From Lachnospiraceae bacterium (lineage in GTDB: Bacteria; Bacillota; Clostridia; Lachnospirales; Lachnospiraceae): a stretch of DNA of 64,000 nucleotides. Made by a program: the position numbers and the translations under genes. This document shows, one piece after another, positions 1 to 64,000 of the stretch (positions within the stretch are counted from its first letter, which is position 1; every line of letters begins with the position of its first letter). The notes below the pieces were generated by a model. It was not told the DNA's origin. It did not search any database and worked only from the letters and a program-made list of their open reading frames with translations. The stretch is from NCBI GenBank assembly GCA_017446045.1, contig JAFSRP010000018.1, positions 294,759 to 358,758 on the forward strand. Reading direction: 5' to 3'.

Positions 1-233
1 TCGACCTCGTCGGTCTCTTCTGTTACCGGGGCGGGTGCAGTTTCCTCTTCAAACCACTCCGGAGGTCCGTATACGCACTCCGGAACATTCTCTGTCGTCT
101 CGTTCTGCGGATTGAAATACTCCGGCGGACCATAGACAGTCTCCGGAATATTCTTCTGGCAGGACATCAGTCCTGCTGCGGCAGCCGCGGTCGTGCCGCT
201 CCATATGATCAGTTTTTTTATACTTTTTTTCAT
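1..233 (-). CDS. Partial lipoprotein-like small protein with YGPP repeats
   Basis: The frame opens at an ATG (231-233) and runs off the left edge, so the C-terminus is missing. The N-terminus is MKKSIKKLII followed by a short Ala-rich hydrophobic stretch and then LMSC, which resembles a lipoprotein signal peptide with the lipid-bearing Cys at about residue 25. The visible mature part carries two near-copies of a VYGPPE(Y/W)F unit (VYGPPEYF, VYGPPEWF), each preceded by a Pro-Glu pair, then an acidic Glu/Thr/Pro-rich stretch. The ribosome binding site is weak. I do not know a function. A membrane-anchored small repeat protein is an inference from the signal sequence and the repeats. Confidence 0.55.
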   Translation of the reverse strand, partial: MKKSIKKLIIWSGTTAAAAAGLMSCQKNIPETVYGPPEYFNPQNETTENVPECVYGPPEWFEEETAPAPVTEETDEV

Positions 234-314
234 GGCTCGGAACTTTCTGTCCGTCTGTACGGACCCGTTTCCTGCAGACAGCATCGCCGTCTGTACCTCT
301 GAATCTCCATTTTT

Positions 315-343
315 ATAATACCATACGTGAATGCTGCCTTCAA
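315..343 (-). promoter_or_regulatory. Sigma-A-type promoter for the YGPP-repeat gene
   Basis: On the minus strand TTGAAG and TATTAT are separated by 17 bases, and transcription would run into the partial gene starting at 233. The 5' untranslated region contains a 10-base direct repeat (GTACAGACGG on the minus strand, at 251-260 and 287-296) whose role is unknown. Confidence 0.5.
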
Positions 344-370
344 TCGTGCAAACGGGTGGTTTTAAGTCTG

Positions 371-1078
371 TCAGATCCCGTCCGTACGTCCGGGATGCGG
401 CAGGCTCCACTCGTAATGTGCCGCAAGCAGGCGCAGTATGAACACGGTCAGCGCGCCTGCCGCCATGGCACTGTATTGTGCTCTTTCCGCAGCGAGGGCC
501 ATAGAACCTGTCAGAACCTCGTCCGGGCCGATCCCGGCTGCCGCGCCCGTATTCCACATCGACACACAGACCAGCGCCCCGATGATGGACGCGCAGGCAT
601 AGAAATGCTTGCGGAAAATGTAGGGCTGGTCGCCCGCCATCACGTCCCGCATCACGCCGCCTCCGACGCCGGTAATGACGCCGACGAAGATCAGCAGGTA
701 CAGACTGGGGTCTTCCACATAGAGGAAGGCCGTCCGGACCCCTACTACAGTAAAAATGCCGAGTCCGAGAGAGTCCATGGCCAGCATCATGCGGTCGTAG
801 TGGAGTTTCTTTTTCTCGATGAGGTCTCTCCAGAAAGGAAAGAAAGTCGGGATAACGGCCAGTGCCGCCACCGCTGCATAGATGGGATGAACGAAGGAAG
901 CCGGCGGCGTCCTTCCCAACACGACATCACGGATGATTCCGCCGCCCACCGCAGTACACAGACCAAGAACGAAAATACCGAAGATGTCCATCTTCTTTCG
1001 AAGTCCTACCATGGCGCCGGAAACGGCAAATGCCACCGTGCCGATCAGCTCAAAGATCAATACAATAGAGGAAAACAT
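371..1078 (-). CDS. TRIC/UPF0126 family membrane protein, probable glycine-responsive channel or transporter
   Basis: This 235-residue protein has about seven membrane helices and two repeats, each with the Gly-rich GGG(I/V)xRD motif (GGGIIRDV near residue 46, GGGVMRDV near 139). That is the hallmark of the UPF0126/YicG-YadS family, which shares the trimeric intracellular cation channel fold. The start ATG at 1078 is preceded by AGGAGG at good spacing. A tandem glycine riboswitch sits directly upstream. This makes glycine, or a process that relieves glycine excess, the likely theme. The exact substrate is not visible in the protein. Family assignment is strong; a transport role in glycine metabolism is inferred from the riboswitch. 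Confidence 0.9.
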   Translation of the reverse strand: MFSSIVLIFELIGTVAFAVSGAMVGLRKKMDIFGIFVLGLCTAVGGGIIRDVVLGRTPPASFVHPIYAAVAALAVIPTFFPFWRDLIEKKKLHYDRMMLAMDSLGLGIFTVVGVRTAFLYVEDPSLYLLIFVGVITGVGGGVMRDVMAGDQPYIFRKHFYACASIIGALVCVSMWNTGAAAGIGPDEVLTGSMALAAERAQYSAMAAGALTVFILRLLAAHYEWSLPHPGRTDGI

Positions 1079-1111
1079 ACAAAAAGAACCTCCTGGTCAG
1101 AAAGAACATCG

Positions 1112-1275
1112 CTCTGTATCTTGACCTGAAAGATTCTTCGTAAAAAACGAATTGCTTCGTCGGTGCAGCAGCCGCTGCTTTCCAGAGGGCTGTCCGGACA
1201 CGGTCCTTTTGCCTGAGAGTTTCACTCCTTCGGCGGCAGTTTCCGCATTGCTGCATTCCTACTCTCTTCCGCATC
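1112..1275 (-). promoter_or_regulatory. Tandem glycine riboswitch (two aptamers)
   Basis: Read on the minus strand, aptamer 1 (about 1275-1197) has the classic landmarks GGAAGAGAG, GCCGCCGAAGGAG and CTCTCAGGCAAAAGGACCG. Aptamer 2 (about 1188-1112) follows after a short linker, with CTCTGGAAAGC, GCACCGACGAAGCAA and ATCTTTCAGGTCAAGATACAGAG. The order and linker match the cooperative tandem glycine riboswitch class. The ribosome binding site of the TRIC gene follows within about 20 bases. I see no clear terminator between aptamer 2 and that site, so control may be translational. Confidence 0.93.
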
Positions 1276-1300
1276 CATCATCCAGCTGAAAAAAACTATT

Positions 1301-1387
1301 TTAATAACGTTCGCTGATCGCCAGTGCCGTGATCGCGATGCCCGTGATCGAAACGATCGCTACGATGGAAATGATCATCTTGCGCAT
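1301..1387 (-). CDS. 28-residue predicted membrane peptide
   Basis: A short frame opens at ATG 1385-1387 with a good GGAGG site about 9 bases upstream and ends in TAA at 1301-1303. The peptide begins MRKMIIS, continues as one hydrophobic helix rich in Ile, Val and Ala, and ends AISERY. It lies just upstream of the glycine riboswitch on the same strand, so it could be cotranscribed with the TRIC gene, or its transcript could be the one that enters the riboswitch. No known family is recognised. The ribosome binding site and coherent single-helix composition are the only support. Confidence 0.5.
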   Translation of the reverse strand: MRKMIISIVAIVSITGIAITALAISERY

Positions 1388-1581
1388 ATCCGTATCACCT
1401 CCGCGTGATATTTATCACTTTATCAGTTCACAGTAATTATTGTACTGGATTCCTGCCGCAAAAGCAACCGCTTTAACTTCTGTACATCTTCCTGCACAAT
1501 CAACCGCGCAGAATCTGCAGAAGATGTTTATATGGCAAAGGTCTGTTTTAAAACAGATACCTGATTCGTCACCTGATAACT

Positions 1582-1616
1582 AAAAAGAAAAAGCAGCCGG
1601 AAAAGATTCCGGCTGC
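1582..1616 (-). terminator. Intrinsic terminator of the choline-binding-type gene
   Basis: A perfect 10-bp stem (GCAGCCGGAA with TTCCGGCTGC, 4-base loop) is followed on the minus strand by TTTTTCTTTTT. It begins 26 bases after the stop codon at 1643. Confidence 0.9.
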
Positions 1617-1642
1617 CGGTTTTCGATCATCCGTAAGAAGGC

Positions 1643-2245
1643 TCAGCGGCTGAAGCAGGTCTCTGTGCCATAGGTATTGTCGATAATACGGAAGTTATTC
1701 TCGTCGATGAAATCGAGTTTCTTCTGACGGTCCTGAGATTCATAGCTGTAGCGGCTGAAGTAGTTGGCAAAGAATTCTGTAGACTGCTGATTGTCCCCAT
1801 AGTAGCTGACAACATAGCATCCGCCGTCAAAGTACACATCGACCGGGAAATCATCAGGCCCATAGTTGTTGATACTGCCGTCCGCGTATCTCTGGCTGGT
1901 GGTGTGATATCTTCCTCCTGCCCGGGAGTAATCTGTTTCGATCTGCATTCCGCTCTCGTAGCCCTTTGTAACAACCTGTCCGTTGGAGACCCATGCGCCA
2001 TCATTATTCACAAGATAACCGTCGGGGGTCATCGCACCTGTCAGGCAGCAGCCGGTGCTGTCAAAATAATAGCACTTTGCCAGCCCGTCGGTTTCGTAGA
2101 TCCAGTTCCAGCCCGTAAGCACGTAGTCATATCCGGTGTTGTAGAACCATCTGCCGTTCTCGTTCACCCATTCACCCGCAAAGGCAGTGCAAGTCATCAT
2201 AACTGCCGCCGCGATTCCTGCGATTACTGCAATCAGTTTTTTCAT
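1643..2245 (-). CDS. Secreted protein with choline-binding-type cell-wall repeats
   Basis: The 200-residue product starts MKKLIAVIAG at 2245, chosen over upstream codons because AAGGAG lies 12 bases before it. A signal peptide ends near AFA-GEW. The mature N-terminal half has aromatic-Gly repeats (ENGRWFYN, TGWNWIYETDGLAKCYYF, NNDGAWVSNG) of the cell-wall/choline-binding type, so it should sit on the outer wall. The C-terminal half, about residues 110-200, has no recognised domain. The promoter at 2291-2319 and terminator at 1582-1616 make it monocistronic. Confidence 0.75.
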   Translation of the reverse strand: MKKLIAVIAGIAAAVMMTCTAFAGEWVNENGRWFYNTGYDYVLTGWNWIYETDGLAKCYYFDSTGCCLTGAMTPDGYLVNNDGAWVSNGQVVTKGYESGMQIETDYSRAGGRYHTTSQRYADGSINNYGPDDFPVDVYFDGGCYVVSYYGDNQQSTEFFANYFSRYSYESQDRQKKLDFIDENNFRIIDNTYGTETCFSR

Positions 2246-2290
2246 GGTCGTTTCTTTTCTCCTTTGCATTGTTTTTTTTCTAACACACTT

Positions 2291-2319
2291 ATTATACAAC
2301 AAAAATGTCATAATGTGAA
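2291..2319 (-). promoter_or_regulatory. Sigma-A-type promoter of the choline-binding-type gene
   Basis: TTCACA and TATAAT are separated by exactly 17 bases on the minus strand. The gene starts about 40 bases downstream. Confidence 0.65.
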
Positions 2320-2384
2320 CTGCTTGAAGTCTTTCGGTTTACACAATTGGGGAGCTCCCTTCCCGGGATCCGCATCGCCGCCGG

Positions 2385-3434
2385 TCAACGTTTCTTTTTT
2401 TCCTTCAGTTTGCGGCGGTATTCCTTCAGCAGTTCATCATGATCATGATGCAATGCGGTTGGAAAAGCTTTCACGAGACGCCCGGGGCCGAAATAGGGAT
2501 GCTTATAAAGGCCGGCCCGTACAGCCTCATACTTCGCGGTAAGCTCGTCCCTGTGCTTCCGCATTTCCGCGAAGCTGCGCTCCAGTTCGTCAGCGTCCGC
2601 CTCAGCTGCCCTGAGCTTTTCTTCATGCAGTTCCTCGTAGCGCGCTTTGAGCGCTTCCTTCTTCCGCATTCCCTTTTCTTCCAGTTCCATTCGGGATTCC
2701 TTTGCCTTGATTTTCATCTCAGACGTGATCATGGAGACCTGCTCTCTGCCGTCTTCGATTGCTTCTTCAGCCTTTTCCCTGCTCTCTTCGATTACTGCCG
2801 CCGTGCGGATCGTCCCCTGGCCGATCTCTCTGCTCATAGTATCACTGACAGCACGGATCCTGCGCCGGAGATCATCCAGCTCCGCAAGGTCGCGGTTGAG
2901 ACCGCGTACTGTAGCTACGGAAACAAACAGGTCGACTGACGCTACCGCATACGAAAGCAGCAGGATCGCCCAGCCCAGAACAAGGGGGAACAGTGAGACA
3001 GTCAGTGCTTCCACAGTGGGATGCAGGATACGATAAATGAACACAGTCCCAAGACCCCAGAAAATGCTGAACCTAAGGCAGATATAGCCATGAAAATTAA
3101 AAGGTTCTTCGGAATAATCCCACCACCGCAGGTGGAAAAGTCTGTCCAGCGCCCAGCCACCGAACAGTTCGATAGAAGTCGTGAGCGCCATCCCGCCGAA
3201 AAAAAGAGCCAGAGCATTATTGTCCGCAGGGTTTTCGCTGATCGTGTTGAAGACGGCCAGGATCGCCAGCATACCGAAGCCGTAGATCGGGCAGACAGGT
3301 CCGTTCAGGAAACCGCGGTTGATCACCTCGCCCAGTGTCAGAGCGTGATACGCTACCTCAACACACCAGCCGAGGAACGCGTATATGATAAAAAACCAGA
3401 GGATATGGTATAAATCCATGCCGCCGATCAGCAT
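2385..3434 (-). CDS. CmpB-like (DUF1113) membrane protein with C-terminal coiled coil
   Basis: The start at 3434 (MLIGGMDLYHILWFF) is fixed by AAGGAGGG just upstream, giving 349 residues. The first about 190 residues hold five to six membrane helices with the motifs GWCVEVAYH, NRGFLNGPVCPIYGFG and WDYSEEPFNFHGYICLRFSIFWG. These identify the putative ABC transporter permease CmpB family, although no ATPase is adjacent. The remaining about 160 residues are a highly charged Glu/Lys/Arg coiled coil that ends KEKKKR, probably cytoplasmic. The biochemical role of the family is unclear. It is divergent from the degV gene and the promoters overlap. Confidence 0.8.
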   Translation of the reverse strand: MLIGGMDLYHILWFFIIYAFLGWCVEVAYHALTLGEVINRGFLNGPVCPIYGFGMLAILAVFNTISENPADNNALALFFGGMALTTSIELFGGWALDRLFHLRWWDYSEEPFNFHGYICLRFSIFWGLGTVFIYRILHPTVEALTVSLFPLVLGWAILLLSYAVASVDLFVSVATVRGLNRDLAELDDLRRRIRAVSDTMSREIGQGTIRTAAVIEESREKAEEAIEDGREQVSMITSEMKIKAKESRMELEEKGMRKKEALKARYEELHEEKLRAAEADADELERSFAEMRKHRDELTAKYEAVRAGLYKHPYFGPGRLVKAFPTALHHDHDELLKEYRRKLKEKKKR

Positions 3435-3464
3435 AAAGTTCCCTCCTTGAAAAAGATGTTTTCC

Positions 3465-3493
3465 AGTATACAATAAATCGCCAGATTGTGCAA
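3465..3493 (-). promoter_or_regulatory. Promoter of the CmpB-like gene
   Basis: TTGCAC and TATACT are spaced by 17 bases on the minus strand. The -35 overlaps the -35 of the divergent degV promoter, so the two genes could compete for polymerase. Confidence 0.5.
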
Positions 3494-3514
3494 AGACACT
3501 TGTTGTGCTATACT
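3486..3514 (+). promoter_or_regulatory. Promoter of the DegV-family gene
   Basis: TTGTGC and TATACT are spaced by 17 bases on the plus strand. The -35 is weak but the position relative to the start at 3581 is sensible. Confidence 0.4.
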
Positions 3515-3580
3515 TTACAAAGTTTACAATATTTCGGCAACCATCCTCCGAAGCACAGATCTCAGAGAGAATACAGATAC

Positions 3581-4450
3581 ATGAAGATCCGCATTTCAAC
3601 CGATTCCACCGCAGATATTCCCGTTTCCCTGCAGCGGGACCTGGATATCCCCGTGCTGCCCCTGACCATTGAAACTGTCGAAGGGCAGGAATGGATGGAC
3701 GGTATAGACGTGACGACCGACAGTTTCGCTGATTACCTGGAAAAGGCAGAGCAGCTGCCTACCACGGCTGCTGTCCCGCCTTTGGATTATGTCAACTTAT
3801 TTGAAAACACTTTTGCCGCGGGATACACAGACCTGATCCACGTAAGTCTCAACGGATCCGGTTCCTCCACTTTCCAGAACAGCATCCTGGCAAGGGAGAT
3901 GTTCTATCAGGACCATCCGGATGCCAAAAACAGCTTTCGCATACATCTGCTTGATTCCCGTACCTACAGCATGGGCTACGGCCTCGGCGTGATCCATGCC
4001 GCTCGTATGGCCCGTGAGGAAAATGCTTCCGTCGACAGGATCCTCGAATATCTCGAGGACTGGATCGCCCACAATGTGGTGCTCTTTGTTCCGCTGGAAC
4101 TGAGCTTTGTCCGTAAGTCCGGCCGTATCTCCGGTGCGGCTGCCCTGATCGGGGACGCGCTGGGACTGAAACCTGTCATCACCTTTGAAGACGGATCCGC
4201 TAAGACCCTGGAAAAGGCGCGGGGTGAAAAGATGGCCATGCGCTCAGTGATCCGCCTGATGAACGCTACACGCTCTCCGGGTACTCCGATCTCCATCGTC
4301 GGCGGCGCGGACCCTTCAGTCAATGCAGCCTGGGACGCTATGGTTCGCAAGGAGATAACCGACACATCCGAGATCGTTGCAGCGCAGCTCGGCTGCGTGA
4401 TCACCATCAACTCCGGACCGAAGGCCTTCGGCATTATTTACCGGATCTGA
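3581..4450 (+). CDS. DegV family fatty-acid-binding protein
   Basis: The 289-residue product starts MKIRISTDST at 3581, where the conserved DegV fold begins; the frame extends upstream but those residues do not fit the family. Motifs include STDSTADIP near the N-terminus, PTTAAVPP (the usual TSQPS-like loop), SLNGSGSSTFQNS and FVRKSGRISGAAALIG. DegV proteins bind a single fatty acid. Some (FakB) present it to the kinase FakA, but no fakA is in the window, so involvement in phospholipid synthesis is only a family-based guess. A terminator follows at 4496. Confidence 0.88.
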   Translation: MKIRISTDSTADIPVSLQRDLDIPVLPLTIETVEGQEWMDGIDVTTDSFADYLEKAEQLPTTAAVPPLDYVNLFENTFAAGYTDLIHVSLNGSGSSTFQNSILAREMFYQDHPDAKNSFRIHLLDSRTYSMGYGLGVIHAARMAREENASVDRILEYLEDWIAHNVVLFVPLELSFVRKSGRISGAAALIGDALGLKPVITFEDGSAKTLEKARGEKMAMRSVIRLMNATRSPGTPISIVGGADPSVNAAWDAMVRKEITDTSEIVAAQLGCVITINSGPKAFGIIYRI

Positions 4451-4495
4451 ACGCAGCCTGTGTTCTGTTCTCACATAATATTCTGTTTCCGCTAA

Positions 4496-4526
4496 ACGGC
4501 ATGATCCCAGGATCATGTCGTTTTTG
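4496..4526 (+). terminator. Intrinsic terminator after the DegV gene
   Basis: A 12-bp stem (ACGGCATGATCC with GGATCATGTCGT) is followed by TTTTTG, 45 bases after the stop codon. Confidence 0.8.
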
Positions 4527-4614
4527 ATCTGTTTTCTGTCCTGTTCTGTCCTGCCGCATAGTTTCGCATTGATACACTCTCTTAATTGAATCTTAACACG
4601 GCTGCGCCTTCCCT

Positions 4615-4701
4615 AGAAAAAAGCTGGAACCTTCTCCCGATTCTCCGGAACTGATCCAGACGCATGTGGGGATCGGATACCGGATGCTGAAGCTGGAATA
4701 A
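4615..4701 (+). pseudogene. C-terminal remnant of an OmpR/PhoB-family response regulator
   Basis: One frame reads RKKLEPSPDSPELIQ followed by THVGIGYRMLKLE and a stop. This matches the end of the OmpR winged helix, where family members read RKKLEPDPxxPxxIxTVxGxGYRF. No start codon, receiver domain or recognition helix is present upstream, and a stop codon lies only a few codons before RKK. This is a decayed fragment, probably left by deletion of a two-component system. Confidence 0.7.
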
Positions 4702-4706
4702 TAATA

Positions 4707-4745
4707 TCCGGGAACATTGCTGTTCCCGGACATTTTCTGCTTTTC
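4707..4745 (+). terminator. Intrinsic terminator after the response-regulator remnant
   Basis: A perfect 9-bp stem (TCCGGGAAC with GTTCCCGGA) is followed by CATTTTCTGCTTTTC on the plus strand. It probably once served the lost regulator gene. On the minus strand it could also help end trxA transcription. Confidence 0.65.
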
Positions 4746-4779
4746 TTTGTGATTTATACGGTCAGTACCGATTTAATTA

Positions 4780-5091
4780 TCAGATCTGGCTGTCGATCCA
4801 CTTTGCCAGAATGGGCTCCGGCATGAAGCCCACCTTCATATCCACAGCTTCCCCATTCTTAAGGAGCATAAGGGATGGAATGTTCTGGATCCCATACTTT
4901 GCGGCAAGATCCATGTTCTCGTCGACGTCAGCGTTAAAAAACTCGATCTTTCCGGCATATTTCTCACTCAGGGAATCGATCACCGGGGAAACCATCTTGC
5001 AGGGTCCGCACCAGACTGCGGAAAAGTCGATCAGAGCGACCGGTGCAGCTGCTGCAGCAGACATATCATTGTTCACGATCTTTGTAACCAT
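4780..5091 (-). CDS. trxA: Thioredoxin
   Basis: This 103-residue protein has the active site WCGPCK near residue 27, the cis-proline motif NIPSLML and the usual thioredoxin length. The ATG at 5091 is preferred to an in-frame TTG at 5097 because AGGAGG lies 7 bases upstream of it. It is the last gene of the gpx-trxB-trxA operon. It should receive electrons from the flavoprotein encoded upstream and pass them to the peroxidase and other cytoplasmic disulfides. Confidence 0.95.
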   Translation of the reverse strand: MVTKIVNNDMSAAAAAPVALIDFSAVWCGPCKMVSPVIDSLSEKYAGKIEFFNADVDENMDLAAKYGIQNIPSLMLLKNGEAVDMKVGFMPEPILAKWIDSQI

Positions 5092-5203
5092 CTTCAAACC
5101 TCCTGTATCATTGATCCGTACCCGTTAAAAGGCACGCTTCCATATTTATTGTAACAGAATCCGGGCTTTTTACAACATAAGCCTTATCACCCGATCGACC
5201 GCT

Positions 5204-6100
5204 TTATGCATTGATCCTTTTCAGCTCGTCCAGGTACTTTACCGCGGAAAGCGCGGCAACATTGCCTTCACCGGCCGACTTGATATACTGATAAGGCGTG
5301 CCGGTCACGTCGCCTGCAGCAAAGCAGCCGGGAAGGCTCGTCGCCATCTGGCGGTCGACAGCCACGTGGTTGTCCCTGACCTCGATTCCCGGGATCAGCT
5401 TGTCCGGCGCAACGCTCTCACGGAGAACGAACACACCGCTGACCTCATAAGTGTTTCCCGCATCGGTACGAAGCACCTTGCTCTGCATGCTGCTGCCGCT
5501 TTCGATTCCGATCACCTTTTCCCTGATCAGCCGGGTACGAGCGCCAAACCGCTCGGAGATATCTGCGGCATCGTCCACCGTATACATAGGGAAGTACAGA
5601 ACTTCTTCACAGACCTCGCTCAAGAACCTGGCCTCCGCTTCTTCCTTTTCATTATATCCGACTACAGCCGTCTTCTTACCCCGGTATAAAGGCGCGTCAC
5701 AGGTCGCGCAGTAGCTTACGCCACGGCCGAGGAAATCATCCTCTCCGGGAAGGGACCTGCTGGTATTTACGCCGCTGGCAAGGATCACCGTTGTCGCTTC
5801 GTACATCATCTCCCCGCCCTGGAGCACAAAGTAATCTCCCATAGCGTAGACAGAGCTGATGCGGTCCTCCGTGATCTCAATCCCCATACTGTCCAGGTGT
5901 CCTTTGAAAGCCGCAGCCATATCTTCACCCTTTATATGAGGAAGACCGGGATAGTTCTGGATCTCGTGAGCCTTTACCATCTTCAGGCTCAGGTCCGCAG
6001 ATCCGATCAGGATGATCTTCTTGTTGCGGATCGTAGCCGTGATCGCCGCCGAAACGCCAGCAGGACCAGTGCCGAGTATCGCGATATCATATCTTTCCAT
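5204..6100 (-). CDS. Thioredoxin-reductase-family flavoprotein, possibly ferredoxin-dependent
   Basis: The 298-residue protein has the FAD motif GTGPAG (10-15), the redox pair CATC (131-134) and the C-terminal FAD motif AAGDVTGTPYQY. The order and length match low-molecular-weight thioredoxin reductase. The NADPH-binding module is abnormal. Where family members carry GGGxSA there is VGYNEKEEAE (147-156), and the HRRxxxR phosphate-binding stretch is replaced by YFPMYTVDD. Loss of both motifs is typical of pyridine-nucleotide-independent relatives such as the clostridial ferredoxin-dependent flavin thioredoxin reductases (FFTR). It sits between gpx and trxA, so thioredoxin is the obvious acceptor. 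The electron donor is inferred. Confidence 0.85.
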   Translation of the reverse strand: MERYDIAILGTGPAGVSAAITATIRNKKIILIGSADLSLKMVKAHEIQNYPGLPHIKGEDMAAAFKGHLDSMGIEITEDRISSVYAMGDYFVLQGGEMMYEATTVILASGVNTSRSLPGEDDFLGRGVSYCATCDAPLYRGKKTAVVGYNEKEEAEARFLSEVCEEVLYFPMYTVDDAADISERFGARTRLIREKVIGIESGSSMQSKVLRTDAGNTYEVSGVFVLRESVAPDKLIPGIEVRDNHVAVDRQMATSLPGCFAAGDVTGTPYQYIKSAGEGNVAALSAVKYLDELKRINA

Positions 6101-6186
6101 CGTTTTCCTTCTCCTGAATCAGCTTAAAACCTTGTCTTTATTCATGCCTCACCCGAATCAAAGCCTTGTCCGTGCCATAGACAGGA

Positions 6187-6729
6187 TCAAAGCAGCTTTT
6201 CGACACAGGCGCGCACATCCTTCATATCTGCCGTCGGCTCGAAGCGGGCAACGACATTACCCTCCCTGTCGACCACGAACTTAGTAAAATTCCACTTGAT
6301 GTCCGGGGTCTTCTTGTAATTCTTATCGATCTTCATGAGCAGCGCGCTCATGGCGATCCCTGCCGGGCTTAAGCCAAAGCCTCCGAATCCCTGCTGTTCC
6401 TTGAGGAAGGCATAGAGCGGCAGCTGGTTTTCTCCGTTGACATCTGATTTTTTCATCTGAGGGAACTGCGTGTTGTAATTGAGGGTACAGAACTCATGGA
6501 TCTCCTCATCCGTACCGGGCGTCTGGCCGGCAAACTGGTTGCACGGAATATCCAGGATCTCGAGGCCTTTTTCGTGCAGGTCCTCATACATGCTCTCAAG
6601 GTCCTTGTAATGCGGCGTGAAACCGCAGCCGGTAGCAGTGTTGACAACAAGGACCACCTTGCCCTCGAAGTCCTTCATGGAGACATCTTCGCCCTGTCTG
6701 TTCTTTACAGAGTAATCATAAAAGCTCAT
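6187..6729 (-). CDS. Thioredoxin-dependent glutathione-peroxidase-family peroxidase
   Basis: The 180-residue protein has the complete catalytic set of the family: Cys35 in NTATGCGFT, Gln69 in CNQFAGQTPG, and Trp146-Asn147 in IKWNFTKFVV. Cys81 (HEFCTLNYNTQFP) is placed like the resolving Cys of thioredoxin-dependent members. Cys35 is a true Cys codon, not a selenocysteine UGA. It would reduce hydroperoxides in the cytoplasm using thioredoxin. It is first in the operon with trxB-like and trxA genes, and AGGAGG precedes the ATG. Confidence 0.95.
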   Translation of the reverse strand: MSFYDYSVKNRQGEDVSMKDFEGKVVLVVNTATGCGFTPHYKDLESMYEDLHEKGLEILDIPCNQFAGQTPGTDEEIHEFCTLNYNTQFPQMKKSDVNGENQLPLYAFLKEQQGFGGFGLSPAGIAMSALLMKIDKNYKKTPDIKWNFTKFVVDREGNVVARFEPTADMKDVRACVEKLL

Positions 6730-6782
6730 CGTTGTACCTCCTGAACTTATCTTTTAATTATTAATAACTCTTTACGTCTCTT

Positions 6783-6811
6783 ATTATATTTGATAAAATA
6801 TAATTTGTCAA
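6783..6811 (-). promoter_or_regulatory. Consensus promoter of the gpx-trxB-trxA operon with embedded inverted repeat
   Basis: On the minus strand TTGACA and TATAAT are both perfect and separated by 17 bases. The -10 and spacer (6783-6804) form a perfect 9-4-9 inverted repeat with arms ATTATATTT and AAATATAAT. A repressor bound there would block RNA polymerase. The AT-rich symmetry recalls Fur/PerR-type operators but does not match the PerR 7-1-7 box. The regulator is therefore unknown. Confidence 0.8.
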
Positions 6812-6834
6812 TACATTATTATCTTGATATGAAA

Positions 6835-6881
6835 GAATACAAAGAGTCCCGCCTTTCCCATATAACGAAAAGGCGGGATCT
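6835..6881 (-). terminator. Terminator of the export-system operon
   Basis: A stem of at least 10 bp (TCCCGCCTTT with AAAGGCGGGA) lies just after the stop codon of the adaptor gene at 6896. The following minus-strand tract CTTTGTATTCTTTC is only moderately T-rich. Confidence 0.65.
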
Positions 6882-6895
6882 CTTTATTTTATCCG

Positions 6896-8248
6896 TCAAT
6901 GTACCGCTGCGCCTTCGAAGATCCCCTTCGTATCTACGCTGTCGATCACCGTCTCGCCGGCACGTACATTGCTCCTGTTCTCGTCGATCACCTTCTCTGC
7001 CGCGGCACTGTACACAACAGTGATCTCACGCCGCACGGCATGCCCGTTCTCGACTACATAGACATAATCTCTGTCCTCTGCATGAAACACAGCCCCGGAT
7101 GGAACGACCAGCGCGTCATTCTCATCAAAGAGAGTGAATACGAGATCGACGCCATAGCCTTCATACCCGGCATGTTCTGCCTTCAGCGCTTCCGTCAGCT
7201 TTGCCCGTACATGCACACGGTACTCATCCATTCCAAGGGCAGATGTTCCCTTTTCCGCATAATCATAGACCTCGGTGATAACTCCGTGAGTAGTCTCATC
7301 GCCCCCGCGCAGGTGAAGCCTGATCTCTACGGGATCGCCGGGGCGGATATACGGCGCGATGGAAGTAAGTACATCCGCTTCTGCCGAAGCCTCTTCCATG
7401 CCCTGAAGCTCAACGGTGACCTGTCCGGCCTGAACAGTGGTCATATCCTTCACAGGCAGCGAGATCACGCGACCGTCACGGTCTGCGCGCACCTCGCATT
7501 TCCCGATCTGTTCCTCAAGATGTGCCACCAGTTCCTCCTGCTGGCTTATCTGTGCCTCCAGCTGCCGTTCCTCGCTTCCGTAAAACCGCTCATTTAGAGA
7601 CTGGGTATCAAGTCCTTGTGCCTGCAATTCCTGCAGCTTGCGATTGCCCTCTTCGTAGCGTGCTTTCGCCTGGGTATATGCCGCCTGGGCACTTTGATAC
7701 TGAGCACTGATCTGCTCCAGCTCCACACGTGCCACATCCCCGGTCGCGTACAGAGCCTGCGCAGCGTTATAGCTTGTCTGGGCTGATTCAAATGCAGCCC
7801 GCGCAGCATCCCGTTCCCGTTCCAGACTGCTCATATACTCCGTCGGAGAAGAGGTCATCACCTGGCCGATCCGGCTCTGATCAAGCTGCGCCCGGAGCCC
7901 CGAAACGGCAGACTCTGCCTGCTGTTTCTGAAATCGGTAGTCATTGTCGGCAATGCGGTACAGGGGATCGCCAGCATGCACTTCACGGTTTCGTTCCACA
8001 CAGATCTCTGTTACCGGTCCCGAGACTTCTGATATGATCGCAACGCGACCGCCGCCGGTCAGCCGGCCCTCTTCCGTATACGTATCCTTCAGCGCGCTAC
8101 GGGTGACAACGGCTTTTTCGACCTTTATGCCACGCCCGATATGCAGCCAGACGGCAATTCCTGCCGTTGCAGCGATCACCGCTGCAGCAGCCGTCAGCAC
8201 GAATGCTCTGCGCCTTTTCTTGTTCTCATTCTTATCTTTGTTTTTCAT
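6896..8248 (-). CDS. HlyD/MFP-family adaptor subunit of an ABC efflux system
   Basis: The 450-residue protein has a basic cytoplasmic start (KNKDKNENKKRRR), one membrane helix at about 15-35, a split lipoyl/barrel-sandwich region (SEVSGPVTEICVERNREVHAGDPLYRI, with its partner near 255-285), a long coiled coil between about 100 and 250, and C-terminal beta-barrel and membrane-proximal domains. This is the layout of membrane fusion proteins that work with MacB-type transporters. It starts 9 bases after the permease stop codon with a poor ribosome binding site, so translational coupling is likely. The substrate is not evident. Confidence 0.88.
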   Translation of the reverse strand: MKNKDKNENKKRRRAFVLTAAAAVIAATAGIAVWLHIGRGIKVEKAVVTRSALKDTYTEEGRLTGGGRVAIISEVSGPVTEICVERNREVHAGDPLYRIADNDYRFQKQQAESAVSGLRAQLDQSRIGQVMTSSPTEYMSSLERERDAARAAFESAQTSYNAAQALYATGDVARVELEQISAQYQSAQAAYTQAKARYEEGNRKLQELQAQGLDTQSLNERFYGSEERQLEAQISQQEELVAHLEEQIGKCEVRADRDGRVISLPVKDMTTVQAGQVTVELQGMEEASAEADVLTSIAPYIRPGDPVEIRLHLRGGDETTHGVITEVYDYAEKGTSALGMDEYRVHVRAKLTEALKAEHAGYEGYGVDLVFTLFDENDALVVPSGAVFHAEDRDYVYVVENGHAVRREITVVYSAAAEKVIDENRSNVRAGETVIDSVDTKGIFEGAAVH

Positions 8249-8257
8249 CTTTTTTCT

Positions 8258-10621
8258 CTATTCCCGCGCTTTCAGCGTTTCCGTCAGCTCGATCCGCCGG
8301 ACCAGCCTCTGTTCCGCATACCACGCGCACATGGTCATCACAAAACATATCAGGATGGTGAGAAGATAGGTCGGTCTCCCGATATGCAGGCGCAGATCAA
8401 AACTGTCCGATATGATCAGGATCTCCAGGAGACGGTTTATGCCGTAACTGGCAGGAAAACCCAGAAGTACACCAAGAACAAAGTAGATCATTTTTTCAGT
8501 AAGCAGCATGGAGCCGAGCTCCCGATGCGTCATTCCCAACACACGCAGGGTGCCGATCTCCGTGTAACGTTCCTTCAGGCTGATCATGCTGATGTTGTAG
8601 ATCAGAATGCCGCCTGCCACAACGCTGAGAAGTGCGAACATGTCCACCATATAGATCATGGAATTGATCATGGACCGGTATGCGCCGACGATTTTGTCTG
8701 TGTCTACGATCCAGGACACGCGGCTCGTTTTCATCAGGGATTTAAGGCTGCCTGCCTTATCTTCCGCGCCTGTCTTGATAAGGATCGTATTGACCGAAGG
8801 ATCGCTGTGCAGTACTTCTGGAAAGCTGTCAAGACTGAGATAACAGTTCCGTCCCAGCAGCTCGGAGATCACAGCGGCGACCCGGATGCGGACAAAGCCG
8901 TTGGTCAGCCCTGTGCTGCTTAGTTCCACCCAGTCGCCTTCAGAAATATGGAGATTCTCAGCGGTGCGTTTGTTGAGAATAAGCGAATTATAAGGAGGCT
9001 CATAGATCTTGCCTCCATTATCCCGGATATGATAGAGCTCTGAATTTGGCGGCAATCCATACAGCACCGTATAATCCGTCAGATTGTCATGCCGCAGCGC
9101 CACGGCTGTCTGACATATGGCTTCCGCAGGGCAGCTGAAATGTTCCGCCGCGTCCTCGGCCTGGCCCGGTGTCACAAAACGGTCCAGTGTCAGCTGGAGA
9201 TCATATACCTGGATCTGTTCAAACTGTGAATGCAGTACCTCCTCGAACTGCGGCATGAAACTGAGCATGGAAGAGGTCATCGAAAACGCGAATACAACCG
9301 CCAGGATTATCAGAAATCCGCGAAAAGGATTGCGCCCCATGGACCGGAGGCCGATACGGGTCTGCATACGAAGGTGCCGTCCCAAACGTTCCGGTATGCG
9401 GATATTCCGGCCGGTTTTCGGCTCTTCCTGGCGCATCGCGGTAGCCGGGGTGATCTTTAGGATCTCCCGGACCCCTAAAAACACAGCCAGTACGGCGGTT
9501 CCGAGCGAGATCGCCAGTGCCTGTAGGCGTGACACGATAAAGTCATGATAAACCGGATCCGGCAAGGTAAAGAAATCAACGTACATATTGAACATCACAC
9601 GCCCGAAAATGCCCGCTGCCGCACATCCGAGCATCGCTCCCGCGATGCCGATGACACCTCCCTCGACCAGATAAGCACAAAGAAGCTCACGGTCCGTCAT
9701 TCCGAAAGCTTTCATCGTACCGATCAGAGTACGGTCCCTGTCGATCATTTTTTTCAGTACGACATACAGCATAAAAACGGAGATCGCCATAAAGATGATC
9801 GGCAGGATCGTTCCGGTAGATACCAGTTCGACCATCTCTCCCGCCACCATGTTGGCGGATGCCTGGTCGTCCCGTTCACAGATCGAGGAAAGGCCGTAGG
9901 GCGTCAGTCGTTCTCTCAGCTGATGGCGCACATCGTCATAGTCATATCCTTCTTCCAGTAGAAAGCCAAGTTCATTGAGGCAGTCATTCTTTCCGAGCAG
10001 GCGTTCCATCCTTTTTTTGCTGATGACTGCGATATCATAGACCTCCCCGTCCGGCACCATTGCGCCCCCGTGCGGTATGGAATAGATATAATCCGGTGAG
10101 CTGCAGATGCCGCGGCAGAAAAAGCGCATGGCATGCCCGTCCTTCAGAAGGGAAAGCTCTGTTCCGGCGGGGTAGTGATAAGATCCAGTCATCCTGTTGC
10201 CGAGAAATATATCATCGTCGGCAGTATTGCCCGCGTCAAGATCCTCTCCGGAGAGATCCGTCAGCGTGATACGGTTGATCTTATCACCGGGATCATACGA
10301 CATCAGGTGCACTGTAACGATCGTTTCCTGCCCTTCTCCGAGGATCCGGAGATCTCTGGACATATGCCCTCCGGCGGCTCGTATTCCCGGAATATCGGTC
10401 ATGCGCTGCAATTCCGCGGAAGGTATTCCCTCGACCTCCGCAAAGACATCCGCCATACCGCTGTCCTTATAGTAAGCGCTGATCTGATCATCAAGATTAT
10501 GCAGCGTATCGATCATGGAAACGAACACGAAAATACCGATACCTATGATCAGTATGGCACCGATGATCGCCCCTTTGTTGCGCATAACTAACCGAAATAC
10601 ATTTTTCCGGAAACTGTTCAT
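8258..10621 (-). CDS. FtsX/MacB-like ABC transporter permease
   Basis: The 787-residue protein has an N-terminal membrane helix (about 15-37), a roughly 200-residue extracytoplasmic domain, three helices (about 270-390), then a second helix (about 435-455), extracytoplasmic domain and three-helix bundle. This is a tandem FtsX-domain permease. Coupling motifs such as GTMKAFGMTDREL and GTLRVLGMTHREL, present in both halves, are typical FtsX-domain signatures. With the ATPase upstream and the adaptor downstream it forms a complete tripartite-style exporter, perhaps for peptides, antibiotics or lipids. Confidence 0.9.
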   Translation of the reverse strand: MNSFRKNVFRLVMRNKGAIIGAILIIGIGIFVFVSMIDTLHNLDDQISAYYKDSGMADVFAEVEGIPSAELQRMTDIPGIRAAGGHMSRDLRILGEGQETIVTVHLMSYDPGDKINRITLTDLSGEDLDAGNTADDDIFLGNRMTGSYHYPAGTELSLLKDGHAMRFFCRGICSSPDYIYSIPHGGAMVPDGEVYDIAVISKKRMERLLGKNDCLNELGFLLEEGYDYDDVRHQLRERLTPYGLSSICERDDQASANMVAGEMVELVSTGTILPIIFMAISVFMLYVVLKKMIDRDRTLIGTMKAFGMTDRELLCAYLVEGGVIGIAGAMLGCAAAGIFGRVMFNMYVDFFTLPDPVYHDFIVSRLQALAISLGTAVLAVFLGVREILKITPATAMRQEEPKTGRNIRIPERLGRHLRMQTRIGLRSMGRNPFRGFLIILAVVFAFSMTSSMLSFMPQFEEVLHSQFEQIQVYDLQLTLDRFVTPGQAEDAAEHFSCPAEAICQTAVALRHDNLTDYTVLYGLPPNSELYHIRDNGGKIYEPPYNSLILNKRTAENLHISEGDWVELSSTGLTNGFVRIRVAAVISELLGRNCYLSLDSFPEVLHSDPSVNTILIKTGAEDKAGSLKSLMKTSRVSWIVDTDKIVGAYRSMINSMIYMVDMFALLSVVAGGILIYNISMISLKERYTEIGTLRVLGMTHRELGSMLLTEKMIYFVLGVLLGFPASYGINRLLEILIISDSFDLRLHIGRPTYLLTILICFVMTMCAWYAEQRLVRRIELTETLKARE

Positions 10622-10642
10622 AATCTGTATAACAATGATTCC

Positions 10643-11347
10643 CTACCACATGATCTCGTCCGGCTTCTTCGGATCGGGATTGGTTTCTATTTTTTCCAGA
10701 CGTCCGTCTTTAAAGTAAAATACCCTGTCAGCTATTCTCGCGATATCACGGTTATGTGTGATCAGAACGACCGTTTTTTCGTAAGACCTGCAAAAACCTT
10801 CCAGTAGTTTCAGGACCTGCACACCGGTCCTGGAATCCAACGCTCCTGTCGGCTCATCGCAAAGCAACAGATCGGGATTTTTACATAGCGCCCGGGCGAT
10901 GGCGATCCGCTGCTGTTCGCCGCCGGAAAGACGGTTCGGGAAATGATCCCGTCTGTCCGCTAGCCCGACTTCTTCAAGTAGTTTTCCGGGATCCAGCGGA
11001 TGATTCGAAAGTTCGGCAGAAAGCGCGATATTCTCCAGTGCCGTAAGCCCGGGAAGCAGGTTGTAAAATTGAAAGATAAAACCGATATGTTCCCTTCGGT
11101 AAGCAGTCAGTTTCTGTGGATCGGCTTTGTTCAGTTTCAGGCTGCCATAGATCACGCTTCCGGAAGTAACAGTCTCGATACCTCCCAGTATATTGAGTGT
11201 CGTACTCTTTCCGGAACCGCTCGGCCCGAGGATCACGATCAGTTCTTTTTCGTAGATCTCAAATGACACGTCCTTCAGGGCGTGTACTGTCACCTCTCCG
11301 AGCTGATAATCTTTTGTGATATGTTCTGCCTGCAGCAGCGGTTTCAT
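10643..11347 (-). CDS. MacB/LolD-type ABC transporter ATP-binding protein
   Basis: Walker [11 protein letters not shown]-loop [10 protein letters not shown], signature [15 protein letters not shown], Walker [13 protein letters not shown] and switch His in LITHNRD are all present in about 234 residues. The sequence is closest in style to the LolD/MacB/YtrE subfamily that drives FtsX-type permeases. The ATG at 11347 is used; an in-frame TTG at 11356 is possible, and neither has a strong ribosome binding site. It is the first gene of the export operon. Confidence 0.93.
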
Positions 11348-11410
11348 AAACGTCAATGCCTGTACGTCTGCATACGTACGACCTGGTATTCTCCAAGCGT
11401 TTGTGAGCGA

Positions 11411-11431
11411 TTGCTAATTAGCTGTTGCTAA
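11411..11431. promoter_or_regulatory. Candidate operator of the ABC export operon
   Basis: TTGCTAATTAGC is followed closely by TTGCTAA. The block contains the perfect palindrome GCTAATTAGC and a repeated TTGCTAA unit. It lies just downstream of the -10, where a repressor could block the export operon. No regulator gene is adjacent, so the assignment rests on symmetry and position only. Confidence 0.4.
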
Positions 11432-11440
11432 CATTCATAT

Positions 11441-11468
11441 ATTATAGCATGCTTTGCAATGTTGTCAA
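11441..11468 (-). promoter_or_regulatory. Promoter of the ABC export operon
   Basis: Perfect TTGACA and TATAAT boxes are separated by 16 bases on the minus strand, about 95 bases upstream of the ATPase start. Confidence 0.65.
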
Positions 11469-11477
11469 ATTCTTCTT

Positions 11478-11507
11478 AAAAAAAGCGGATGCATTCAGTG
11501 CATCCGC
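11478..11507 (-). terminator. Terminator of the methionine transport operon
   Basis: A perfect 9-bp stem (GCGGATGCA with TGCATCCGC, 5-base loop) is followed by TTTTTTT on the minus strand, about 40 bases after the metI stop codon. Confidence 0.9.
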
Positions 11508-11549
11508 GTACGCATGGTTATAAATAGTTCTTTCACAGGAGCCGGTCTT

Positions 11550-12314
11550 TCAGTGTGTATTCTTCTTTGCGACCCATCCTCCGAACGTCTGGACGATGCT
11601 GACGGCGATCACAAGAACAAGAACGGTGATCCAGGTGATATCCGTCATGTTGCGATCATGACCGTAACGAATCGCGAAATCGCCAAGACCGCCCGCGCCC
11701 ACGGCACCTGCCATTGCAGTCAGGCCCAGTAAACTGATCGCTGTGATCGTTGTTCCCCTGGCGATATGACCAATGCTTTCCTTGAGATATACCCTCCAGA
11801 TTACATCAAGGGGGCTGCATCCCATGGAAAGCGCCGCCTCCACCAGTCCGTAATCCGTCTGTGCAAGTGCTGCCTCCACCTGCCTTATGAAAAAAGGTGT
11901 ACAGCCGAATACCAACGGAACGATCGCGCCACGGACATAGATCGCCGTTCCCATGATTAGACGGCTCAGGGGCATCAGGGCAGTCAGCAGGATGATAAAC
12001 GGGATCGAACGGAACATATTTACGATCTTGTCCAATGTCTGATAGATGATCCTGTTTTCCAGTATTCCTCCCGGTCTGGTCACAGTCAGAACGATTCCCA
12101 GAATGAGACCGATGAGAAAGGAAACGCTGCCCGCCCATAGTTCCATGATCAATGTGTCTTTCATGGCGGAAAGGAAATCGCCCCAGTGTGCGTATACGTT
12201 CGGCAGGCTGTTTTCGATGAACGCCGGTCCTGTAATTGTCTTTTTTGCAAGCAGGATCCATCCCCCATCAGGCATCAGACCCGGCAGCTGCATTTCAAGC
12301 AGAAATCCTGGCAT
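11550..12314 (-). CDS. metI: Methionine ABC transporter permease
   Basis: The 254-residue protein has five to six membrane helices and the binding-protein-dependent permease EAA loop VEAALSMGCSPLDVIWRVYLKES, followed by SLLGLTAMAGAVGAGGLGDFAIRYG, a MetI hallmark. The N-terminal about 40 residues are longer than in many MetI proteins. Its start overlaps the end of metN by 20 bases, indicating translational coupling. It moves methionine and related compounds across the membrane with MetN and MetQ. Confidence 0.93.
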   Translation of the reverse strand: MPGFLLEMQLPGLMPDGGWILLAKKTITGPAFIENSLPNVYAHWGDFLSAMKDTLIMELWAGSVSFLIGLILGIVLTVTRPGGILENRIIYQTLDKIVNMFRSIPFIILLTALMPLSRLIMGTAIYVRGAIVPLVFGCTPFFIRQVEAALAQTDYGLVEAALSMGCSPLDVIWRVYLKESIGHIARGTTITAISLLGLTAMAGAVGAGGLGDFAIRYGHDRNMTDITWITVLVLVIAVSIVQTFGGWVAKKNTH

Positions 12315-13347
12315 CTTTGATCACCTCCACTTCCACATGATTGCTCTCGATATATTCAATCGCCCTTGTCAGATTTTCATAATCTCCGTGCATGATCACC
12401 ACTGTATCTCCGATAGATTTATCATCTATGATCTCAATATCGGCAAACAGGATATTCAGCGATATATCAAAACGACGTACTGCTGTTGAGATCAGCGGTT
12501 CCGAGACCAGCAGCTGTTTGTAGTGCAGGACCGCGAGAATTTCTCCTGTTTCCAGCCTGACGACATCCGAATCTGTATCTACCAGCTCATAGACCTTTGA
12601 AACATTGGAGGTCGTTCGGATGAAAGTTTTTGTGATCTGCTGCTTCGGATCCGTAAACACAGAAAAAATATCACCGCTCTCTACCAACGATCCATGTTCC
12701 ATTACTGCGACCTTATTGCAGATAGATTTGATCACAGCCATCTCATGAGTAATGACGACCACGGTCAGTCCCAGTTCTTTATTTAACTTTTTGATTAGTT
12801 GCAGGATCGATGCCGTCGTCTGGGGATCCAAAGCAGAAGTGGCTTCATCACAAAGCAGGATTCTGGGATCATTGGCGAGAGCCCTCGCGATGGCGACTCT
12901 CTGCTTCTGCCCTCCGGAAAGCTGTGCGGGGAAATCCTTTGCCTTTTCTTCTATTTCTACCAGACGAAGCAGTCTGTGTACCTTTTCACGGATCTCTTCT
13001 TTTGTTAGTCCGCTTCCCTTGAGCGGGAAAGCTACATTTTCCTCTACTGTACGGGACGGCATGAGGTTAAAATGCTGGAAGATCATTCCGATCTTCTTCC
13101 GAGCTTCCCTTAATTCCTTAGGTGACAGTTCCATCATATTCCTGCCATCGATCAGCACCTGTCCCGAAGAAGGACGTCCCAACAGGTTGATGCAGCGCAC
13201 CAGAGTGGATTTACCCGCGCCCGAAAAACCGATGATGCCGTAAATGTCCCCATCCTCGACAGTCAGTGAAACATCATTGACCGCATGTATTGTCTCCGAG
13301 CGGCCATTTTCATTAAATTCCTTTTTGACGTGGATCAGTTCAATCAA
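12295..13347 (-). CDS. metN: Methionine ABC transporter ATP-binding protein with NIL domain
   Basis: Walker A GFSGAGKST, signature LSGGQKQRVAIARAL, Walker B ILLCDEATSALD and the switch His in VITHEM are present. The C-terminal about 90 residues form the NIL-type regulatory domain found in MetN, which binds methionine and closes the transporter when methionine is plentiful. The length (350) is normal. The ATG overlaps the stop codon of the deacylase gene by four bases. Confidence 0.95.
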   Translation of the reverse strand: MIELIHVKKEFNENGRSETIHAVNDVSLTVEDGDIYGIIGFSGAGKSTLVRCINLLGRPSSGQVLIDGRNMMELSPKELREARKKIGMIFQHFNLMPSRTVEENVAFPLKGSGLTKEEIREKVHRLLRLVEIEEKAKDFPAQLSGGQKQRVAIARALANDPRILLCDEATSALDPQTTASILQLIKKLNKELGLTVVVITHEMAVIKSICNKVAVMEHGSLVESGDIFSVFTDPKQQITKTFIRTTSNVSKVYELVDTDSDVVRLETGEILAVLHYKQLLVSEPLISTAVRRFDISLNILFADIEIIDDKSIGDTVVIMHGDYENLTRAIEYIESNHVEVEVIKDARISA

Positions 13348-14948
13348 ATGAGTACCTCCCCGACATTGACGCGTTCGATGCCGTCAATGATCACATGGCA
13401 GATCCCCTCCGGTTTTCGGAACGGGTCCTTGAAGCTGGCTTTGGAGCCTACGGTCTCTCTGTCGAAGATCACCAGGTCAGCCCTGGAGTCTGCGCGGATA
13501 TGTCCGCGGTCCTTGAGTCCCAGAAAATCAGCAGGGAGCGAAGTGCATTTACGGATTGCTTCCTCCCAGCTTACCAGCTGTCTGTTCCGGACATATTCAC
13601 CCAGCATATACACATGATTGCTGTAGCCCCTCGGATGCGCGGGAAGTCCGCTTCCCGTTCCGATTCCGTCGCATCCGATCGCTGTAAACGGGGAAGCGAA
13701 GATCCGTTCGACCAGTTCTTCCCCGCAAAACTCCAGTGTCAGAAGTGCATTGCCATGATTCTGTACCAGCAGATCCATGATCGTTTCCACTTCATTCATA
13801 TCTCTTCGTACAGCAATATCCGCAATACTCAGACCCGCATACTCATTCGTTTCTTCCGCATAGATCACTGTCAATTTCTCCGGACCGATCTTGCGGTAAT
13901 AATTCTCCCAGGAAAGGTCCGTTTCGATGCTTTTACGGACAAGCGCCCGGAAATCCGGTTCTGAAAGTCTGTGAACGCATTCTGCTATGCCGTCCTTCAA
14001 AGAAAACGGCGGAAACAGCACAGCCAGTCCTGTGGAAGACAGATTGGACTGATATTGGTCATTGATGACCCTAATGCCTTCATCCTGTGCGGTTTCAATC
14101 AGACGCAGTATCTCTTCTGCATTCTCACGCCCCTTTGGTCCGATGGATTTGAGATGTGAGATCAGTACCTTGCAGCCGGACTGACGCCCAATATCGATCG
14201 CCTCCTTTACAGCCCCGACCACCAGATCGCTTTCGTTGCGCATATGCGTCGTATACACACCATCATATTCCGTCAGTACTTTGCATAGGTCGATCAGTTC
14301 TTCCCTGTCCGAATATACTCCCGGCGGATAGATCAGACCGCTTGACAGACCGATAGCGCCGGCTTCCATCGCCTCCCTCAGGAGATTCTTCATCTGTTCC
14401 GCTTCTCCGGATGTGGGCTTCCGGTTCTCCATTTTCATGACCGCCAGACGGATCGTTCCGTGTCCCGCCAACTGCTCACGATGTATCACGGGAGAAAGTG
14501 CTTTGATATCATTTAGATACTTTTCTGTTGTTATCCAGGAACGCCAGAGTTCATTGTCGATCCGGTAAGGTACTATCGGCTGGATATAGTCCAAAAGCAT
14601 TTGAAACCGTTCCGGGTCTGCCGATACCGGTGCCGGAGACTGTCCGCAGTTACCGACAATCTGTGTCGTCACTCCCTGCAGCAGCGTGGCAGTTTCAAAA
14701 CGATCGACAAACGGATAGAGATCATTATGATTATGCGTGTCAAAAAAACCCGGGCACAGGATCCAACCCGGCTTTCCCTCGATCACACGTTTTGTCCCGT
14801 CGCTCTCCGCTGCCGTGCACAGGCTGTCTTCGTCCGGACTGCGGAAAACATCTTTGATTCTTCCGTCGCGCACACCAACGCTCCCCTTAAACAGGGGAGC
14901 GCCGGTACCATCCGCAATATCTATATTTTTGATCAGAATATCGTACAT
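13344..14948 (-). CDS. D-aminoacylase / N-acyl-D-amino-acid deacylase family amidohydrolase
   Basis: The 534-residue metal-dependent hydrolase has FFDTHNHND (His72 and His74), the metal Cys motif GNCGQSPAP (Cys101), THMRNES and ISHLKS for the other metal His residues, and the catalytic Asp in IGCDGIGTGSG. This pattern is specific for D-aminoacylases within the amidohydrolase superfamily. It lies between metQ and metN in a tight operon. The natural reading is that the transporter also brings in an N-acylated or D-methionine derivative which this enzyme deacylates. That substrate is inferred from position. Confidence 0.9.
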   Translation of the reverse strand: MYDILIKNIDIADGTGAPLFKGSVGVRDGRIKDVFRSPDEDSLCTAAESDGTKRVIEGKPGWILCPGFFDTHNHNDLYPFVDRFETATLLQGVTTQIVGNCGQSPAPVSADPERFQMLLDYIQPIVPYRIDNELWRSWITTEKYLNDIKALSPVIHREQLAGHGTIRLAVMKMENRKPTSGEAEQMKNLLREAMEAGAIGLSSGLIYPPGVYSDREELIDLCKVLTEYDGVYTTHMRNESDLVVGAVKEAIDIGRQSGCKVLISHLKSIGPKGRENAEEILRLIETAQDEGIRVINDQYQSNLSSTGLAVLFPPFSLKDGIAECVHRLSEPDFRALVRKSIETDLSWENYYRKIGPEKLTVIYAEETNEYAGLSIADIAVRRDMNEVETIMDLLVQNHGNALLTLEFCGEELVERIFASPFTAIGCDGIGTGSGLPAHPRGYSNHVYMLGEYVRNRQLVSWEEAIRKCTSLPADFLGLKDRGHIRADSRADLVIFDRETVGSKASFKDPFRKPEGICHVIIDGIERVNVGEVLI

Positions 14949-15007
14949 TTGCTTCTTCCTTATGATTGTAGGATCTGAAGGAACATGTCCCTTCCAAAAC
15001 CGCCTTC

Positions 15008-15967
15008 TTATCTGTACTGTGCGATCAGGTCTCTGTCCCAGCCGACCGGGACGTGATATCCGCCGAACAGTTCATTGTACAGATCAATGGTTCCCTCTGT
15101 CTGATACGCTTCAACGATTTTTTCGAAGACGTCCAGCTTCGCGGGATCCTTCGTATCTTCCGTCCGTACTACGATCAGGCCCCAGTAGTTTTCATCTGAA
15201 AGGGATACATCCTTGAAGATCGCGTCATCCGTCTTCATGCCGAAATCCACTACATAGTTGCCGTTGATCACTGCTGCATCGATATCCTGCAATGCTGCAG
15301 GGATCACGCTGCCCTGGAGCTCTTCGATCGTAATATCGACCAGATATTCCTCGATATCATCCACGGTCGGACTTAAGGGGATATCATCCTTAAGCTTGAT
15401 CAATCCAGCCGCCTCAAGGACTTTCAGCGCACGTCCGCCGTTCGTCACGTCGTTGGGGATCGCAACGACAGCTCCATCTTTGATCTCGTCCGGGGATTTC
15501 ACCTTGAGGGAATACAAGTTGAGCGGGATGATATAGCTATGTCCGACCGGGCTCAGTTCATAGCCGTGCGCGGCAACCTCATCGTTAAAGAAAGCCTGAT
15601 GCTGAAACTGGTTGATGTCTATCTCCCCGCTTGCCAACGCGTTATTGGGAAGGGAATAATCCGAGAATTCCACGATCTCAAGATCAATACCCTCATCTGC
15701 CAGAATATCGATTGCATTCGCCCATACATCTTCTGTCATGCTTCCGCAGACACCTAAAGTGACCTTGATTGGCTCTTCAGATCCGCCATTATCCTCTGCT
15801 TCGGTTTTTTCTTCCTCTGTTTCCTCTGCAGCTGTTGTGGTTGCTGCAGGCTTTTCAGTTTCCGTTGTTGTTGTGGTTTCCGGTGCCGCAGACTGTGATC
15901 CGCCGCAGGCAGTCAATGCAGCTATGATGATAATTCCCAATGTTGCTGTGATGATCGTCTTTTTCAT
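15008..15967 (-). CDS. metQ: Methionine-binding lipoprotein of the MetNIQ transporter
   Basis: The 319-residue protein starts MKKTIITATL with a lipobox LTAC-GG (Cys at about residue 21), then a Thr/Glu-rich linker of about 45 residues. The NlpA/MetQ domain follows, with LGVCGSMTEDVW, EIDINQFQHQAFFN, IIPLNLYSLKVKS, VAIPNDVTNGGRAL and AAVINGNYVVDFGM. It would sit on the outer face of the membrane and deliver methionine to MetI. It is the first structural gene after a long regulated leader. Confidence 0.95.
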   Translation of the reverse strand: MKKTIITATLGIIIIAALTACGGSQSAAPETTTTTETEKPAATTTAAEETEEEKTEAEDNGGSEEPIKVTLGVCGSMTEDVWANAIDILADEGIDLEIVEFSDYSLPNNALASGEIDINQFQHQAFFNDEVAAHGYELSPVGHSYIIPLNLYSLKVKSPDEIKDGAVVAIPNDVTNGGRALKVLEAAGLIKLKDDIPLSPTVDDIEEYLVDITIEELQGSVIPAALQDIDAAVINGNYVVDFGMKTDDAIFKDVSLSDENYWGLIVVRTEDTKDPAKLDVFEKIVEAYQTEGTIDLYNELFGGYHVPVGWDRDLIAQYR

Positions 15968-16052
15968 TATGCTTTTCCTCCGTTATCCTTATTCATCCGG
16001 TGCTGATGATTACAGCTTCCGTGTCCCTGTGACTTGTCTTGCCGGTGTCCTT

Positions 16053-16092
16053 GTGTAAAAAGAAAACCCGCAGGACATTTTCTGCCCTGCGG
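16053..16092 (-). terminator. Second terminator in the metQ leader
   Basis: The stem CCGCAGG/CCTGCGG, extended by weaker pairs, is followed by TTTTCTTTTT on the minus strand. It lies about 85 bases upstream of metQ and downstream of the leader-peptide attenuator, so transcripts must pass it to reach metQ. It may be the expression platform of the structured element at 16120-16187. Confidence 0.7.
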
Positions 16093-16119
16093 ATATTTAT
16101 CATCCTGTGAATGTCAGAT

Positions 16120-16187
16120 CTGACCGGCTCTCACTCTTTCCGGTACACGCATTCCGGCTTCGCATCCCTTTTGGTTCTGCCGGTCAG
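16120..16187 (-). promoter_or_regulatory. Structured leader element of unknown class upstream of metQ
   Basis: A perfect 9-bp closing stem (CTGACCGGC with GCCGGTCAG) encloses about 50 bases with further CCGG-containing pairing options. It sits between two terminators in the metQ 5' region. It does not match the S-box (SAM-I) or T-box landmarks I know. It may be an RNA sensor or only a spacer hairpin. Confidence 0.4.
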
Positions 16188-16213
16188 TCATTATGTCCAG
16201 ATCATACATGCAC

Positions 16214-16245
16214 ATAAAAACAGGGCGTTCGTTCGATCGCCCTGT
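16214..16245 (-). terminator. Attenuator terminator after the Met-rich leader peptide
   Basis: An 8-bp GC-rich stem (ACAGGGCG with CGCCCTGT) with a 10-base loop is followed by TTTTTATG on the minus strand, 50 bases after the leader-peptide stop codon. The loop contains GAACGAA. This is complementary to TTCGTTC (16287-16293), which lies immediately after the leader stop codon, so a competing antiterminator can form. Confidence 0.8.
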
Positions 16246-16294
16246 CTGATGATCCATAAATATTGAAATGAAAGGTCAGGTGCGAAGAACGAAG

Positions 16295-16363
16295 TTAATC
16301 CATACGGCACATCATGCCGCACATGTACATGCACATGACCATCATCGTATGATCTCTCTTCAT
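16295..16363 (-). CDS. Methionine-rich leader peptide of the metQ operon
   Basis: A 22-codon frame opens at ATG 16361-16363, nine bases after AAGGAG, and stops at TAA 16295-16297. Nine of the 22 residues are Met (positions 1, 7, 8, 10, 12, 14, 17, 18, 21) and three are Cys (11, 15, 19). Such enrichment in the operon's own substrate amino acid, followed by a rho-independent terminator, is the classic design of ribosome-mediated attenuation. With low charged Met-tRNA, ribosomes would stall on the Met codons. The TTCGTTC segment after the stop would then stay free to pair with the terminator loop. Confidence 0.8.
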   Translation of the reverse strand: MKRDHTMMVMCMYMCGMMCRMD

Positions 16364-16440
16364 CGCGATTTTCTCCTTTCTCTGCTGACCCGTATGGTTT
16401 ACCCATCTGGTCACTCGGTTGTTTGAACTAATTGTTTGCG

Positions 16441-16469
16441 ATAATAACACCAATTGCCACCCTTGTCAA
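16441..16469 (-). promoter_or_regulatory. Promoter of the metQ operon
   Basis: TTGACA and TATTAT are separated by 17 bases on the minus strand. The predicted transcript has about 70 bases before the leader-peptide ATG, including a small hairpin with TGACC/GGTCA arms. Confidence 0.75.
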
Positions 16470-16555
16470 CAGATATTCCCATCTTTTTTCAATAATTTTT
16501 ATAATTGATTATCTGTTTTACTTATATTCACGTTTCTCTCTTTCCTTTTCCTCCA

Positions 16556-16591
16556 ACGAAAACAGCGCATACCCAAAGGATATGCGCTGTT
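16556..16591 (-). terminator. Terminator of the hydrogenase operon
   Basis: A perfect 11-bp stem (AACAGCGCATA with TATGCGCTGTT) lies 50 bases after the polyferredoxin stop codon, with a short minus-strand T tract (TTTTCG). Confidence 0.75.
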
Positions 16592-16640
16592 TTGTTCAAG
16601 TGATGGTTGAAGGGACTTCGACCGGTCCGTATGGAGGAGT

Positions 16641-17393
16641 TTATTCCTCGATCGGGCCCATGGAAAGTGCCTGCTTCGGGCAGCCCTTGATGCAGGCGCC
16701 GCATTTGATGCAGGTCTCACGGTCGATCTTCCAGGTCTTGGATGCACGGTCGACTTCGATCGCACCGACCGGGCACTTCTTCGCGCAGAGCGTGCAGTAG
16801 ACGCACTTCTCGGCATCGAAAACAACACCTTCGGGCTTCGGCTCGGCGAAGGAAAGGACCTTCTTCGGGCACTTGCCGATACAGATGCCGCACTTCACGC
16901 ACTTCTCGTGATCCACCTGCCAGGTCTTGGTGGTGCGGTCCACGGTAATGGCGTTCTGCGGGCAGTTCCTTGCGCAGAGACCACAGTAGATACAGTTGTC
17001 GATGTCGCAGGTAAGGTCGCCGATGATCTTCTTCTTGAAGGTAACGCCCTTGACCAGCAGATCCTCGTGCTTGGTTCCTACCATATGGTAGTCCTTGGTC
17101 ATCTGGATCGCGCCTTCTTCACAGAAGTCGACACAGGTCGCGCAGAAGGTACAGGAGGTAAGGTCAAAGGTACGCCAGATATTTTCGCCGCCTTCGACTT
17201 CCTCGCGCTCCAGCTCGATCGCAGCCGGAGAACATACCTTGATGCACATTCCGCAGTCAATGCACTTTTCGCCGTCAAAAGCAATGCGGCCGCGGTAATT
17301 GCCGAGACCCTCGCCTTCCGGACACGGGAATGCTTCGGTACTGGGTTTGGTGAATGCGTTGGTGATCGCCTTTTTTAAGAATGGGAACATCAT
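16641..17393 (-). CDS. Polyferredoxin subunit of the membrane-bound hydrogenase (six 4Fe-4S motifs)
   Basis: The 250-residue protein has six CxxCxxCxxxC(P/E/S) motifs at about residues 44, 81, 134, 165, 197 and 228, enough for six [4Fe-4S] clusters. The usual subunit at this position (MbhN, EchF, NuoI) has two. It overlaps the small-subunit gene by four bases and ends the operon. It should carry electrons from ferredoxin, or from another donor, to the small subunit on the cytoplasmic side. The extra clusters suggest an extended wire or an additional docking site. Confidence 0.9.
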   Translation of the reverse strand: MMFPFLKKAITNAFTKPSTEAFPCPEGEGLGNYRGRIAFDGEKCIDCGMCIKVCSPAAIELEREEVEGGENIWRTFDLTSCTFCATCVDFCEEGAIQMTKDYHMVGTKHEDLLVKGVTFKKKIIGDLTCDIDNCIYCGLCARNCPQNAITVDRTTKTWQVDHEKCVKCGICIGKCPKKVLSFAEPKPEGVVFDAEKCVYCTLCAKKCPVGAIEVDRASKTWKIDRETCIKCGACIKGCPKQALSMGPIEE

Positions 17394-17836
17394 TTGTGCA
17401 TCGCCTCCCTCTTCTCTTTCAAAATCAGAGCGGCCTTGTAAAGACCCTCCATGATGGCTTCCGGCTTCGGAGTGCAGCCCGCCACGGAAACATCCACATG
17501 GACGAAGTTGTCCAAAGGTGCCTCTACGGAGTAGCTCCCCTTGAATACATTACCGGACTTTGGGCAGGAGCCAAGTGATACGACACACTTGGGTTCCGGC
17601 ACCTGTGCCAGTGTACGGATCAGTCTCTCTCTGGACTGGGAAGTGACCGGGCCGGATACCACGACGATATCCGCATGTCTCGGTGTGCCTGCCAGCTTGA
17701 AGCCGAAACGCTCGGCATCATACCTCGGAGTCAGGACCGCGACCAGCTCGATATCGCAGCCGTTGCAGGAACCGGAATTGATATGGTAGAGCCAGGGAGA
17801 TTTCGAAGCACTGTCGTTAATTAATTTATTGAACAT
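17390..17836 (-). CDS. [NiFe] hydrogenase small subunit (NuoB/EchC/MbhJ-like)
   Basis: The 148-residue protein has the NuoB-type cluster ligands: Cys24 and Cys27 in SGSCNGCDIE, Cys91 in SLGSCPKSG, and Cys121 in VAGCTPKPE. Together they hold the single proximal [4Fe-4S] cluster next to the NiFe site. There is no Tat signal and no medial or distal clusters, as expected for group 4 energy-converting hydrogenases. It lies 17 bases after the NuoH-like gene and overlaps the polyferredoxin gene. Confidence 0.95.
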   Translation of the reverse strand: MFNKLINDSASKSPWLYHINSGSCNGCDIELVAVLTPRYDAERFGFKLAGTPRHADIVVVSGPVTSQSRERLIRTLAQVPEPKCVVSLGSCPKSGNVFKGSYSVEAPLDNFVHVDVSVAGCTPKPEAIMEGLYKAALILKEKREAMHK

Positions 17837-17853
17837 TCTTTCTTACCTCCTCA

Positions 17854-18804
17854 TTATAAGCCGCACCATACAAGGATCAGGCTGCAGAGCGCCATACCCG
17901 CCACAAATGTCCAGTAGAATTTGAACAGATGCTCGATCTTCAGACGCGCGGTCACTGCGTGGGTCGTGGACATGCAGATGATGGTGACGACAACGCAGAG
18001 CACGATAAAAATGATGATGTCGCAAAGGACAGAGCCGGTACGGATGCCGCCCAGGAAAAGGGATACGAACAGTCCGGACATAACGAACATCTTCATGGCA
18101 GTATTCAGCTTGAACATGCCGAGCGCGCCGCCGCTGTACTCGATCAGCGGGCCTTCGCAGATCTCGGTCTCCGCTTCTGCCACATCGAAAGGCTGGGTGC
18201 CGACTTCCGCCGGAACGACCAGCAGCATCGCGATGGCTGCGGGGATCATGCTCCACTGGAACAGCATATTGCCGTTCTCAGCCTGCCACATGGCGACCTT
18301 CTCCATGGAGAATGCCAGCTCGCTTCCGCCTGCCTTTCTGGCGACTGCCAGCAGTACCAGAACGAACGGAAGCTCATATGCCATCATGGTGACCATCTCA
18401 CGGGAGATACCAATGCCGGCATAAGGGGAACCTGAAGAGGAACCACCAACGATCAGGGCGACGCCCGGGATCGTAATAAGGTAAAGAATGACGATCATAT
18501 CCGCGTTGCCGGAGAAGGCGGTAAATCCGCCGACCGGGATGAACAGCATGATCAGGGCCAGAGAAACAAAGCCAATGACCGGTGCTGCCAGGAATGCGAG
18601 CTTGTTAGCCGCATGCGGAATAATGGTCTCCTTTCCCAGGAGCTTAAAGAAATCATACATGGGCTGCCTCAGAGGCGGTCCGATACGATGCTGCATGCGC
18701 GCGACGACCTTGCGGTCAACGCCGGCCAGGAAAAGGCCGAAGCATGAGGTAAACAGTGCGCCCGGGAAAATCAGGATGTAGAATAAGCTTTTCAGAATTA
18801 ACAT
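17854..18804 (-). CDS. NuoH/EchB/MbhM-like membrane anchor of the hydrogenase
   Basis: The 316-residue protein has about eight membrane helices. Family motifs include GVDRKVVARMQHRIGPPLRQPMYDFFKLLGKE near residue 28 and the acidic loop PFDVAEAETEICEGPLIEYSGG near 203, which corresponds to the quinone-site loop of complex I subunit ND1. In Mbh-type enzymes this subunit connects the catalytic arm to the antiporter-like arm and is thought to relay conformational or proton-path changes. Confidence 0.95.
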   Translation of the reverse strand: MLILKSLFYILIFPGALFTSCFGLFLAGVDRKVVARMQHRIGPPLRQPMYDFFKLLGKETIIPHAANKLAFLAAPVIGFVSLALIMLFIPVGGFTAFSGNADMIVILYLITIPGVALIVGGSSSGSPYAGIGISREMVTMMAYELPFVLVLLAVARKAGGSELAFSMEKVAMWQAENGNMLFQWSMIPAAIAMLLVVPAEVGTQPFDVAEAETEICEGPLIEYSGGALGMFKLNTAMKMFVMSGLFVSLFLGGIRTGSVLCDIIIFIVLCVVVTIICMSTTHAVTARLKIEHLFKFYWTFVAGMALCSLILVWCGL

Positions 18805-18818
18805 TTCCTTCCCTCCCC

Positions 18819-20732
18819 TTAACGCATAAAGATAAACATGCAGAGCGTGATGATCGCAGTCGCGATGACTGTGAATACCGCGTAATCTGTCACAATACCG
18901 CTGTGCAGACCCTCAAGAACTCTGTAGTAGCCCTTCCAGTCCGTCTTGAAGCCCCAGAACAGATCAGAACCGCCGACCTGTGAGAAGAGCTCCTCTTCAC
19001 CGGAGAAGAAAGTAGCATACTTGGGATCATATTTCACACCGGGCTGCAGAAGCTGGCCTCTGCTGCTCTTGCTGCCGGTGATCACGATGAATGCTGCAAT
19101 GAAGATCACGACGAAGAGGATCAGCCAGACGATCGGATTCCAGAAGCTGAATGCTGCCGGAGCGACCTCGATGTTGCTTACACCCAGTCCTGCCGCGTAA
19201 CCGTCGCCCATCATCTTATCGATGTAATTAGTGACGTTCAATGCAGCGTTGGTAGCCGGATACAGCAGATACTTGTTCACGATCGGATAGAAAATGCCGC
19301 AGAGCACGCAGAGCGCCGACATGATGTACATCGGTACCAGCATGGCAGCCGGAACTTCCTTCGTCTTCTTCAGTTCAGCCGGAAGCTGTCCGAAGAACAC
19401 AGCCTGGGTGACCTTGATGAAGGATGCCAGGGTCATGACGGAAACGACCAGTGCAACGACGGTCACGATCGCGTATACGAAATTGCCGGACTCCACTGCC
19501 TTGGTGTAAGTCGCCTGATAGACCAGCCACTTGGAAACAAAGCCGTTGAACGGCGGCAGGCCCGAGATGGAGAATGCCCCGATCAGGAAACAGATGGTCG
19601 TTTTCGGCATTCTCTTGGAAAGTCCGCCGAGCTTGTCCAGGTTGGTGGTACCGGTCGCGTACAGAACAGCACCGGCAGTCAGGAACAGAAGGCCCTTGAA
19701 CAGCGTGTGGTTCATCGCATGGAACAGACCGCTGGTAAGGCCAAGCGCTGAGCCAAGGCCGATCGCGGTGATCACGTAGCCGATCTGCGAAATGGAGTGG
19801 AACGCCAGCAGGCGCTTGAACTCATGCTGGGTCAGCGCCATAGTAACACCGATGAACATGGTGACTGCGCCGAAAAGAACGATCAGCATCTGTACGTTGG
19901 ACTGATCCATAACTCTGAAAATGATGTAGAGTACCCGGATCATACCGTACACACCAGCCTTGTTGACCATGCCCGAGAAGATCATGGAGATCGAAGTCGG
20001 AGCAACCATGTAGGCATCTGCTGCCGGGGTATGGAACGGAACGATATAACTCTTAACGCCGAAACCGGCAACGATCAGAGCGAGTGCCATAACGGTGGTC
20101 GGTGTAAGGCCGCCGCAGGAAAGCTGTGCACTGATCTGTGCCATGTTCAGAGTGTGGCACTGTCCATAGATCAGGGCAATACCGGTCAGGGTGAAGGAGG
20201 AACCCATGGATCCGATGACCAGATACTTGAAGCCTGCTTCCAGTGTACCTTCGTTTTCATTTCTGAACGCGGTCAGTGCTACGGAAGCGAAGGTCATGAT
20301 CTCCACCATGACGAACATATTGAAGACGTCGCCTGTCATTACCAGACCAAGCACAGAGCCGGAAAGCATCAGATACAGGGTATAGTAATGTCCGAGGTGA
20401 TGGTCGTTTGCCATATAGCTGAGGGAGTACACACCGGAAAGCCAGAAGGTCGTCACCACGAGCAGGGCAAAGAACAGGCTCAGCGCATCGATCTCATAAC
20501 CGATACCGATGGCATAGCCGGATACGGGCGCCCAGTTACCCATCCAGTAACTGATGATCTCGCCGTCGATCATAACGGGCTTGATCAGCGCATAAATAAG
20601 TACGAGTGCAATGGTTGCCGCCAGCATTGTGATCGTGTTCCGGATGCCTTCGTTCTTGGATCCGAAGATCTCCACACAGAACGCGCCCAGGAACAGCAGC
20701 ATAACGGCTAATACCGGGAAATGCTGTATCAT
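18819..20732 (-). CDS. NuoL/MrpD-like antiporter subunit (MbhH-like) with C-terminal extension
   Basis: The 637-residue protein has about 14 core helices and the ion-pathway motifs of the proton-conducting transporter family, including MTGDVFNMFVMVEIMTFASVALTAF (acidic residue in helix 5) and the HAMNHTLFKGLLFLTAGAV Lys motif. It exceeds the usual about 500 residues of MrpD/MbhH. The extra about 130 C-terminal residues contain a long helix and a final membrane helix (IVTDYAVFTVIATAIITLCMFIFMR). This may correspond to the separate MbhI subunit fused in frame. It starts inside the end of the K-like gene (4-base overlap). Confidence 0.93.
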   Translation of the reverse strand: MIQHFPVLAVMLLFLGAFCVEIFGSKNEGIRNTITMLAATIALVLIYALIKPVMIDGEIISYWMGNWAPVSGYAIGIGYEIDALSLFFALLVVTTFWLSGVYSLSYMANDHHLGHYYTLYLMLSGSVLGLVMTGDVFNMFVMVEIMTFASVALTAFRNENEGTLEAGFKYLVIGSMGSSFTLTGIALIYGQCHTLNMAQISAQLSCGGLTPTTVMALALIVAGFGVKSYIVPFHTPAADAYMVAPTSISMIFSGMVNKAGVYGMIRVLYIIFRVMDQSNVQMLIVLFGAVTMFIGVTMALTQHEFKRLLAFHSISQIGYVITAIGLGSALGLTSGLFHAMNHTLFKGLLFLTAGAVLYATGTTNLDKLGGLSKRMPKTTICFLIGAFSISGLPPFNGFVSKWLVYQATYTKAVESGNFVYAIVTVVALVVSVMTLASFIKVTQAVFFGQLPAELKKTKEVPAAMLVPMYIMSALCVLCGIFYPIVNKYLLYPATNAALNVTNYIDKMMGDGYAAGLGVSNIEVAPAAFSFWNPIVWLILFVVIFIAAFIVITGSKSSRGQLLQPGVKYDPKYATFFSGEEELFSQVGGSDLFWGFKTDWKGYYRVLEGLHSGIVTDYAVFTVIATAIITLCMFIFMR

Positions 20733-21088
20733 CCGTGCAACCTCCTTACATCATCCGCATTGATGGACTTATACTTTCTGTAGATCATGATGACCAGGGA
20801 CAGTGCCATGGCATCCACGCAGGCGCCGATGACGATGCTGGTCAGTGTCAGTGCCTGAGGCACCGGGTCTACGAAAAAGTGAGGAGCTACGCCATTCAGA
20901 AGATCAGACATCTGATAGATCGGCGCAGTACCGCCATCATTGAATCCCAGGCTGACGATCAGCAGATTGACGCCGTAGTCGACGATGCCGAGGCCCAGGA
21001 CGACCTTGATCAGGTTCTTCTTGGTACATACGGTGTAAAGACCGAGGACGATCAGTACAATCGAAGCGATATAATTGACAATAATCAT
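20729..21088 (-). CDS. NuoK/MrpC-like subunit (MbhG-like)
   Basis: The 119-residue protein has three membrane helices and the family pattern GLGIVDYGVNLLIVSLGF, DPVPQALTLTSIVIGACVDAMALSLVIMIYRKY. The embedded acidic residue typical of NuoK/MrpC helix 2-3 is present. It overlaps its neighbours by four bases on each side, so it is translated as part of the Mrp-like block. Confidence 0.93.
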   Translation of the reverse strand: MIIVNYIASIVLIVLGLYTVCTKKNLIKVVLGLGIVDYGVNLLIVSLGFNDGGTAPIYQMSDLLNGVAPHFFVDPVPQALTLTSIVIGACVDAMALSLVIMIYRKYKSINADDVRRLHG

Positions 21089-21663
21089 TCTGTCACGCCC
21101 TCCTTTACCGTTTCTGTCGCGACTGCCGCATCGACAGCCTCTTCCAGCGGAAGCTCTGCAGGTGCTTCGGCAGCCTCGATCGCTTCGACCGCGGGTGCAG
21201 CATCTGCGTCATCCGGATCCGGAGCCAGCAGTCCCAGCATCAGAAGAAGCAGGAAACCGACACCGCTTAAGACCTTATAACCGACCGCATATCCCATGAA
21301 GGTGATAGTGCCGGCGGAAAGGAAGTCACCAACCGCGCCCATGTTGTAGAAAATGTTACGGCAGAAGTTGGCGCCAAACGCGATGCCCAGAAGGCCGAGG
21401 ATGACATAGAGGGATGCGCCGATGGCTTCGTTGACACGCAGCGCTTCGGTGCTGATCGCTTTAGTCGCAATGTTGTAGCCATATCCCAGATACAGGAGCA
21501 GGGCGCCGGATGCCACACAGACACCGCCCTGGAAGCCTCCGCCGGGGGAAATGGTTCCGAACAGGATAATATAGAGACCGAAGGTCAGTGCAAAGGGCAG
21601 GAACTTATCCGCGCCGCACTTGATAATGACGTTCTTTTCGGTAATGCCTTCTTTAAACTTCAT
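21085..21663 (-). CDS. MrpB-like subunit (MbhF-like) with Ala/Glu-rich tail
   Basis: Residues about 1-145 form four membrane helices with the diagnostic ISPGGGFQGGVCVASGALLLYL of MrpB/MnhB. The last about 45 residues (from PDPDDADAAP) are an Ala/Glu/Pro/Asp-rich, strongly acidic and probably unstructured tail that ordinary MrpB proteins lack. The start codon overlaps the previous stop by one base (TAATG). Confidence 0.9.
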   Translation of the reverse strand: MKFKEGITEKNVIIKCGADKFLPFALTFGLYIILFGTISPGGGFQGGVCVASGALLLYLGYGYNIATKAISTEALRVNEAIGASLYVILGLLGIAFGANFCRNIFYNMGAVGDFLSAGTITFMGYAVGYKVLSGVGFLLLLMLGLLAPDPDDADAAPAVEAIEAAEAPAELPLEEAVDAAVATETVKEGVTE

Positions 21664-22019
21664 TATGCTTCTCCTCCTTTCTCTTCTTTCTTATGGCCGC
21701 GGCTCAGGATCACGAAGGAACCGGCAATAGCGGTCAGAAGGATAAAGGACTCGCCAAGAGTATCGAATCCACGGAAGTCGAAGACGACGGCGGCTACGTT
21801 GTTGGCTGCCATGGTCTTTTCCAGGTTTTCCTTGACGATGACGTCGGCCACGCCGTCCGGGTTGGATGTATCGTAGACCGTCGGATTGTTGTAGAGATCC
21901 ACAACATTAAAGCTGCTTCCGTCATAGGTGACCGGAATGTTGTCGTACGCAAAACGTCCGGCAAACACGCCGCAGACCAGGATGATCAGAAGGGACATAA
22001 GGGTGATCGTTCTCTTCAT
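21663..22019 (-). CDS. MbhE-like subunit (MrpA C-terminal-domain-like)
   Basis: The 118-residue protein has an N-terminal helix, an extracytoplasmic stretch, and a final helix preceded by AAVVFDFRGFDTLGESFILLTAIAGS. That is the signature of the MrpA C-terminal region and MbhE. The C-terminal KKEEKGGEA is cytoplasmic. It overlaps both neighbouring genes by one to four bases. It contributes to the sodium/proton translocation half of the complex. Confidence 0.9.
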   Translation of the reverse strand: MKRTITLMSLLIILVCGVFAGRFAYDNIPVTYDGSSFNVVDLYNNPTVYDTSNPDGVADVIVKENLEKTMAANNVAAVVFDFRGFDTLGESFILLTAIAGSFVILSRGHKKEEKGGEA

Positions 22020-22273
22020 CTCTCTTCCTCCTCCTTAGGTGTGGTCTTCTTCACGGCGATGACGAAGATGGCGGTGGAAAGCACGGCGCCGACGGCTGCC
22101 TCTGCGATCGCCACGTCCGGAGCCTGCAGCAGGATGAACTCCAGTGCCACGAGCGCGCCGGTAACGCCAAGCGCAATGACCGATGACAGGACATTCTCGA
22201 ACATGACCGCACAGACTGCCGTCACCAGAATGCCGATGATAACGAGTGTATTAAAAAGGATCATGACGTTCAT
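22016..22273 (-). CDS. MbhD-like subunit (DUF4040)
   Basis: The 85-residue protein has three helices and the motif LEFILLQAPDVAIAEAAVGA, characteristic of the MbhD/MrpA-internal domain, with conserved acidic residues in the membrane. It is coupled to the MrpG-like gene through TAATG. Confidence 0.9.
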   Translation of the reverse strand: MNVMILFNTLVIIGILVTAVCAVMFENVLSSVIALGVTGALVALEFILLQAPDVAIAEAAVGAVLSTAIFVIAVKKTTPKEEEER

Positions 22274-22614
22274 TATTCTTCCACCATATCCTCTCCGTAT
22301 TTATCCACTTCATACTTCTTTTCCGGACGGACCCCGTGCTTGTATCCGCCGCGGCAGATCGCATGGCCTGCGATCGGGTTCGTGATGATGTAGAAAATAC
22401 CCATGAAAACCAGCTTGACCGCCATGCCGCCGTCATGCAGATAAATGGCTGCATAGAGAACACCGCCGATAATAACGCCGAGCACGCCGAGCGTAGCGAT
22501 GTTGGTGCTGGACTGCATCCGGCAGAACGCGTCAGGCATACGAAGCATGCCTACCACTCCGGCGAACGCGAAGAAAATGCTGATGACGATCAGTAAATCA
22601 ATAACGATTCTCAT
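22273..22614 (-). CDS. MrpG-like subunit (MbhC-like)
   Basis: The 113-residue protein has three helices and the MrpG motif GMLRMPDAFCRMQSSTNIATLGVLGVIIGG. The C-terminus is charged (GVRPEKKYEVDKYGEDMVEE). It lies in the fixed MrpE-F-G order seen in Mbh operons. Confidence 0.93.
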   Translation of the reverse strand: MRIVIDLLIVISIFFAFAGVVGMLRMPDAFCRMQSSTNIATLGVLGVIIGGVLYAAIYLHDGGMAVKLVFMGIFYIITNPIAGHAICRGGYKHGVRPEKKYEVDKYGEDMVEE

Positions 22615-22871
22615 AGCCTTCCCTCCAGATAACGTGCAACGATGGTCGAACCGATGAATCCGAGGATCGCGGTGATGAATGCGATATCCAGGAATACGGA
22701 TCTTCCGGAATAAAGGGCGAACAGGATCAATGCCATATCGCTTAAGATATCAATGCTGTCGGCAGTGACCGCTCTGTCCACCACGCTCGGTCCCTTGATC
22801 AGTCTGAACATCAGACAGAGGGCCAGAACGATGAAGCAAACTGCGAAAAACAGTAATTCCTGCATGATCAT
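22611..22871 (-). CDS. MrpF-like subunit (MbhB-like)
   Basis: This is a three-helix protein of about 86 residues with the MrpF pattern FRLIKGPSVVDRAVTADSIDILSDMALILFALYSGRSVFLDIAFITAILGF. The ATG at 22871 is chosen because GGGAGG lies eight bases upstream and the codon overlaps the MrpE-like stop (ATGA). Confidence 0.93.
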   Translation of the reverse strand: MIMQELLFFAVCFIVLALCLMFRLIKGPSVVDRAVTADSIDILSDMALILFALYSGRSVFLDIAFITAILGFIGSTIVARYLEGRL

Positions 22872-23407
22872 TCCCAAATCCTCCCTGTCCAGCTCTCCAG
22901 GGTGCCCTTGATGGCTTCCCCGGCCTCCACAGGATCAGAAGATGCCACATCGATCCAGTGGATATAATAATAGGTCTGTCCCTCTTCTTCCGTGATATCC
23001 ATGGTGATGGTACCAGGCGTCAGTGTGATCGAGTTGGCCAGCATTGCCTGTCCGTATTCGGACTTCATGTTGCTCGGGATCTTGACGATGCCCGGGTTGA
23101 CGGGAAGCTGCGGGCTCAGGGCACGCATGGCAACGTCAACATTGGCCTTCCAGAGTTCGATCGGGAAGATCACAAAACAGTATGTCAGATAGGCGGGCAG
23201 CTTGGTCAGCAGATAAAACGGCTTCTCATGAATGAAGAAGCGTGCGCTGAAAAGTGCCACCAGAAAGCTGACAACAAGTCCTGCGATCAGTACCTGGGCG
23301 GACGGAGCGCCACGGAAGATCGATACGATCTGTCCTGTTATCACCAGCCAGAATAAATAACATACAATGGCTGTTGACAACACCGCCGATGAACTTGCTT
23401 TCTTCAC
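22868..23407 (-). CDS. MrpE-like subunit (MbhA-like)
   Basis: The 179-residue protein starts with GTG preceded by AGGAGG at 7 bases. Two to three N-terminal helices are followed by the MrpE motifs VNPGIVKIPSNMKSEYGQAMLANSITLTPGTITMDI and YYYIHWIDV in the cytoplasmic domain. It opens the Mrp-like block downstream of hypA. Confidence 0.93.
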   Translation of the reverse strand: MKKASSSAVLSTAIVCYLFWLVITGQIVSIFRGAPSAQVLIAGLVVSFLVALFSARFFIHEKPFYLLTKLPAYLTYCFVIFPIELWKANVDVAMRALSPQLPVNPGIVKIPSNMKSEYGQAMLANSITLTPGTITMDITEEEGQTYYYIHWIDVASSDPVEAGEAIKGTLESWTGRIWE

Positions 23408-23469
23408 AGGTGTACCTCCTGAGGTGTTGATTTATATAAGTTGCTTTCATTACGATTGACCGGCCGGGA

Positions 23470-23811
23470 TCATTCCGCTTCTACGGAATCCACGAAATAC
23501 TCCTTGCCGGAGATGATCCTGAACCCTGTGCTGCCGCATTGCGGACAGGCGTAGGTCCCCTTCCGGATCTCACCCTCAAAACCACAGTCCCTGCAGGTGA
23601 TCCGGATCGGCGTTTTCTCTATTATGATCCGGGCGCCCTCCGCTATGGTTCCTTTTGCTGCGATCCTGAAATACTCATGAACACAGGACGGAACGATGCC
23701 GGAAAGCTCGCCGATCTTCAGCCGGATCGAGAGGATCTTCTCCACGTCATATTTTTTGACCTCCGGGATCACGGTATCCAGGATCCCTTCGACGATGACG
23801 AGTTCGTGCAT
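23470..23811 (-). CDS. hypA: Hydrogenase nickel-insertion protein HypA
   Basis: The 113-residue protein has the Ni-binding N-terminus MHEL and a zinc site made by CRDCGFEG and CPQCGS (CxxC pairs about residues 73-95). It delivers Ni to the large subunit, normally with the GTPase HypB. It lies inside the structural operon between the large subunit and the antiporter genes. HypB is not in the window. Confidence 0.95.
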   Translation of the reverse strand: MHELVIVEGILDTVIPEVKKYDVEKILSIRLKIGELSGIVPSCVHEYFRIAAKGTIAEGARIIIEKTPIRITCRDCGFEGEIRKGTYACPQCGSTGFRIISGKEYFVDSVEAE

Positions 23812-23851
23812 GGGCTCTCCTTTACTCGAGCAGCTATTCTTCGCCCATTCG

Positions 23852-23953
23852 GAATCCGGTCCTTCGGACCTTATTCCTCATGGTCTCAGCGTCTGCCAGG
23901 CAGACGTCGTGTCATTCGGCTCATGAAAATACAAGCAAGCTTGCTTTTCATGA
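23852..23953. repeat. Three tandem intercistronic hairpins between hydrogenase large subunit and hypA
   Basis: The hairpins are 23852-23876 (GGTCC/GGACC extended by GAAT/ATTC), 23890-23906 (CGTCTG/CAGACG) and 23921-23953 (TCATGAAAA with the downstream TTTTCATGA and the palindrome AAGCAAGCTTGCTT). No T tract follows, so they are more likely mRNA-processing or stabilising elements than terminators. Confidence 0.55.
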
Positions 23954-23981
23954 TCCTCATTCCACCAGCTGCTTGGTTAAG

Positions 23982-25064
23982 TTATCTGTCCATACAGCTG
24001 AAGCACGGGTCAATGGAGGCGATGATCAGACCGGCGTCGGCAACGGAGTTGCCCTTCAGCATGGTCGGGATCGTCGGTGCATTCTTGAAGGTCGGAACAT
24101 GGATACTGACTCGTTCATTCTTGTCTGTTCCGTTGGTGACGACCTTGTAGGAAAGCTGTCCGCGCGGTGCCTCATGTCTGCACATGTACTCGCCGGGTTT
24201 GATGGTCGGAATACGGTTGCCGAGGTTGATCGGGCCTGCGGGCATGCTGTCCAGTGCCTGACGGATGATCTTGATGCTCTCCATGTTCTCCAGGCATCTG
24301 ACGACGACTCTCGCGAAAACGTCGCAGGTATTGAATACTGCCTTATTGAACTCGAACTCGTCATAGCAGCTGTAAGGAGCATCGATACGGACATCGATCG
24401 GCACGTTCGAAGCACGCGCGTGCGGACCGATAGCACCGATACGGATCGCATCCTCAGTGGTAAGGACGCCGACACCCTGGGTGCGGAGCGCCACGGTCTT
24501 GTCGCTCAGGAGGAACTCGGTCAGACGCTTCTGGCTGTCCTCGATCTTATCCAGCATCTTGAGGGTCCTGTCCTTCTGCTCCACGGAAATGTCTCTTCTG
24601 GATCCGCCGTAGGTGACCATACCATAGTTGACACGGTTTCCGGTCAGGTCCTCGAGGATATCCATGATCGCTTCACGGTCATCCCAGGAATGCATGAACA
24701 GGCTGTCATGGCCGATGATGTGCAGGGCAATACCCAGCCACAGATAATGGGAATGCAGTCTCTCCAGCTCTGCGGTGATGACACGCATATACTGGCCCTT
24801 TTTCGGGACTTTGATACCTGAGACTCCTTCCAATGCCATTGCATAGGTCATGGCATGTGAGTGAGAGCAGATACCGCAGACACGCTCTACCAGCACGAGG
24901 GTCTGAATGAAGTTTCTCTCCATGCAGAGTTTCTCGATACCGCGGTGGTTATATCCGATGAATACCTCCGCATCGCTGATGAGCTCGCCGTCAGTGATCA
25001 GTCTCGCATGAACCGGCTCTTCCAGTGACGGATGATACGGTCCGATTGGAACGATATAGCTCAC
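23982..25064 (-). CDS. [NiFe] hydrogenase large subunit (group 4, NuoD/EchE/MbhL-like)
   Basis: The 360-residue protein contains both NiFe ligand pairs: Cys63 and Cys66 in ERVCGICSHSH and Cys354 and Cys357 in IDPCFSCMDR. It is therefore a true hydrogenase and not the sulfur-reducing Mbs or complex I homologue. The protein ends two residues after Cys357, so it has no C-terminal extension for a maturation protease. It is cytoplasmic and reduces protons to H2 with electrons from ferredoxin through the small subunit. Confidence 0.96.
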   Translation of the reverse strand: MSYIVPIGPYHPSLEEPVHARLITDGELISDAEVFIGYNHRGIEKLCMERNFIQTLVLVERVCGICSHSHAMTYAMALEGVSGIKVPKKGQYMRVITAELERLHSHYLWLGIALHIIGHDSLFMHSWDDREAIMDILEDLTGNRVNYGMVTYGGSRRDISVEQKDRTLKMLDKIEDSQKRLTEFLLSDKTVALRTQGVGVLTTEDAIRIGAIGPHARASNVPIDVRIDAPYSCYDEFEFNKAVFNTCDVFARVVVRCLENMESIKIIRQALDSMPAGPINLGNRIPTIKPGEYMCRHEAPRGQLSYKVVTNGTDKNERVSIHVPTFKNAPTIPTMLKGNSVADAGLIIASIDPCFSCMDR

Positions 25065-25067
25065 TTG

Positions 25068-25460
25068 TCAGTCCTCCTTCTTTGTTTGTGTTGTCTTGAT
25101 CAGCTCTTCCATCGGCGTGACAAAGATCTGACCCTGGCCTTCCAGCATCGTATCCGGCATGAACAGACGCTTGGAAGTATCCAGTCCCTCAAATGTGATG
25201 TCGATCAGCTCACTCAGCTCTCTCTCCGGCCATTCGGCGGCAAGATCGTAGATATGAGAGATCGTTGGCAGGACTTTCTCGCCTTCCACGTAATAGGACT
25301 CGATGCCCGGATCGATCTGATACTCATATGAGATATTCGGCAGACCGTCCTTATCGAGGTATCCGTGGATCATTGCGAGAATTACGCCGTTCTTACGCAT
25401 TTTCTCAGCAAGCGGGACGACTTCGTCTTTGGTGATGCTGATTCTTTTGTATTCCTGCAT
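25068..25460 (-). CDS. NuoC/EchD/MbhK-like hydrogenase subunit
   Basis: The 130-residue protein has the 30-kDa subunit pattern SHIYDLAAEWPERELSELIDITFEGLDTSKRLFMPDTM. It ends three bases before the large-subunit gene. It packs against the large subunit in the catalytic arm. It begins the structural part of the operon, after hypE. Confidence 0.9.
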   Translation of the reverse strand: MQEYKRISITKDEVVPLAEKMRKNGVILAMIHGYLDKDGLPNISYEYQIDPGIESYYVEGEKVLPTISHIYDLAAEWPERELSELIDITFEGLDTSKRLFMPDTMLEGQGQIFVTPMEELIKTTQTKKED

Positions 25461-25544
25461 AATCCCTTCTCCTTCTTAAAGATTTTTGATTTGCTACTAT
25501 ATAAACTAAAGGCTGGATGGCCTAGTAGTTCCGTTTTCATCAGA

Positions 25545-26549
25545 TCAGCAGATCCGGGGCAATTGCGCTCCCGAGAGCTTGGCCGCAATGCGTCCGCCGC
25601 CCATGGGCGTGCGTATCACGAGCTTGCCGGGGTGTTCGGCAGTGACCACACCGATAACGGCAGCATCTCTTCCCTCGTCAAAACCGCGCAGGATCTTCAC
25701 GGCTTCTTCTGCCATCTTCGGGTCAACGACCGCAATGAGCCTGCCTTCGCAGGCACTGTAGTACGGGTCCAGCCCGAGGATCTCCGATACCATGTTCACC
25801 GTCGCACTCACCGGAATATCGTTCTCGAAGATCTCGATGCCAAGGCGTCCATCTTCGATGAATTCGTTAAGCGTTGTCGCCAGGCCTCCGCGGGTAGGAT
25901 CCCGCATTACCCTCAGCCTAGTTCCGAGTTTTGTACCAAGCGCCAGGGCCGATTCGTGGAGCGGTGCGCAGTCGCTCTTCAGCTCCGCCTGTACGAGATT
26001 TTCATTGCGGGCCAACATCACGGCCGTACCATGATCCCCCACAGTGCCGGAAACGATGACAGCATCGCCTTCCCGGATCATTCGGGGCGAAAGTCCCGGC
26101 GTCCTTAAGAACCCGATGCCGGAAGTATTGATATAGATCCCGTCCCCGCGGCCGCGCTCCACCACCTTGGTATCGCCTGTCACGACCTGTACGCCCGCGC
26201 GCTCAGCCGTCACGCGAATGGAATCGATGATCCTCTGCAGATGTTCTGTCGAAAAACCCTCTTCTATTATAAATGCGAGGCTCAGGTACTTCGGCTCGCC
26301 GCCGGCCATGCTGATATCATTGACCGTCCCGCATACCGAAAGCTTGCCGATATCACCTCCGGGGAAGAAATACGGACTGACCACAAAGCTGTCCGTCGAA
26401 TAGACCAGACGCTCCGCGCCGTCGATCACGGCTCCGTCCCCGAGTTCCGCCAGCGCATCGTTGGTGAGGAGCGGAACGATCATATCACTGATCAGCGCGG
26501 AGGTCTTCTTCCCTCCGCTGCCGTAATCCAGTGTAATAAAACTATCCAT
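25545..26549 (-). CDS. hypE: Hydrogenase maturation factor HypE
   Basis: The 334-residue PurM/AIRS-like protein has DYGSGGKK near the N-terminus, FVVSPYFFPGGDIGKLSVCGTVNDISMAG and the C-terminal PRIC. Its last Cys carries the carbamoyl group that is dehydrated to thiocyanate, the cyanide ligand precursor. It works with HypF (carbamoylation) and HypCD (cyanide transfer to Fe). The weak start region lacks a clear ribosome binding site. Confidence 0.95.
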   Translation of the reverse strand: MDSFITLDYGSGGKKTSALISDMIVPLLTNDALAELGDGAVIDGAERLVYSTDSFVVSPYFFPGGDIGKLSVCGTVNDISMAGGEPKYLSLAFIIEEGFSTEHLQRIIDSIRVTAERAGVQVVTGDTKVVERGRGDGIYINTSGIGFLRTPGLSPRMIREGDAVIVSGTVGDHGTAVMLARNENLVQAELKSDCAPLHESALALGTKLGTRLRVMRDPTRGGLATTLNEFIEDGRLGIEIFENDIPVSATVNMVSEILGLDPYYSACEGRLIAVVDPKMAEEAVKILRGFDEGRDAAVIGVVTAEHPGKLVIRTPMGGGRIAAKLSGAQLPRIC

Positions 26550-26573
26550 AGATACGTCTCTCAGTTGTAACAG

Positions 26574-27608
26574 TTAACAGAATGAGCGGTACTTATATGC
26601 CGCGGCACACGCACCTTCCGCAGATACCATGCAGGGTCCCTCCGGATCCTCCGGTACGCAGACTGTTCCGAACAACGGGCACTCCGTCGGATCCAGCTTG
26701 CCTTTTACGACATCACCGCAGCGGCAGGCCGTCTTGATGACGGGTCGCTTCAGAACGATCCCGAACCGCTGCTCCGCGTCATATTCTGCGTACTCCGGCC
26801 GGATCCCATAGCCGCTCAGGTCGATCACGCCGAGTCCGCGCCAGATATCCTTCCGGGGAACAAGATACCGGTCAATGATCTCCCTTGCCATCGGGTTGCC
26901 TTCCGGACGGACAACATCCGTATACTGGTTCTCCAGTTTTGCCTCGCCCTTCGCGATCTGCTGCATGAGCATACGGACCGCATTTGCTATATCATCAGGG
27001 TCAAATCCGGCGATCACTGCCGGCAGACCCAGCTCTTCAAAAAACTTCAGTCCCTGCTCTCCAAGGATCACAGCGACATGTCCGGGACATATAAATCCCT
27101 GTACATTGAACTCCGGATCCGCCGCCAAAGCCCGGATAGACGGCTCCAGCATCTTCAGCATGGAGAAGACAGAATAATTGCCGATATGATCTTCCGAAGC
27201 TGCCTGGATGGAAGTGGCCGTGCCTGGTGCGCTCGTCTCAAATCCGACGCCCAGGAAGACGACCTCCCTGTCGGGATTCTGCCGTGCAATGTCTACTGCG
27301 TCCATAGCCGAATATACGATGCGCACGCTCGCTCCGAGCGCAGACCGACGTGCCAGGTTATCACCCTTGACACTTCCCGGGACGCGGATCATATCACCGT
27401 AAGTCGCAACGATCACGTCGGGCTGCTCCGTCAGTTCAAGCGCAGCATCGATCACTTCCGGAGGAGTCACGCATACCGGACATCCCGGTCCCGATACCAG
27501 ACGGACCCAGGCAGGAAGAAGGCTCCGGATACCTGCCCTTGCGATCGCCATGGTATGAGTCCCGCATACCTCCATGAGGCGGTAGGTTTTGCTTCTGTCC
27601 AATGCCAT
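26574..27608 (-). CDS. hypD: Hydrogenase maturation factor HypD
   Basis: The 344-residue protein has MEVCGTHTM, GPGCPVCVTP, GVGFETSAPGTA and the C-terminal cluster ligands CRCGDV, CPLFG and GPCMVSAEGAC for a [4Fe-4S] cluster. With HypC it forms the scaffold on which Fe(CN)2CO is assembled. It overlaps hypC by one base (TGATG). Confidence 0.96.
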   Translation of the reverse strand: MALDRSKTYRLMEVCGTHTMAIARAGIRSLLPAWVRLVSGPGCPVCVTPPEVIDAALELTEQPDVIVATYGDMIRVPGSVKGDNLARRSALGASVRIVYSAMDAVDIARQNPDREVVFLGVGFETSAPGTATSIQAASEDHIGNYSVFSMLKMLEPSIRALAADPEFNVQGFICPGHVAVILGEQGLKFFEELGLPAVIAGFDPDDIANAVRMLMQQIAKGEAKLENQYTDVVRPEGNPMAREIIDRYLVPRKDIWRGLGVIDLSGYGIRPEYAEYDAEQRFGIVLKRPVIKTACRCGDVVKGKLDPTECPLFGTVCVPEDPEGPCMVSAEGACAAAYKYRSFC

Positions 27609-27835
27609 CAGATCGTCCTGAGGACTGCTTCAAGCTCACGAAAAGCCTCCAGATCCTCCTCCGCCTGCCGGCCATCCACCTTCTCGATGGCAAATCCTGC
27701 GTGGACCATTACATAGTCCCCTACCTTCGGCTCCCGTATAAAATTAACCTTGACTTTCCGGCTGACGCCGTCGCGTTCCACGACCGCATCCGTTCCGTTC
27801 AATTCCTTTATTCTCAAAGGTACAGCAAGACACAT
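27608..27835 (-). CDS. hypC: Hydrogenase assembly chaperone HypC
   Basis: The 75-residue protein starts MCLAVPLRI with the essential Cys2 and has the family pattern VNFIREPKVGDYVMVHAGFAIEKVD. It binds HypD and later the large-subunit precursor. Confidence 0.95.
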   Translation of the reverse strand: MCLAVPLRIKELNGTDAVVERDGVSRKVKVNFIREPKVGDYVMVHAGFAIEKVDGRQAEEDLEAFRELEAVLRTI

Positions 27836-27889
27836 ATCACAAACTGCCTGTATTTGTTTTCAAAATCTGTTTATTTGATCCGATGGCTT

Positions 27890-30220
27890 TCAAAGCTGCC
27901 GCCGCGCGATCATCAGCTGTCCGAGCGATAAGCCTTCGTCGTTGCAGGAGACCCGGCTGTGGGTAAAGGGCTCGAGACCCTTTTCCCGAAGCTGCTGTAC
28001 CAGACGCTCCAGTACGTACATGTTCTGGAAAGATCCGCCCGAAAGCACCACCTTCCGAATACCGGTATCCCTGCTGATCAGACCGGCCATCTCCGCTGCC
28101 ATCATTACGAGTGTATTCATGAATCTGGCTGCAGCCCTTCGCGTCTCATCTGTCAAAGCTCCGTCCGGACAGTGCGCATCTTTAAGATCTGCCAGTATTT
28201 CCCGCAGCATAGGCTGATAGTCAAATGTATACAGCGTATCCTGCTTCTCTATCCGATAAGAGTATTTCTCGTCGCAATCAGCCGCAGCAGCCGCTTCAAG
28301 CAATATTGCGCCCTGTCCCTCGTAACTCACTGTCTCGCGTATACCGAGAATGGCGCTCACGCCGTCGAAAAGACGCCCGATACTTGTCGACACAGGGCAA
28401 TTGACCCCTGCCTCAAGCTGCCGCTTCGTTATGGCGATCTGGTCAGCCCGGACGCCGGAAAAGGCAATACCGTCTCCGTTTTCCGGGAGATCATTAAGCA
28501 GCGAGACCGCGATCCTCCAGATCTCATGGACCGCACGGTCACCGCCGGGAAGTCTCAGGCTGCGGATCGTGCCGCATCGGCGAAATCCGCCGAAGTCTCC
28601 CGTCAGGAACTCGCCGCCCCAGGACAGCCCGTCCGTTCCGAGACCGGTACCGTCCCAGATGATGCCGATCACCGGCTCATCGAGACCGTTGTCAGCCATA
28701 CAGGACGTCATATGCGCATAGTGATGCTGCACCTGCAAAAGGGGCATCCCATCGCGTTTCGCACGTCCCGAAGCATATGATGTCGAAAGATAATCCGGAT
28801 GGAGATCGCATACGAGCGCTTCCGGCCGAATCTCAAACAGCTTTTCAAAGTGCCTGATCTGTGACTCGTAATTATCGAATGTTTCTATATTCTTAAGGTC
28901 GCCGATATGCTGCGCCGAAAAGACATGTCTTCCTTTGGAAAGGGAAAATGTCGCCTTCTGCTCGGCTCCGCAGGCAAGGACCTGCATCGTGTCGCCCTCG
29001 TGCTCCGCGCCGGACCCGCCGGCAATCATAACGGGATATGGAACATATCCCCTTGACCGCCTTGCAAAGTAAGGCTTTCCCTCAAATACCCACATGACGG
29101 AATCATCACACCTTACATGGATATCGCGGTCATGCATCAGGAATCCGTCGGCTATGCCCCGAAGCTCTTCAAGCGCCTCTTCGTTGCGGTAAATGATCGG
29201 CCGGTCGGAAAGATTCGCGCTGGTCATGACCAGCGTCCGGAGATCATCGTGCAGCAGCAGAAAATGCACCGGCGTGTACGGCAGCATGATGCCGACCCGT
29301 CCGTTTTCACTGATGTGGGAAAGGATATCCTCTCCCTGCGCGGGGCTTCCGTCCGTCTTCTTTTTCATAAGAACGATCGGGCGCTGTCTGGAAGAAAGCT
29401 GCTCTGCCTCCGCGGCACTGATCATGCAGTACTGCCTGGCTTCCTCCACATCCGCGCACATCAGGGCAAAAGGTTTCTCGTCCCGCTGCTTCCTGCGCCT
29501 GAGCTCCAGTGTCAGCGCCGGAATGTCAGCCCGGCAGGCAAGATGAAAGCCGCCCAGTCCCTTGACAGCTACGATACCGCCCTCACGAAGAAGTTTCTGT
29601 GCGCTTCGCACGGGATCTCCCGGTATCTCACGACCTGAAGCATCCGTGAAGAAGAGCCGCGGGCCGCACGCCGGACAGCAGTCGGGCTGCGCATGGTAAC
29701 GCCGGTCCGTAATACTGCTGTACTCAGTACTGCATTCATCACACATGGGAAAAGCAGCCATCGTGGTTTTATCCCGGTCATAAGGAATGTCCCGGATGAT
29801 CGTAAACCGAGGTCCGCAGTTCGTACAGTTGATGAATGGATAGCGGTATCGACGATCGGCAGGATCAAACAATTCCCGCAGACAGTCATCGCAGGTGCAC
29901 ACATCGGGAGAGATCAGGGTATTCCGCTCTTTCCCTCTTTTGGACGCGATGATATGGAAGTCCCTAAAGCCCTCCAATGGCTCATAGACTTCCGTATCGA
30001 TCTTCTCGATCAAAGCCAGTGCCGGTTTCTTCGTCCGAAGCTCTTCCACGAAACGTGCAAGTGCTTCCCGTGAGCCCTCCAGACGCATCTCCGCCCCGGT
30101 GGAGGTATTCCGAATCCACCCGCACAAAGAATGGTCAGTGATCTGCTTGTGGATAAACGGCCGAAATCCGACTCCCTGAACGATACCGCTGACTCTGATT
30201 ATCAATCCTATTTTGTCCAA
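27890..30220 (-). CDS. hypF: Carbamoyltransferase HypF
   Basis: The 776-residue protein has an acylphosphatase domain (RVSGIVQGVGFRPF), two zinc-finger CxxC pairs (CTCDDC, CTNCG, CDEC, CPACG), a YrdC-like domain and a Kae1-like domain (HHYAHMTSCMAD, GIIWDGTGLGTDGLSWGGEF, VLSGGSFQN). It makes thiocarbamate on HypE. I place the start at TTG 30220, five bases after a GAGGTG site. The longer ATG frame at 30262 lacks a site and overlaps a likely -10 box. Confidence 0.95.
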   Translation of the reverse strand: MDKIGLIIRVSGIVQGVGFRPFIHKQITDHSLCGWIRNTSTGAEMRLEGSREALARFVEELRTKKPALALIEKIDTEVYEPLEGFRDFHIIASKRGKERNTLISPDVCTCDDCLRELFDPADRRYRYPFINCTNCGPRFTIIRDIPYDRDKTTMAAFPMCDECSTEYSSITDRRYHAQPDCCPACGPRLFFTDASGREIPGDPVRSAQKLLREGGIVAVKGLGGFHLACRADIPALTLELRRRKQRDEKPFALMCADVEEARQYCMISAAEAEQLSSRQRPIVLMKKKTDGSPAQGEDILSHISENGRVGIMLPYTPVHFLLLHDDLRTLVMTSANLSDRPIIYRNEEALEELRGIADGFLMHDRDIHVRCDDSVMWVFEGKPYFARRSRGYVPYPVMIAGGSGAEHEGDTMQVLACGAEQKATFSLSKGRHVFSAQHIGDLKNIETFDNYESQIRHFEKLFEIRPEALVCDLHPDYLSTSYASGRAKRDGMPLLQVQHHYAHMTSCMADNGLDEPVIGIIWDGTGLGTDGLSWGGEFLTGDFGGFRRCGTIRSLRLPGGDRAVHEIWRIAVSLLNDLPENGDGIAFSGVRADQIAITKRQLEAGVNCPVSTSIGRLFDGVSAILGIRETVSYEGQGAILLEAAAAADCDEKYSYRIEKQDTLYTFDYQPMLREILADLKDAHCPDGALTDETRRAAARFMNTLVMMAAEMAGLISRDTGIRKVVLSGGSFQNMYVLERLVQQLREKGLEPFTHSRVSCNDEGLSLGQLMIARRQL

Positions 30221-30252
30221 ACAGCACCTCTGATGGTAGTTGTTTCGATTGA

Positions 30253-30258
30253 AGTATA
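30253..30258 (-). promoter_or_regulatory. Possible -10 box for hypF and the hydrogenase operon
   Basis: TATACT on the minus strand lies about 33 bases before the TTG start of hypF. No good -35 is seen at 17 bases, so this is a weak call. Confidence 0.3.
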
Positions 30259-30379
30259 CCATATTTTGACAATTAATTAACTACTATTTTGCACTTTTGT
30301 GTAAACAAATTTTATGAGTTCATTCACAAATCGTAAGATTTTCATACTTGCGCATCATGGTCATTTGTATTATCCTTAC

Positions 30380-30400
30380 TGTACTAACCGAACTAATACA
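30380..30400. promoter_or_regulatory. Candidate operator of the GntR/YtrA-type regulator
   Basis: TGTACTA and TAATACA are inverted with one mismatch across a 7-base spacer, 29 bases upstream of the regulator start. YtrA-type regulators commonly bind such sites upstream of their own ABC operon. Assignment is by position and symmetry. Confidence 0.45.
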
Positions 30401-30428
30401 GTTATGTTTCACAGAAAAGGGATATACC

Positions 30429-30827
30429 ATGATTCTTTTAGACTATAAGGACCGGCGTCCCATCTACGAACAGATCGTCGAAAAGCTGTCCGATCTTATG
30501 GTCCGCGGCATTCTCGCGGAGAACACGCCGCTGCCCTCGGTACGCGCTCTGGCCACCGATCTTTCCATCAATCCCAACACTGTCCAGCGCGCCTATCTGG
30601 AGCTGGAACGCAGGGGCTATATTTACTCTCAAAAGGGAAAAGGCAGCTTCGTCGCCGGGATGGAAGGTATCCGCAGCGGCAAACAGGCTGCTGTCATAGA
30701 CGAGCTTGACGCGCTCGTCTCCCGCGCTTTTGCGGCTGGTATCAGCGAATCGTACCTTACCCAGGAGATCCGCCGCCGTTACGCGTCAGAATCACAAAAA
30801 ACAAAAGGAGGTAACGCAGATGATTGA
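30429..30827 (+). CDS. YtrA-subfamily GntR transcriptional regulator
   Basis: The 132-residue protein starts MILLDYKDRRPIYEQ after AAAAGGG. The winged helix (ILAENTPLPSVRALATDLSINPNTVQRAYLELERRGYIYSQKGKGSFVAG) is typical GntR. The short C-terminal part of about 50 residues lacks a ligand-binding domain, which is the YtrA layout. It overlaps the ABC ATPase gene by eight bases and should repress the operon. Confidence 0.93.
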   Translation: MILLDYKDRRPIYEQIVEKLSDLMVRGILAENTPLPSVRALATDLSINPNTVQRAYLELERRGYIYSQKGKGSFVAGMEGIRSGKQAAVIDELDALVSRAFAAGISESYLTQEIRRRYASESQKTKGGNADD

Positions 30828-31731
30828 ATCCGTCGGTCTCACCAAACGATTTGATGATGTCATTGCCGTTGACCATATCAGCGCTGAGATCCGGGAAGCC
30901 AGTGTATTCGGCCTTGTCGGAACTAATGGCGCCGGCAAGAGCACCTTCCTCAGACTTGCCGCCGGCATACTGAAGCCGGACGAAGGCTGTGTACGCATTG
31001 ACGGCGAGGAAGTCTATGAAAACCCGGGGATCAAACAAAGCTTCTTCTATATCCCCGATGACCAGTATTTCTTTTCCAATGTCACGCCTATAGAGATGAT
31101 GGTCTTTTTCAGCCATATCTACCCGACTTTTGACACGGCACGTTTTCAGAAACTGCTCACCGCATTCGAGCTCCCGTCCGGACGCAAGATCAACACCTTT
31201 TCCAAGGGCATGAAGAAGCAGCTTTCCATCCTGCTCGGGATCTCATCCGGAACGAAATACCTTTTCTGTGATGAGACCTTTGACGGTCTTGACCCGGTCA
31301 TGCGGCAGGCGGTCAAATCCCTCTTTGCCAACGACATCAGCGAGCGGGGCCTCACCCCGGTCATCACTTCGCATAATCTCCGGGAACTTGAGGATATCTG
31401 CGACCATGTCGGACTGCTGCATAAGGGAGGTATTCTTTTCTCCAAGGACCTTGAGGACATGAAGCTCGGCATCCATAAGCTTCAATGCGTACTCCGTCCG
31501 GAACAGGACATCAGCGGTCTGAATCACGCTCTTGAGGGCTTTGAAGTGCTCCGTGACGAGCAGCGCGGCAGTATCCACACGCTGACGATCCGCGGCGGCG
31601 CTCCCGGGATCCTCACAAAGATGGAGGCTTTAGATCCCCTCTTCTTTGAGCTCGTACCCCTCTCCCTCGAGGAGATCTTTATCAGTGAAACGGAGGTGAC
31701 CGGCTATGATGTCCGCAAACTCATCTTCTGA
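30820..31731 (+). CDS. ABC transporter ATP-binding protein
   Basis: The 303-residue protein starts at ATG 30820 with AAAGGAGGT upstream. Walker A GTNGAGKST, a degenerate signature FSKGMKKQLSI, Walker B YLFCDETFDGLD and switch His in ITSHNLRE are present. It is YtrB-like, with an extra C-terminal domain of about 90 residues. It overlaps the regulator and the permease genes, forming a three-gene operon. Confidence 0.93.
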   Translation: MIESVGLTKRFDDVIAVDHISAEIREASVFGLVGTNGAGKSTFLRLAAGILKPDEGCVRIDGEEVYENPGIKQSFFYIPDDQYFFSNVTPIEMMVFFSHIYPTFDTARFQKLLTAFELPSGRKINTFSKGMKKQLSILLGISSGTKYLFCDETFDGLDPVMRQAVKSLFANDISERGLTPVITSHNLRELEDICDHVGLLHKGGILFSKDLEDMKLGIHKLQCVLRPEQDISGLNHALEGFEVLRDEQRGSIHTLTIRGGAPGILTKMEALDPLFFELVPLSLEEIFISETEVTGYDVRKLIF

Positions 31732-34081
31732 GAAACACAGCGTATCTTTTCTGCATCTTATGCGGGAGAACCTCCGGCGCAGGATCTGGTCTGTGGCGCT
31801 TAGCTCCCTGCTTTTCTTCTTCATGTTCCCTATCATGATGATGCTGCAGGTGAGCCACTATCTGGACGCATCGAATTTCGTCTCTCTTTCTGACCCGGCA
31901 CCTGCCATGAAACATGCAAAGCAGCAGGTCTTCTCGAATTTCATCGGATGGGTGGAGACCGACGACCCCTTCCTGAGCTTTATCCTGCTCTGCCTTGCGG
32001 TAGTCATCGCGGCATCGGCTTTTTCATGGCTTCATAACAGCCGTAAGACTGATTTTTACCACAGTTTGCCGGTCAGCCGTGCCCGCCTTTTCCATGCGGT
32101 CAACCTCAACAGCCTGCTGATCGTTGGCGTACCTTATCTGATCATGAGTCTGCTTGCCGCAGCCATCACACAGACCTCCACCGGTCACAGCGGTTGCTTT
32201 ATCGCAGCTCTCCTGGGATACCTGGGGCATATGGCTTTTTTCCTTCTGGGCTACATGACTGTGGTCCTGGCAATGATGCTGACGGGCAATGTATTTGTCG
32301 GTCTCCTGGGCACCGGGACGTTCTTTATATGGGGTCCCTGCTTCGTTGCGCTGGTATTCGGGCTCATGAACCGGTACTTCTATACCTTCTGTGATTCCGA
32401 AGAAATGATACAGTGGTTCATGCATCGTTCCTCTGCCTTTCTGTGGATGTTCCCGTTCAGCGGTGATGCTGCCGTTTCCGCGCCGGTCCGCGCGGCTTTA
32501 GCGCTTGCCGCATCTGCCGCATTGATGATCATCGATCTTCTGCTCTATTTCAGACGCCGGTCCGAATCTGCGGGACACGCCATGGCATTCGGCATAACAG
32601 AAGCACCCATCAAACTGATGATCATCGTTCCGATCGCGATCGGCTGCGGCCTGATCTTCCAGGAATTGATGGAAAGCGACGCCTGGACGGTGTTTGCTAT
32701 CGTTTGCGCGCTTCTGATCGGCGGATGCATCATGGAGATCATTTTCCGTTTTGATTTCCGGCAGCTTTTCGCCCATAAGTCCCATCTTCTGATCGGACTG
32801 CTGCTCTCCCTCGGGATCTTTGCATTCTTCCGTTTTGACCTCGCAGGTTATGACAGGTATCTTCCTGACCGTACAAAGCTCAGCTCAGCCGGTGTCGTGA
32901 CCGATATATATGACAATATATGGAACTACAATCACCGTTTTGAACTCCACGATGACGGGGATAACGTTTATTTGAGCCAGGTCGATAATGAACCGACGCC
33001 CAAAGTACTGCGCCGCATGGAGCTTCATGATCTGGATACGGTCTACGCGATTGCCGGGGAAGGCATCGCCGAAGCCTCGCAGCTGCGGGACATTCCTTTT
33101 GGAAAAAACGTCTATGAAACAGCAGGATCCGGCGACACGGACGTCCGTACCTGCAAAGTTTACATTGCATGGCATCTTGCAAACGGAAGGCAGGTGCTGA
33201 GACAATACACCGTCAACGCGGCAAAGCTTCATAACGACCTGGACCGGCTGCATGACAGCACGGATCATAAGAAAGCCTTCTATCCTATATTTTCCGTCAC
33301 AGCTGACGCCCTTGCCGGCGTCAATTACCAGGATATCGACAATACGGCGCACATCCGTTTCCCGTCAGATGCCGACATGAAAGAACTGCTCCTCACTTAT
33401 CAGGAGGAGTTCGGTGCGCTGACCGCGGAAGATCGACGCAGGGAAATGCCCATCGGAGCTCTGCAATTCAAAACGCATGAGTTCCAGCACATGGTCGACC
33501 GTCTGCGGGAGACGCAGGGTTATATCGGAATGCTTTCGGATTATCATTTCTACCCTGTGTATCCATCGTTTGACGGAACGCTTGCCCTGTTAGAGAAATG
33601 CGGGATCACGCTGAACAGCTCTCTCGATCCCGATCGGATCGAATCACTGGTCATCAACGACAATCGCAGCTTTGACGGGGATCCCAGTTGGGAAGAAGTG
33701 GAATCCAAACGAAGATCACCTCTTGTGATCCATGACAAGGAACAGATCCGCGAGGTCCTCGACCACGCTTTTGTCAACGGCCTGAACTGTGAGAACCGTC
33801 TCGGGCCCGTATACTACGGATTGGATATTTCCGTACGTGCCGCTTTTGAAGAAAGCGATGCTCAGGACAGTCCTGATGCCTCGGATAATGCCGATGCTGT
33901 GGATCCGGACATAGCCGATGGGCGCAGTGATCTTTACACCGCCGCATATGAGAACAGCGGCAGCATCGACTTTTATTCTTACAGTCTGAGCCTTGACGCA
34001 GCGAACATTCCCGATTTCATCCGGGACTACTTTGAACTGACGGATGACGACATTCGGCGGGATTCTATCCAAAGCTACTGA
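31706..34081 (+). CDS. Large ABC-2-type permease with C-terminal extracytoplasmic domain
   Basis: The 791-residue protein has a ribosome binding site GGAGGTG 10 bases before ATG. Residues about 20-390 hold roughly ten membrane helices in two blocks with the ABC-2-like pattern SFLHLMRENLRRRIW and NSRKTDFYHSLPVSRARLFHAV. Residues about 400-790 are a soluble, Asp/Glu-rich, probably extracellular domain of unknown function. It partners the ATPase encoded upstream. The substrate is unknown; YtrB-type systems respond to cell-wall antibiotics. Confidence 0.8.
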   Translation: MMSANSSSEKHSVSFLHLMRENLRRRIWSVALSSLLFFFMFPIMMMLQVSHYLDASNFVSLSDPAPAMKHAKQQVFSNFIGWVETDDPFLSFILLCLAVVIAASAFSWLHNSRKTDFYHSLPVSRARLFHAVNLNSLLIVGVPYLIMSLLAAAITQTSTGHSGCFIAALLGYLGHMAFFLLGYMTVVLAMMLTGNVFVGLLGTGTFFIWGPCFVALVFGLMNRYFYTFCDSEEMIQWFMHRSSAFLWMFPFSGDAAVSAPVRAALALAASAALMIIDLLLYFRRRSESAGHAMAFGITEAPIKLMIIVPIAIGCGLIFQELMESDAWTVFAIVCALLIGGCIMEIIFRFDFRQLFAHKSHLLIGLLLSLGIFAFFRFDLAGYDRYLPDRTKLSSAGVVTDIYDNIWNYNHRFELHDDGDNVYLSQVDNEPTPKVLRRMELHDLDTVYAIAGEGIAEASQLRDIPFGKNVYETAGSGDTDVRTCKVYIAWHLANGRQVLRQYTVNAAKLHNDLDRLHDSTDHKKAFYPIFSVTADALAGVNYQDIDNTAHIRFPSDADMKELLLTYQEEFGALTAEDRRREMPIGALQFKTHEFQHMVDRLRETQGYIGMLSDYHFYPVYPSFDGTLALLEKCGITLNSSLDPDRIESLVINDNRSFDGDPSWEEVESKRRSPLVIHDKEQIREVLDHAFVNGLNCENRLGPVYYGLDISVRAAFEESDAQDSPDASDNADAVDPDIADGRSDLYTAAYENSGSIDFYSYSLSLDAANIPDFIRDYFELTDDDIRRDSIQSY

Positions 34082-34149
34082 TCCGTTCATTTCTTCTCTT
34101 ATCGGACTGCCGAAACAGCAAGCTGACAACCGGTTTATCACACGAAAGA

Positions 34150-34184
34150 ACAGCCGTATGGTCAAATACAGACCATACGGCTGT
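34150..34184. terminator. Bidirectional terminator between permease and RlmI-type genes
   Basis: A perfect 14-bp stem (ACAGCCGTATGGTC with GACCATACGGCTGT, 7-base loop) lies between the converging genes. The T tracts are short on both sides. Confidence 0.75.
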
Positions 34185-34245
34185 TATACAGAGCGTCCAT
34201 ATACTAAATGTTCGGGATGCTCCGTTCCCTTCTTCCTTCGTTTTG

Positions 34246-35541
34246 TTATAAAAAACTGTCCCGAACCTGGAAAATGTAGAATTTCAGATAATAGGAATTC
34301 TCATCATTGTCCTTTTGGCCCGGCATGTCACCGGTGGACCAGAGGATCGGATGGTCCGCAGACTGGGTACGGAATTCCACCTGACGGAGTCTCCTGTGCG
34401 CGGAACGCGCAGCCTCACGGATCGTCTTCTCCAATAAGGCCTGCGGCATATAATGAGAGCAGCTGCAGGTCACGAGGAAGCCGCCATCCTTCACGAGCTT
34501 CAGTCCCCGGTAATTGATCTCCCGATAGCCTTTTGCTGCTTTTTTGGTAGCCTCCCTGGATTTGGTAAATGCCGGGGGATCCAGGATCACAACGTCATAC
34601 TGCTCTCCCGCTGCTTCCAGTTTCGGAAGCAGATCAAATACATCCGCCGCCATGAACCGTAACTGCGGACCTTCTCCGAAATTCAGAGAATCGACCCTTG
34701 CAGAACCCGGAACTTTATCATCAATTACGGTAAACCCGTTCAGCGCAGCGTTCTTTTTTGCCTGGGCGATCGCTGTTTCAGATATGTCCACGGCTGTGAC
34801 TTCCCTGGCGCCGGCGGCAGCCGCGTTAAGCGCAAATGCCCCGGTATGTGTAAAACAGTCCAGCACCCTCGCTTCGCGGCAGAAGGGGCGTATCGCAAGC
34901 CGGTTATATTTTTGATCCAGGAAAAAGCCGGTCTTCTGTCCGTCTGCGACATCCACCAGAAAACGGATGCCATTTTCCACGGTCTCGACCTCCGTGTCAA
35001 AGGGTGCATTGATAAATCCCTTCACCGGCTCCATTCCCTCTTTTTTTCGCACGGCAGCATCCGACCGCTCATAGATGCCGCGTATCGTAATGCCGTCTTC
35101 TTTAAGGATCCTGCAAAGCGCATCCAGGATCGTCATCTTCAGTCGGTCGATCCCGAGTGCCAGTGATTCCACGACCAGCACATCAGAAAACTTGTCGACC
35201 ACGATGCCGGGAAGGAAATCCGCCTCTCCGAAGATCACCCGGCAGCACGAAGTATCTACGGTCTTCTTTCTGTACTCCCAGGCATCACGTACCCGTTTCT
35301 CAAGGTATGCTTCGTCAATTCGGGCGGGATCCTGTACGCCCCGCGAGAGCATCCGCACCGCGATCTTCGAGTGCGTATTGACAAAGCCAACGCCCATGGG
35401 ATATCCGTCGAAATCTTCTATACGCAGAATATCGCCCTGCACCCATTCTCCCTCGATCCTGTCGATCTCATTGTCATAGATCCAGGCACCGCCGGCCTTC
35501 AGAGTGCGGCCTTCACCTTTTTTCAATATTACTGTTGCCAT
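34246..35541 (-). CDS. RlmI-type 23S rRNA cytosine-C5 methyltransferase
   Basis: The start at 35541 (MATVILKKGEGRTL) follows AAGGA. Residues 1-75 are a PUA RNA-binding domain (KKGEGRTLKAGGAWIYDNEI). The Rossmann methyltransferase domain has VLDCFTHTGAFALNAAAAGA for SAM binding, VILDPPAFTKS, and the catalytic Cys region LVTCSCSHYM. These fit the RlmI/YccW family, which methylates 23S rRNA position 1962 in E. coli. The 431-residue length is slightly longer than typical because of the C-terminal tail. Confidence 0.9.
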   Translation of the reverse strand: MATVILKKGEGRTLKAGGAWIYDNEIDRIEGEWVQGDILRIEDFDGYPMGVGFVNTHSKIAVRMLSRGVQDPARIDEAYLEKRVRDAWEYRKKTVDTSCCRVIFGEADFLPGIVVDKFSDVLVVESLALGIDRLKMTILDALCRILKEDGITIRGIYERSDAAVRKKEGMEPVKGFINAPFDTEVETVENGIRFLVDVADGQKTGFFLDQKYNRLAIRPFCREARVLDCFTHTGAFALNAAAAGAREVTAVDISETAIAQAKKNAALNGFTVIDDKVPGSARVDSLNFGEGPQLRFMAADVFDLLPKLEAAGEQYDVVILDPPAFTKSREATKKAAKGYREINYRGLKLVKDGGFLVTCSCSHYMPQALLEKTIREAARSAHRRLRQVEFRTQSADHPILWSTGDMPGQKDNDENSYYLKFYIFQVRDSFL

Positions 35542-35612
35542 CCGTCCGTCCTTATCTTGTGAATCCCGGGAACCGGCCATCTGCCCGTCCGCCCTTTCAC
35601 ATTCGGTGTAAA

Positions 35613-35647
35613 ACAAAACAGGCACTCCCGCCTCGCGAAAGTGCCTG
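35613..35647 (-). terminator. Terminator after the small hypothetical gene
   Basis: The stem CAGGCACT/AGTGCCTG is followed by TTTTGTTTT on the minus strand. It lies 13 bases after the stop codon at 35660. Confidence 0.8.
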
Positions 35648-35659
35648 CTGTCGATCTGC

Positions 35660-35995
35660 TTATTTTTTATGTCTGAAAATGCCCTTCAATACATCGATCA
35701 GTTCTTCTTTTTTCTCTTCATCAGGCTTTGCGCTGTAGCCCATATCCTCCAGAAGCTGATCCACATAATCAAAATACATATTCCGTGACATCTCAAGAGA
35801 CCGCACAGACCCTTCCTGCTCATTGGCCATTTCCCGAATATCATGCATCATTGTCTCCATCTTTTCGATCCTGGCAACAGCTTCCGGGTCATCAGCATAC
35901 ATTCTGGCAGCACGCGCAAAAAACTCTTCGCGGGCATGATCCATGTCCTTGCAAGCTCTGAGCTCGATCACTTCATTCTTGGTTAACTTTCTCAT
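35660..35995 (-). CDS. Small hypothetical cytoplasmic protein
   Basis: The 111-residue product starts MRKLTKNEVIELRACKDMDHA. ATG 35995 is chosen because a G-rich GGGGGGG tract lies about 12 bases upstream; a GTG at 36040 has no site. The protein is charged and helical with no membrane segments. It ends in a Lys/Glu-rich stretch (EEKKEELIDVLKGIFRHKK). No family is recognised. It has its own terminator and lies just upstream of the RlmI-type gene. Confidence 0.7.
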   Translation of the reverse strand: MRKLTKNEVIELRACKDMDHAREEFFARAARMYADDPEAVARIEKMETMMHDIREMANEQEGSVRSLEMSRNMYFDYVDQLLEDMGYSAKPDEEKKEELIDVLKGIFRHKK

Positions 35996-36167
35996 ATCTG
36001 GTTTATCCCCCCCTGAAAACCGGTAAAACTCGTACTTCACAGGACTTTGCCTGCCGTCAGGTCAAACCATCGCAGGAAGTCCGGTACGATAATATGTCAA
36101 AGGCTATTTTGTCATAGACTTACTATTTTTTCAATATTTGCACCGGGACTTTATCAGGAACAATATG

Positions 36168-36214
36168 AGAAAGCGGTCGGGTTCATGGTACATGTACCAC
36201 GATCTCCCGACCGC
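36168..36214 (-). terminator. Terminator of the LarA-like operon
   Basis: GCGGTCGGG pairs with CCCGACCGC and encloses the palindrome TGGTACATGTACCA. It begins just after the stop codon at 36220, with TTTCTC following on the minus strand. Confidence 0.75.
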
Positions 36215-36219
36215 CTGAT

Positions 36220-37467
36220 TTAAAGCATCAGACGTCCTCCCTCATCAAAGCTCAGCTCCAGACCGCTTTCGAGCACTTCGAGTTCCGGATGCTCTTTAAG
36301 CACAGCTTCAGACACCAGCAGTGTTTCGATCTGCAGGGTGTTCTCCGCAATAATGAGCGAAGTTCCGGCACCATGTCCGAAGAGACGCATCGCTACATCC
36401 ATTGCATCCTTTTCCGTCTCGAAATGCGGTGGGATCTTACCGCGCTCCAGATAGGTCGTGGGGATCAGGTTGGAATACATGGATTTGCGGTCGATCTGAT
36501 CAACCAACTCCTTCGTCGTGATATCCGCGAGTCCGATGCCCAGCGCATTACCATAGGAATGGGAATTCATCCTGAGTGCCACGATGCCATGGATATCCGG
36601 TTTCGCCGGCTCCTCCACTCCCCTGACCCTGATCCGTCCGATGGTCTTGGTATCCATACCGGTACCGCTGAAGATCTTGCCGATCTCCTTAACGACCAGA
36701 AGATCCAGCTCGTCAACTGGAAGATGCGGGACCAGCGAATAGCTGAGCTTCAGCAGCTCCGCGTCCTCTTCAAGGAAGTTTTCCTTTCTCACCGCCTTCA
36801 GACAGAAGGTATGGTCACGGGAATTCTCCACGATCGCAAGCCCGCAGAGGATAGGTGCTTTCTGCAGGGAGACCGCGGCGGATGCACGAATGGACTTTGC
36901 AAGACCGTAGGCATGCATGGCAGAGCAGCCTTTTTCCTTGCCCAGACCAATGGCGATCATCTTGACCAGGCCGCTCTCATTTGGTGCGGAAAAATCCGTA
37001 TGAGGCTTGACACGGTTTACCACGATCACGCCGTCAGACTCCCAGGCGTTTTTGTCAAAATACACCGGGGCGCCATTCTCAATGGTCCCGAGCTGCACGA
37101 CCTCCATCGAAGAAAGGACCGGACAGCCCATGGTATCTTCATCGATCCCATACCCTTTGATGACTTCCCGCTGGCCTTCCGCGGTCGCGCCGCCATGGCT
37201 TCCCATGGCCGGCACGATGAAAGGATGCCCGCCTTTGGACTTTACGTAATCCACCACGCTCTTTACGATGCGATCTATGTTGTGTATGCCGCGGCTGCCG
37301 GCAGTGATCGCGATCCTCTTATCCTTCAGTGCAGAGGCAAGATCGAGCGTATCCAGCTGTGTCATCACTTCCGCGGGAATGTCACTGACCTCACGCTCCT
37401 CCATATGCTGACGCACGCGGTACATTATGGGATAGATGGTCTCACCGGTAAATAGTCCTGTCTGCAT
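36220..37467 (-). CDS. LarA-like (DUF2088) protein, putative nickel-pincer enzyme
   Basis: The 415-residue protein contains the LarA N-domain pattern: GSHGGATAEGQ, VVNRVKPHTDF, ESGLVKMIAIGLGKEKG and CSAMHAYGL. By comparison with lactate racemase, the His of KPHT, the Lys of GLVKM and the His of SAMH are candidates for catalytic His, pincer-bound Lys and Ni-ligand His. LarA homologues act on various 2-hydroxyacids, so the substrate is open. larB, larC and larE are not in the window. It is last in a three-gene operon with two proteins I cannot name. Confidence 0.8.
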   Translation of the reverse strand: MQTGLFTGETIYPIMYRVRQHMEEREVSDIPAEVMTQLDTLDLASALKDKRIAITAGSRGIHNIDRIVKSVVDYVKSKGGHPFIVPAMGSHGGATAEGQREVIKGYGIDEDTMGCPVLSSMEVVQLGTIENGAPVYFDKNAWESDGVIVVNRVKPHTDFSAPNESGLVKMIAIGLGKEKGCSAMHAYGLAKSIRASAAVSLQKAPILCGLAIVENSRDHTFCLKAVRKENFLEEDAELLKLSYSLVPHLPVDELDLLVVKEIGKIFSGTGMDTKTIGRIRVRGVEEPAKPDIHGIVALRMNSHSYGNALGIGLADITTKELVDQIDRKSMYSNLIPTTYLERGKIPPHFETEKDAMDVAMRLFGHGAGTSLIIAENTLQIETLLVSEAVLKEHPELEVLESGLELSFDEGGRLML

Positions 37468-37483
37468 GCAATGCTCCTTTGAT

Positions 37484-38488
37484 TTACAGTTCGTATTCGC
37501 GGATCAGCTCGCTTGCCTTGTATTTCTTGGCGTCCTCGATGCCAGGAAGGAGCTCGTCTGCGCGTGCGATCACTTCGGCGGGACTTAAGTTGAGCGGTTT
37601 TTCCAGCGCTTCTCTGGTGATGCCGACAGAGTTCAGCTCAGCCCAGGAGGAATCTGCGATGTTATCGAAATCGATCTCCGCGCCGAGAGCGCACGCAGTG
37701 CACAGATTCAGCGGTGAGCAGCCGATATCCCTTCCGGGGACACATCCGCAGTCTAGCGCGCGGATGATATACTTGGCCATGGTCTTCTTGTCTGCAACGA
37801 TGCAGGGGATCCACTGCTTCAGGGTCTTCGCATAGTCACCGGAATTGTGTGCTGTCTGGCCTGCCTTGAACTGGGGATGCGGGAATACGCGTCCGAACTG
37901 CTCCGCTACTGTCATGCCGATGCCCACCGACATGGTCTCGCCGGTCCAGCCAACCAGCAGGTCGCCGCCGCGCTGGCTCTCCAGCTGCCCCAGGATCGGG
38001 TACAGTACCTCGTCCATCGTGATGATGTTCATCATTTCCGTTGCGGAATTATTGTTGGAAGCTCGTCCGCTGATAACCACATTGTGGATCGGAATGATCT
38101 TTTTGGAGGGATCCGGTCCGCGGAACAGCCTGCGCTCCGGGAAGAGTTTCTTCCACTGGATCAGGTGACGCTCGGTCTCAAGACGCTCTTCCGTGAAATC
38201 AAATCCATACATCGGGAGAATACCGAAATCAGGGTTGACCCTGCCGCGATCGGATGCACCCATGCGCACGATCGCTCCCTCGATGCAGATACCGTCACTG
38301 GTCGTAGTGCAGGCGTCCATGTCAAATACATTGATGGCCGTGGGCTCCATATGCCGTTTCGCCACCTCATGGATCGCCTCGTCCTGTGTCATACCGGCTG
38401 CTTCAATATCTTTGACATTCAGGAAGATGACATTGACCGGAATCATCTTGCCGTCTATTTTTCCTTCTGGAAACATTAAATACTTCAT
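37484..38488 (-). CDS. Cys-rich protein of unknown function in the LarA-like operon
   Basis: The 334-residue cytoplasmic protein has a C-terminal cysteine cluster at residues 247, 249, 257, 263 and 266 (DCGCVPGRDIGC, NLCTACALG). This is suited to binding a metal or an iron-sulfur cluster. A further pair lies at Cys60 and Cys68 (DMDACTTTSDGICIEG). Other conserved-looking parts are VVISGRASNNNSATEMMN and WTGETMSVGIGMTVAEQFGRVFPHPQFKAGQTAHNSG. I do not recognise the family. It starts after GAGGAAG and ends 17 bases before the LarA-like gene, suggesting a joint pathway. Confidence 0.8.
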   Translation of the reverse strand: MKYLMFPEGKIDGKMIPVNVIFLNVKDIEAAGMTQDEAIHEVAKRHMEPTAINVFDMDACTTTSDGICIEGAIVRMGASDRGRVNPDFGILPMYGFDFTEERLETERHLIQWKKLFPERRLFRGPDPSKKIIPIHNVVISGRASNNNSATEMMNIITMDEVLYPILGQLESQRGGDLLVGWTGETMSVGIGMTVAEQFGRVFPHPQFKAGQTAHNSGDYAKTLKQWIPCIVADKKTMAKYIIRALDCGCVPGRDIGCSPLNLCTACALGAEIDFDNIADSSWAELNSVGITREALEKPLNLSPAEVIARADELLPGIEDAKKYKASELIREYEL

Positions 38489-38558
38489 GTGGCTTCCTCT
38501 TCTTTCTATGAGATCAATAGTATCGGGCTTTCGGATATCTTATAATGCCGATACCGCA

Positions 38559-38939
38559 TCAGTGCAGGCCGATGGGCGGTCTGTGGTCCTCAATATCAGT
38601 ACAGTCACCAAACTCTACTTCTTCGGTCGGATGCAGGATATTCATTACCTCCAGTACCACCTTGATGACTTTGCCGTTCTCGTCCAGTCCCTTGACAGCG
38701 ACTGTATGCATCGTCTCCGGAACTCTCGGCAGAACAACGAAGTCTATAGAAGCCACGTCCTCTCTGTCTGCCATCTCTTCCACGGCTTTTTCGATCCTTC
38801 CGGTCCGGAGCGACTGGAACTTTGCGCTGTGCAGGCTCTCAAGACCCCGGATGCTGATCGTCTTCTCCGGATACTTACGGGTCGCTGCCGTATACATTTT
38901 CTTCATGAAATCCGGAAGCTTTGTGTGTAACAGTTTCAT
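38559..38939 (-). CDS. Small hypothetical protein, first gene of the LarA-like operon
   Basis: The 126-residue soluble protein starts after GGAGGG. It has an alpha/beta character, with LESLHSAKFQSLRTGRIEKAVEEMAD and GKVIKVVLEVMNILHPTEEVEFGDCTDIEDHRPPIGLH, and a single Cys near its end. I recognise no family. It lies 70 bases upstream of the Cys-rich gene and opens the operon. Confidence 0.75.
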   Translation of the reverse strand: MKLLHTKLPDFMKKMYTAATRKYPEKTISIRGLESLHSAKFQSLRTGRIEKAVEEMADREDVASIDFVVLPRVPETMHTVAVKGLDENGKVIKVVLEVMNILHPTEEVEFGDCTDIEDHRPPIGLH

Positions 38940-39275
38940 ACTGGTCCCTCCATTGATATCCGTGGCTTCCAGCCACTTGATGGTTGTTGTATATTAGCAC
39001 AGAACAACTCTTTTATACTATACCATAAAACCTATGTCATTGGTCTGTTTTTTGTTGTTTCTCTGTTTTTCAGATTATTTACATAATTTTGCTGATGTCA
39101 TAAAGTGTGAAATCAAGTAAAATACCTTTGACAGCATACATTTCTAAATAACGCGTGCTGGTGTTGCGGCTGCACCGCTGTTTTTTGTGCCCGGAACATC
39201 CCGGACGCGTTTCTCTTTTGGTGATGTTATGCCAAATAATGATTCGTTCCATGACCTTGAAGGGAGGCTTCCATC

Positions 39276-40415
39276 ATGCTCGCTGAAAAACTGGACTATA
39301 TCATGAAACTGACCAACACCAAAAACTCCGATCTTGCCAAGGCGCTTGATTTTGACCCGTCCTATGTCAGCCGGATGCGTTCCGGCAAACGCGGAATCCC
39401 CAGTCACCATCCTTTTGTAGAGCCTGCTTCCTTTTTCTTCGCCCGCCGTATCACGGAAGATTACCAGAAAAGGAGTCTTTCTTCCACGATACTGGAAGGC
39501 CGTGAGTGGCCGGAGGATATCAATGCTGCCAGGATCATCATCGGCGCCTGGTTCAATGATGACGGACCTTCTTACAAGGACACTGTTACCCGTTTTCTTG
39601 ACCGGATCTCCTCCGTGAAATCCCTGGATCCCACTTCCCGATACCCGGATCCCGCTCCCGGAGAGAAGGCGCCAGACTGGGCGGCAGATGCCATAACCGC
39701 GGAAGTCAAGCTGTTTTTCGGCAAAGAAGGGCGGCGCAATGCTGTTCTCGATATGCTTACTGCGATCGTTGCTGATGGAAGTCCTGTCACTCTTTTCATG
39801 CATACGGACGAAAACATGGACTGGCTCAATGAAAGTAAATTTTACTCTTCCCGCTGGTCATCCCTCCTTGCGCGCCATCTCGCCAATGGCGGCAGGATCG
39901 TTAATATCCATACCGTCAACCGGGCATTCGGAGAAATGCTTGCATCGATCGAACGCTGGATGCCGCTCTATCTTACCGGCAGGGTCGAATCCTGGTATTG
40001 TCCGAATCTCAGGGACGGCATCCTGCGCAGGACCCTTTTCATATGTCCGGAAAAAAGCATTGCAGTGGTATCCAATACCATCGCGGAGGAGACCAGCGCC
40101 GTCATGAATATCCAGGTCCGTGATCCGGATGGTATTAAAGCACTCGTACAGGAATTCACGGCATTTCAGAAACTCTGCCGCCCGCTGATTAGGGTCAGGC
40201 AGCTGAAGACACTTTCCGCGGCACCTTCAGAGCTTCGAAGCTTTGCGCACAGGTTCGATCTGGGAGACGAGCTCCCGAAGAATATCCAGCTTTACGTTGA
40301 TGAAGAAAAGGGAGCCGCTGTCATTCATACGGAGAAGCCGTACCTGCTGCTCCAGACAAACGAGCCGCATATGACCAGAGTCTTTTTGGACTATTGGCTC
40401 CTCTACCATAAATAA
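39276..40415 (+). CDS. XRE-type DNA-binding regulator with unknown C-terminal domain
   Basis: The start follows GGGAGG. Residues about 1-50 (EKLDYIMKLTNTKNSDLAKALDFDPSYVSRMRSGKRGIP) are a helix-turn-helix with the recognition segment DPSYVSRMRSGKRG. The remaining about 330 residues have no domain I can name, but look like a soluble mixed alpha/beta fold. It is transcribed divergently from the LarA-like operon across about 335 bases, so it may control it. The 38940-39275 gap holds an AT-rich symmetrical block (TTTTAT/ATAAAA near 39010) and hairpins near 39150-39220, with no clear promoter. Confidence 0.7.
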   Translation: MLAEKLDYIMKLTNTKNSDLAKALDFDPSYVSRMRSGKRGIPSHHPFVEPASFFFARRITEDYQKRSLSSTILEGREWPEDINAARIIIGAWFNDDGPSYKDTVTRFLDRISSVKSLDPTSRYPDPAPGEKAPDWAADAITAEVKLFFGKEGRRNAVLDMLTAIVADGSPVTLFMHTDENMDWLNESKFYSSRWSSLLARHLANGGRIVNIHTVNRAFGEMLASIERWMPLYLTGRVESWYCPNLRDGILRRTLFICPEKSIAVVSNTIAEETSAVMNIQVRDPDGIKALVQEFTAFQKLCRPLIRVRQLKTLSAAPSELRSFAHRFDLGDELPKNIQLYVDEEKGAAVIHTEKPYLLLQTNEPHMTRVFLDYWLLYHK

Positions 40416-40445
40416 TATCTGCTGAACAACTGAGTATAAACAATC

Positions 40446-40501
40446 AGACCGTCCGCATTTCCGGAAACTGCATTTCCTGCATCCCGGCTTGCAGACGGTC
40501 T
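40446..40501. terminator. Terminator between converging regulator and DUF308 genes
   Basis: AGACCGTC pairs with GACGGTCT across a long loop that can fold further. It is placed between converging genes. Confidence 0.6.
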
Positions 40502-40523
40502 TATATTGCTTTTTGAATCACGG

Positions 40524-41057
40524 CTACTGGATATATACGATGGCTGTCCTGCGGAAGGCAGACACGATCCTTACAGCCGCCGAGTAAAACAGGCCTGCGC
40601 AGTAGACCCACAGAAAATAGACAGGTGATCGCAGATGGAACAGACAGAAGAAAAACACTACCGCATTCACGATGCCCTGAACTGTATCCACTTTCCAGGC
40701 TGGCGCGCCATAATGCCTTTCCTGTATTCCTTTTGCCAGGTTTACGACACAGGAGAATGCGTGGAATCCCAAAAGATACAGGATCAGCGCCCATCGCGGC
40801 TCATCGGTCATCGAAAAAGTCAGCAGTCCGAGATCAATTAGAAATATCCCCAAAAACAAAAAGTACTTTCCCCCTACCATATTCCGGGCCATATGAAAGT
40901 AATAGAACAGGTAACGTAGCCCCATCAGCAGGAGCGATACCATAATAAAAGCAGCAATGATCACGAAACCGTCTTCCGGCATCGTCAGGAGCACAACAGC
41001 GCCGATGATCAGCAGCAGACCTGTTATAAGGTTTTTAATTCTCTGAAATACTGTCAT
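40524..41057 (-). CDS. DUF308/HdeD-like membrane protein
   Basis: The 177-residue protein has six membrane helices grouped as two repeats, with ITGLLLIIGAVVLLTMPEDGFVIIAAFIMVSLLLMGL and QGIVNAVVFFFCLFHLRSPVYFLWVYCAGLFYSAAVRIVSAF. This fits HdeD-like DUF308 proteins. Their role is not settled; acid-stress links come from E. coli HdeD. Its start overlaps the end of the preceding gene by four bases. Confidence 0.75.
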   Translation of the reverse strand: MTVFQRIKNLITGLLLIIGAVVLLTMPEDGFVIIAAFIMVSLLLMGLRYLFYYFHMARNMVGGKYFLFLGIFLIDLGLLTFSMTDEPRWALILYLLGFHAFSCVVNLAKGIQERHYGAPAWKVDTVQGIVNAVVFFFCLFHLRSPVYFLWVYCAGLFYSAAVRIVSAFRRTAIVYIQ

Positions 41058-42217
41058 TTTGTTTTATCGGCTGCCTGTACCAGCTTTTTGAAATCCCTTA
41101 TCCCGCGGAACGCCCCGCCTTCAAAGTTGACGGAAAATCCCGCCAGCATATTGCCTGAGGAATAGATCCTGTTCGTGACCATGCTCTTCTGGGCCATTGC
41201 CGCCAGTATAAAACGGCCAAGAAACGTGTCGTCGTTGCTTGCTTTGCCCGCCTCTATATATTCACCTGTATATCTTTCCTCGTCAAATGCGGGTATCTTT
41301 TCTCCGCTGAGACTCTCCCCGAATGCTTTCCAGTCAGCGGAAGCATCCGTCTGCCTTTTTGAAAGAATGGAACGGATCTCCTGTTCTTCCTTTTCTGACA
41401 GATCCGCATCGCAGCAGTCAGGTTCAAAACGCTCGTCCGTTCCCCGCAGATATCTGAGCGCTCTGACCATCTGGCAGAACGCATAGTAGTAATCGGCAGG
41501 GTTGTTCTTGAGGATCTCCTGATAATCACCCCACGCCGGCAGATAAACATAACGCATAAAACTGTAATCCGGCAGATGGCCGGCACGGCCATGACCCAGA
41601 TTCATTACGGAATGCTCAGTGGCCTGAAAGACCGTTCCGTTATACTCCCCTGTCGCCGGATCGTCTTTTCCCGCAGGATTATGCCGGAACTGAACAGGCA
41701 CCTCAACGGTCATTCCGTTATCTTCTCTGATCTCCCGGCAGTACTCATTCACATTGTTGATCACGAGGGACGGCGTGCCCGCAAAATACCGGTGGGCCCA
41801 GGTATCTGCCAGTACATGCATGGCAATGCCGGCAGCCTGCAGGCTTTTATCCTTTGCCAGCTCTACTGTGGCGCCCGCGAGCGTCCCGCGCGGGCCGCAG
41901 ATGAGTCTGTATTTATCACAGTAGGCACGGGACCAGTGCTTTTTGACCGGTGCATAAAGATCATACGGCAGAAAATGAAAAGAAGCCCAGATCCTGGTGA
42001 TGTCCTGCCGCCCCAAAAGATCTGTACGGGCATCCATCAATTCCATCTGCAGCTGTGTTGTCGCGGCGCTCAGCGGTGCCTTCAGCTTGCTCAGAAAGCT
42101 CCTGGAACAGCAGTCTGTCATCTGTGCGCTGTAACAGATATCCAGGCTTTCCATGTGTGAAAACCCTGCCAGAAGTGCCGCGCAATAGGTAGCATAGTAA
42201 TGGAAATCCAGCTGCAT
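41054..42217 (-). CDS. DUF6765-like protein resembling zinc-dependent phospholipase C
   Basis: The 387-residue protein has no signal peptide. The N-terminal motif QLDFHYYATYCAALLAGFSHMES and the stretch AGIAMHVLADTWAHRYFAGTPSLVIN provide His and Asp residues arranged as in zinc-dependent phospholipase C-like hydrolases. The start has a strong GGGGAGG site. No substrate can be inferred. It lies in a run of five minus-strand genes (40524-43526) with membrane proteins. Confidence 0.6.
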   Translation of the reverse strand: MQLDFHYYATYCAALLAGFSHMESLDICYSAQMTDCCSRSFLSKLKAPLSAATTQLQMELMDARTDLLGRQDITRIWASFHFLPYDLYAPVKKHWSRAYCDKYRLICGPRGTLAGATVELAKDKSLQAAGIAMHVLADTWAHRYFAGTPSLVINNVNEYCREIREDNGMTVEVPVQFRHNPAGKDDPATGEYNGTVFQATEHSVMNLGHGRAGHLPDYSFMRYVYLPAWGDYQEILKNNPADYYYAFCQMVRALRYLRGTDERFEPDCCDADLSEKEEQEIRSILSKRQTDASADWKAFGESLSGEKIPAFDEERYTGEYIEAGKASNDDTFLGRFILAAMAQKSMVTNRIYSSGNMLAGFSVNFEGGAFRGIRDFKKLVQAADKTK

Positions 42218-42220
42218 TTG

Positions 42221-42754
42221 CTACCTCCCCGTCTTCTTTCCGGTGTTGATTTCCTGAGCGCGTGCTCTTCGGACACGGATCCCGGCATAGATCATTTCAC
42301 ACTCCAAAACCATGGATGTCAGTTCGATAAGAGTGCTGATGATCATGTCCGGAATATCATTCGCCGCCGCCTTGCCATAGCGGAACAGAATGAATAATGT
42401 GATGAGTGAGCCCAGCACCATCGCCCCGGTCAGAATGAGATAAACGGGACTCTTCTTATGACCGCGTCCTTCCGCCCTTGCAGACAGTCCGACATAAAGG
42501 CGTACCGCAAGGTCTGCCATCAGGATAAGGAAGACTGCAGCAACAACGACGATCACGCCGGCTTTGCCGATCTCATTAATAGATATCTCTTCGATGATCT
42601 CCGTGCGATCCGAGATCAGGTATAATAATGCTTTCACAAGGCTCCACACGCCAAAAAGAAGCACGCCGCCGCCAACGACTACCAGCGTGTTCTCGTCTTT
42701 TCGCAGCCTGACAGCCGCGGGATCATTATAGATTTCAGGTTCAGTCTGATCCAT
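42221..42754 (-). CDS. Four-helix membrane protein, unknown function
   Basis: The ATG at 42754 follows GGAAAGC and gives 177 residues. Helices lie at about 25-45, 65-90, 110-130 and 140-165. Polar stretches are KKSPVY and a basic C-terminus (RVRRARAQEINTGKKTGR). No family is recognised. It sits between the hydrolase and the DUF6765-like gene with short gaps. Confidence 0.7.
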   Translation of the reverse strand: MDQTEPEIYNDPAAVRLRKDENTLVVVGGGVLLFGVWSLVKALLYLISDRTEIIEEISINEIGKAGVIVVVAAVFLILMADLAVRLYVGLSARAEGRGHKKSPVYLILTGAMVLGSLITLFILFRYGKAAANDIPDMIISTLIELTSMVLECEMIYAGIRVRRARAQEINTGKKTGR

Positions 42755-42767
42755 GCTTTCCAAAAAC

Positions 42768-43526
42768 TCAGGTGAACTTAAAAAACTGCAATATAGCTTT
42801 GATCGCTGTCTCCATACAGGCGGGATTCTGAAACCGGTGATCCGCATGCTCAACAGGAAGGAATTCGATCACGTTATCATCGGCGAATGCCTTCGAAACA
42901 CTGATCGGGATCACTTCATCCAGCATTCCGTGAATAATGAGGATATCATCCGCATAGTCCAGGTAACTGATCTTGCGGATATCGTTGCTCTCCAGCTCTT
43001 CCAGGAACTGACGCCCGACCCCGATCTTGTTATCAAATCCGACCGGAACAGTCTTTCCTTTCATGATCGCGTCAAACTCGCCGTCCCGCATGATCCTCGA
43101 CGTCAGTGACTCATACATATTGATCGCAGGGCTCCGCAGGGCGATCCTGACGAAAGGATCGCCGAATTCCGCAAGATATCTCAGGTTCAGGTAAGCTCCG
43201 AAGCTCATGGCATAGGAATAGATCTCCTCCGCATGGAGCTCTTCCCTGATATACCTGATAATGATCGCCAGGTAGGTCATGCAGTCCTGCAGGCTCATCT
43301 TCTTTCTTACGTCATCCCCGTGACAGGGCAGATCGAAGGTCAGTATTGCGATACCCTTGTATTTCGTCAGGACCCTTTCCGCGAACTTCTTTGCGGACGC
43401 GGTATCCTTATTGCCGGCAAAACCATGCGTATACAGGACCGCTTTCCGGATATCGGAGATCTTATCGCAATATAATTTGCACCGGATACTGCAGCCTTCC
43501 TTATTGATCGCAAAGTATTTTTCCAT
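42768..43526 (-). CDS. Alpha/beta hydrolase
   Basis: The 252-residue protein has an oxyanion region LYTHGFAGN, a nucleophile elbow YAMSFGAY with Ser about residue 107, catalytic Asp in IIHGMLDEVIP and His in EHADHRF. This is the lineage of serine hydrolases near the prolyl-oligopeptidase/acylglycerol-lipase-like group. It is cytoplasmic with no signal peptide, and its substrate is unknown. Confidence 0.85.
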   Translation of the reverse strand: MEKYFAINKEGCSIRCKLYCDKISDIRKAVLYTHGFAGNKDTASAKKFAERVLTKYKGIAILTFDLPCHGDDVRKKMSLQDCMTYLAIIIRYIREELHAEEIYSYAMSFGAYLNLRYLAEFGDPFVRIALRSPAINMYESLTSRIMRDGEFDAIMKGKTVPVGFDNKIGVGRQFLEELESNDIRKISYLDYADDILIIHGMLDEVIPISVSKAFADDNVIEFLPVEHADHRFQNPACMETAIKAILQFFKFT

Positions 43527-43545
43527 CTTTTCGCTCCGGGTATTC

Positions 43546-43947
43546 TCAGTACTTTCTGCTCAGGATCAGATAACTGATCCAGTAGGCGCAAAGTATCAGG
43601 CATACCGAATAAGACAGCATTGTCCGGACCGTGTCATTTCCAAGGATCGTTGCGGCTATCACGCCAATCCCCTCGACCATGATCGCGATATAGCCGGCCC
43701 AGGACCAGCTCTTCATCCGCAGGAACCTGTTTCTTTCATCGTTCACCTCGGTATCGATCTTCTCCTGGTACTCCGGATCTCTGCGGTATCTCAGATTCCT
43801 TATGATCTGAAGTACACCGACCGCAGTAAGCGCCCCGCCCATGCCGGCGTACAAAGAATCCAGTACCTCCGCTATGGACAGAGCCATCAGCACCACGCCG
43901 AAAACTGCCCAGAAAATGCTCAGTGCCAGCCTTTTATTATCATACAT
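43546..43947 (-). CDS. Small membrane protein paired with an XRE regulator
   Basis: The ATG at 43947 is chosen because GGGGAGG lies 7 bases upstream; an ATG two codons earlier is too close to that site. The 133-residue protein has four helices (about 8-26, 32-48, 82-102, 108-130) and the cytoplasmic motif VNDERNRFLRMKSWSWAGY, seen in Firmicutes membrane proteins that lie beside small XRE regulators. It probably shares the operator control described for that gene. Confidence 0.75.
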   Translation of the reverse strand: MYDNKRLALSIFWAVFGVVLMALSIAEVLDSLYAGMGGALTAVGVLQIIRNLRYRRDPEYQEKIDTEVNDERNRFLRMKSWSWAGYIAIMVEGIGVIAATILGNDTVRTMLSYSVCLILCAYWISYLILSRKY

Positions 43948-43949
43948 GT

Positions 43950-44147
43950 TCATTCCTCCCCGAAAATAAAGACTTCCTCGATCGTCATTCCGAAATACGC
44001 CGCGATCTTATGCGCCAACAGAATAGACGGATTATAACGTCCGTTTTCCAGAGAACTGATCGTCTGCCGGGAGACACCCATCAACCCGGCAAGCTCCTCC
44101 TGGCGTATTCCCCTGCTGTTTCGTATTTCTTCGATCCTGTTTTTCAT
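43950..44147 (-). CDS. Small XRE-family transcriptional regulator
   Basis: The 65-residue protein begins MKNRIEEIRNSRGIRQEELAGLMGVSRQTISSLENGRYNPS, a complete helix-turn-helix of the usual length. TAGGA lies nine bases before the ATG at 44147. Its promoter is flanked by two 18-bp inverted repeats, the normal sign of autoregulation. It overlaps the membrane-protein gene. Confidence 0.93.
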   Translation of the reverse strand: MKNRIEEIRNSRGIRQEELAGLMGVSRQTISSLENGRYNPSILLAHKIAAYFGMTIEEVFIFGEE

Positions 44148-44187
44148 CGTTTCATTCCTATTTGTCATTGATCAGTATCTTGCGCTA

Positions 44188-44205
44188 TGTAAAGCTTGCT
44201 TTACA
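44188..44205. promoter_or_regulatory. Operator 1 of the XRE regulator
   Basis: TGTAAAGC and GCTTTACA form a perfect inverted repeat with a 2-base centre, just downstream of the -10 box. Confidence 0.7.
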
Positions 44206-44210
44206 CCTGT

Positions 44211-44239
44211 AAGATACCATTGGGAGGAATGTTTGTCAA
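44211..44239 (-). promoter_or_regulatory. Promoter of the XRE regulator operon
   Basis: TTGACA and TATCTT are separated by 17 bases on the minus strand, between the two operators. Confidence 0.75.
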
Positions 44240-44251
44240 GTATACTTTACA
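44234..44251. promoter_or_regulatory. Operator 2 of the XRE regulator
   Basis: TGTCAAGT and ACTTTACA form a near-perfect version of operator 1 and overlap the -35 box. The centres of the two operators are 46 bases apart. Confidence 0.65.
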
Positions 44252-44262
44252 TTAATTATTTC

Positions 44263-45852
44263 TTACACTGCCCGCAGGATATCGTGGTCCAAAAGCTCAA
44301 GCCTGTCAGCCTGCAGCGCTACCTCACAGTGCAGGATAAAAATGCGGACTGCAGTCGTGAGAAAATCCATAATTATCGCCAGTGTAAGGCAGATGACCAT
44401 GCCTTCGCCGGGGATCCTGAACTGCGTCATGATGATGGTAAGTCCGGAGATCACGCCTCCTGCCACAGGCGGTGTTGCCATTGAGAGAAGCGAGCAGACG
44501 AACCACAGGCTGATCCACCAGGAAATGTCGGCGGTCATATCATAATAATGAGCCACGAAGGCCCCTATGGTCACATAAAGCAGTGACAGTGCCCCGCCCG
44601 CAAGAATATTTCCGATGGGGATCGCTGTCCTGGAAAACGCCGGATCTATTCCCAGCTTTTTCTCATTGATCTCCATGCTGAGAGAAAACGCTGCAACTGT
44701 CGACGCAGTGGTCAGGCCGATCAGAAAATCAGGCATGAGTTTCGGGATAAGCACCGATGCCTTGACTTTCAGCTTCCGGCAGACTGCCGCAGCATAGACC
44801 AGCATCAGAACAAGTCCGGATACCACCACGAACAGGAGCGGTTTCCAAAGAGTTAAGAATACCGCGGCAGTGCTGCTCCAGAACTGATTCAGTAAAGTGC
44901 AGAATACATACAAAGGAAGCAGGATGCAGATCATTGCAATACATCGTGTGACCACGATGCCGGCCTGAAAGAACAGATTGCGGATGCTTTCGGTCTGGCT
45001 CCCTGTCAGAAGCAGCGAGATTCCAACGATCGCAGCCAGAAATACGATCTGAAGTGTATTTCCATTCAGAAAAGGCTCAATGGGATTGGACGGAATGATC
45101 CCGAAGATCATCTCCAGGATAACGTACAGTGTGGATCCTCCGCCGGCTGTTCCGGGATCCAGCGGGAATAAACGGCTTACGCATAAAACCAGAGCGGCGC
45201 ATATAAGAAACGTGATGGCAACAAAACGAGATACCATCAGCTTTCCTATCCTCTCGAAGGCCGCGGCGCTGCCGATCCCGCAGATCCCGGTGACAATGGA
45301 CAAAAAGATCATGATCCCGATAAATGTATTGAGCAGATCAAGAAATCCTTTGGTAAGGAATGAAAGGCCGTATTCCGCGATGCCGATCCTGACTGTGTCC
45401 GGAAGGAAGCGGCCAAGCAGGCCGGCAACAACGGCTGCCGCGACAAAATACAGCATCATATACTTTGTCCAGCCCGCCTTTCCGGGAATTCTCAGAAGCA
45501 GCTCGTTCCTTTGAGAACGCCAGCGCCAGATGGGTAAGAAACCGGTCCTGGAAAGCAGCTGCGCCGTCCATTCCTGCAGTTCGTTCTCTTTCTTTTCAGT
45601 GGGGTCGAAACGTGTTCCGTTATACCGGATACTGAGCTTCCAGTCATTGAGCCATTTCTCGAAACGCAGCTCTGCCTCGGGATCATCTTCCCCATTCTCA
45701 CTGACATCCAGGAGCAGTTCCTCCATGGTCAGACGTATACGGACGATATCCGTATGCCGGATCCCGGCTTCCTGCAGCCAGTTCTGAATGCATTCCGACG
45801 CTTCATCCACGCCCTTGCGGTTCAGACATATTGTTTTCTTCTGTGCTTTCAT
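44263..45852 (-). CDS. SLC1-type dicarboxylate/amino-acid symporter fused to an N-terminal ATPase-like domain
   Basis: Residues about 130-510 form a dicarboxylate/amino acid:cation symporter with the SLC1 landmarks TTASTVAAFSLSMEIN in place of the serine-rich loop, TAIPIGNILAGGA, and TPPVAGG. The first about 110 residues are soluble. They resemble a GHKL/RsbW-type fold through IRLTMEELLLDVSENG, which is like the N-box of anti-sigma kinases but with Asp where Asn normally binds Mg-ATP. The role of this domain is unknown; a regulatory domain is inferred. Start AAAGG-ATG is well placed. Confidence 0.75.
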   Translation of the reverse strand: MKAQKKTICLNRKGVDEASECIQNWLQEAGIRHTDIVRIRLTMEELLLDVSENGEDDPEAELRFEKWLNDWKLSIRYNGTRFDPTEKKENELQEWTAQLLSRTGFLPIWRWRSQRNELLLRIPGKAGWTKYMMLYFVAAAVVAGLLGRFLPDTVRIGIAEYGLSFLTKGFLDLLNTFIGIMIFLSIVTGICGIGSAAAFERIGKLMVSRFVAITFLICAALVLCVSRLFPLDPGTAGGGSTLYVILEMIFGIIPSNPIEPFLNGNTLQIVFLAAIVGISLLLTGSQTESIRNLFFQAGIVVTRCIAMICILLPLYVFCTLLNQFWSSTAAVFLTLWKPLLFVVVSGLVLMLVYAAAVCRKLKVKASVLIPKLMPDFLIGLTTASTVAAFSLSMEINEKKLGIDPAFSRTAIPIGNILAGGALSLLYVTIGAFVAHYYDMTADISWWISLWFVCSLLSMATPPVAGGVISGLTIIMTQFRIPGEGMVICLTLAIIMDFLTTAVRIFILHCEVALQADRLELLDHDILRAV

Positions 45853-45861
45853 ACGGTACCT

Positions 45862-47154
45862 TTATTTCATCTGATCTCTTTGAAGCAAAGCGACATTTTC
45901 GACATGTTCCGTAAAGGGGAATAGGTCCACCGGCTGGACCTTGGTTGCCTGATATCCTTTTTTCTGAAAATACAGCAGATCTCTCTTCAGCGTATCCGGA
46001 CCACAGGAAATATAGACGATCCGGGAAGGATCCATGCTTACGGCAGCGTTGATGAATTGCCTGGTGCTACCGGATCTCGGCGGATCCATGAACACGATAT
46101 CGGTTTTCTTACCGGCAGCAGCCAGCTCCTGCATATACTTTCCGGCGTCACCCACGATGAAGCGCGTGTTGGAAATATCATTTTCCTTTGCATTCAGCCG
46201 CGCATCCCGCACCGCGTCCGGATTCAGCTCTATGCCTGTCACGATGCACTCCGGACATATCTTCGCCGCAGCAAGACCGATCGTTCCGATCCCACAGTAG
46301 GCATCGATCACATGTACCTCCGCACGGGATCCTGCTGTGCCTGTGTCCGATCCATCCTGCCATAATCCCGCAAATCGGATCGCCGTTTCATAAAGCACTT
46401 CTGTCTGTACAGGGTTTACCTGATAAAAAGACTGCGGTGAGATGCGGAAAGTACATCCGCATAAGCAGTCACGGATAAATCCGGGACCGTAGATCGTACG
46501 GTTTTCCTTCCCAAGGACCATGCTTGTGTCTTCATCATTGACATTGATGATGATCGTCGTGATCTCCGGATGTTCCTTCAGCAAAGCCTTGACAAAATTG
46601 TTTTTACCGGGCAGGATCGGGGAAGCCAGGACCAGCACGACCATGATCTCACCGCTCTGAAAGCCGCGGCGCACCAGCACGTGACGCAGCAGCCCATATC
46701 CGCTGTCCTCGTCATAGATACGAATCTTAAAGGAACGCAGCATCGATCTGATGCTGCGTATGATCTCCTGGCTTTTAAGGTCTTCCAGCAGGCATTCCCT
46801 GATATCGACAACGCGGTGGGATCCGGCTTCATAGCAGCCGGCAAGGATATTGCCCTTTTTATCAAGGCCGAAAACATGATGGACCTTGTTGCGGTAGTAC
46901 AGCGGATCGGACATGCCCACGATGGGGGCGACCCGGCAGAAGCCGCCGAGAAGCTCCTCCATCTGCTTTTGCTTCTTCCGAAGCTGCAGGGCATAATCCA
47001 TGCCGCTGTACCGGCAGCCGCCGCATTTTCCTGCGGATGGACAGACATGGCTGTTTTTGACACCCGTATCTTCCCGCCGCGCAGGGCGAGGCTGTCGTCC
47101 GGATGATCCGGTCCGCTTCTTGTTTACTTTATTATGATTCACAGGATCCGGCAT
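45862..47154 (-). CDS. RlmD/TrmA-family 23S rRNA uracil-C5 methyltransferase
   Basis: The 430-residue protein has the Fe-S Cys motif CPSAGKCGGCRY, the SAM site DAYCGIGTIGLAAA, the FMDPPRSGS motif and the catalytic Cys in YISCGPDTL. These are the RumA/RlmD landmarks. The TRAM domain is replaced by an N-terminal basic tail. The target position on rRNA is not certain from sequence alone. It ends the block that begins with the Hsp70-like pair. Confidence 0.9.
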   Translation of the reverse strand: MPDPVNHNKVNKKRTGSSGRQPRPARREDTGVKNSHVCPSAGKCGGCRYSGMDYALQLRKKQKQMEELLGGFCRVAPIVGMSDPLYYRNKVHHVFGLDKKGNILAGCYEAGSHRVVDIRECLLEDLKSQEIIRSIRSMLRSFKIRIYDEDSGYGLLRHVLVRRGFQSGEIMVVLVLASPILPGKNNFVKALLKEHPEITTIIINVNDEDTSMVLGKENRTIYGPGFIRDCLCGCTFRISPQSFYQVNPVQTEVLYETAIRFAGLWQDGSDTGTAGSRAEVHVIDAYCGIGTIGLAAAKICPECIVTGIELNPDAVRDARLNAKENDISNTRFIVGDAGKYMQELAAAGKKTDIVFMDPPRSGSTRQFINAAVSMDPSRIVYISCGPDTLKRDLLYFQKKGYQATKVQPVDLFPFTEHVENVALLQRDQMK

Positions 47155-47162
47155 AGTATGAT

Positions 47163-49076
47163 TTATCCCAGCGGGATCTCCACGACCTCTGCCATCTTTG
47201 TCAGGCAGAGCTCGATCTGTTCGGAAATATCCCGGACCAGGCGCTCGGTGATCTCCTCGGTCTTTTCCTTTTCCAGTTTTTCGTATAGATTCTTCTTGAC
47301 CTCTGCGCTGATACGGTCTGCACGGGATTTCAGATAGCTCTTCGGCATGAGTTTCCGCATCGGCTTTGGAATATTCATCTTCAGAAATGCCCCCTGCATC
47401 TGTTCCTTGCCCAGTGCCAGCACCAGTGCCGAAATGATAAACCCGATCACGATGCCCTGGATACCGCTCGCGATCAGCGCTACGCCGCTGCCGCCGCAGA
47501 GAAGACCTACCACAACCGAGACAATGGCATCTATCAGCCAGGTCATTTCCTCCACCGCAAAGAGATCCTTTGTCTCCACGCGGATATCGATATCTGTCAG
47601 CGATAGATAAGAGTTCAGGCTCAGCGCGGAATACGGGACGTTGTGTCTCACACAGATCGGCATCGTATGTTCCTCAAGGCTGAGTGCGACATTCTTGAGC
47701 CATGCCGCGACCGTCTTTGCCAGGAGGCTTCGTCCCTCATCAGAATGCAGATAGGCATCGATCTCCTGTTCCAGGATCCCGTCTATATCCGCCAGCCTGT
47801 CTACGCCGCCTTCTCTCCATCGGTCAATGACGGGAAGCGCAACTTTATCAAGGATCGGATCCACCATGGTATCGACAGTGTTATGATACAGCTCGTCGAT
47901 ATGCATTTCCACGAGATCCTCCACTGTTGTGGATTCGATCAAAGCAGCAAGATCCGCCTTGAACTCCCGAAGTTCCTCATCGATCTTCCCGCAGCTTGCA
48001 AGGCCTTTGGCAACGGAAAACTCCGGTTCGCTGCCGCAGATGACCACCGCGTCCGGGAAGATCTCCCGGCACCAGTCACGGATCGCGGTCAGCCGCGAGA
48101 CACCGCCGGTCATAAAGATCAGTTCGGGCTGCTTTTCCGTTATGTTTTCTTTCACCTGACGGAGACTCTCGGTAAAAACTTCATGAAATGACCTGCCGCC
48201 GAGACGCTCCACTTTTTTGTGAAGGAGCTTTTCCGCGATATCCGGGTTCATACTCAGTTTCAGGCGCACGGGGAGTATCTGTGCCCGGATCGTGACTGTC
48301 TGGCTAAGTGTCTCTTTCTTCCAGTATTCCTCATCTGTGAAGTATTTTTCTTTGAGCCTTCTCGCGGCAAATTCGCAGTAGGTCCTCCAGGCTTCATTTT
48401 CCGCAAAGATACGGCGGATCTTCGGCGGATCAAACGAAGCCTCGACAGCTTCCTCCAGCAGGATCTCATCCATGATGCCGCCGCCCAGCGAGACTTCTCC
48501 TCCGGTCTTCAGCTCCACCTCCCGGCCGCTCATGATATAGGCAAAGTCTGTTGTCGAAGATCCGATATCCACCACAAGCACCGGTCGGGAAAGAATATCA
48601 TATCCCACCTGCAGATGACGGGACCGGCAGGCGCTGACCAACGCCGCCCGGGACTCCGAGACCACTTTCAGCGGCGGATACCCGGCGCTCTCAAAAATCT
48701 CCCTGTACTCCTCACGTGCACCCTTGTCCCAGCCCGCGGGACAGCCGACATAAAAGCACTGGTCATCGCCGCGCACCAGATCACCATTCAGGAGAAGCTC
48801 TCCCAGAACACCGGCCGCAAAGCTCTTGATGTCGGCACGCACAGAAGGATCCGTAAGAAAACGGCTCTTAAAGCGAAGCTGCCGCACCAGCACATCCGGC
48901 TCGTAGCAGGCGCCCTCTCCGATCAGAAGCTGACCGTCCCTGCGCATCGCATACGCCGTAATAAAGCTTCGGGCTTCCTGTACGGTCAGTACCTCCGGTG
49001 TTTCCTGATCATGTTTTTCCAGCCTGGTGACCGCGCTTTCCGCGTCGCCCAGGTCAAATCCGTAAAATCGTTCCAT
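47163..49076 (-). CDS. Hsp70-like ATPase with C-terminal membrane region
   Basis: The 637-residue protein has an actin/Hsp70-type ATPase core: FYGFDLGD (phosphate 1), PVLVVDIGSSTTDFAY (phosphate 2) and LIFMTGGVSRLTAIR (adenosine). It lacks the substrate-binding domain of DnaK. Residues about 520-560 (WLIDAIVSVVVGLLCGGSGVALIASGIQGIVIGFIISALVLAL) form two or three Gly-rich membrane helices, and a coiled-coil tail follows. It is a membrane-associated Hsp70-like protein of unknown function. It is downstream of a membrane-protein gene and probably works with it. Confidence 0.85.
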   Translation of the reverse strand: MERFYGFDLGDAESAVTRLEKHDQETPEVLTVQEARSFITAYAMRRDGQLLIGEGACYEPDVLVRQLRFKSRFLTDPSVRADIKSFAAGVLGELLLNGDLVRGDDQCFYVGCPAGWDKGAREEYREIFESAGYPPLKVVSESRAALVSACRSRHLQVGYDILSRPVLVVDIGSSTTDFAYIMSGREVELKTGGEVSLGGGIMDEILLEEAVEASFDPPKIRRIFAENEAWRTYCEFAARRLKEKYFTDEEYWKKETLSQTVTIRAQILPVRLKLSMNPDIAEKLLHKKVERLGGRSFHEVFTESLRQVKENITEKQPELIFMTGGVSRLTAIRDWCREIFPDAVVICGSEPEFSVAKGLASCGKIDEELREFKADLAALIESTTVEDLVEMHIDELYHNTVDTMVDPILDKVALPVIDRWREGGVDRLADIDGILEQEIDAYLHSDEGRSLLAKTVAAWLKNVALSLEEHTMPICVRHNVPYSALSLNSYLSLTDIDIRVETKDLFAVEEMTWLIDAIVSVVVGLLCGGSGVALIASGIQGIVIGFIISALVLALGKEQMQGAFLKMNIPKPMRKLMPKSYLKSRADRISAEVKKNLYEKLEKEKTEEITERLVRDISEQIELCLTKMAEVVEIPLG

Positions 49077-49120
49077 ATCCGCTGTCCTGTTATCTTATCA
49101 CCCGTCGAAAATAAACAAAG

Positions 49121-50032
49121 TTATTGCATACTGCCGGATGAGGCAAGGCCTTTCTTCAGCAGCTTTTCCTCCGCGGCGAATGCCGGACGGATCGTTCCCG
49201 CGCTATATGCGGGTATCATATCGAACCAGTTCCTTCTTGCGCCAGTACTGTCATTCTCATTCCAATCCACCACATCGATATGTCTCCGGTGGAGATAGAA
49301 CCGGATCTGTGAGATCATCTCTGCGGCCTGTTCATCAGACTCTCTGCGTGCATAGGCGTCCTCAAGCAGCATGGAAAGCAGTTCGAGCTCTTCCGGATCC
49401 ACATTGCCCGCCGCCTCCCGCAGCTGCTGCTTTTCCTCGGCGCGTCCGGCATTGCGGATCTCTTCAAGTACCTTGTCGATCATCAGGACAACAGCCAGGA
49501 CCTGGTGATAGACTTTCATGGGATCCGTAAGGACCTCGGCACGCATCTGTTCCCCGTCCGGCAGGACTTCCCGGCGCATACAGATCCCTGCGACAAACAG
49601 CAGGATCATTGCTGCGACAGGTGTGGAGATCAGCAGATACCAGCGCCACTCCGAAGACACCTGGGAAAGAAGGCGGTAAGTAATATAGACATACGGTGCG
49701 GCGCAAAGAAGTCCTAAAACAAGCAGTACCCAAAACCTCCGGAGGATCTTTCCGGCTCCGCGCTCCGCTCCTTTCTCACCGCCGATATAATCCCTGTGTC
49801 CGTAAATACGTGTCACACCGGCGGTATCGATCAGGCCTGCGGAAGTCTTGGCTGTCCGTATCATGGCACTGGCCGCTTCACGCACGCGGGGATCATCCTC
49901 CTGGTCATTGAAAGCATAAAGCAGACGGTCATACTCAGACTCCACTGTCCTGATGATCGCCGCCTTTTCGGCACCGCTCCATACAGAGACCAGACGCTCT
50001 TTATCCTGTTCGTATATCGACTGCAATGTCAT
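49121..50032 (-). CDS. Membrane protein partner of the Hsp70-like ATPase
   Basis: The 303-residue protein starts after AAGGAC. It has a charged helical N-terminal region (1-100), two membrane helices at about 101-125 and 130-153, and a soluble C-terminal part with Glu/Arg-rich helices (VLEEIRNAGRAEEKQQLREAAG). No family is recognised. It is 44 bases upstream of the Hsp70-like gene on the same strand. Confidence 0.75.
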   Translation of the reverse strand: MTLQSIYEQDKERLVSVWSGAEKAAIIRTVESEYDRLLYAFNDQEDDPRVREAASAMIRTAKTSAGLIDTAGVTRIYGHRDYIGGEKGAERGAGKILRRFWVLLVLGLLCAAPYVYITYRLLSQVSSEWRWYLLISTPVAAMILLFVAGICMRREVLPDGEQMRAEVLTDPMKVYHQVLAVVLMIDKVLEEIRNAGRAEEKQQLREAAGNVDPEELELLSMLLEDAYARRESDEQAAEMISQIRFYLHRRHIDVVDWNENDSTGARRNWFDMIPAYSAGTIRPAFAAEEKLLKKGLASSGSMQ

Positions 50033-50126
50033 GCAAGTGTCCTTTCCGACTCTGAATCTTATATTGCTCAGGCGGTACTTTGTATTTCACAGTCCCTTCC
50101 TGCTTCAACACCCCTACTATAGCACA

Positions 50127-50160
50127 AAATCCGGAGAAGCAGATATACTTCTCCGGATTT
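50127..50160 (-). terminator. Terminator after the CAP-domain gene
   Basis: AAATCCGGAGAAG pairs perfectly with CTTCTCCGGATTT (13 bp, 8-base loop). TTTTG follows on the minus strand. It may work in both directions. Confidence 0.85.
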
Positions 50161-50241
50161 CATTATGTTTCTGTCAAATGCCGACAAGGGATCCCCCTGC
50201 GATGCTGCACGTTTTAACTGACAAAGCCTTCAACGGCTGCA

Positions 50242-50820
50242 TTAATAATATCCGAACTCCTGGCTCCAGTACCAGGTGCCGTTGGCTTCGTAGACGCCGA
50301 TGCCGCAGGATACGAATCCGGGTTTAAGGATGTTATCCCTGTGTGCCGGAGAATTCATCCAGGCATTGACGGCCTGATCCGGAGAACTGAAGCCGTAGGC
50401 CAGGTTCTCACCGTACATGATAGACGGACAGACTGTATACCAGTCGCTTCCGTTCGGTCTCGTATGTGAGAATTTTACAGGCTGCTCGGTCGCACGTACC
50501 ATCGCGCAGGCTGCCAGGTTGTCATCCCAGCGGAGGGCGCCGAGACCTGCATTGGCACGCTGCTGATTGACGATCGCCAGCGCGGACTGTGCGGCATTCA
50601 TATAGTTCTGTCCCTGCCATGCGCCGTTGCCCTGGGCAAGGACCGATGGATCGATCGAAATACTGGGTGCGGCTTTCGGCTTGTTTCTGAGAGCAGCATC
50701 TTCCTCATCGACGCCGGCATTCATACGTACTCTGCTGACGAAGACCCCGAAGAGCACACAGAGGACTACGACCGCCAACACGAGCGGAATCAGGATTTTC
50801 TTTAGATTGACGCTTTTCAT
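50242..50820 (-). CDS. Membrane-anchored CAP (SCP/PR1) domain protein
   Basis: The start at 50820 (MKSVNLKKILIPLVL) follows GAGAGGG, giving 192 residues. One N-terminal membrane helix (about 8-28) acts as an anchor or signal. The CAP domain (about 70-190) has SHTRPNGSDWYTV, GENLAYGFSS, MNSPAHRDNIL and the final YWSQEFGYY, with the cavity His residues in place. Bacterial CAP proteins are extracellular and their activities are mostly unknown. Confidence 0.92.
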   Translation of the reverse strand: MKSVNLKKILIPLVLAVVVLCVLFGVFVSRVRMNAGVDEEDAALRNKPKAAPSISIDPSVLAQGNGAWQGQNYMNAAQSALAIVNQQRANAGLGALRWDDNLAACAMVRATEQPVKFSHTRPNGSDWYTVCPSIMYGENLAYGFSSPDQAVNAWMNSPAHRDNILKPGFVSCGIGVYEANGTWYWSQEFGYY

Positions 50821-50931
50821 AGGACCCTCTCCATTATTATGATTTTGCTTTTCTGTTTTCATTATACACAAAACCTTCCTGATTGCTATCACCTAAAACG
50901 ACGCTTTTTATGAGAAATCGAATATCCGCCA

Positions 50932-52392
50932 TCAGTCTTCCCGCCTCAAAAGCGCGATCGTTTCTATGTTGTCGGTCCAGGGAAACTGATCCACAGCTGC
51001 CGAACGCAGGATCCGGTATCCCGCGTATTGCAGCATCTCGAGATCCCGGGCAAGGCTCTCGGGCTTGCAGCTGACATAGACCATGCTGCGTACCCCGAAC
51101 CCGATGATCTTCTGCAGAGCTTTCGGATTGACCCCATCCCGCGGAGGATCCAGGATGATCAGATCCGGTTCCTCCATTGTATCGAGCGCATGAAGGACAT
51201 CATCAGCCACGAATCTGCAGTTGAAAAGTCCGTTTGCTTTTGCATTAGCCCGTGCCGCTTCAACAGCTTCCTCCACGATCTCAACACCGGTCACTTCCTT
51301 CACGCAGGGCGCCAGCATCTGCGCGATCGTTCCCGTACCGCTGTAGAGATCAAAGACGCGCATCTCGGGTCCGAGCTCCCCGCTGATAAACTCCCGGACT
51401 TTGGCATAAAGCAGCTCCGCACCCCTGGTATTGGTCTGGAAAAAGGAAAACGGAGAAATACGGAACTTAAGTCCCAGAAGCTCTTCTGTAATGTGGTCCT
51501 CCCCATAAAGCACTGCCGTCGAGTCATTTTTGACAGCATCGGAAAGGGAATCGTTGTATGTGTGAAGGATCCCCCGGATCGTGCCTTCCAGCCGTTCTTC
51601 CTTCTGCAGCCTCAAAATACACTCAGTAAATCCCTCCATCACTTCCGCCTCGGAAAGCATCGGTGTGCCTGCGGCTGCGCGGACCTTGCCCGGGATGATC
51701 TCAATATCACTGCCGCGCCTTCCACGCCCTTTCCGACGGACAGGTTCCTGTAAAAACGGTCCCGTATTCCCGACAGGCGCCGCCCCGGCAGTCAGTACAC
51801 CGCCTGCTGCAGCTGTACCGTCAGGCGCCGCATTGCCCGCGAAAAATACCGCAAAGCTCTCAGGTGCATAGATCGCCGTGTTGTTGATGTCCGCGTGCTT
51901 TTCCACCGGGATCAGAGGCTGGGATGTCGTCACCACATCGATCAGGATCTCTCCGGTATTGACAGTACGGCGGATCAGCAGATGCCGCAGATATCCGAGA
52001 TGAGTCCTTTTATCTGCATAGGTGAGGCCGCGTGCGCGAAAATACTCTCCTGCCGCTTTTACGATACGGTTGCAATCCTCGTGGACGAGCCTGCAGCAGT
52101 CGACGTCGATCACATCGTAGAAGCTGCGTTTTTTGTGCAGGCCAAGCGTCAGCGGGCCATCCTTGCGGTCGTCTCCGAAGCTGTATTCCATCTTGTTCCG
52201 GTACCCGAAGATCATCGGGCTTGCAGCAGTCCCTTCATAGCCATACGTATCCGCACCGCAGGCGCCGTCGAGAAGCGTCCGGACGCGCTGTTCCTTGTGG
52301 GCGAGCTGTTCGGCATACGTGGTCTCAGCACAAGAACAGCCTCCGCATATTCCGCCGAGGCTGCATTCATTCATGATCGTGTTGTAATTCAT
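50932..52392 (-). CDS. Second RlmD/TrmA-family uracil-C5 methyltransferase, with an insertion
   Basis: The ATG at 52392 (MNYNTIMNECSLGG) follows GGAAAAG, giving 486 residues. Cys motif CSLGGICGGCSC, SAM site DLYSGTGTIAQML, LILDPPRDGVN and catalytic Cys YVSCKPESL are intact. The product is longer than the 45862-47154 paralogue because of a low-complexity insertion of about 55 residues (Ala/Gly/Pro-rich, then RRKGRGRRG) before the methyltransferase domain. The two enzymes may modify different uracils. Confidence 0.9.
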   Translation of the reverse strand: MNYNTIMNECSLGGICGGCSCAETTYAEQLAHKEQRVRTLLDGACGADTYGYEGTAASPMIFGYRNKMEYSFGDDRKDGPLTLGLHKKRSFYDVIDVDCCRLVHEDCNRIVKAAGEYFRARGLTYADKRTHLGYLRHLLIRRTVNTGEILIDVVTTSQPLIPVEKHADINNTAIYAPESFAVFFAGNAAPDGTAAAGGVLTAGAAPVGNTGPFLQEPVRRKGRGRRGSDIEIIPGKVRAAAGTPMLSEAEVMEGFTECILRLQKEERLEGTIRGILHTYNDSLSDAVKNDSTAVLYGEDHITEELLGLKFRISPFSFFQTNTRGAELLYAKVREFISGELGPEMRVFDLYSGTGTIAQMLAPCVKEVTGVEIVEEAVEAARANAKANGLFNCRFVADDVLHALDTMEEPDLIILDPPRDGVNPKALQKIIGFGVRSMVYVSCKPESLARDLEMLQYAGYRILRSAAVDQFPWTDNIETIALLRRED

Positions 52393-52466
52393 CAGCTTTT
52401 CCAATGGGACACATGCCGTCTGCTGTCTCCGCTGTATCTGCACAGTTCAACGGCATCAGGGATCAT

Positions 52467-52781
52467 TTATTCATCAAAATCATCATCATAGACGTTGTGT
52501 TCGGCTTCTGCCTCATCGTCTTCATCCTCATCAAATTCATCATCGAAGACATCGTCGAGATCCTCATAATCGTCCATATAGTCTTCCGTGAAATGATGAT
52601 AGACAGCATACGCGATCACACCGATCACGACAAGCGCACCGAGCACAGAAAGGAAGATGACCAGAAGCTTCCTGGAATCTGTCTCATCCTCATTTTCGAC
52701 CTTCTTCACCTTATCGATGAGCTCATCGATCGTCTTTTTTGCTTCGTTCAAAGAAACGAGTGTGTTGAATCTCTCCATCAT
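52467..52781 (-). CDS. Small single-pass membrane protein with acidic tail
   Basis: The start at 52781 (MMERFNTLVS) follows GGGAGGAGC. This 104-residue protein has an N-terminal coiled coil of about 40 residues, one membrane helix (about 40-63) and a strongly acidic Asp/Glu/Tyr tail. No family is recognised. It lies between pcrA and the RlmD-type gene. Confidence 0.7.
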   Translation of the reverse strand: MMERFNTLVSLNEAKKTIDELIDKVKKVENEDETDSRKLLVIFLSVLGALVVIGVIAYAVYHHFTEDYMDDYEDLDDVFDDEFDEDEDDEAEAEHNVYDDDFDE

Positions 52782-52837
52782 GCTCCTCCCAAACCTGTAT
52801 ATCAAAAGCTAGGCTGTGCTTCCTGCAACTTATTGTA

Positions 52838-55399
52838 TCATATCCTCTGCAGCTTTGCAAATCCGGCAAGCATACGTTTTGTGCCGACACTGTCAAAATC
52901 CACCGTGACTTCATAATCACGGGGGCCCTCGGTGAGCGCGGTCACCGTGCCTGTGCCGAATTTGATATGGCTGACCCTATCTCCGACCCCGTATGCCGGT
53001 TTTTGTTTGATATTCTGCTGTCCGTCCCCGGCGCCAAATCCTTTGCGAAGGCCCGGGATCGCATCCAGGCTTTTTGCTCCGGCAGCATTTCCGGACCTTC
53101 CGGTATTCCCCGCAGGATTTCTGCCGCTCCTGCTGCCCCGTACGGAACGCCCCGATGACGTATCCAGTGAGCCGAACCGCCCGATGGTACGATGTCCGAA
53201 GCCATCCCCGGTATTGAAGGCGTTGTAGGCGCTGTAACCTTCCCGGTCGCCTGCACGGCTGCCAAAATCGCCTCCGAAGGAATCATATCCGGTGTTCAGA
53301 CGGTTTGCGCCGGAAAGCCCGTATTCCATCCTTCCTTCATAACCGCCAAAACCGCGAAAACTGTCCTGGCCCGCAGACCGTCTGCTTTTGAAGTGTTTTT
53401 CCGCCGCCTCGTCCGGCAGCTCGTCAATGAAACGCGACACTTTCATATAACGCATTTCACCGTTGACCATACGTTCCTTCGCAGAGCTCAGATACAGCTT
53501 TTTACGGGCTCTCGTAAACCCCACATAGCAAAGCCGCCGTTCCTCTTCGATCTCCGCCTCGGGATCCAGGGCATTGATGCTCGCGAACGACGGAAAAAGC
53601 CCGTCTTCCATACCGCAGAGATAGACCGTGTCGAACTCCAGGCCTTTTGCGGAATGCAGCGTCATCATGGTAAGCACATCTTCGGTGTCATCTGTCCGGT
53701 CGATGTCCGCAACGAGGGATATCTCTTCCAGAAACTCAGCCAGCATATCCCTGCGGCTGTCCGGCATTTCTTCCGGTCTCTCCGTCTCAACGAATGAAGT
53801 ATCGGCCAGGCTCTGCATAGCCGCGCGGTCCGCTTCAAAGCCCACTGCCTTGTTGATCATTTCTTCGATATTCTCGAGCCGGGTCTCAGCCGTGACCGGG
53901 TCCTCCTTCTCGAGTTCCTCCCGGTATCCGGTCTCATCCCGGACCGCCTCGATCAGGCCGCGAAGGTCTGTCTCCCCCTCATCCAGCCTGCGCCTGAATT
54001 CCGTGATCTTGTCCGTGAAGGCACGGATCTTCTTTGCTGCAGATCCGATCCCGGGTATGTTTTCCGGACGGGTGAGCGCTGTATAAAAACTGATCTCATT
54101 CTGCGCTGCAAACGCCGTTACCCTGTCTACCGTCGTTTGGCCGATGCCCCGCTTCGGAACGTTGATCACCCTTAAAGCCGCGAGATCGTCCACGTCGTTC
54201 GCGATCACCCGCAGATAGGAGATCACATCCTTGATCTCCTTACGCTGATAGAAATTCACACCGCCGACGATGATATAAGGAACATTTCGCTCAATGCATT
54301 TTTCTTCCAGAAGACGCGACTGGGCATTTGTGCGGTACAGGACCGCCTGGTCCTTAAGCCGCGCGCCTCTTGCCACCGCTTCCGCAGCCTGGCGGATGAT
54401 CCGGTCCGCCTCACCGGCAGCCGTATCATACTCTGTATAAACGGGCAGCATGCCCTCTTCATTGTCTGTCCAGAGCTGCTTCTCCTTTCGGCCGCGATTA
54501 TTGCGGATCACGAGATTGGCGGCATTGAGTATGCTCTTCGTGGAGCGGTAATTCTGCTCAAGCTTAATGACTTTCGCTCCGGGAAATGTCTTTTCAAAGC
54601 TGAGGATGTTCTCGATATTGGCTCCGCGAAACCGGTAGATCGACTGGTCATCATCACCGACGACGCAGAGATTCTTATAACGTTCCGCCAGAAGCCTCAC
54701 CAGTTCAAACTGCACGTTGTTGGTGTCCTGGTACTCATCCACCATGATGTACCGGAAGCGCTCCTGCCAGTGTTCCAGGACCTCCGGAAAACGCCTGAAG
54801 AGCTGCACGGTCCTGATCAGAAGGTCGTCAAAATCCAATGCGTTGTTGGCCTTCATCTGCCGCTCATACTCGGCATAGATGCGGGCAACGCCGCGCTCAT
54901 AGAAATCAGACGCCGATGCCTCGTAGCTTTCGGCATCCGTCATCTCATTCTTGCTGGAAGAGATGATGCCCAGCACCGCGCGCTCACGGTACATCTTCGT
55001 ATCCAGTCCCAGTGCCTTTACGCAGCTTCTTACCAGGGTGCGCTGGTCGTCCGTATCATAGATCGTGAAATCCCGCTGGTATCCGAGTTTATCGATGTCT
55101 CTCCGCAGCAGGCGTACGCACATGGAATGGAACGTTGACACAAAGACCTGCTGTGCAGCACCCGGCTGCAGCAGACCGTCTACACGCGCCCGCATTTCCC
55201 CCGCTGCTTTATTGGTAAACGTGATCGCGAGGATGTTCCATGGCGCGATGCCGCTCTCAATAAGGTATCCGATCCGATGCGTCAGTACACGGGTCTTGCC
55301 CGAACCTGCGCCCGCTAAAATAAGAAGCGGTCCATCCAGGTACCGGACCGCTTCCTTCTGCTGTTCATTTAAACCGTTAAGGAGTTCTTCCTTGTTCAA
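52838..55399 (-). CDS. pcrA: UvrD/PcrA-family superfamily 1 DNA helicase
   Basis: The 853-residue protein has LNEQQKEAV (Q motif), Walker A AGAGSGKT, MVDEYQDTN, GDDDQSIYRFRGA and TLHSAKGLEFD. The start is a TTG, supported by GGGAG seven bases upstream. The C-terminal part is Gly/Ser/Arg-rich and ends with a Tudor-like PcrA tail (DRVSHIKFGTGTV). The enzyme unwinds DNA in repair and replication and helps resolve transcription conflicts. Confidence 0.95.
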   Translation of the reverse strand: MNKEELLNGLNEQQKEAVRYLDGPLLILAGAGSGKTRVLTHRIGYLIESGIAPWNILAITFTNKAAGEMRARVDGLLQPGAAQQVFVSTFHSMCVRLLRRDIDKLGYQRDFTIYDTDDQRTLVRSCVKALGLDTKMYRERAVLGIISSSKNEMTDAESYEASASDFYERGVARIYAEYERQMKANNALDFDDLLIRTVQLFRRFPEVLEHWQERFRYIMVDEYQDTNNVQFELVRLLAERYKNLCVVGDDDQSIYRFRGANIENILSFEKTFPGAKVIKLEQNYRSTKSILNAANLVIRNNRGRKEKQLWTDNEEGMLPVYTEYDTAAGEADRIIRQAAEAVARGARLKDQAVLYRTNAQSRLLEEKCIERNVPYIIVGGVNFYQRKEIKDVISYLRVIANDVDDLAALRVINVPKRGIGQTTVDRVTAFAAQNEISFYTALTRPENIPGIGSAAKKIRAFTDKITEFRRRLDEGETDLRGLIEAVRDETGYREELEKEDPVTAETRLENIEEMINKAVGFEADRAAMQSLADTSFVETERPEEMPDSRRDMLAEFLEEISLVADIDRTDDTEDVLTMMTLHSAKGLEFDTVYLCGMEDGLFPSFASINALDPEAEIEEERRLCYVGFTRARKKLYLSSAKERMVNGEMRYMKVSRFIDELPDEAAEKHFKSRRSAGQDSFRGFGGYEGRMEYGLSGANRLNTGYDSFGGDFGSRAGDREGYSAYNAFNTGDGFGHRTIGRFGSLDTSSGRSVRGSRSGRNPAGNTGRSGNAAGAKSLDAIPGLRKGFGAGDGQQNIKQKPAYGVGDRVSHIKFGTGTVTALTEGPRDYEVTVDFDSVGTKRMLAGFAKLQRI

Positions 55400-55491
55400 A
55401 CGTCATCTCCCTCACACTGTATTGCCATGGGGTCACTGTTTTGTACGATGCTTATGATCGTTTCGTCTGCCCGCCGGACAGAGATCGCAGA

Positions 55492-56799
55492 TCACTTCTT
55501 GGTGATGGAATTGTACTTGGGCACGAGTACTTCTACGCCGCCCATGTACGGACGCAGCACCTCGGGGATCCTGACGGAGCCGTCCGCCTGGAGATTGTTC
55601 TCCAGGAACGCGATCAGCATACGCGGCGGTGCCACACAAGTGTTGTTCAGGGTATGTGCCAGATGGTTGCTTTTTTCCTTGGACTTGATGCGGATCTTCA
55701 GGCGGCGTGCCTGTGCATCGCCCAGGTTGGAGCAGGAACCGACCTCGAAATACTTTTTCTGACGCGGAGACCATGCCTCAACGTCACAGGACTTTACTTT
55801 CAGATCTGCAAGGTCACCGGAGCAGCACTCCAGCTGGCGAACCGGGATGTCAAGTGAACGGAAGAAGTCCACAGTATTCTTCCAGAGCACATCGTACCAC
55901 TTCATGCTCTCTTCCGGCTCGCAGACGACGATCATTTCCTGCTTCTCGAACTGATGGATGCGGTAAACGCCGCGCTCCTCGATGCCGTGGGAACCCTTCT
56001 CCTTACGGAAACAGGGGCTGTAGGAAGTCATGGTGATCGGAAGCTTGTCCTCATCGATGGTCTGGTCGATGTAGCGGCCGATCATGGAATGCTCGGAAGT
56101 ACCGATCAGGTACAGGTCCTCACCTTCGATCTTATACATCATGGCATCCATTTCCGCAAAGGACATGACGCCGGTCACGACCTTGGAACGGATCATGAAT
56201 GGCGGGATGCAGTAAGTAAACCCTCTGCCGATCATAAAGTCGCGTCCGTAAGCCAAAACCGCCTCATGCAGACGGGCAATGTCGCCGATCAGGTAATAGA
56301 AACCGTTGCCGGCGACGCGTCCGGCAGCGTCCATATCCACGCCGCCGAAGCTCTCCATGATATCCGTGTGGTACGGGATCTCGAAATCCGGGACGACCGG
56401 CTCACCGAAACGCTGTACTTCAACATTGAAGGAATCATCCTTACCGATCGGTACAGAAGGATCGATCATCTGCGGGATGACCATCATCTTCTTCGTCAGT
56501 TCCTCGGAAAGCGCAGTCTGCTTCGCGGAAAGCTCATTCAGAAGGTCGCCGTCCTTGGTGACTTCTGCCTTTACCTTCTCCGCTTCTTCCTTCTGTCCCT
56601 TTGCCATCAGTCCGCCGATCTGCTTGGACAGCTTGTTGCGCTTCGCTCTCAGATCATCGGCTTCCTGCTGCACCTTGCGCAGCTCAGCGTCCAGCGCTAC
56701 GCACTCGTCAACAAGAGGGAGCTTGTCATCCTGGAACTTCTTGCGGATATTCTCCTTCACAAGCTCCGGGTTCTCTCGTACAAACCTGATATCTAACAT
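55492..56799 (-). CDS. serS: Seryl-tRNA synthetase
   Basis: The 435-residue class II synthetase has the N-terminal tRNA-binding coiled coil (about 25-105) and class II motifs 2 and 3: SPCFRKEKGSHGIEERGVYRIHQFEKQE and NNTCVAPPRMLIAFLENNLQADGSVRIPEVLRPY. GAAAGG precedes ATG. The 5' region has its own promoter and no T-box landmarks. Confidence 0.96.
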   Translation of the reverse strand: MLDIRFVRENPELVKENIRKKFQDDKLPLVDECVALDAELRKVQQEADDLRAKRNKLSKQIGGLMAKGQKEEAEKVKAEVTKDGDLLNELSAKQTALSEELTKKMMVIPQMIDPSVPIGKDDSFNVEVQRFGEPVVPDFEIPYHTDIMESFGGVDMDAAGRVAGNGFYYLIGDIARLHEAVLAYGRDFMIGRGFTYCIPPFMIRSKVVTGVMSFAEMDAMMYKIEGEDLYLIGTSEHSMIGRYIDQTIDEDKLPITMTSYSPCFRKEKGSHGIEERGVYRIHQFEKQEMIVVCEPEESMKWYDVLWKNTVDFFRSLDIPVRQLECCSGDLADLKVKSCDVEAWSPRQKKYFEVGSCSNLGDAQARRLKIRIKSKEKSNHLAHTLNNTCVAPPRMLIAFLENNLQADGSVRIPEVLRPYMGGVEVLVPKYNSITKK

Positions 56800-56912
56800 G
56801 TTTCTGTGCCTTTCTCCAATATAGTTTCAATGCGTTGCTTCACGGCTCCCCGCTGCATCCTGCAGAAGGGCTTCCATGCAGCCGCATATCGATCGAAATA
56901 GTCAACTTAGGT

Positions 56913-56941
56913 ATGATACCATAAATACAGTAATTTCTCAA
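56913..56941 (-). promoter_or_regulatory. Promoter of serS
   Basis: TTGAGA and TATCAT are separated by 17 bases on the minus strand. The roughly 105-base leader can form two exclusive hairpins: GCTGCAT/ATGCAGC, or CGGCT/AGCCG, which share bases. Confidence 0.6.
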
Positions 56942-56975
56942 GGAGCACCGGCTTACTTTTCTCCTGTCTTTTCAG

Positions 56976-58442
56976 TCAGGCATTCACCGGCACCCAGATC
57001 TCCCCGTCATTTGCACCGATCTCGAGATGCACCCATCCATCATAAATGTCTACGTGTTTACCCGAGAGCAGACCGATGTACACCGGCTTTTGGACTTCCG
57101 TCGTCTCCTGTTTCAGATCGTCTCCGGAATGCCAGCGCCAGGCGTCGCCGATCGACTGCGTCTGAATATCAAACATATCCGGATTGTCGGCATTATTCAC
57201 TGTCACGATCAGGTCGCCTCTCGCAAAGGCATACTTGGTGGTGGTCAGCTGCAGTTCCTGATATGCCCCGTAGCTCAGTGCCGGAAACGCATCATGGGCC
57301 TGGCCGAGTCTCGTGATCAGGCGAAGGCAGGAAGCGGCAGTGCTGTCCCCTTCCGCAGCCGTTTCATACTGCCCGGCATTTCCCGAAGGATCGATGCCTG
57401 CACTCCGCAGCATTGCCGCAAGGTCAAGCGCCGGACGCAGGGATGCATCCGAGCCCCGTTCCTTTTTCCCTTCGATTCCGAATTCCGATCCATAATAGAG
57501 AGATGGCAGCCCGGGCAAAGTATACAAAAGCACATGCACCGGCAGATAATGCGCCTTATTTTGAAGCTTGGTCATGATCCGGGCGACATCATGGTTATCC
57601 ACGAAGCTGTACAGATGCACGCTGTCGCCAAGCCCCATATCCCTCTGGCGCCGCACTGTGTGCGCGATCTCAAAATAATTGTGATCATTGTGACCGCTGT
57701 ACAGTGCCTTGTGAAGGTGATAATTGGTCACAGAATTCAGCGTATGCTCATTGACCCAGCGGCCATACTCCCCGTGGATCACCTCGCCCATCAGCCAGAA
57801 TTCCGGCTTGACCGTATTGGCAATATCCCGGAGACATCTCATGAACTCAAAATCCAGCACGTCAGCCGCATCCAGTCGAAGACCGTCGATATCGAACTCG
57901 GAGACCCAGAATCGTACCGTGTCAAGCAGATAATCACGGACTTCAGGATTGCGGGTATTCAGCTTGACAAGGAGATTGTATCCGCCCCAGTTATCATACG
58001 AAAAGCCGTCGTTATATTCATTGTTGTTACAGAAATTGACATTGCAGTACCAGTGCAGGTAGCGGCTGTTTTCACGGTATGCCTGCAGGTCTTTGAATGC
58101 AAAGAAATCACGCCCTGTGTGATTGAAGACTCCGTCCAGGACCACGCGGATCCCCGCTTCATGGCAGCGCCTGACAAAATCCTTCAGATCCTCATTCGTC
58201 CCCAGGCGGGAATCCAGCTTGCGGTAATCCGTTGTCTCATATCCATGCCCGACGGATTCAAACAGCGGTCCGATATAAAGCGCGGTACAACCGATCTTTC
58301 TGATGTGATCGATCCAGGGGATCAGTGTCTGCAGGCAGTGTGCCCCGTATTCGTCGGGAGATCTGTATTCATTGTGCTCAGGCGCGCCTGTCAGCCCGAG
58401 CGGATATATATGATAAAAAACAGCTTCGTCATACCAAGCCAT
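56976..58442 (-). CDS. GH13 alpha-amylase-family glycoside hydrolase
   Basis: The 488-residue cytoplasmic protein has the GH13 regions DGVFNH (His108), DGLRLDAAD (nucleophile Asp191), GEV (acid/base Glu220) and FVDNHD (Asp285). It has no signal peptide, so it acts on maltodextrin- or glycogen-derived oligosaccharides inside the cell. The C-terminal beta domain is complete. GAGGTG precedes ATG. The exact subfamily cannot be settled by eye. Confidence 0.92.
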   Translation of the reverse strand: MAWYDEAVFYHIYPLGLTGAPEHNEYRSPDEYGAHCLQTLIPWIDHIRKIGCTALYIGPLFESVGHGYETTDYRKLDSRLGTNEDLKDFVRRCHEAGIRVVLDGVFNHTGRDFFAFKDLQAYRENSRYLHWYCNVNFCNNNEYNDGFSYDNWGGYNLLVKLNTRNPEVRDYLLDTVRFWVSEFDIDGLRLDAADVLDFEFMRCLRDIANTVKPEFWLMGEVIHGEYGRWVNEHTLNSVTNYHLHKALYSGHNDHNYFEIAHTVRRQRDMGLGDSVHLYSFVDNHDVARIMTKLQNKAHYLPVHVLLYTLPGLPSLYYGSEFGIEGKKERGSDASLRPALDLAAMLRSAGIDPSGNAGQYETAAEGDSTAASCLRLITRLGQAHDAFPALSYGAYQELQLTTTKYAFARGDLIVTVNNADNPDMFDIQTQSIGDAWRWHSGDDLKQETTEVQKPVYIGLLSGKHVDIYDGWVHLEIGANDGEIWVPVNA

Positions 58443-58451
58443 ATATTCACC

Positions 58452-58483
58452 TCATCATCATCATTATCATTATTATAATTATT
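58452..58483. repeat. ATC/ATT trinucleotide-type repeat upstream of the GH13 gene
   Basis: An imperfect run of ATC and ATT triplets lies just upstream of the GH13 ribosome binding site. Such runs can slip during replication. No coding function is seen. Confidence 0.6.
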
Positions 58484-58527
58484 TCTACATTCTTCTATAT
58501 GCAGGTCGTTCTGCACGCATACATTTT

Positions 58528-58869
58528 TTATAGCAGTCCGTCTCTCATCCTGACATGGAACCCGGTCTCGTCTTCATCCACCGGAATATCCTCCGTTTGG
58601 ATCCAGTCTATATCGATATAGGTGCCGCGGTTGATCGCCTCCAAAAGCAGTCCAAGCTGGAACTTTGTCCCCTGTGCCTCCATCAGGACAGAGCCGTCCC
58701 ACTCATTCTTGACCCAGCCGGTGATACTGTAAAGCGCGGCGGCATGCTTCGCGCGGTACCGGAAGCCGACGCCCTGTACTCTTCCCGTAAATCTGTACCG
58801 CCTTCTGATGATCCCGTTTTTGCCTTTAAACTCATCTACCACAGCAAATACCCTTTCATGCTGCTTCAC
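58528..58869 (-). CDS. Acylphosphatase
   Basis: The catalytic signature YRFTGRVQGVGFRYRA (Arg) and GWVKNEWDGSV (Asn) are intact. The 113-residue frame starts with a GTG that lacks a good ribosome binding site, and the first about 20 residues are not typical, so the true start may be slightly downstream. It hydrolyses acyl phosphates in the cytoplasm. Confidence 0.85.
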   Translation of the reverse strand: MKQHERVFAVVDEFKGKNGIIRRRYRFTGRVQGVGFRYRAKHAAALYSITGWVKNEWDGSVLMEAQGTKFQLGLLLEAINRGTYIDIDWIQTEDIPVDEDETGFHVRMRDGLL

Positions 58870-59170
58870 TTATATTTCTATCTATTCTTTCACTGGCTGT
58901 AGCCCGTAGCTCTGCCCTTTTTTATAAAACGGCGTCCATCGCCTGTCAAGTAAAACGATGTCAATATCTATAATATCGAACCCTTCCGGGCAATGATCAA
59001 AAATGTGATGGTGTGACTTTTCAGGCAACAAATCACACGTCCTGATAATATCCGATATTTTGATGATTTCGCTCCCTTTTTGTATATCTCGGATGCTTAT
59101 TTTGGATTGTGAATCTATCGTTTCTTACTCTTCGAGATGGTTTTTATTCGATTACCCCTTCTTCCGTACC

Positions 59171-59186
59171 GATCCCGCGCGGGATC
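59171..59186. repeat. Perfect 16-bp palindrome
   Basis: GATCCCGCGCGGGATC is fully self-complementary. It lies in an otherwise AT-rich, geneless stretch (about 58870-59640). Confidence 0.7.
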
Positions 59187-59192
59187 GAATGC

Positions 59193-59297
59193 AAAAAAAG
59201 AGTCTTTGACAAACTCGTTTTTGTGGTGTCAGTTGCCCGATTTCTTATTGGAAATCTGAGCCGTAATTTCAAAAATCCGGCTTGAAATAAGACTCTT
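59193..59297 (-). ncRNA. Candidate structured small RNA or degenerate element
   Basis: On the minus strand a perfect 9-bp outer stem (AAGAGTCTT with AAGACTCTT) encloses two internal hairpins (AGCCG/CGGCT and GATTTC/GAAATC). The outer stem is followed by a T run (TTTTTTT when the stem's last bases are included). No protein frame fits. No convincing promoter was found. Confidence 0.35.
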
Positions 59298-59509
59298 CAA
59301 AACTGGTTTTTATCTGTTCCGAGAATTGTCAGAAATCCAATGAATCAGTGTTTTTATTAAGAAGCAAATATTGTTGTTAATACTCATAAAAATTGATGCC
59401 AATATTGTCATGTCATAGTCATTATTGACACATATGGCATTGTCATTTCTTATCTCTATTTGTTCTGCGTGATGCTTGGAACAAACATGCTTTTTTCGAC
59501 ACATGGACA

Positions 59510-59546
59510 CATAAAAAAGTGGTGCTGATCTACTCAACACCACTTT
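59510..59546 (-). terminator. Terminator of the cysteine hydrolase gene
   Basis: The stem AAAGTGGTG/CACCACTTT is followed by TTTTTTAT on the minus strand, about 95 bases after the stop codon. Confidence 0.8.
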
Positions 59547-59638
59547 GATGATTTTGTTATACCAGATCCGGTTTTATTCTATTGTCTTCTCTTCATGAAT
59601 CAATCGTCTGCATCGTAAAGGAAACCGGTCAAATGATC

Positions 59639-60166
59639 CTACCCGTTGATCACCTGTACCTGGCAGGAGCGCATCGTTTCCAGTGCGGCAAGATGTTTCC
59701 CGGGCGTTACACCTGCGCAGCAGGCAGCATCAACTGAAATAGGAACCTCCGGCATCATGGCCTTCAGGAGCAGCGCATTGGATACGACACATATATCCGT
59801 GCATAGCCCGATCAGTTCCAGCTCGATTTTTTCCTCTTCAGAAAGTGCCTTGAGATCGGCTGCCATCGCCGTGCTGCCGAAGGTCGGTTTTTCATAGATC
59901 TTCGCGCCGGTCAGCAGTGCTGCTATATCCGGACGGATCTTCCAGCCCTCGGAACCTTTGATGCAGTGCGGTACGGGAAGATACTTTCCTTCCTGCGTCT
60001 CCATGTAGTTTTCCCCATGAGTGTCCATAGTCGCGATCACATTTTCCATGGGATAAGAACGGATCTTTTCCTTTACATCCTCAATGATCTTTACCGCTTC
60101 AGGGGTGCCTAATGCGGCATCTATAAAGTCATTCTGCATATCGATCACAATAAGTATCTTTTTCAT
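59639..60166 (-). CDS. Cysteine hydrolase of the isochorismatase/nicotinamidase family
   Basis: The 175-residue protein has DMQNDF (Asp9), MDTH metal/Asp motif, and GLCTDICVVSNAL with the nucleophile Cys. A Lys occupies the expected IYEKPTFGS position. The metal-site pattern favours nicotinamidase (PncA-like) over isochorismatase. The nadE gene lies nearby on the other strand, making an NAD-salvage role plausible. The start follows GGAGG. Confidence 0.85.
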   Translation of the reverse strand: MKKILIVIDMQNDFIDAALGTPEAVKIIEDVKEKIRSYPMENVIATMDTHGENYMETQEGKYLPVPHCIKGSEGWKIRPDIAALLTGAKIYEKPTFGSTAMAADLKALSEEEKIELELIGLCTDICVVSNALLLKAMMPEVPISVDAACCAGVTPGKHLAALETMRSCQVQVING

Positions 60167-60280
60167 ATCTGATCCTCCATTCCATGCCCCAAGCTGATTG
60201 GGAAAACCATCTCGTTACTGTTTATACTATAATATACTGATTGGATCATTTTGTATATTTTATCATGTGTTCCTTGATGA

Positions 60281-60321
60281 AACAACAAATCCCTCCGTCG
60301 TTTTCATTCACGACAGAGGGA
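60281..60321 (-). terminator. Terminator of the L25/Ctc gene
   Basis: A 10-11 bp stem (TCCCTCCGTCG with CGACAGAGGGA, one mismatch) is followed by TTTGTTGTTTC on the minus strand. Confidence 0.75.
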
Positions 60322-60394
60322 TCGTTCATTTCCATTTTCTATTTTAGTATTGACCGTCATACTGACAATACGGCGAAACCTGTGTTTTCGGGAT

Positions 60395-60994
60395 TTAACC
60401 CTCGGCAGCCGGAGTCTCATCAGCAGTTGCGGCCGGCTCCTCTTCCTGAACCTTATGCGTTCTCGCGACAACGGCAACGATCGTTTCCGGATCCGTATGC
60501 AGATGGATCTTCGGGTTTTTCGCCAGATCCAGATCTTTGACCAGGACCTTTTCTTCCAGCTTCAGCTCTGCCACGTCGATGATGACCTTATCTATCAGAT
60601 CTTCCGGCAATGCGCTGTAAGAGATCTCTTCAAGTTCCTGCTCCAGGATGCCCTCCTTGACCTCGTCACGATTTAGGATCTCAACCTTTGCAGTCGTCTG
60701 TACCATTTCACCGCTGACAAGCGCCTGGAAATCGATCGTATTGAAACGGCGCTTCATGGAATCATACTGTGTCTCCTTGATCAGGACATTGTATGTCTTT
60801 CCATCCAGCAGCAGATTGATCCTCGAGCCTTTGTCGTTGGTCTTCAGAAGTTTCTCAAGGTCTCTGCTGTTGATCTTGACCGGGATGGAGCCCTCGATAG
60901 CATGTCCAAAGATGTTGCCCGGCACATATCCTTCGTTTCTGAGTTTCTTGGCCTTGATGGTCATGTCTCTGCGTTCCGTTTGTAAAGTATCCAT
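60395..60994 (-). CDS. rplY: 50S ribosomal protein L25 / general stress protein Ctc
   Basis: The 199-residue protein has the two-domain Ctc form: the L25 RNA-binding domain (about 1-95, KKLRNEGYVPGNIFGHA) and a C-terminal beta domain (about 100-185), ending in an acidic Ala/Glu/Pro tail. It binds 5S rRNA. GGAGG precedes ATG. A CIRCE-like operator overlaps its promoter. Confidence 0.95.
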   Translation of the reverse strand: MDTLQTERRDMTIKAKKLRNEGYVPGNIFGHAIEGSIPVKINSRDLEKLLKTNDKGSRINLLLDGKTYNVLIKETQYDSMKRRFNTIDFQALVSGEMVQTTAKVEILNRDEVKEGILEQELEEISYSALPEDLIDKVIIDVAELKLEEKVLVKDLDLAKNPKIHLHTDPETIVAVVARTHKVQEEEPAATADETPAAEG

Positions 60995-61089
60995 TTGACT
61001 ATTCCTCCATAAACGTTTCGCTTAACAGCCTTCAAATTCCAATTGGATTAGAATAGGTTTTGCTAAGTTTGATTTTCTTAACAGTTCTT

Positions 61090-61118
61090 GTTATAGTTCT
61101 TTCTTTAGCACTCGTCAA
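61090..61118 (-). promoter_or_regulatory. Promoter of the L25/Ctc gene
   Basis: TTGACG and TATAAC are separated by 17 bases on the minus strand. Confidence 0.7.
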
Positions 61119-61131
61119 CAGTAATTGCTAA
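61105..61131. promoter_or_regulatory. CIRCE-like (HrcA) operator at the L25/Ctc promoter
   Basis: TTAGCACTC, nine bases, then AATTGCTAA. The known CIRCE element is TTAGCACTC-N9-GAGTGCTAA: one arm is perfect, the other matches 7 of 9, and the spacer is exactly nine. It overlaps the -35 box, so HrcA binding would repress the gene and heat or misfolding stress would release it. Confidence 0.7.
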
Positions 61132-61384
61132 CAAATTCCTGAAAATAATTCGGATACTTTTCGTCGTTTTTTAAAGAATGGCCTCATTTCCGCCTGACGC
61201 CCTTCCCCTTTTTCTCTGGAACATCCCTCATTAAGAGTTCCGCGACTTTTTTGTGTTTCAGAACCTTCCGTCATCTGAGGAAGGCGCGAAAAACGGCTTT
61301 GGGATTTGGGCTTCGCCTCAGAACCGATCGTTATTTCTTATTGGGCGTATTACGATCAGAATCGCCCCTGGCTCCGACTCCGTC

Positions 61385-61414
61385 TTGACACCGGTCAGTT
61401 GCGGGGAATATAAT
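61385..61414 (+). promoter_or_regulatory. Promoter of the nadE-purF operon
   Basis: Perfect TTGACA and TATAAT are separated by 18 bases on the plus strand. Transcription would begin near 61421, just before a terminator hairpin. Confidence 0.7.
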
Positions 61415-61433
61415 CATCAGTGTAAAGGCAAAG

Positions 61434-61474
61434 GCGCCTTTGAGTCAGACGGCTCAAAGGCGCTTTTCTTTTTT
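61434..61474 (+). terminator. Promoter-proximal terminator upstream of nadE
   Basis: A perfect 11-bp stem (GCGCCTTTGAG with CTCAAAGGCGC) is followed by TTTTCTTTTTT, about 20 bases before the nadE start. The upstream AAAGGC can pair with the GCCTTT inside the 5' arm, giving a competing fold. This suggests attenuation of nadE-purF. Confidence 0.75.
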
Positions 61475-61494
61475 CCGAAAACGAGGACGGGCAT

Positions 61495-62241
61495 ATGATG
61501 TTTAATGCAGAAAAGGTAAAAAATGAGTGTGTTTTGTGGGTCCGGAAGTTTTTCGAGGAAAACGGGCCTGAATGTAATGCTGTGATCGGGATCTCCGGAG
61601 GCAAGGACAGTTCTGTCGTAGCGGCCCTTTGTGCAGAAGCTCTGGGCACGGACCGGGTGATCGGTGTACTGATGCCCAACGGGGTCCAAAGTGATATCGA
61701 TTCGGCGCAGCAGCTCGTAAATTTTCTCGGGATCCGGCACTATACCGTAAATATCAGAGATTCCGTTGAAGGCTTGAAACAAAGCATCCCTTTCAGTCTG
61801 TCAAGGCAGAGTGAGATCAATCTTCCGGCAAGGATCCGCATGGCAGCATTATATGCAGTCTCACAGAGCCATAACGGCCGGGTCGCGAATACCTGCAATC
61901 TTTCGGAAGACTGGGTCGGCTATGCCACCCGTTACGGGGACGGAGCCGGGGATTTCAGCCCCTGCTGCCGATTGACGGTGCAGGAAGTGAAAGCGGTCGG
62001 ACGGGCGCTGGGACTTCCTGAAGGCATCATTGAAAAAACACCGGTCGATGGACTATCCGGAAAGACCGATGAAGAGAACCTGGGGTTCACCTATAAAGAA
62101 CTGGACAGATACATTCGCACCGGGGAAATAGAGGACGTAAATAAAAAACAGAGGATCGACCAGCTGCATGCGGCAAATCTGTTCAAGCTCCTTCCGATGC
62201 CGTCGTTCGATCCCAAATTCGCAGTAAAACTGCCTGAATGA
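61495..62241 (+). CDS. nadE: NAD+ synthase, ammonia-dependent type
   Basis: The 248-residue protein has the P-loop SGGKDSS near residue 35 and the NAD synthase motifs LPARIRMAALYAVSQ, TCNLSEDWVGYATRYGDGAGDFSP and EKTPVDGLSGKTDEENLGFTYKELD. It lacks the glutaminase domain, so free ammonia is the nitrogen source. Its stop overlaps the purF frame. GAGG precedes ATG. Confidence 0.95.
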   Translation: MMFNAEKVKNECVLWVRKFFEENGPECNAVIGISGGKDSSVVAALCAEALGTDRVIGVLMPNGVQSDIDSAQQLVNFLGIRHYTVNIRDSVEGLKQSIPFSLSRQSEINLPARIRMAALYAVSQSHNGRVANTCNLSEDWVGYATRYGDGAGDFSPCCRLTVQEVKAVGRALGLPEGIIEKTPVDGLSGKTDEENLGFTYKELDRYIRTGEIEDVNKKQRIDQLHAANLFKLLPMPSFDPKFAVKLPE

Positions 62242-62255
62242 GAAAGGGCCGCCAT

Positions 62256-63680
62256 ATGAGTAATATTCACGAGGAATGCGGTGTTTTCGGTGTGATCTCT
62301 GAAAAGCCGGCCAACGTGGCCGGCATCTGCTACTACGGATTATATGCCCTGCAGCACCGCGGACAGGAAAGCTGCGGGATCGTTGTAAATGACGACGGAT
62401 TATTCGTGTCGCGTAAAGACCTCGGGCTAGTTAGCGAAGTATTCTCCGGAAATGCCGTCTCTTCCCTTCCGCAGGGCACGATGGCGGTCGCGCATACGCG
62501 GTACGGAACGACCGGCGGGACCAGCCGAAGCAACTGCCAGCCGATAGAGGTGAATCATCAGAAAGGGCATATGGCCATCGCGCACAACGGGAATCTGTCA
62601 AATGCGGCCGAACTTCGCTCCGCCCTGGAACTATCCGGCGCGATCTTCCATACTTCCAGCGATACGGAGACTATTGCTTATATCGTGACAAAAGAACGTC
62701 TCCGGGCACCATCTATCGAGGAAGCCCTCAGCCGGGCCATGGATAAACTGGACGGTGCTTATTCCCTGGTGATGATGTCGCCGAAGAAACTGATCTGTGC
62801 CAGGGATCCGTACGGATTCCGGCCCCTGTGTTATGGCAGGACAAAGGACGGGATGTATGTTGCCGCTTCCGAAAGCTGTGCGCTTACGGCGGTCGGTGCA
62901 GTATTTATCCGCGACGTGGAGCCGGGAGAGATCCTGATATTCAGTAAAGACGGGATCGTGTCCCGGCGGGAACACTGTAATCAAATAAAGAAAACTCTGT
63001 GCATTTTCGAATATATTTATTTTGCCCGTCCGGATTCCGTAATTGACGGGCGGTCCGTACATGTTGCGCGCATTGCCGCAGGGAAGATCCTGGCGCAAAA
63101 ACATCCTGCAAACGCAGATATCGTCATAGGTGTCCCGGATTCCGGCCTGGACGCCGCGCTCGGTTACAGCAGGGAGTCCGGTATTCCATATGGCATCGGG
63201 CTTATCAAGAATAAATATATCGGAAGGACTTTTATCGCGCCCGGGGACAGGTTCGACCAAGTGAAAATCAAACTGTCCGCTGTCGAAGAAGTAATAAAGG
63301 ATAAAAGCATCGTACTGATCGACGACTCTATCGTCCGCGGAACAACAAGCGGACGTATCGTCTCCCTTCTCAGGGAAGCGGGGGCTAAGGCAATCCATAT
63401 GAGGGTCTCTTCCCCACCGTTTCTCTATCCCTGTTATTACGGAACAGATATCGATTCCCGGGAAAACCTGATCGCATGCCATCATTCGGTGTCAGAGATC
63501 GCAGAGATGATCGGGGCGGACTCTCTCGGATTTCTTCCCGATGAGGCTCTGAGGGAATTGACCGGGAATACCTTTTACTGCAGTGCCTGTTTTGACGGGC
63601 GCTATCCGACAAAAGTGCCGGAAAATACCGGAAAAAATCAGTTTGAACAAAGGCTTTCCGAAAAATACCACGACACTTAA
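62256..63680 (+). CDS. purF: Amidophosphoribosyltransferase
   Basis: The start at 62256 (MSNIHEECGVFGV) follows AGAAAGG and leaves a short propeptide before the catalytic Cys8. The glutaminase domain has HTRYGTTGG and HNGNLSN. The PRPP site is IVLIDDSIVRGTTS. Conserved Cys residues (CIFEYIYFARPDS, YPCYYGTD, CSAC) hold the structural [4Fe-4S] cluster of the Bacillus type. It makes phosphoribosylamine, the first step of purine synthesis. It is cotranscribed with nadE, which also draws on nucleotide and nitrogen supply. Confidence 0.96.
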   Translation: MSNIHEECGVFGVISEKPANVAGICYYGLYALQHRGQESCGIVVNDDGLFVSRKDLGLVSEVFSGNAVSSLPQGTMAVAHTRYGTTGGTSRSNCQPIEVNHQKGHMAIAHNGNLSNAAELRSALELSGAIFHTSSDTETIAYIVTKERLRAPSIEEALSRAMDKLDGAYSLVMMSPKKLICARDPYGFRPLCYGRTKDGMYVAASESCALTAVGAVFIRDVEPGEILIFSKDGIVSRREHCNQIKKTLCIFEYIYFARPDSVIDGRSVHVARIAAGKILAQKHPANADIVIGVPDSGLDAALGYSRESGIPYGIGLIKNKYIGRTFIAPGDRFDQVKIKLSAVEEVIKDKSIVLIDDSIVRGTTSGRIVSLLREAGAKAIHMRVSSPPFLYPCYYGTDIDSRENLIACHHSVSEIAEMIGADSLGFLPDEALRELTGNTFYCSACFDGRYPTKVPENTGKNQFEQRLSEKYHDT

Positions 63681-63781
63681 AACAGTCGAATGTGTACAAA
63701 CAAGACATGCCACATGGCGTTTCTCTCAAACTTGATCAAAACGTGTTTTGTCCATCCTTTATCTTTTTTTAAACAACTAAA

Positions 63782-63821
63782 AACCGCTGATCACCCTTAT
63801 ATACCTGGATGATCAGCGGTT
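63782..63821 (-). terminator. Terminator, probably for a minus-strand gene to the right
   Basis: A perfect 12-bp stem (AACCGCTGATCA with TGATCAGCGGTT) is followed by a T run only on the minus strand (TTTTTAG). It therefore more likely ends a gene coming from beyond the right edge. The remaining bases to 64000 hold a small palindrome (CTTAAC/GTTAAG, 63877-63896). Confidence 0.6.
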
Positions 63822-63929
63822 CAAGCCAACTTTCAGGAAAACTTTATTATTCGTACTCGATACCGGCAGAGCGTTACTTAACGTATATCAGTTAAGTTTT
63901 GTGCGTTTTTAGCCGGTTTTTTCTCTCAG

Positions 63930-63998
63930 TTATACTGTGTCTCTTCCATTTCCAATCTTCTGTTGCCAATTTGTTGCCAGAAGGCCAATCACTTCCAG
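63930..63998 (-). CDS. Possible C-terminal fragment of a gene extending past the right edge
   Basis: One minus-strand frame is open from the edge to TAA at 63930 and reads LEVIGLLATNWQQK then a short polar tail. A second frame is open to 63892. The first has a tail style seen in some phage-type tyrosine recombinases, but the fragment is too short to be sure. The minus-strand terminator at 63782-63821 supports a convergent gene here. Confidence 0.25.
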   Translation of the reverse strand: MEVIGLLATNWQQKIGNGRDTV

Positions 63999-64000
63999 GC

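Follow-up and report, generated by a model that had tools for sequence, protein, structure and literature searches.

A putative Met/Cys leader-peptide attenuator before a metQ operon of a Lachnospiraceae bacterium, and similar leaders in a gammaproteobacterial family

Introduction

Methionine genes are a textbook case of control by riboswitches, T-boxes and MetJ. The locus considered here lies in a window of 64,000 nucleotides (the whole stretch of DNA that was analysed) from a Lachnospiraceae bacterium and raises the question of what a very short, Met-rich frame is doing in front of a methionine transport operon. A sequence-only reading had proposed trp/his-type attenuation of this operon. 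The parts of the locus, their recurrence in other genomes and the calculated pairings all support this proposal, and the mechanism which it put forward is very probably right.

The leader locus and its operon

On the minus strand the elements follow each other in the order promoter, leader frame, antiterminator strand, terminator, second hairpin and metQ (start at 15967). The features are:

16441..16469, minus strand: sigma-A-type promoter, TTGACA-17-TATTAT with TG before the -10 element
16373..16385, minus strand: Shine-Dalgarno (SD) region of the leader frame, with the SD AAAGGAG at 16379-16373; candidate protector (region 1)
16295..16363, minus strand: leader peptide frame MKRDHTMMVMCMYMCGMMCRMD, 22 codons, with 9 Met and 3 Cys
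16304..16320, minus strand: small hairpin GCGGCAUGAUGUGCCGU within the leader frame, encoding GMMC and its neighbours
16282..16294, minus strand: antiterminator strand (region 2) CTTCGTTCTTCGC, directly 3' of the leader stop codon
16220..16245, minus strand: intrinsic terminator, a stem-loop (regions 3 and 4) that leads into a T5 tract
16066..16094, minus strand: second terminator-like hairpin before metQ, common to the L006 and L035 loci; its link to the Met leader is putative
15008..15967, minus strand: metQ, NlpA/MetQ-family lipoprotein (PF03180, E 1.6e-65), first controlled gene
13344..14948, minus strand: amidohydrolase-family gene, next in the row and in the same direction as metQ
12295..13347, minus strand: metN, ABC ATPase with a NIL domain; best NCBIfam match MetN, below cut-off
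11550..12314, minus strand: metI, permease; best NCBIfam match MetI, below cut-off

The promoter has 11 of the 12 consensus bases (-35 TTGACA from 16469, -10 TATTAT to 16441, spacer of 17). The terminator at 16245-16220 has a folding energy of -15.4 kcal/mol and begins 49 bases past the leader stop codon; the mechanical terminator scan, which allows loops of 3-8, did not list it because its loop is 10. The promoter, the 22-codon frame with a good ribosome binding site and the terminator behind its stop codon were thus recovered as they had been claimed from the letters. The interval given for the attenuator, 16214-16469, was also right, with the amendment that metQ begins only at 15967 and the second terminator-like hairpin lies between. 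By sequence and computation the locus shows several defining features of the attenuator class: a codon-rich frame with an SD, a terminator before the gene, and an antiterminator strand which a ribosome can cover. Relatives also have the small hairpin within the frame, which may act in pausing.

Between the Met attenuator and metQ, the stretch 16190-16066 (minus strand) is conserved and is also found in L006 and L035; it is possibly a second attenuator and has no Rfam match at the gathering threshold, only sub-threshold ones. The same holds for the Met leader itself, for which no Rfam family passed gathering and a search at E up to 10 gave sub-threshold matches only. The covariance model of the T-box (RF00230) and the Rfam models of the S-box and other SAM riboswitches were unmatched at this leader. 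Elsewhere in the window, tandem glycine riboswitch aptamers (RF00504) are located at 1112-1281 (minus strand).

For the proteins of the operon, the best or near-best NCBIfam matches are the methionine models, at scores under the curated cut-offs; the Pfam matches are well above theirs. The operon functions are therefore given at family level only. The related operons differ in their additional genes: in G012 and G024 an aminotransferase and an L-LDH-like dehydrogenase are inserted between metQ and metN, and in G001 and G013 a GlcD-like FAD oxidase follows metQ, where the window operon has the amidohydrolase instead. These gene sets would be compatible with the import and conversion of keto, hydroxy or N-acyl forms of methionine.

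Proposed mechanism

We consider it likely that the locus works as a ribosome-mediated attenuator which reads the charging of Met-tRNA, and probably of Cys-tRNA, and sets the read-through into metQ-amidohydrolase-metN-metI; the Cys codons probably contribute to this signal. We infer from the sequence that the leader is translated, that ribosomes stall on it, that transcription terminates and that the system responds to methionine. When methionine is ample, the ribosome would reach the stop codon and cover 16294-16282, and the terminator 16245-16220 would form. When charged Met-tRNA is scarce, the ribosome would stall on the Met/Cys codons, leaving region 2 free while the 5' arm of the terminator is made; the 2:3 antiterminator would then form first and the operon would be transcribed.

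Leaders in the genus

The genus was sampled with 25 genomes, 20 of which have a MetQ-family match. These matches comprise 27 places, and 26 were scanned upstream (L034 was left out) with thresholds that varied between scans. A Met-rich leader precedes metQ in five of the 25 genomes, at five of the 26 scanned MetQ-family places, the other 21 being without a leader. The five leaders, with their core antiterminator helices, are:

Window: core helix TTCGTTC/GAACGAA
L035 (G001): leader peptide MKRLHTMTAMCMYMCGMMRRMY, core helix GTCGTTC/GGACGAC
L006 (G013): leader peptide MKRLHTMKAMCMYMCGMMRRMY, core helix as in L035
L004 (G024): leader peptide MRTKAIALRVMYMMDMYGMMMCRYKLCCSSR, core helix TTCTTCA/TGAAGGA
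L005 (G012): leader peptide MRTGREAMVMCMQMMYGMMMCRIASCRLDCS, core helix TCGTCTT/AAGACGA

Despite sequence differences on both strands, the segment following the Met codons is able to pair with the terminator's 5' arm and loop at each of the five places. Among the close relatives there is one compensatory change, in which a U-A pair of the window corresponds to G-C in L006 and L035. In the alignment, L004 and L005 use a helix register other than the window's, and when terminators are swapped among the five genus leaders, the partners mostly still pair well. For both reasons the genus evidence represents preserved pairing more than column-wise covariation. The expectation that Met codons and pairing should be found again in relatives was thus borne out at the five places and not at the other 21.

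The leader and the gene behind it may differ in history. No leader precedes the closest MetQ (L003 in G001, 79% identity), which sits after a metI-like sequence. The window leader is most similar to those of L006 and L035, but the window MetQ falls outside their clade in the tree, some inner nodes of which are weakly supported; this suggests that leader and gene were reshuffled.

A genus-wide pattern search for the hairpin encoding GMM(M)CR gave 65 matches in 22 of the 25 genomes, against 18 for the reversed control pattern. Among the short frames in 30 loci from this search (L234-L263), the sole Met-rich one is the known leader of G012; three further rows are, by their coordinates, the known leaders of G000, G013 and G001, and the leader of G024 is unmatched by the pattern. 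Further genes in the genus may carry such a leader. A profile search with the leader peptides in 397 genomes returned four weak matches and missed the window's own leader, which indicates that peptides this short are beyond the reach of this search.

Several observations concern other MetQ-family genes. A Clostridiales-1 RNA (RF01699) is located at L036 1323-1490 (minus strand), beside a leaderless metQ-family gene of G024. The MetQ proteins of Treponema and Synergistales (L048, L049, L050, L052 and L054) group with the window's genus in the tree, and the upstream scan flagged no Met leader at these five loci; perhaps they represent gene transfer without the switch. At L048 a lactate-dehydrogenase-like gene, judged by eye, seemingly precedes metQ.

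Leaders in a gammaproteobacterial family

A scan of 80 named loci revealed two clear leaders, L064 (Succinatimonas) and L078 (Succinivibrio), both gammaproteobacterial. The search was extended to the family around the L078 genome, with 56 genomes and 95 places at E up to 1e-30; 92 of them were scanned, a few with little upstream sequence. This added five leaders before metQ (L147, L164, L168, L176 and L221/L174), giving seven at the 92 places, and a pattern search independent of metQ added L276, where the leader precedes metN. All eight are Met/Cys-rich, and in each one a terminator is accompanied by a complementary strand close to where the frame ends. The metQ upstream scans as a whole, with their varying thresholds, had also flagged L098, L127, L148, L158, L220 and L222, which were dropped by eye for having few Met codons, non-ATG starts or a position far from metQ. 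The distribution of the leaders is patchy both in the genus (5 of 26 places) and in this family (7 of 92).

Leaders found by scanning upstream of metQ precede metQ by construction, which does not apply to the pattern search. The latter gave 29 rows, or 24 distinct places, in 17 of the 56 genomes, compared with seven rows for the reversed control. In 12 of the 29 rows (10 of the 24 places) the match belongs to a short frame with a metQ/NlpA-like or metN gene immediately downstream; four of these ten places were known from the metQ scans and six are new. The remaining places, L273 aside, were judged to be chance or coding. At L273, near 1500 (G481:C4:16894-16908), a frame ending in SCMRMCMCM lies about 250 bases before a gene named by eye as porin-like; it may be chance or another member.

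The pattern search also uncovered a second form of leader. In L270, L271, L272, L275 and L278 the frames have CMCMCM or CMCMCMCM as their last residues and directly precede a divergent MetQ/NlpA-like gene (near locus position 1500; the copy in G446 matched at E 4e-28), and no terminator was seen by eye at these five loci. By eye, ACUC(C/U)GACAG, located 5' of the Met/Cys run, complements the SD stretch of the next gene, fully in L270 and less so in the other four. A ribosome stalled in the Met/Cys run could keep this SD free, and we suggest the second form as a candidate for translational attenuation. Succinivibrio dextrinosolvens is among the carriers of this SD-type candidate.

MetJ was not found in any of the 12 leader-carrying gammaproteobacterial genomes (seven of the terminator type and five of the SD type), and the E. 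coli control was positive. Peptides, terminators and MetQ clades are unlike between the clostridial genus and the gammaproteobacterial group, and this points to independent origin, although loss or transfer may account for the pattern instead.

Calculated antiterminator pairing and folding

Pairing was computed for 13 leaders: the five of the genus and the eight gammaproteobacterial ones of the terminator type. In the window, CTTCGTTCTTCGC pairs with the loop and 5' arm of the terminator via TTCGTTC/GAACGAA plus TCGC/GCGA, which agrees with the loop and stem-invading pairings of the sequence-only reading and extends them by four more pairs. The resulting predicted duplex has an energy of -20.8 kcal/mol against a shuffle mean of -10.7, and 1 of 1000 shuffles was as good. 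Over the whole set, with 1000 shuffles per leader, 0-25 were as good in seven leaders, 34-90 in four, and 173 (L276) and 262 (L221) in the last two, whose pairings are unconvincing alone. The Fisher combination of these results is 9e-11 for leaders which are not all independent.

Swapping the terminators between leaders led to the same picture. RNAduplex energies between the post-Met segment and the 5' side of the terminator averaged -17.3 kcal/mol for native and -12.3 kcal/mol for swapped partners (nominal p 9e-6 for the 13 leaders, 4e-5 for 11 non-redundant ones); in L276 the native pairing had no advantage in this control.

The effect of ribosome position was estimated from partition functions of the RNA downstream of the ribosome, the upstream partner of the antiterminator strand being left out. 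With the ribosome at an internal Met codon, 3.9-10.3 antiterminator pairs are expected in the nascent RNA at the best of three positions in all 13 leaders, compared with 0-2.0 pairs for the ribosome at the stop codon, also in 13 of 13. In L064 and L168 the antiterminator is already lost with the ribosome at the last Met. Once the terminator is completed, the antiterminator dominates at one or more stall positions in five leaders (L035, L006, L004, L005 and L147), while in the other eight, including the window, the terminator prevails at equilibrium whichever of the three positions the ribosome occupies. The switch must therefore be kinetic, that is, dependent on co-transcriptional order.

Without a ribosome, and with assumed 5' ends, full transcripts of all 13 leaders have the antiterminator strand paired upstream and the terminator formed; in unfinished transcripts five of the 13 leaders, among them the window's, favour the antiterminator. 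The partner of the antiterminator strand in the window's minimum-energy fold without a ribosome is the leader SD region (16385-16373); the centroid fold differs.

T-boxes and S-boxes in the sister genomes

The sequence-only reading had noted that Clostridia usually apply S-box or T-box RNAs to methionine genes, and these sensors are indeed present elsewhere in the genus. In eight sister genomes (L301-L308) a T-box search and cmscan against RF00230 placed a T-box before metN-metI-metQ; seven of them pass the gathering score and L308 is just below it. Each of the eight has N-AUG-G following GAA, the bases after it pair with the 5' strand, and the AUG occupies the register in which other T-boxes of the genus have the specifiers CUC-A and UGG-A. 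We read the specifier as AUG, which would make these T-boxes Met-specific. By the same rule, the ten T-boxes in four of the five leader-carrying genus genomes have UGG or CUC (L315 less surely); no T-box was found in G013, a genome 53% complete. The T-box-controlled MetQ proteins form a separate clade in the MetQ tree; the T-box is therefore another sensor on a homologous operon rather than proof of a replacement in a single step.

The S-box occurs as a single copy in each of 22 of the 25 genus genomes. The one S-box found in the window's genome precedes metK, and so does that of G001. T-boxes before methionine transporter genes have already been noted for lactobacilli (PMC2965389).

Alternative explanations

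What the leader senses may be asked separately from how it works. That it responds to cysteine or to sulfur amino acids generally, rather than to Met alone, seems unlikely to us. Cys codons are enriched (1-5 per leader in all 13), alternating MCMCM runs are found in Gammaproteobacteria, and Cys-run leaders precede cys genes of Actinobacteria (PMC1262725). However, with the start codon excluded, Met codons outnumber Cys codons in 11 of the 13 leaders and equal them in L221 and L276; the controlled genes belong to the MetQ/MetN families, and the T-box of the sister species acts on this operon with a specifier read as AUG. The peptide itself might alternatively be the sensor. In TnaC, a nascent peptide stalls the ribosome in response to Trp, and a similar arrest on Met or SAM could be proposed from the peptide end GMM(M)(C/R)R, which recurs in the five genus leaders. 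The same bases, however, form the hairpin GGC-AUG-AUG-(AUG)-UGC-CGU and its variants, which may explain the conservation at the RNA level, and the gammaproteobacterial leaders display no visible common peptide motif, only Met/Cys codons; we hold peptide arrest to be very improbable. Reading of Met codons by the ribosome is preferred to both.

Two further explanations would take the Met frame out of the main role. Control might be exerted mainly by the element at 16190-16066 with its own terminator, the Met leader being a relic or a minor component. The terminator-like hairpin and CACAGGATG..ATCCGCAGGGC do recur in the window, L006 and L035, but L004 and L005 have the Met leader and its terminator with no second U-tract terminator seen by eye, and this explanation appears to us quite improbable. 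Hardly credible is the last one, in which the frame is Met-rich by chance beside an unrelated terminator, or is the reverse of a His-rich frame (CAT = His) on the opposite strand. There is a plus-strand open frame with HTAHHAAHVHAHDHHRM at 16268-16426, and the window has one other Met-dense frame, at 52463-52567 (minus strand; 34 codons, MRISTMSSMMNLMRMKTMRQKPNTTSMMMILMNK), which may be coding DNA read on its antisense strand; Met density alone is therefore no proof. Yet none of 40 dinucleotide shuffles of the window contained a frame of this density (ATG start, 12-45 codons, at least five internal Met at 25% or more), against two in the real window; the minus strand also carries the next family-matched ORF (250 aa, 16641-17393); four other genomes have the frame, SD, terminator and pairing in front of metQ; and such a layout, unrelated in sequence, recurs in another phylum. 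A Met-reading attenuator at 16214-16469 thus remains our preferred interpretation.

Meaning of the leaders

On balance, and without much confidence, we are inclined towards a broader suggestion: that Met/Cys leader attenuation is a repeatedly evolved sensor of sulfur amino acids in gut anaerobes, which replaces the Met T-box in one clostridial genus and MetJ in a Succinivibrio-containing family, with Streptomyces as a possible third case, and which acts on termination and perhaps, in the five L270-type loci, by freeing the SD. If this is true, the sensed amino acid would also be the initiating one. Since Met starvation also threatens initiation, the switch must then distinguish a ribosome slowed at Met codons from a leader on which initiation has failed. 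One genus with both leader and T-box, and leaders in genomes of another phylum in which no MetJ was found, together make up a natural experiment in which one signal is served by different RNA devices.

Comparison with known systems

The T-box binds tRNA directly, without a peptide or ribosome. Compared with the window leader, the T-box of the sister genomes belongs to a homologous operon and would receive the same signal if its specifier is AUG; the sensing device differs. The S-box (RF00162) senses SAM. S-box and leader would both serve Met/SAM genes in the window's genome, the one S-box found being at metK and none at the leader.

Ribosome-mediated transcription attenuation of the trp/his type is known from the trp, his, leu and thr leaders of E. 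coli. The window leader resembles them in having a frame rich in the codons of one amino acid, an antiterminator strand at the stop codon and an intrinsic terminator; it differs in its Met and Cys codons, its importer genes, its clostridial host and its mixed ribosome-free folds. This type of attenuation is outlined in PMC9413887. Gram-positive examples are the Leu-rich ilv attenuator of S. aureus (PMC5794164) and the His leaders of Firmicutes (PMC2965389, PMC9413887), and leader peptides replacing T-boxes are noted in PMC2965389. The window leader would share with these Leu and His leaders the principle of leader-peptide attenuation in a Gram-positive bacterium and differs from them in its amino acid, Met; the passages on Firmicutes leaders in PMC5794164, PMC2965389 and PMC9413887 include no methionine leader.

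Other sulfur amino acid genes are described with different arrangements. In the relevant part of PMC1262725, the methionine operons of Actinobacteria have no conserved upstream RNA structure, and a Cys uORF stands before cysS (PMC8632094). Betaproteobacterial metX/metZ have an RNA element with a terminator and an antiterminator, in the account of which the word attenuation is not used (PMC4239095, in part), and a methionine-responsive 5'UTR of Xanthomonas is reported in a section of PMC6230763 where a leader peptide is unmentioned.

The mechanism as such is known, and its specificity for Met is little described: one proposal was found in the open-licence literature, in the relevant portions of those papers, namely metL before metNIQ of Streptomyces lividans TK24 (PMC8079986). 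This proposed attenuator ends in CMCRRMCAF, has three Met codons with the start, and is described in the passages on metL as having a leaderless start and no typical Rho-independent terminator (PMC8079986). Both metL and the window leader are short frames with Met and Cys codons before a methionine importer; unlike metL, the window leader has a terminator and an antiterminator pairing, which recur in some of its relatives.
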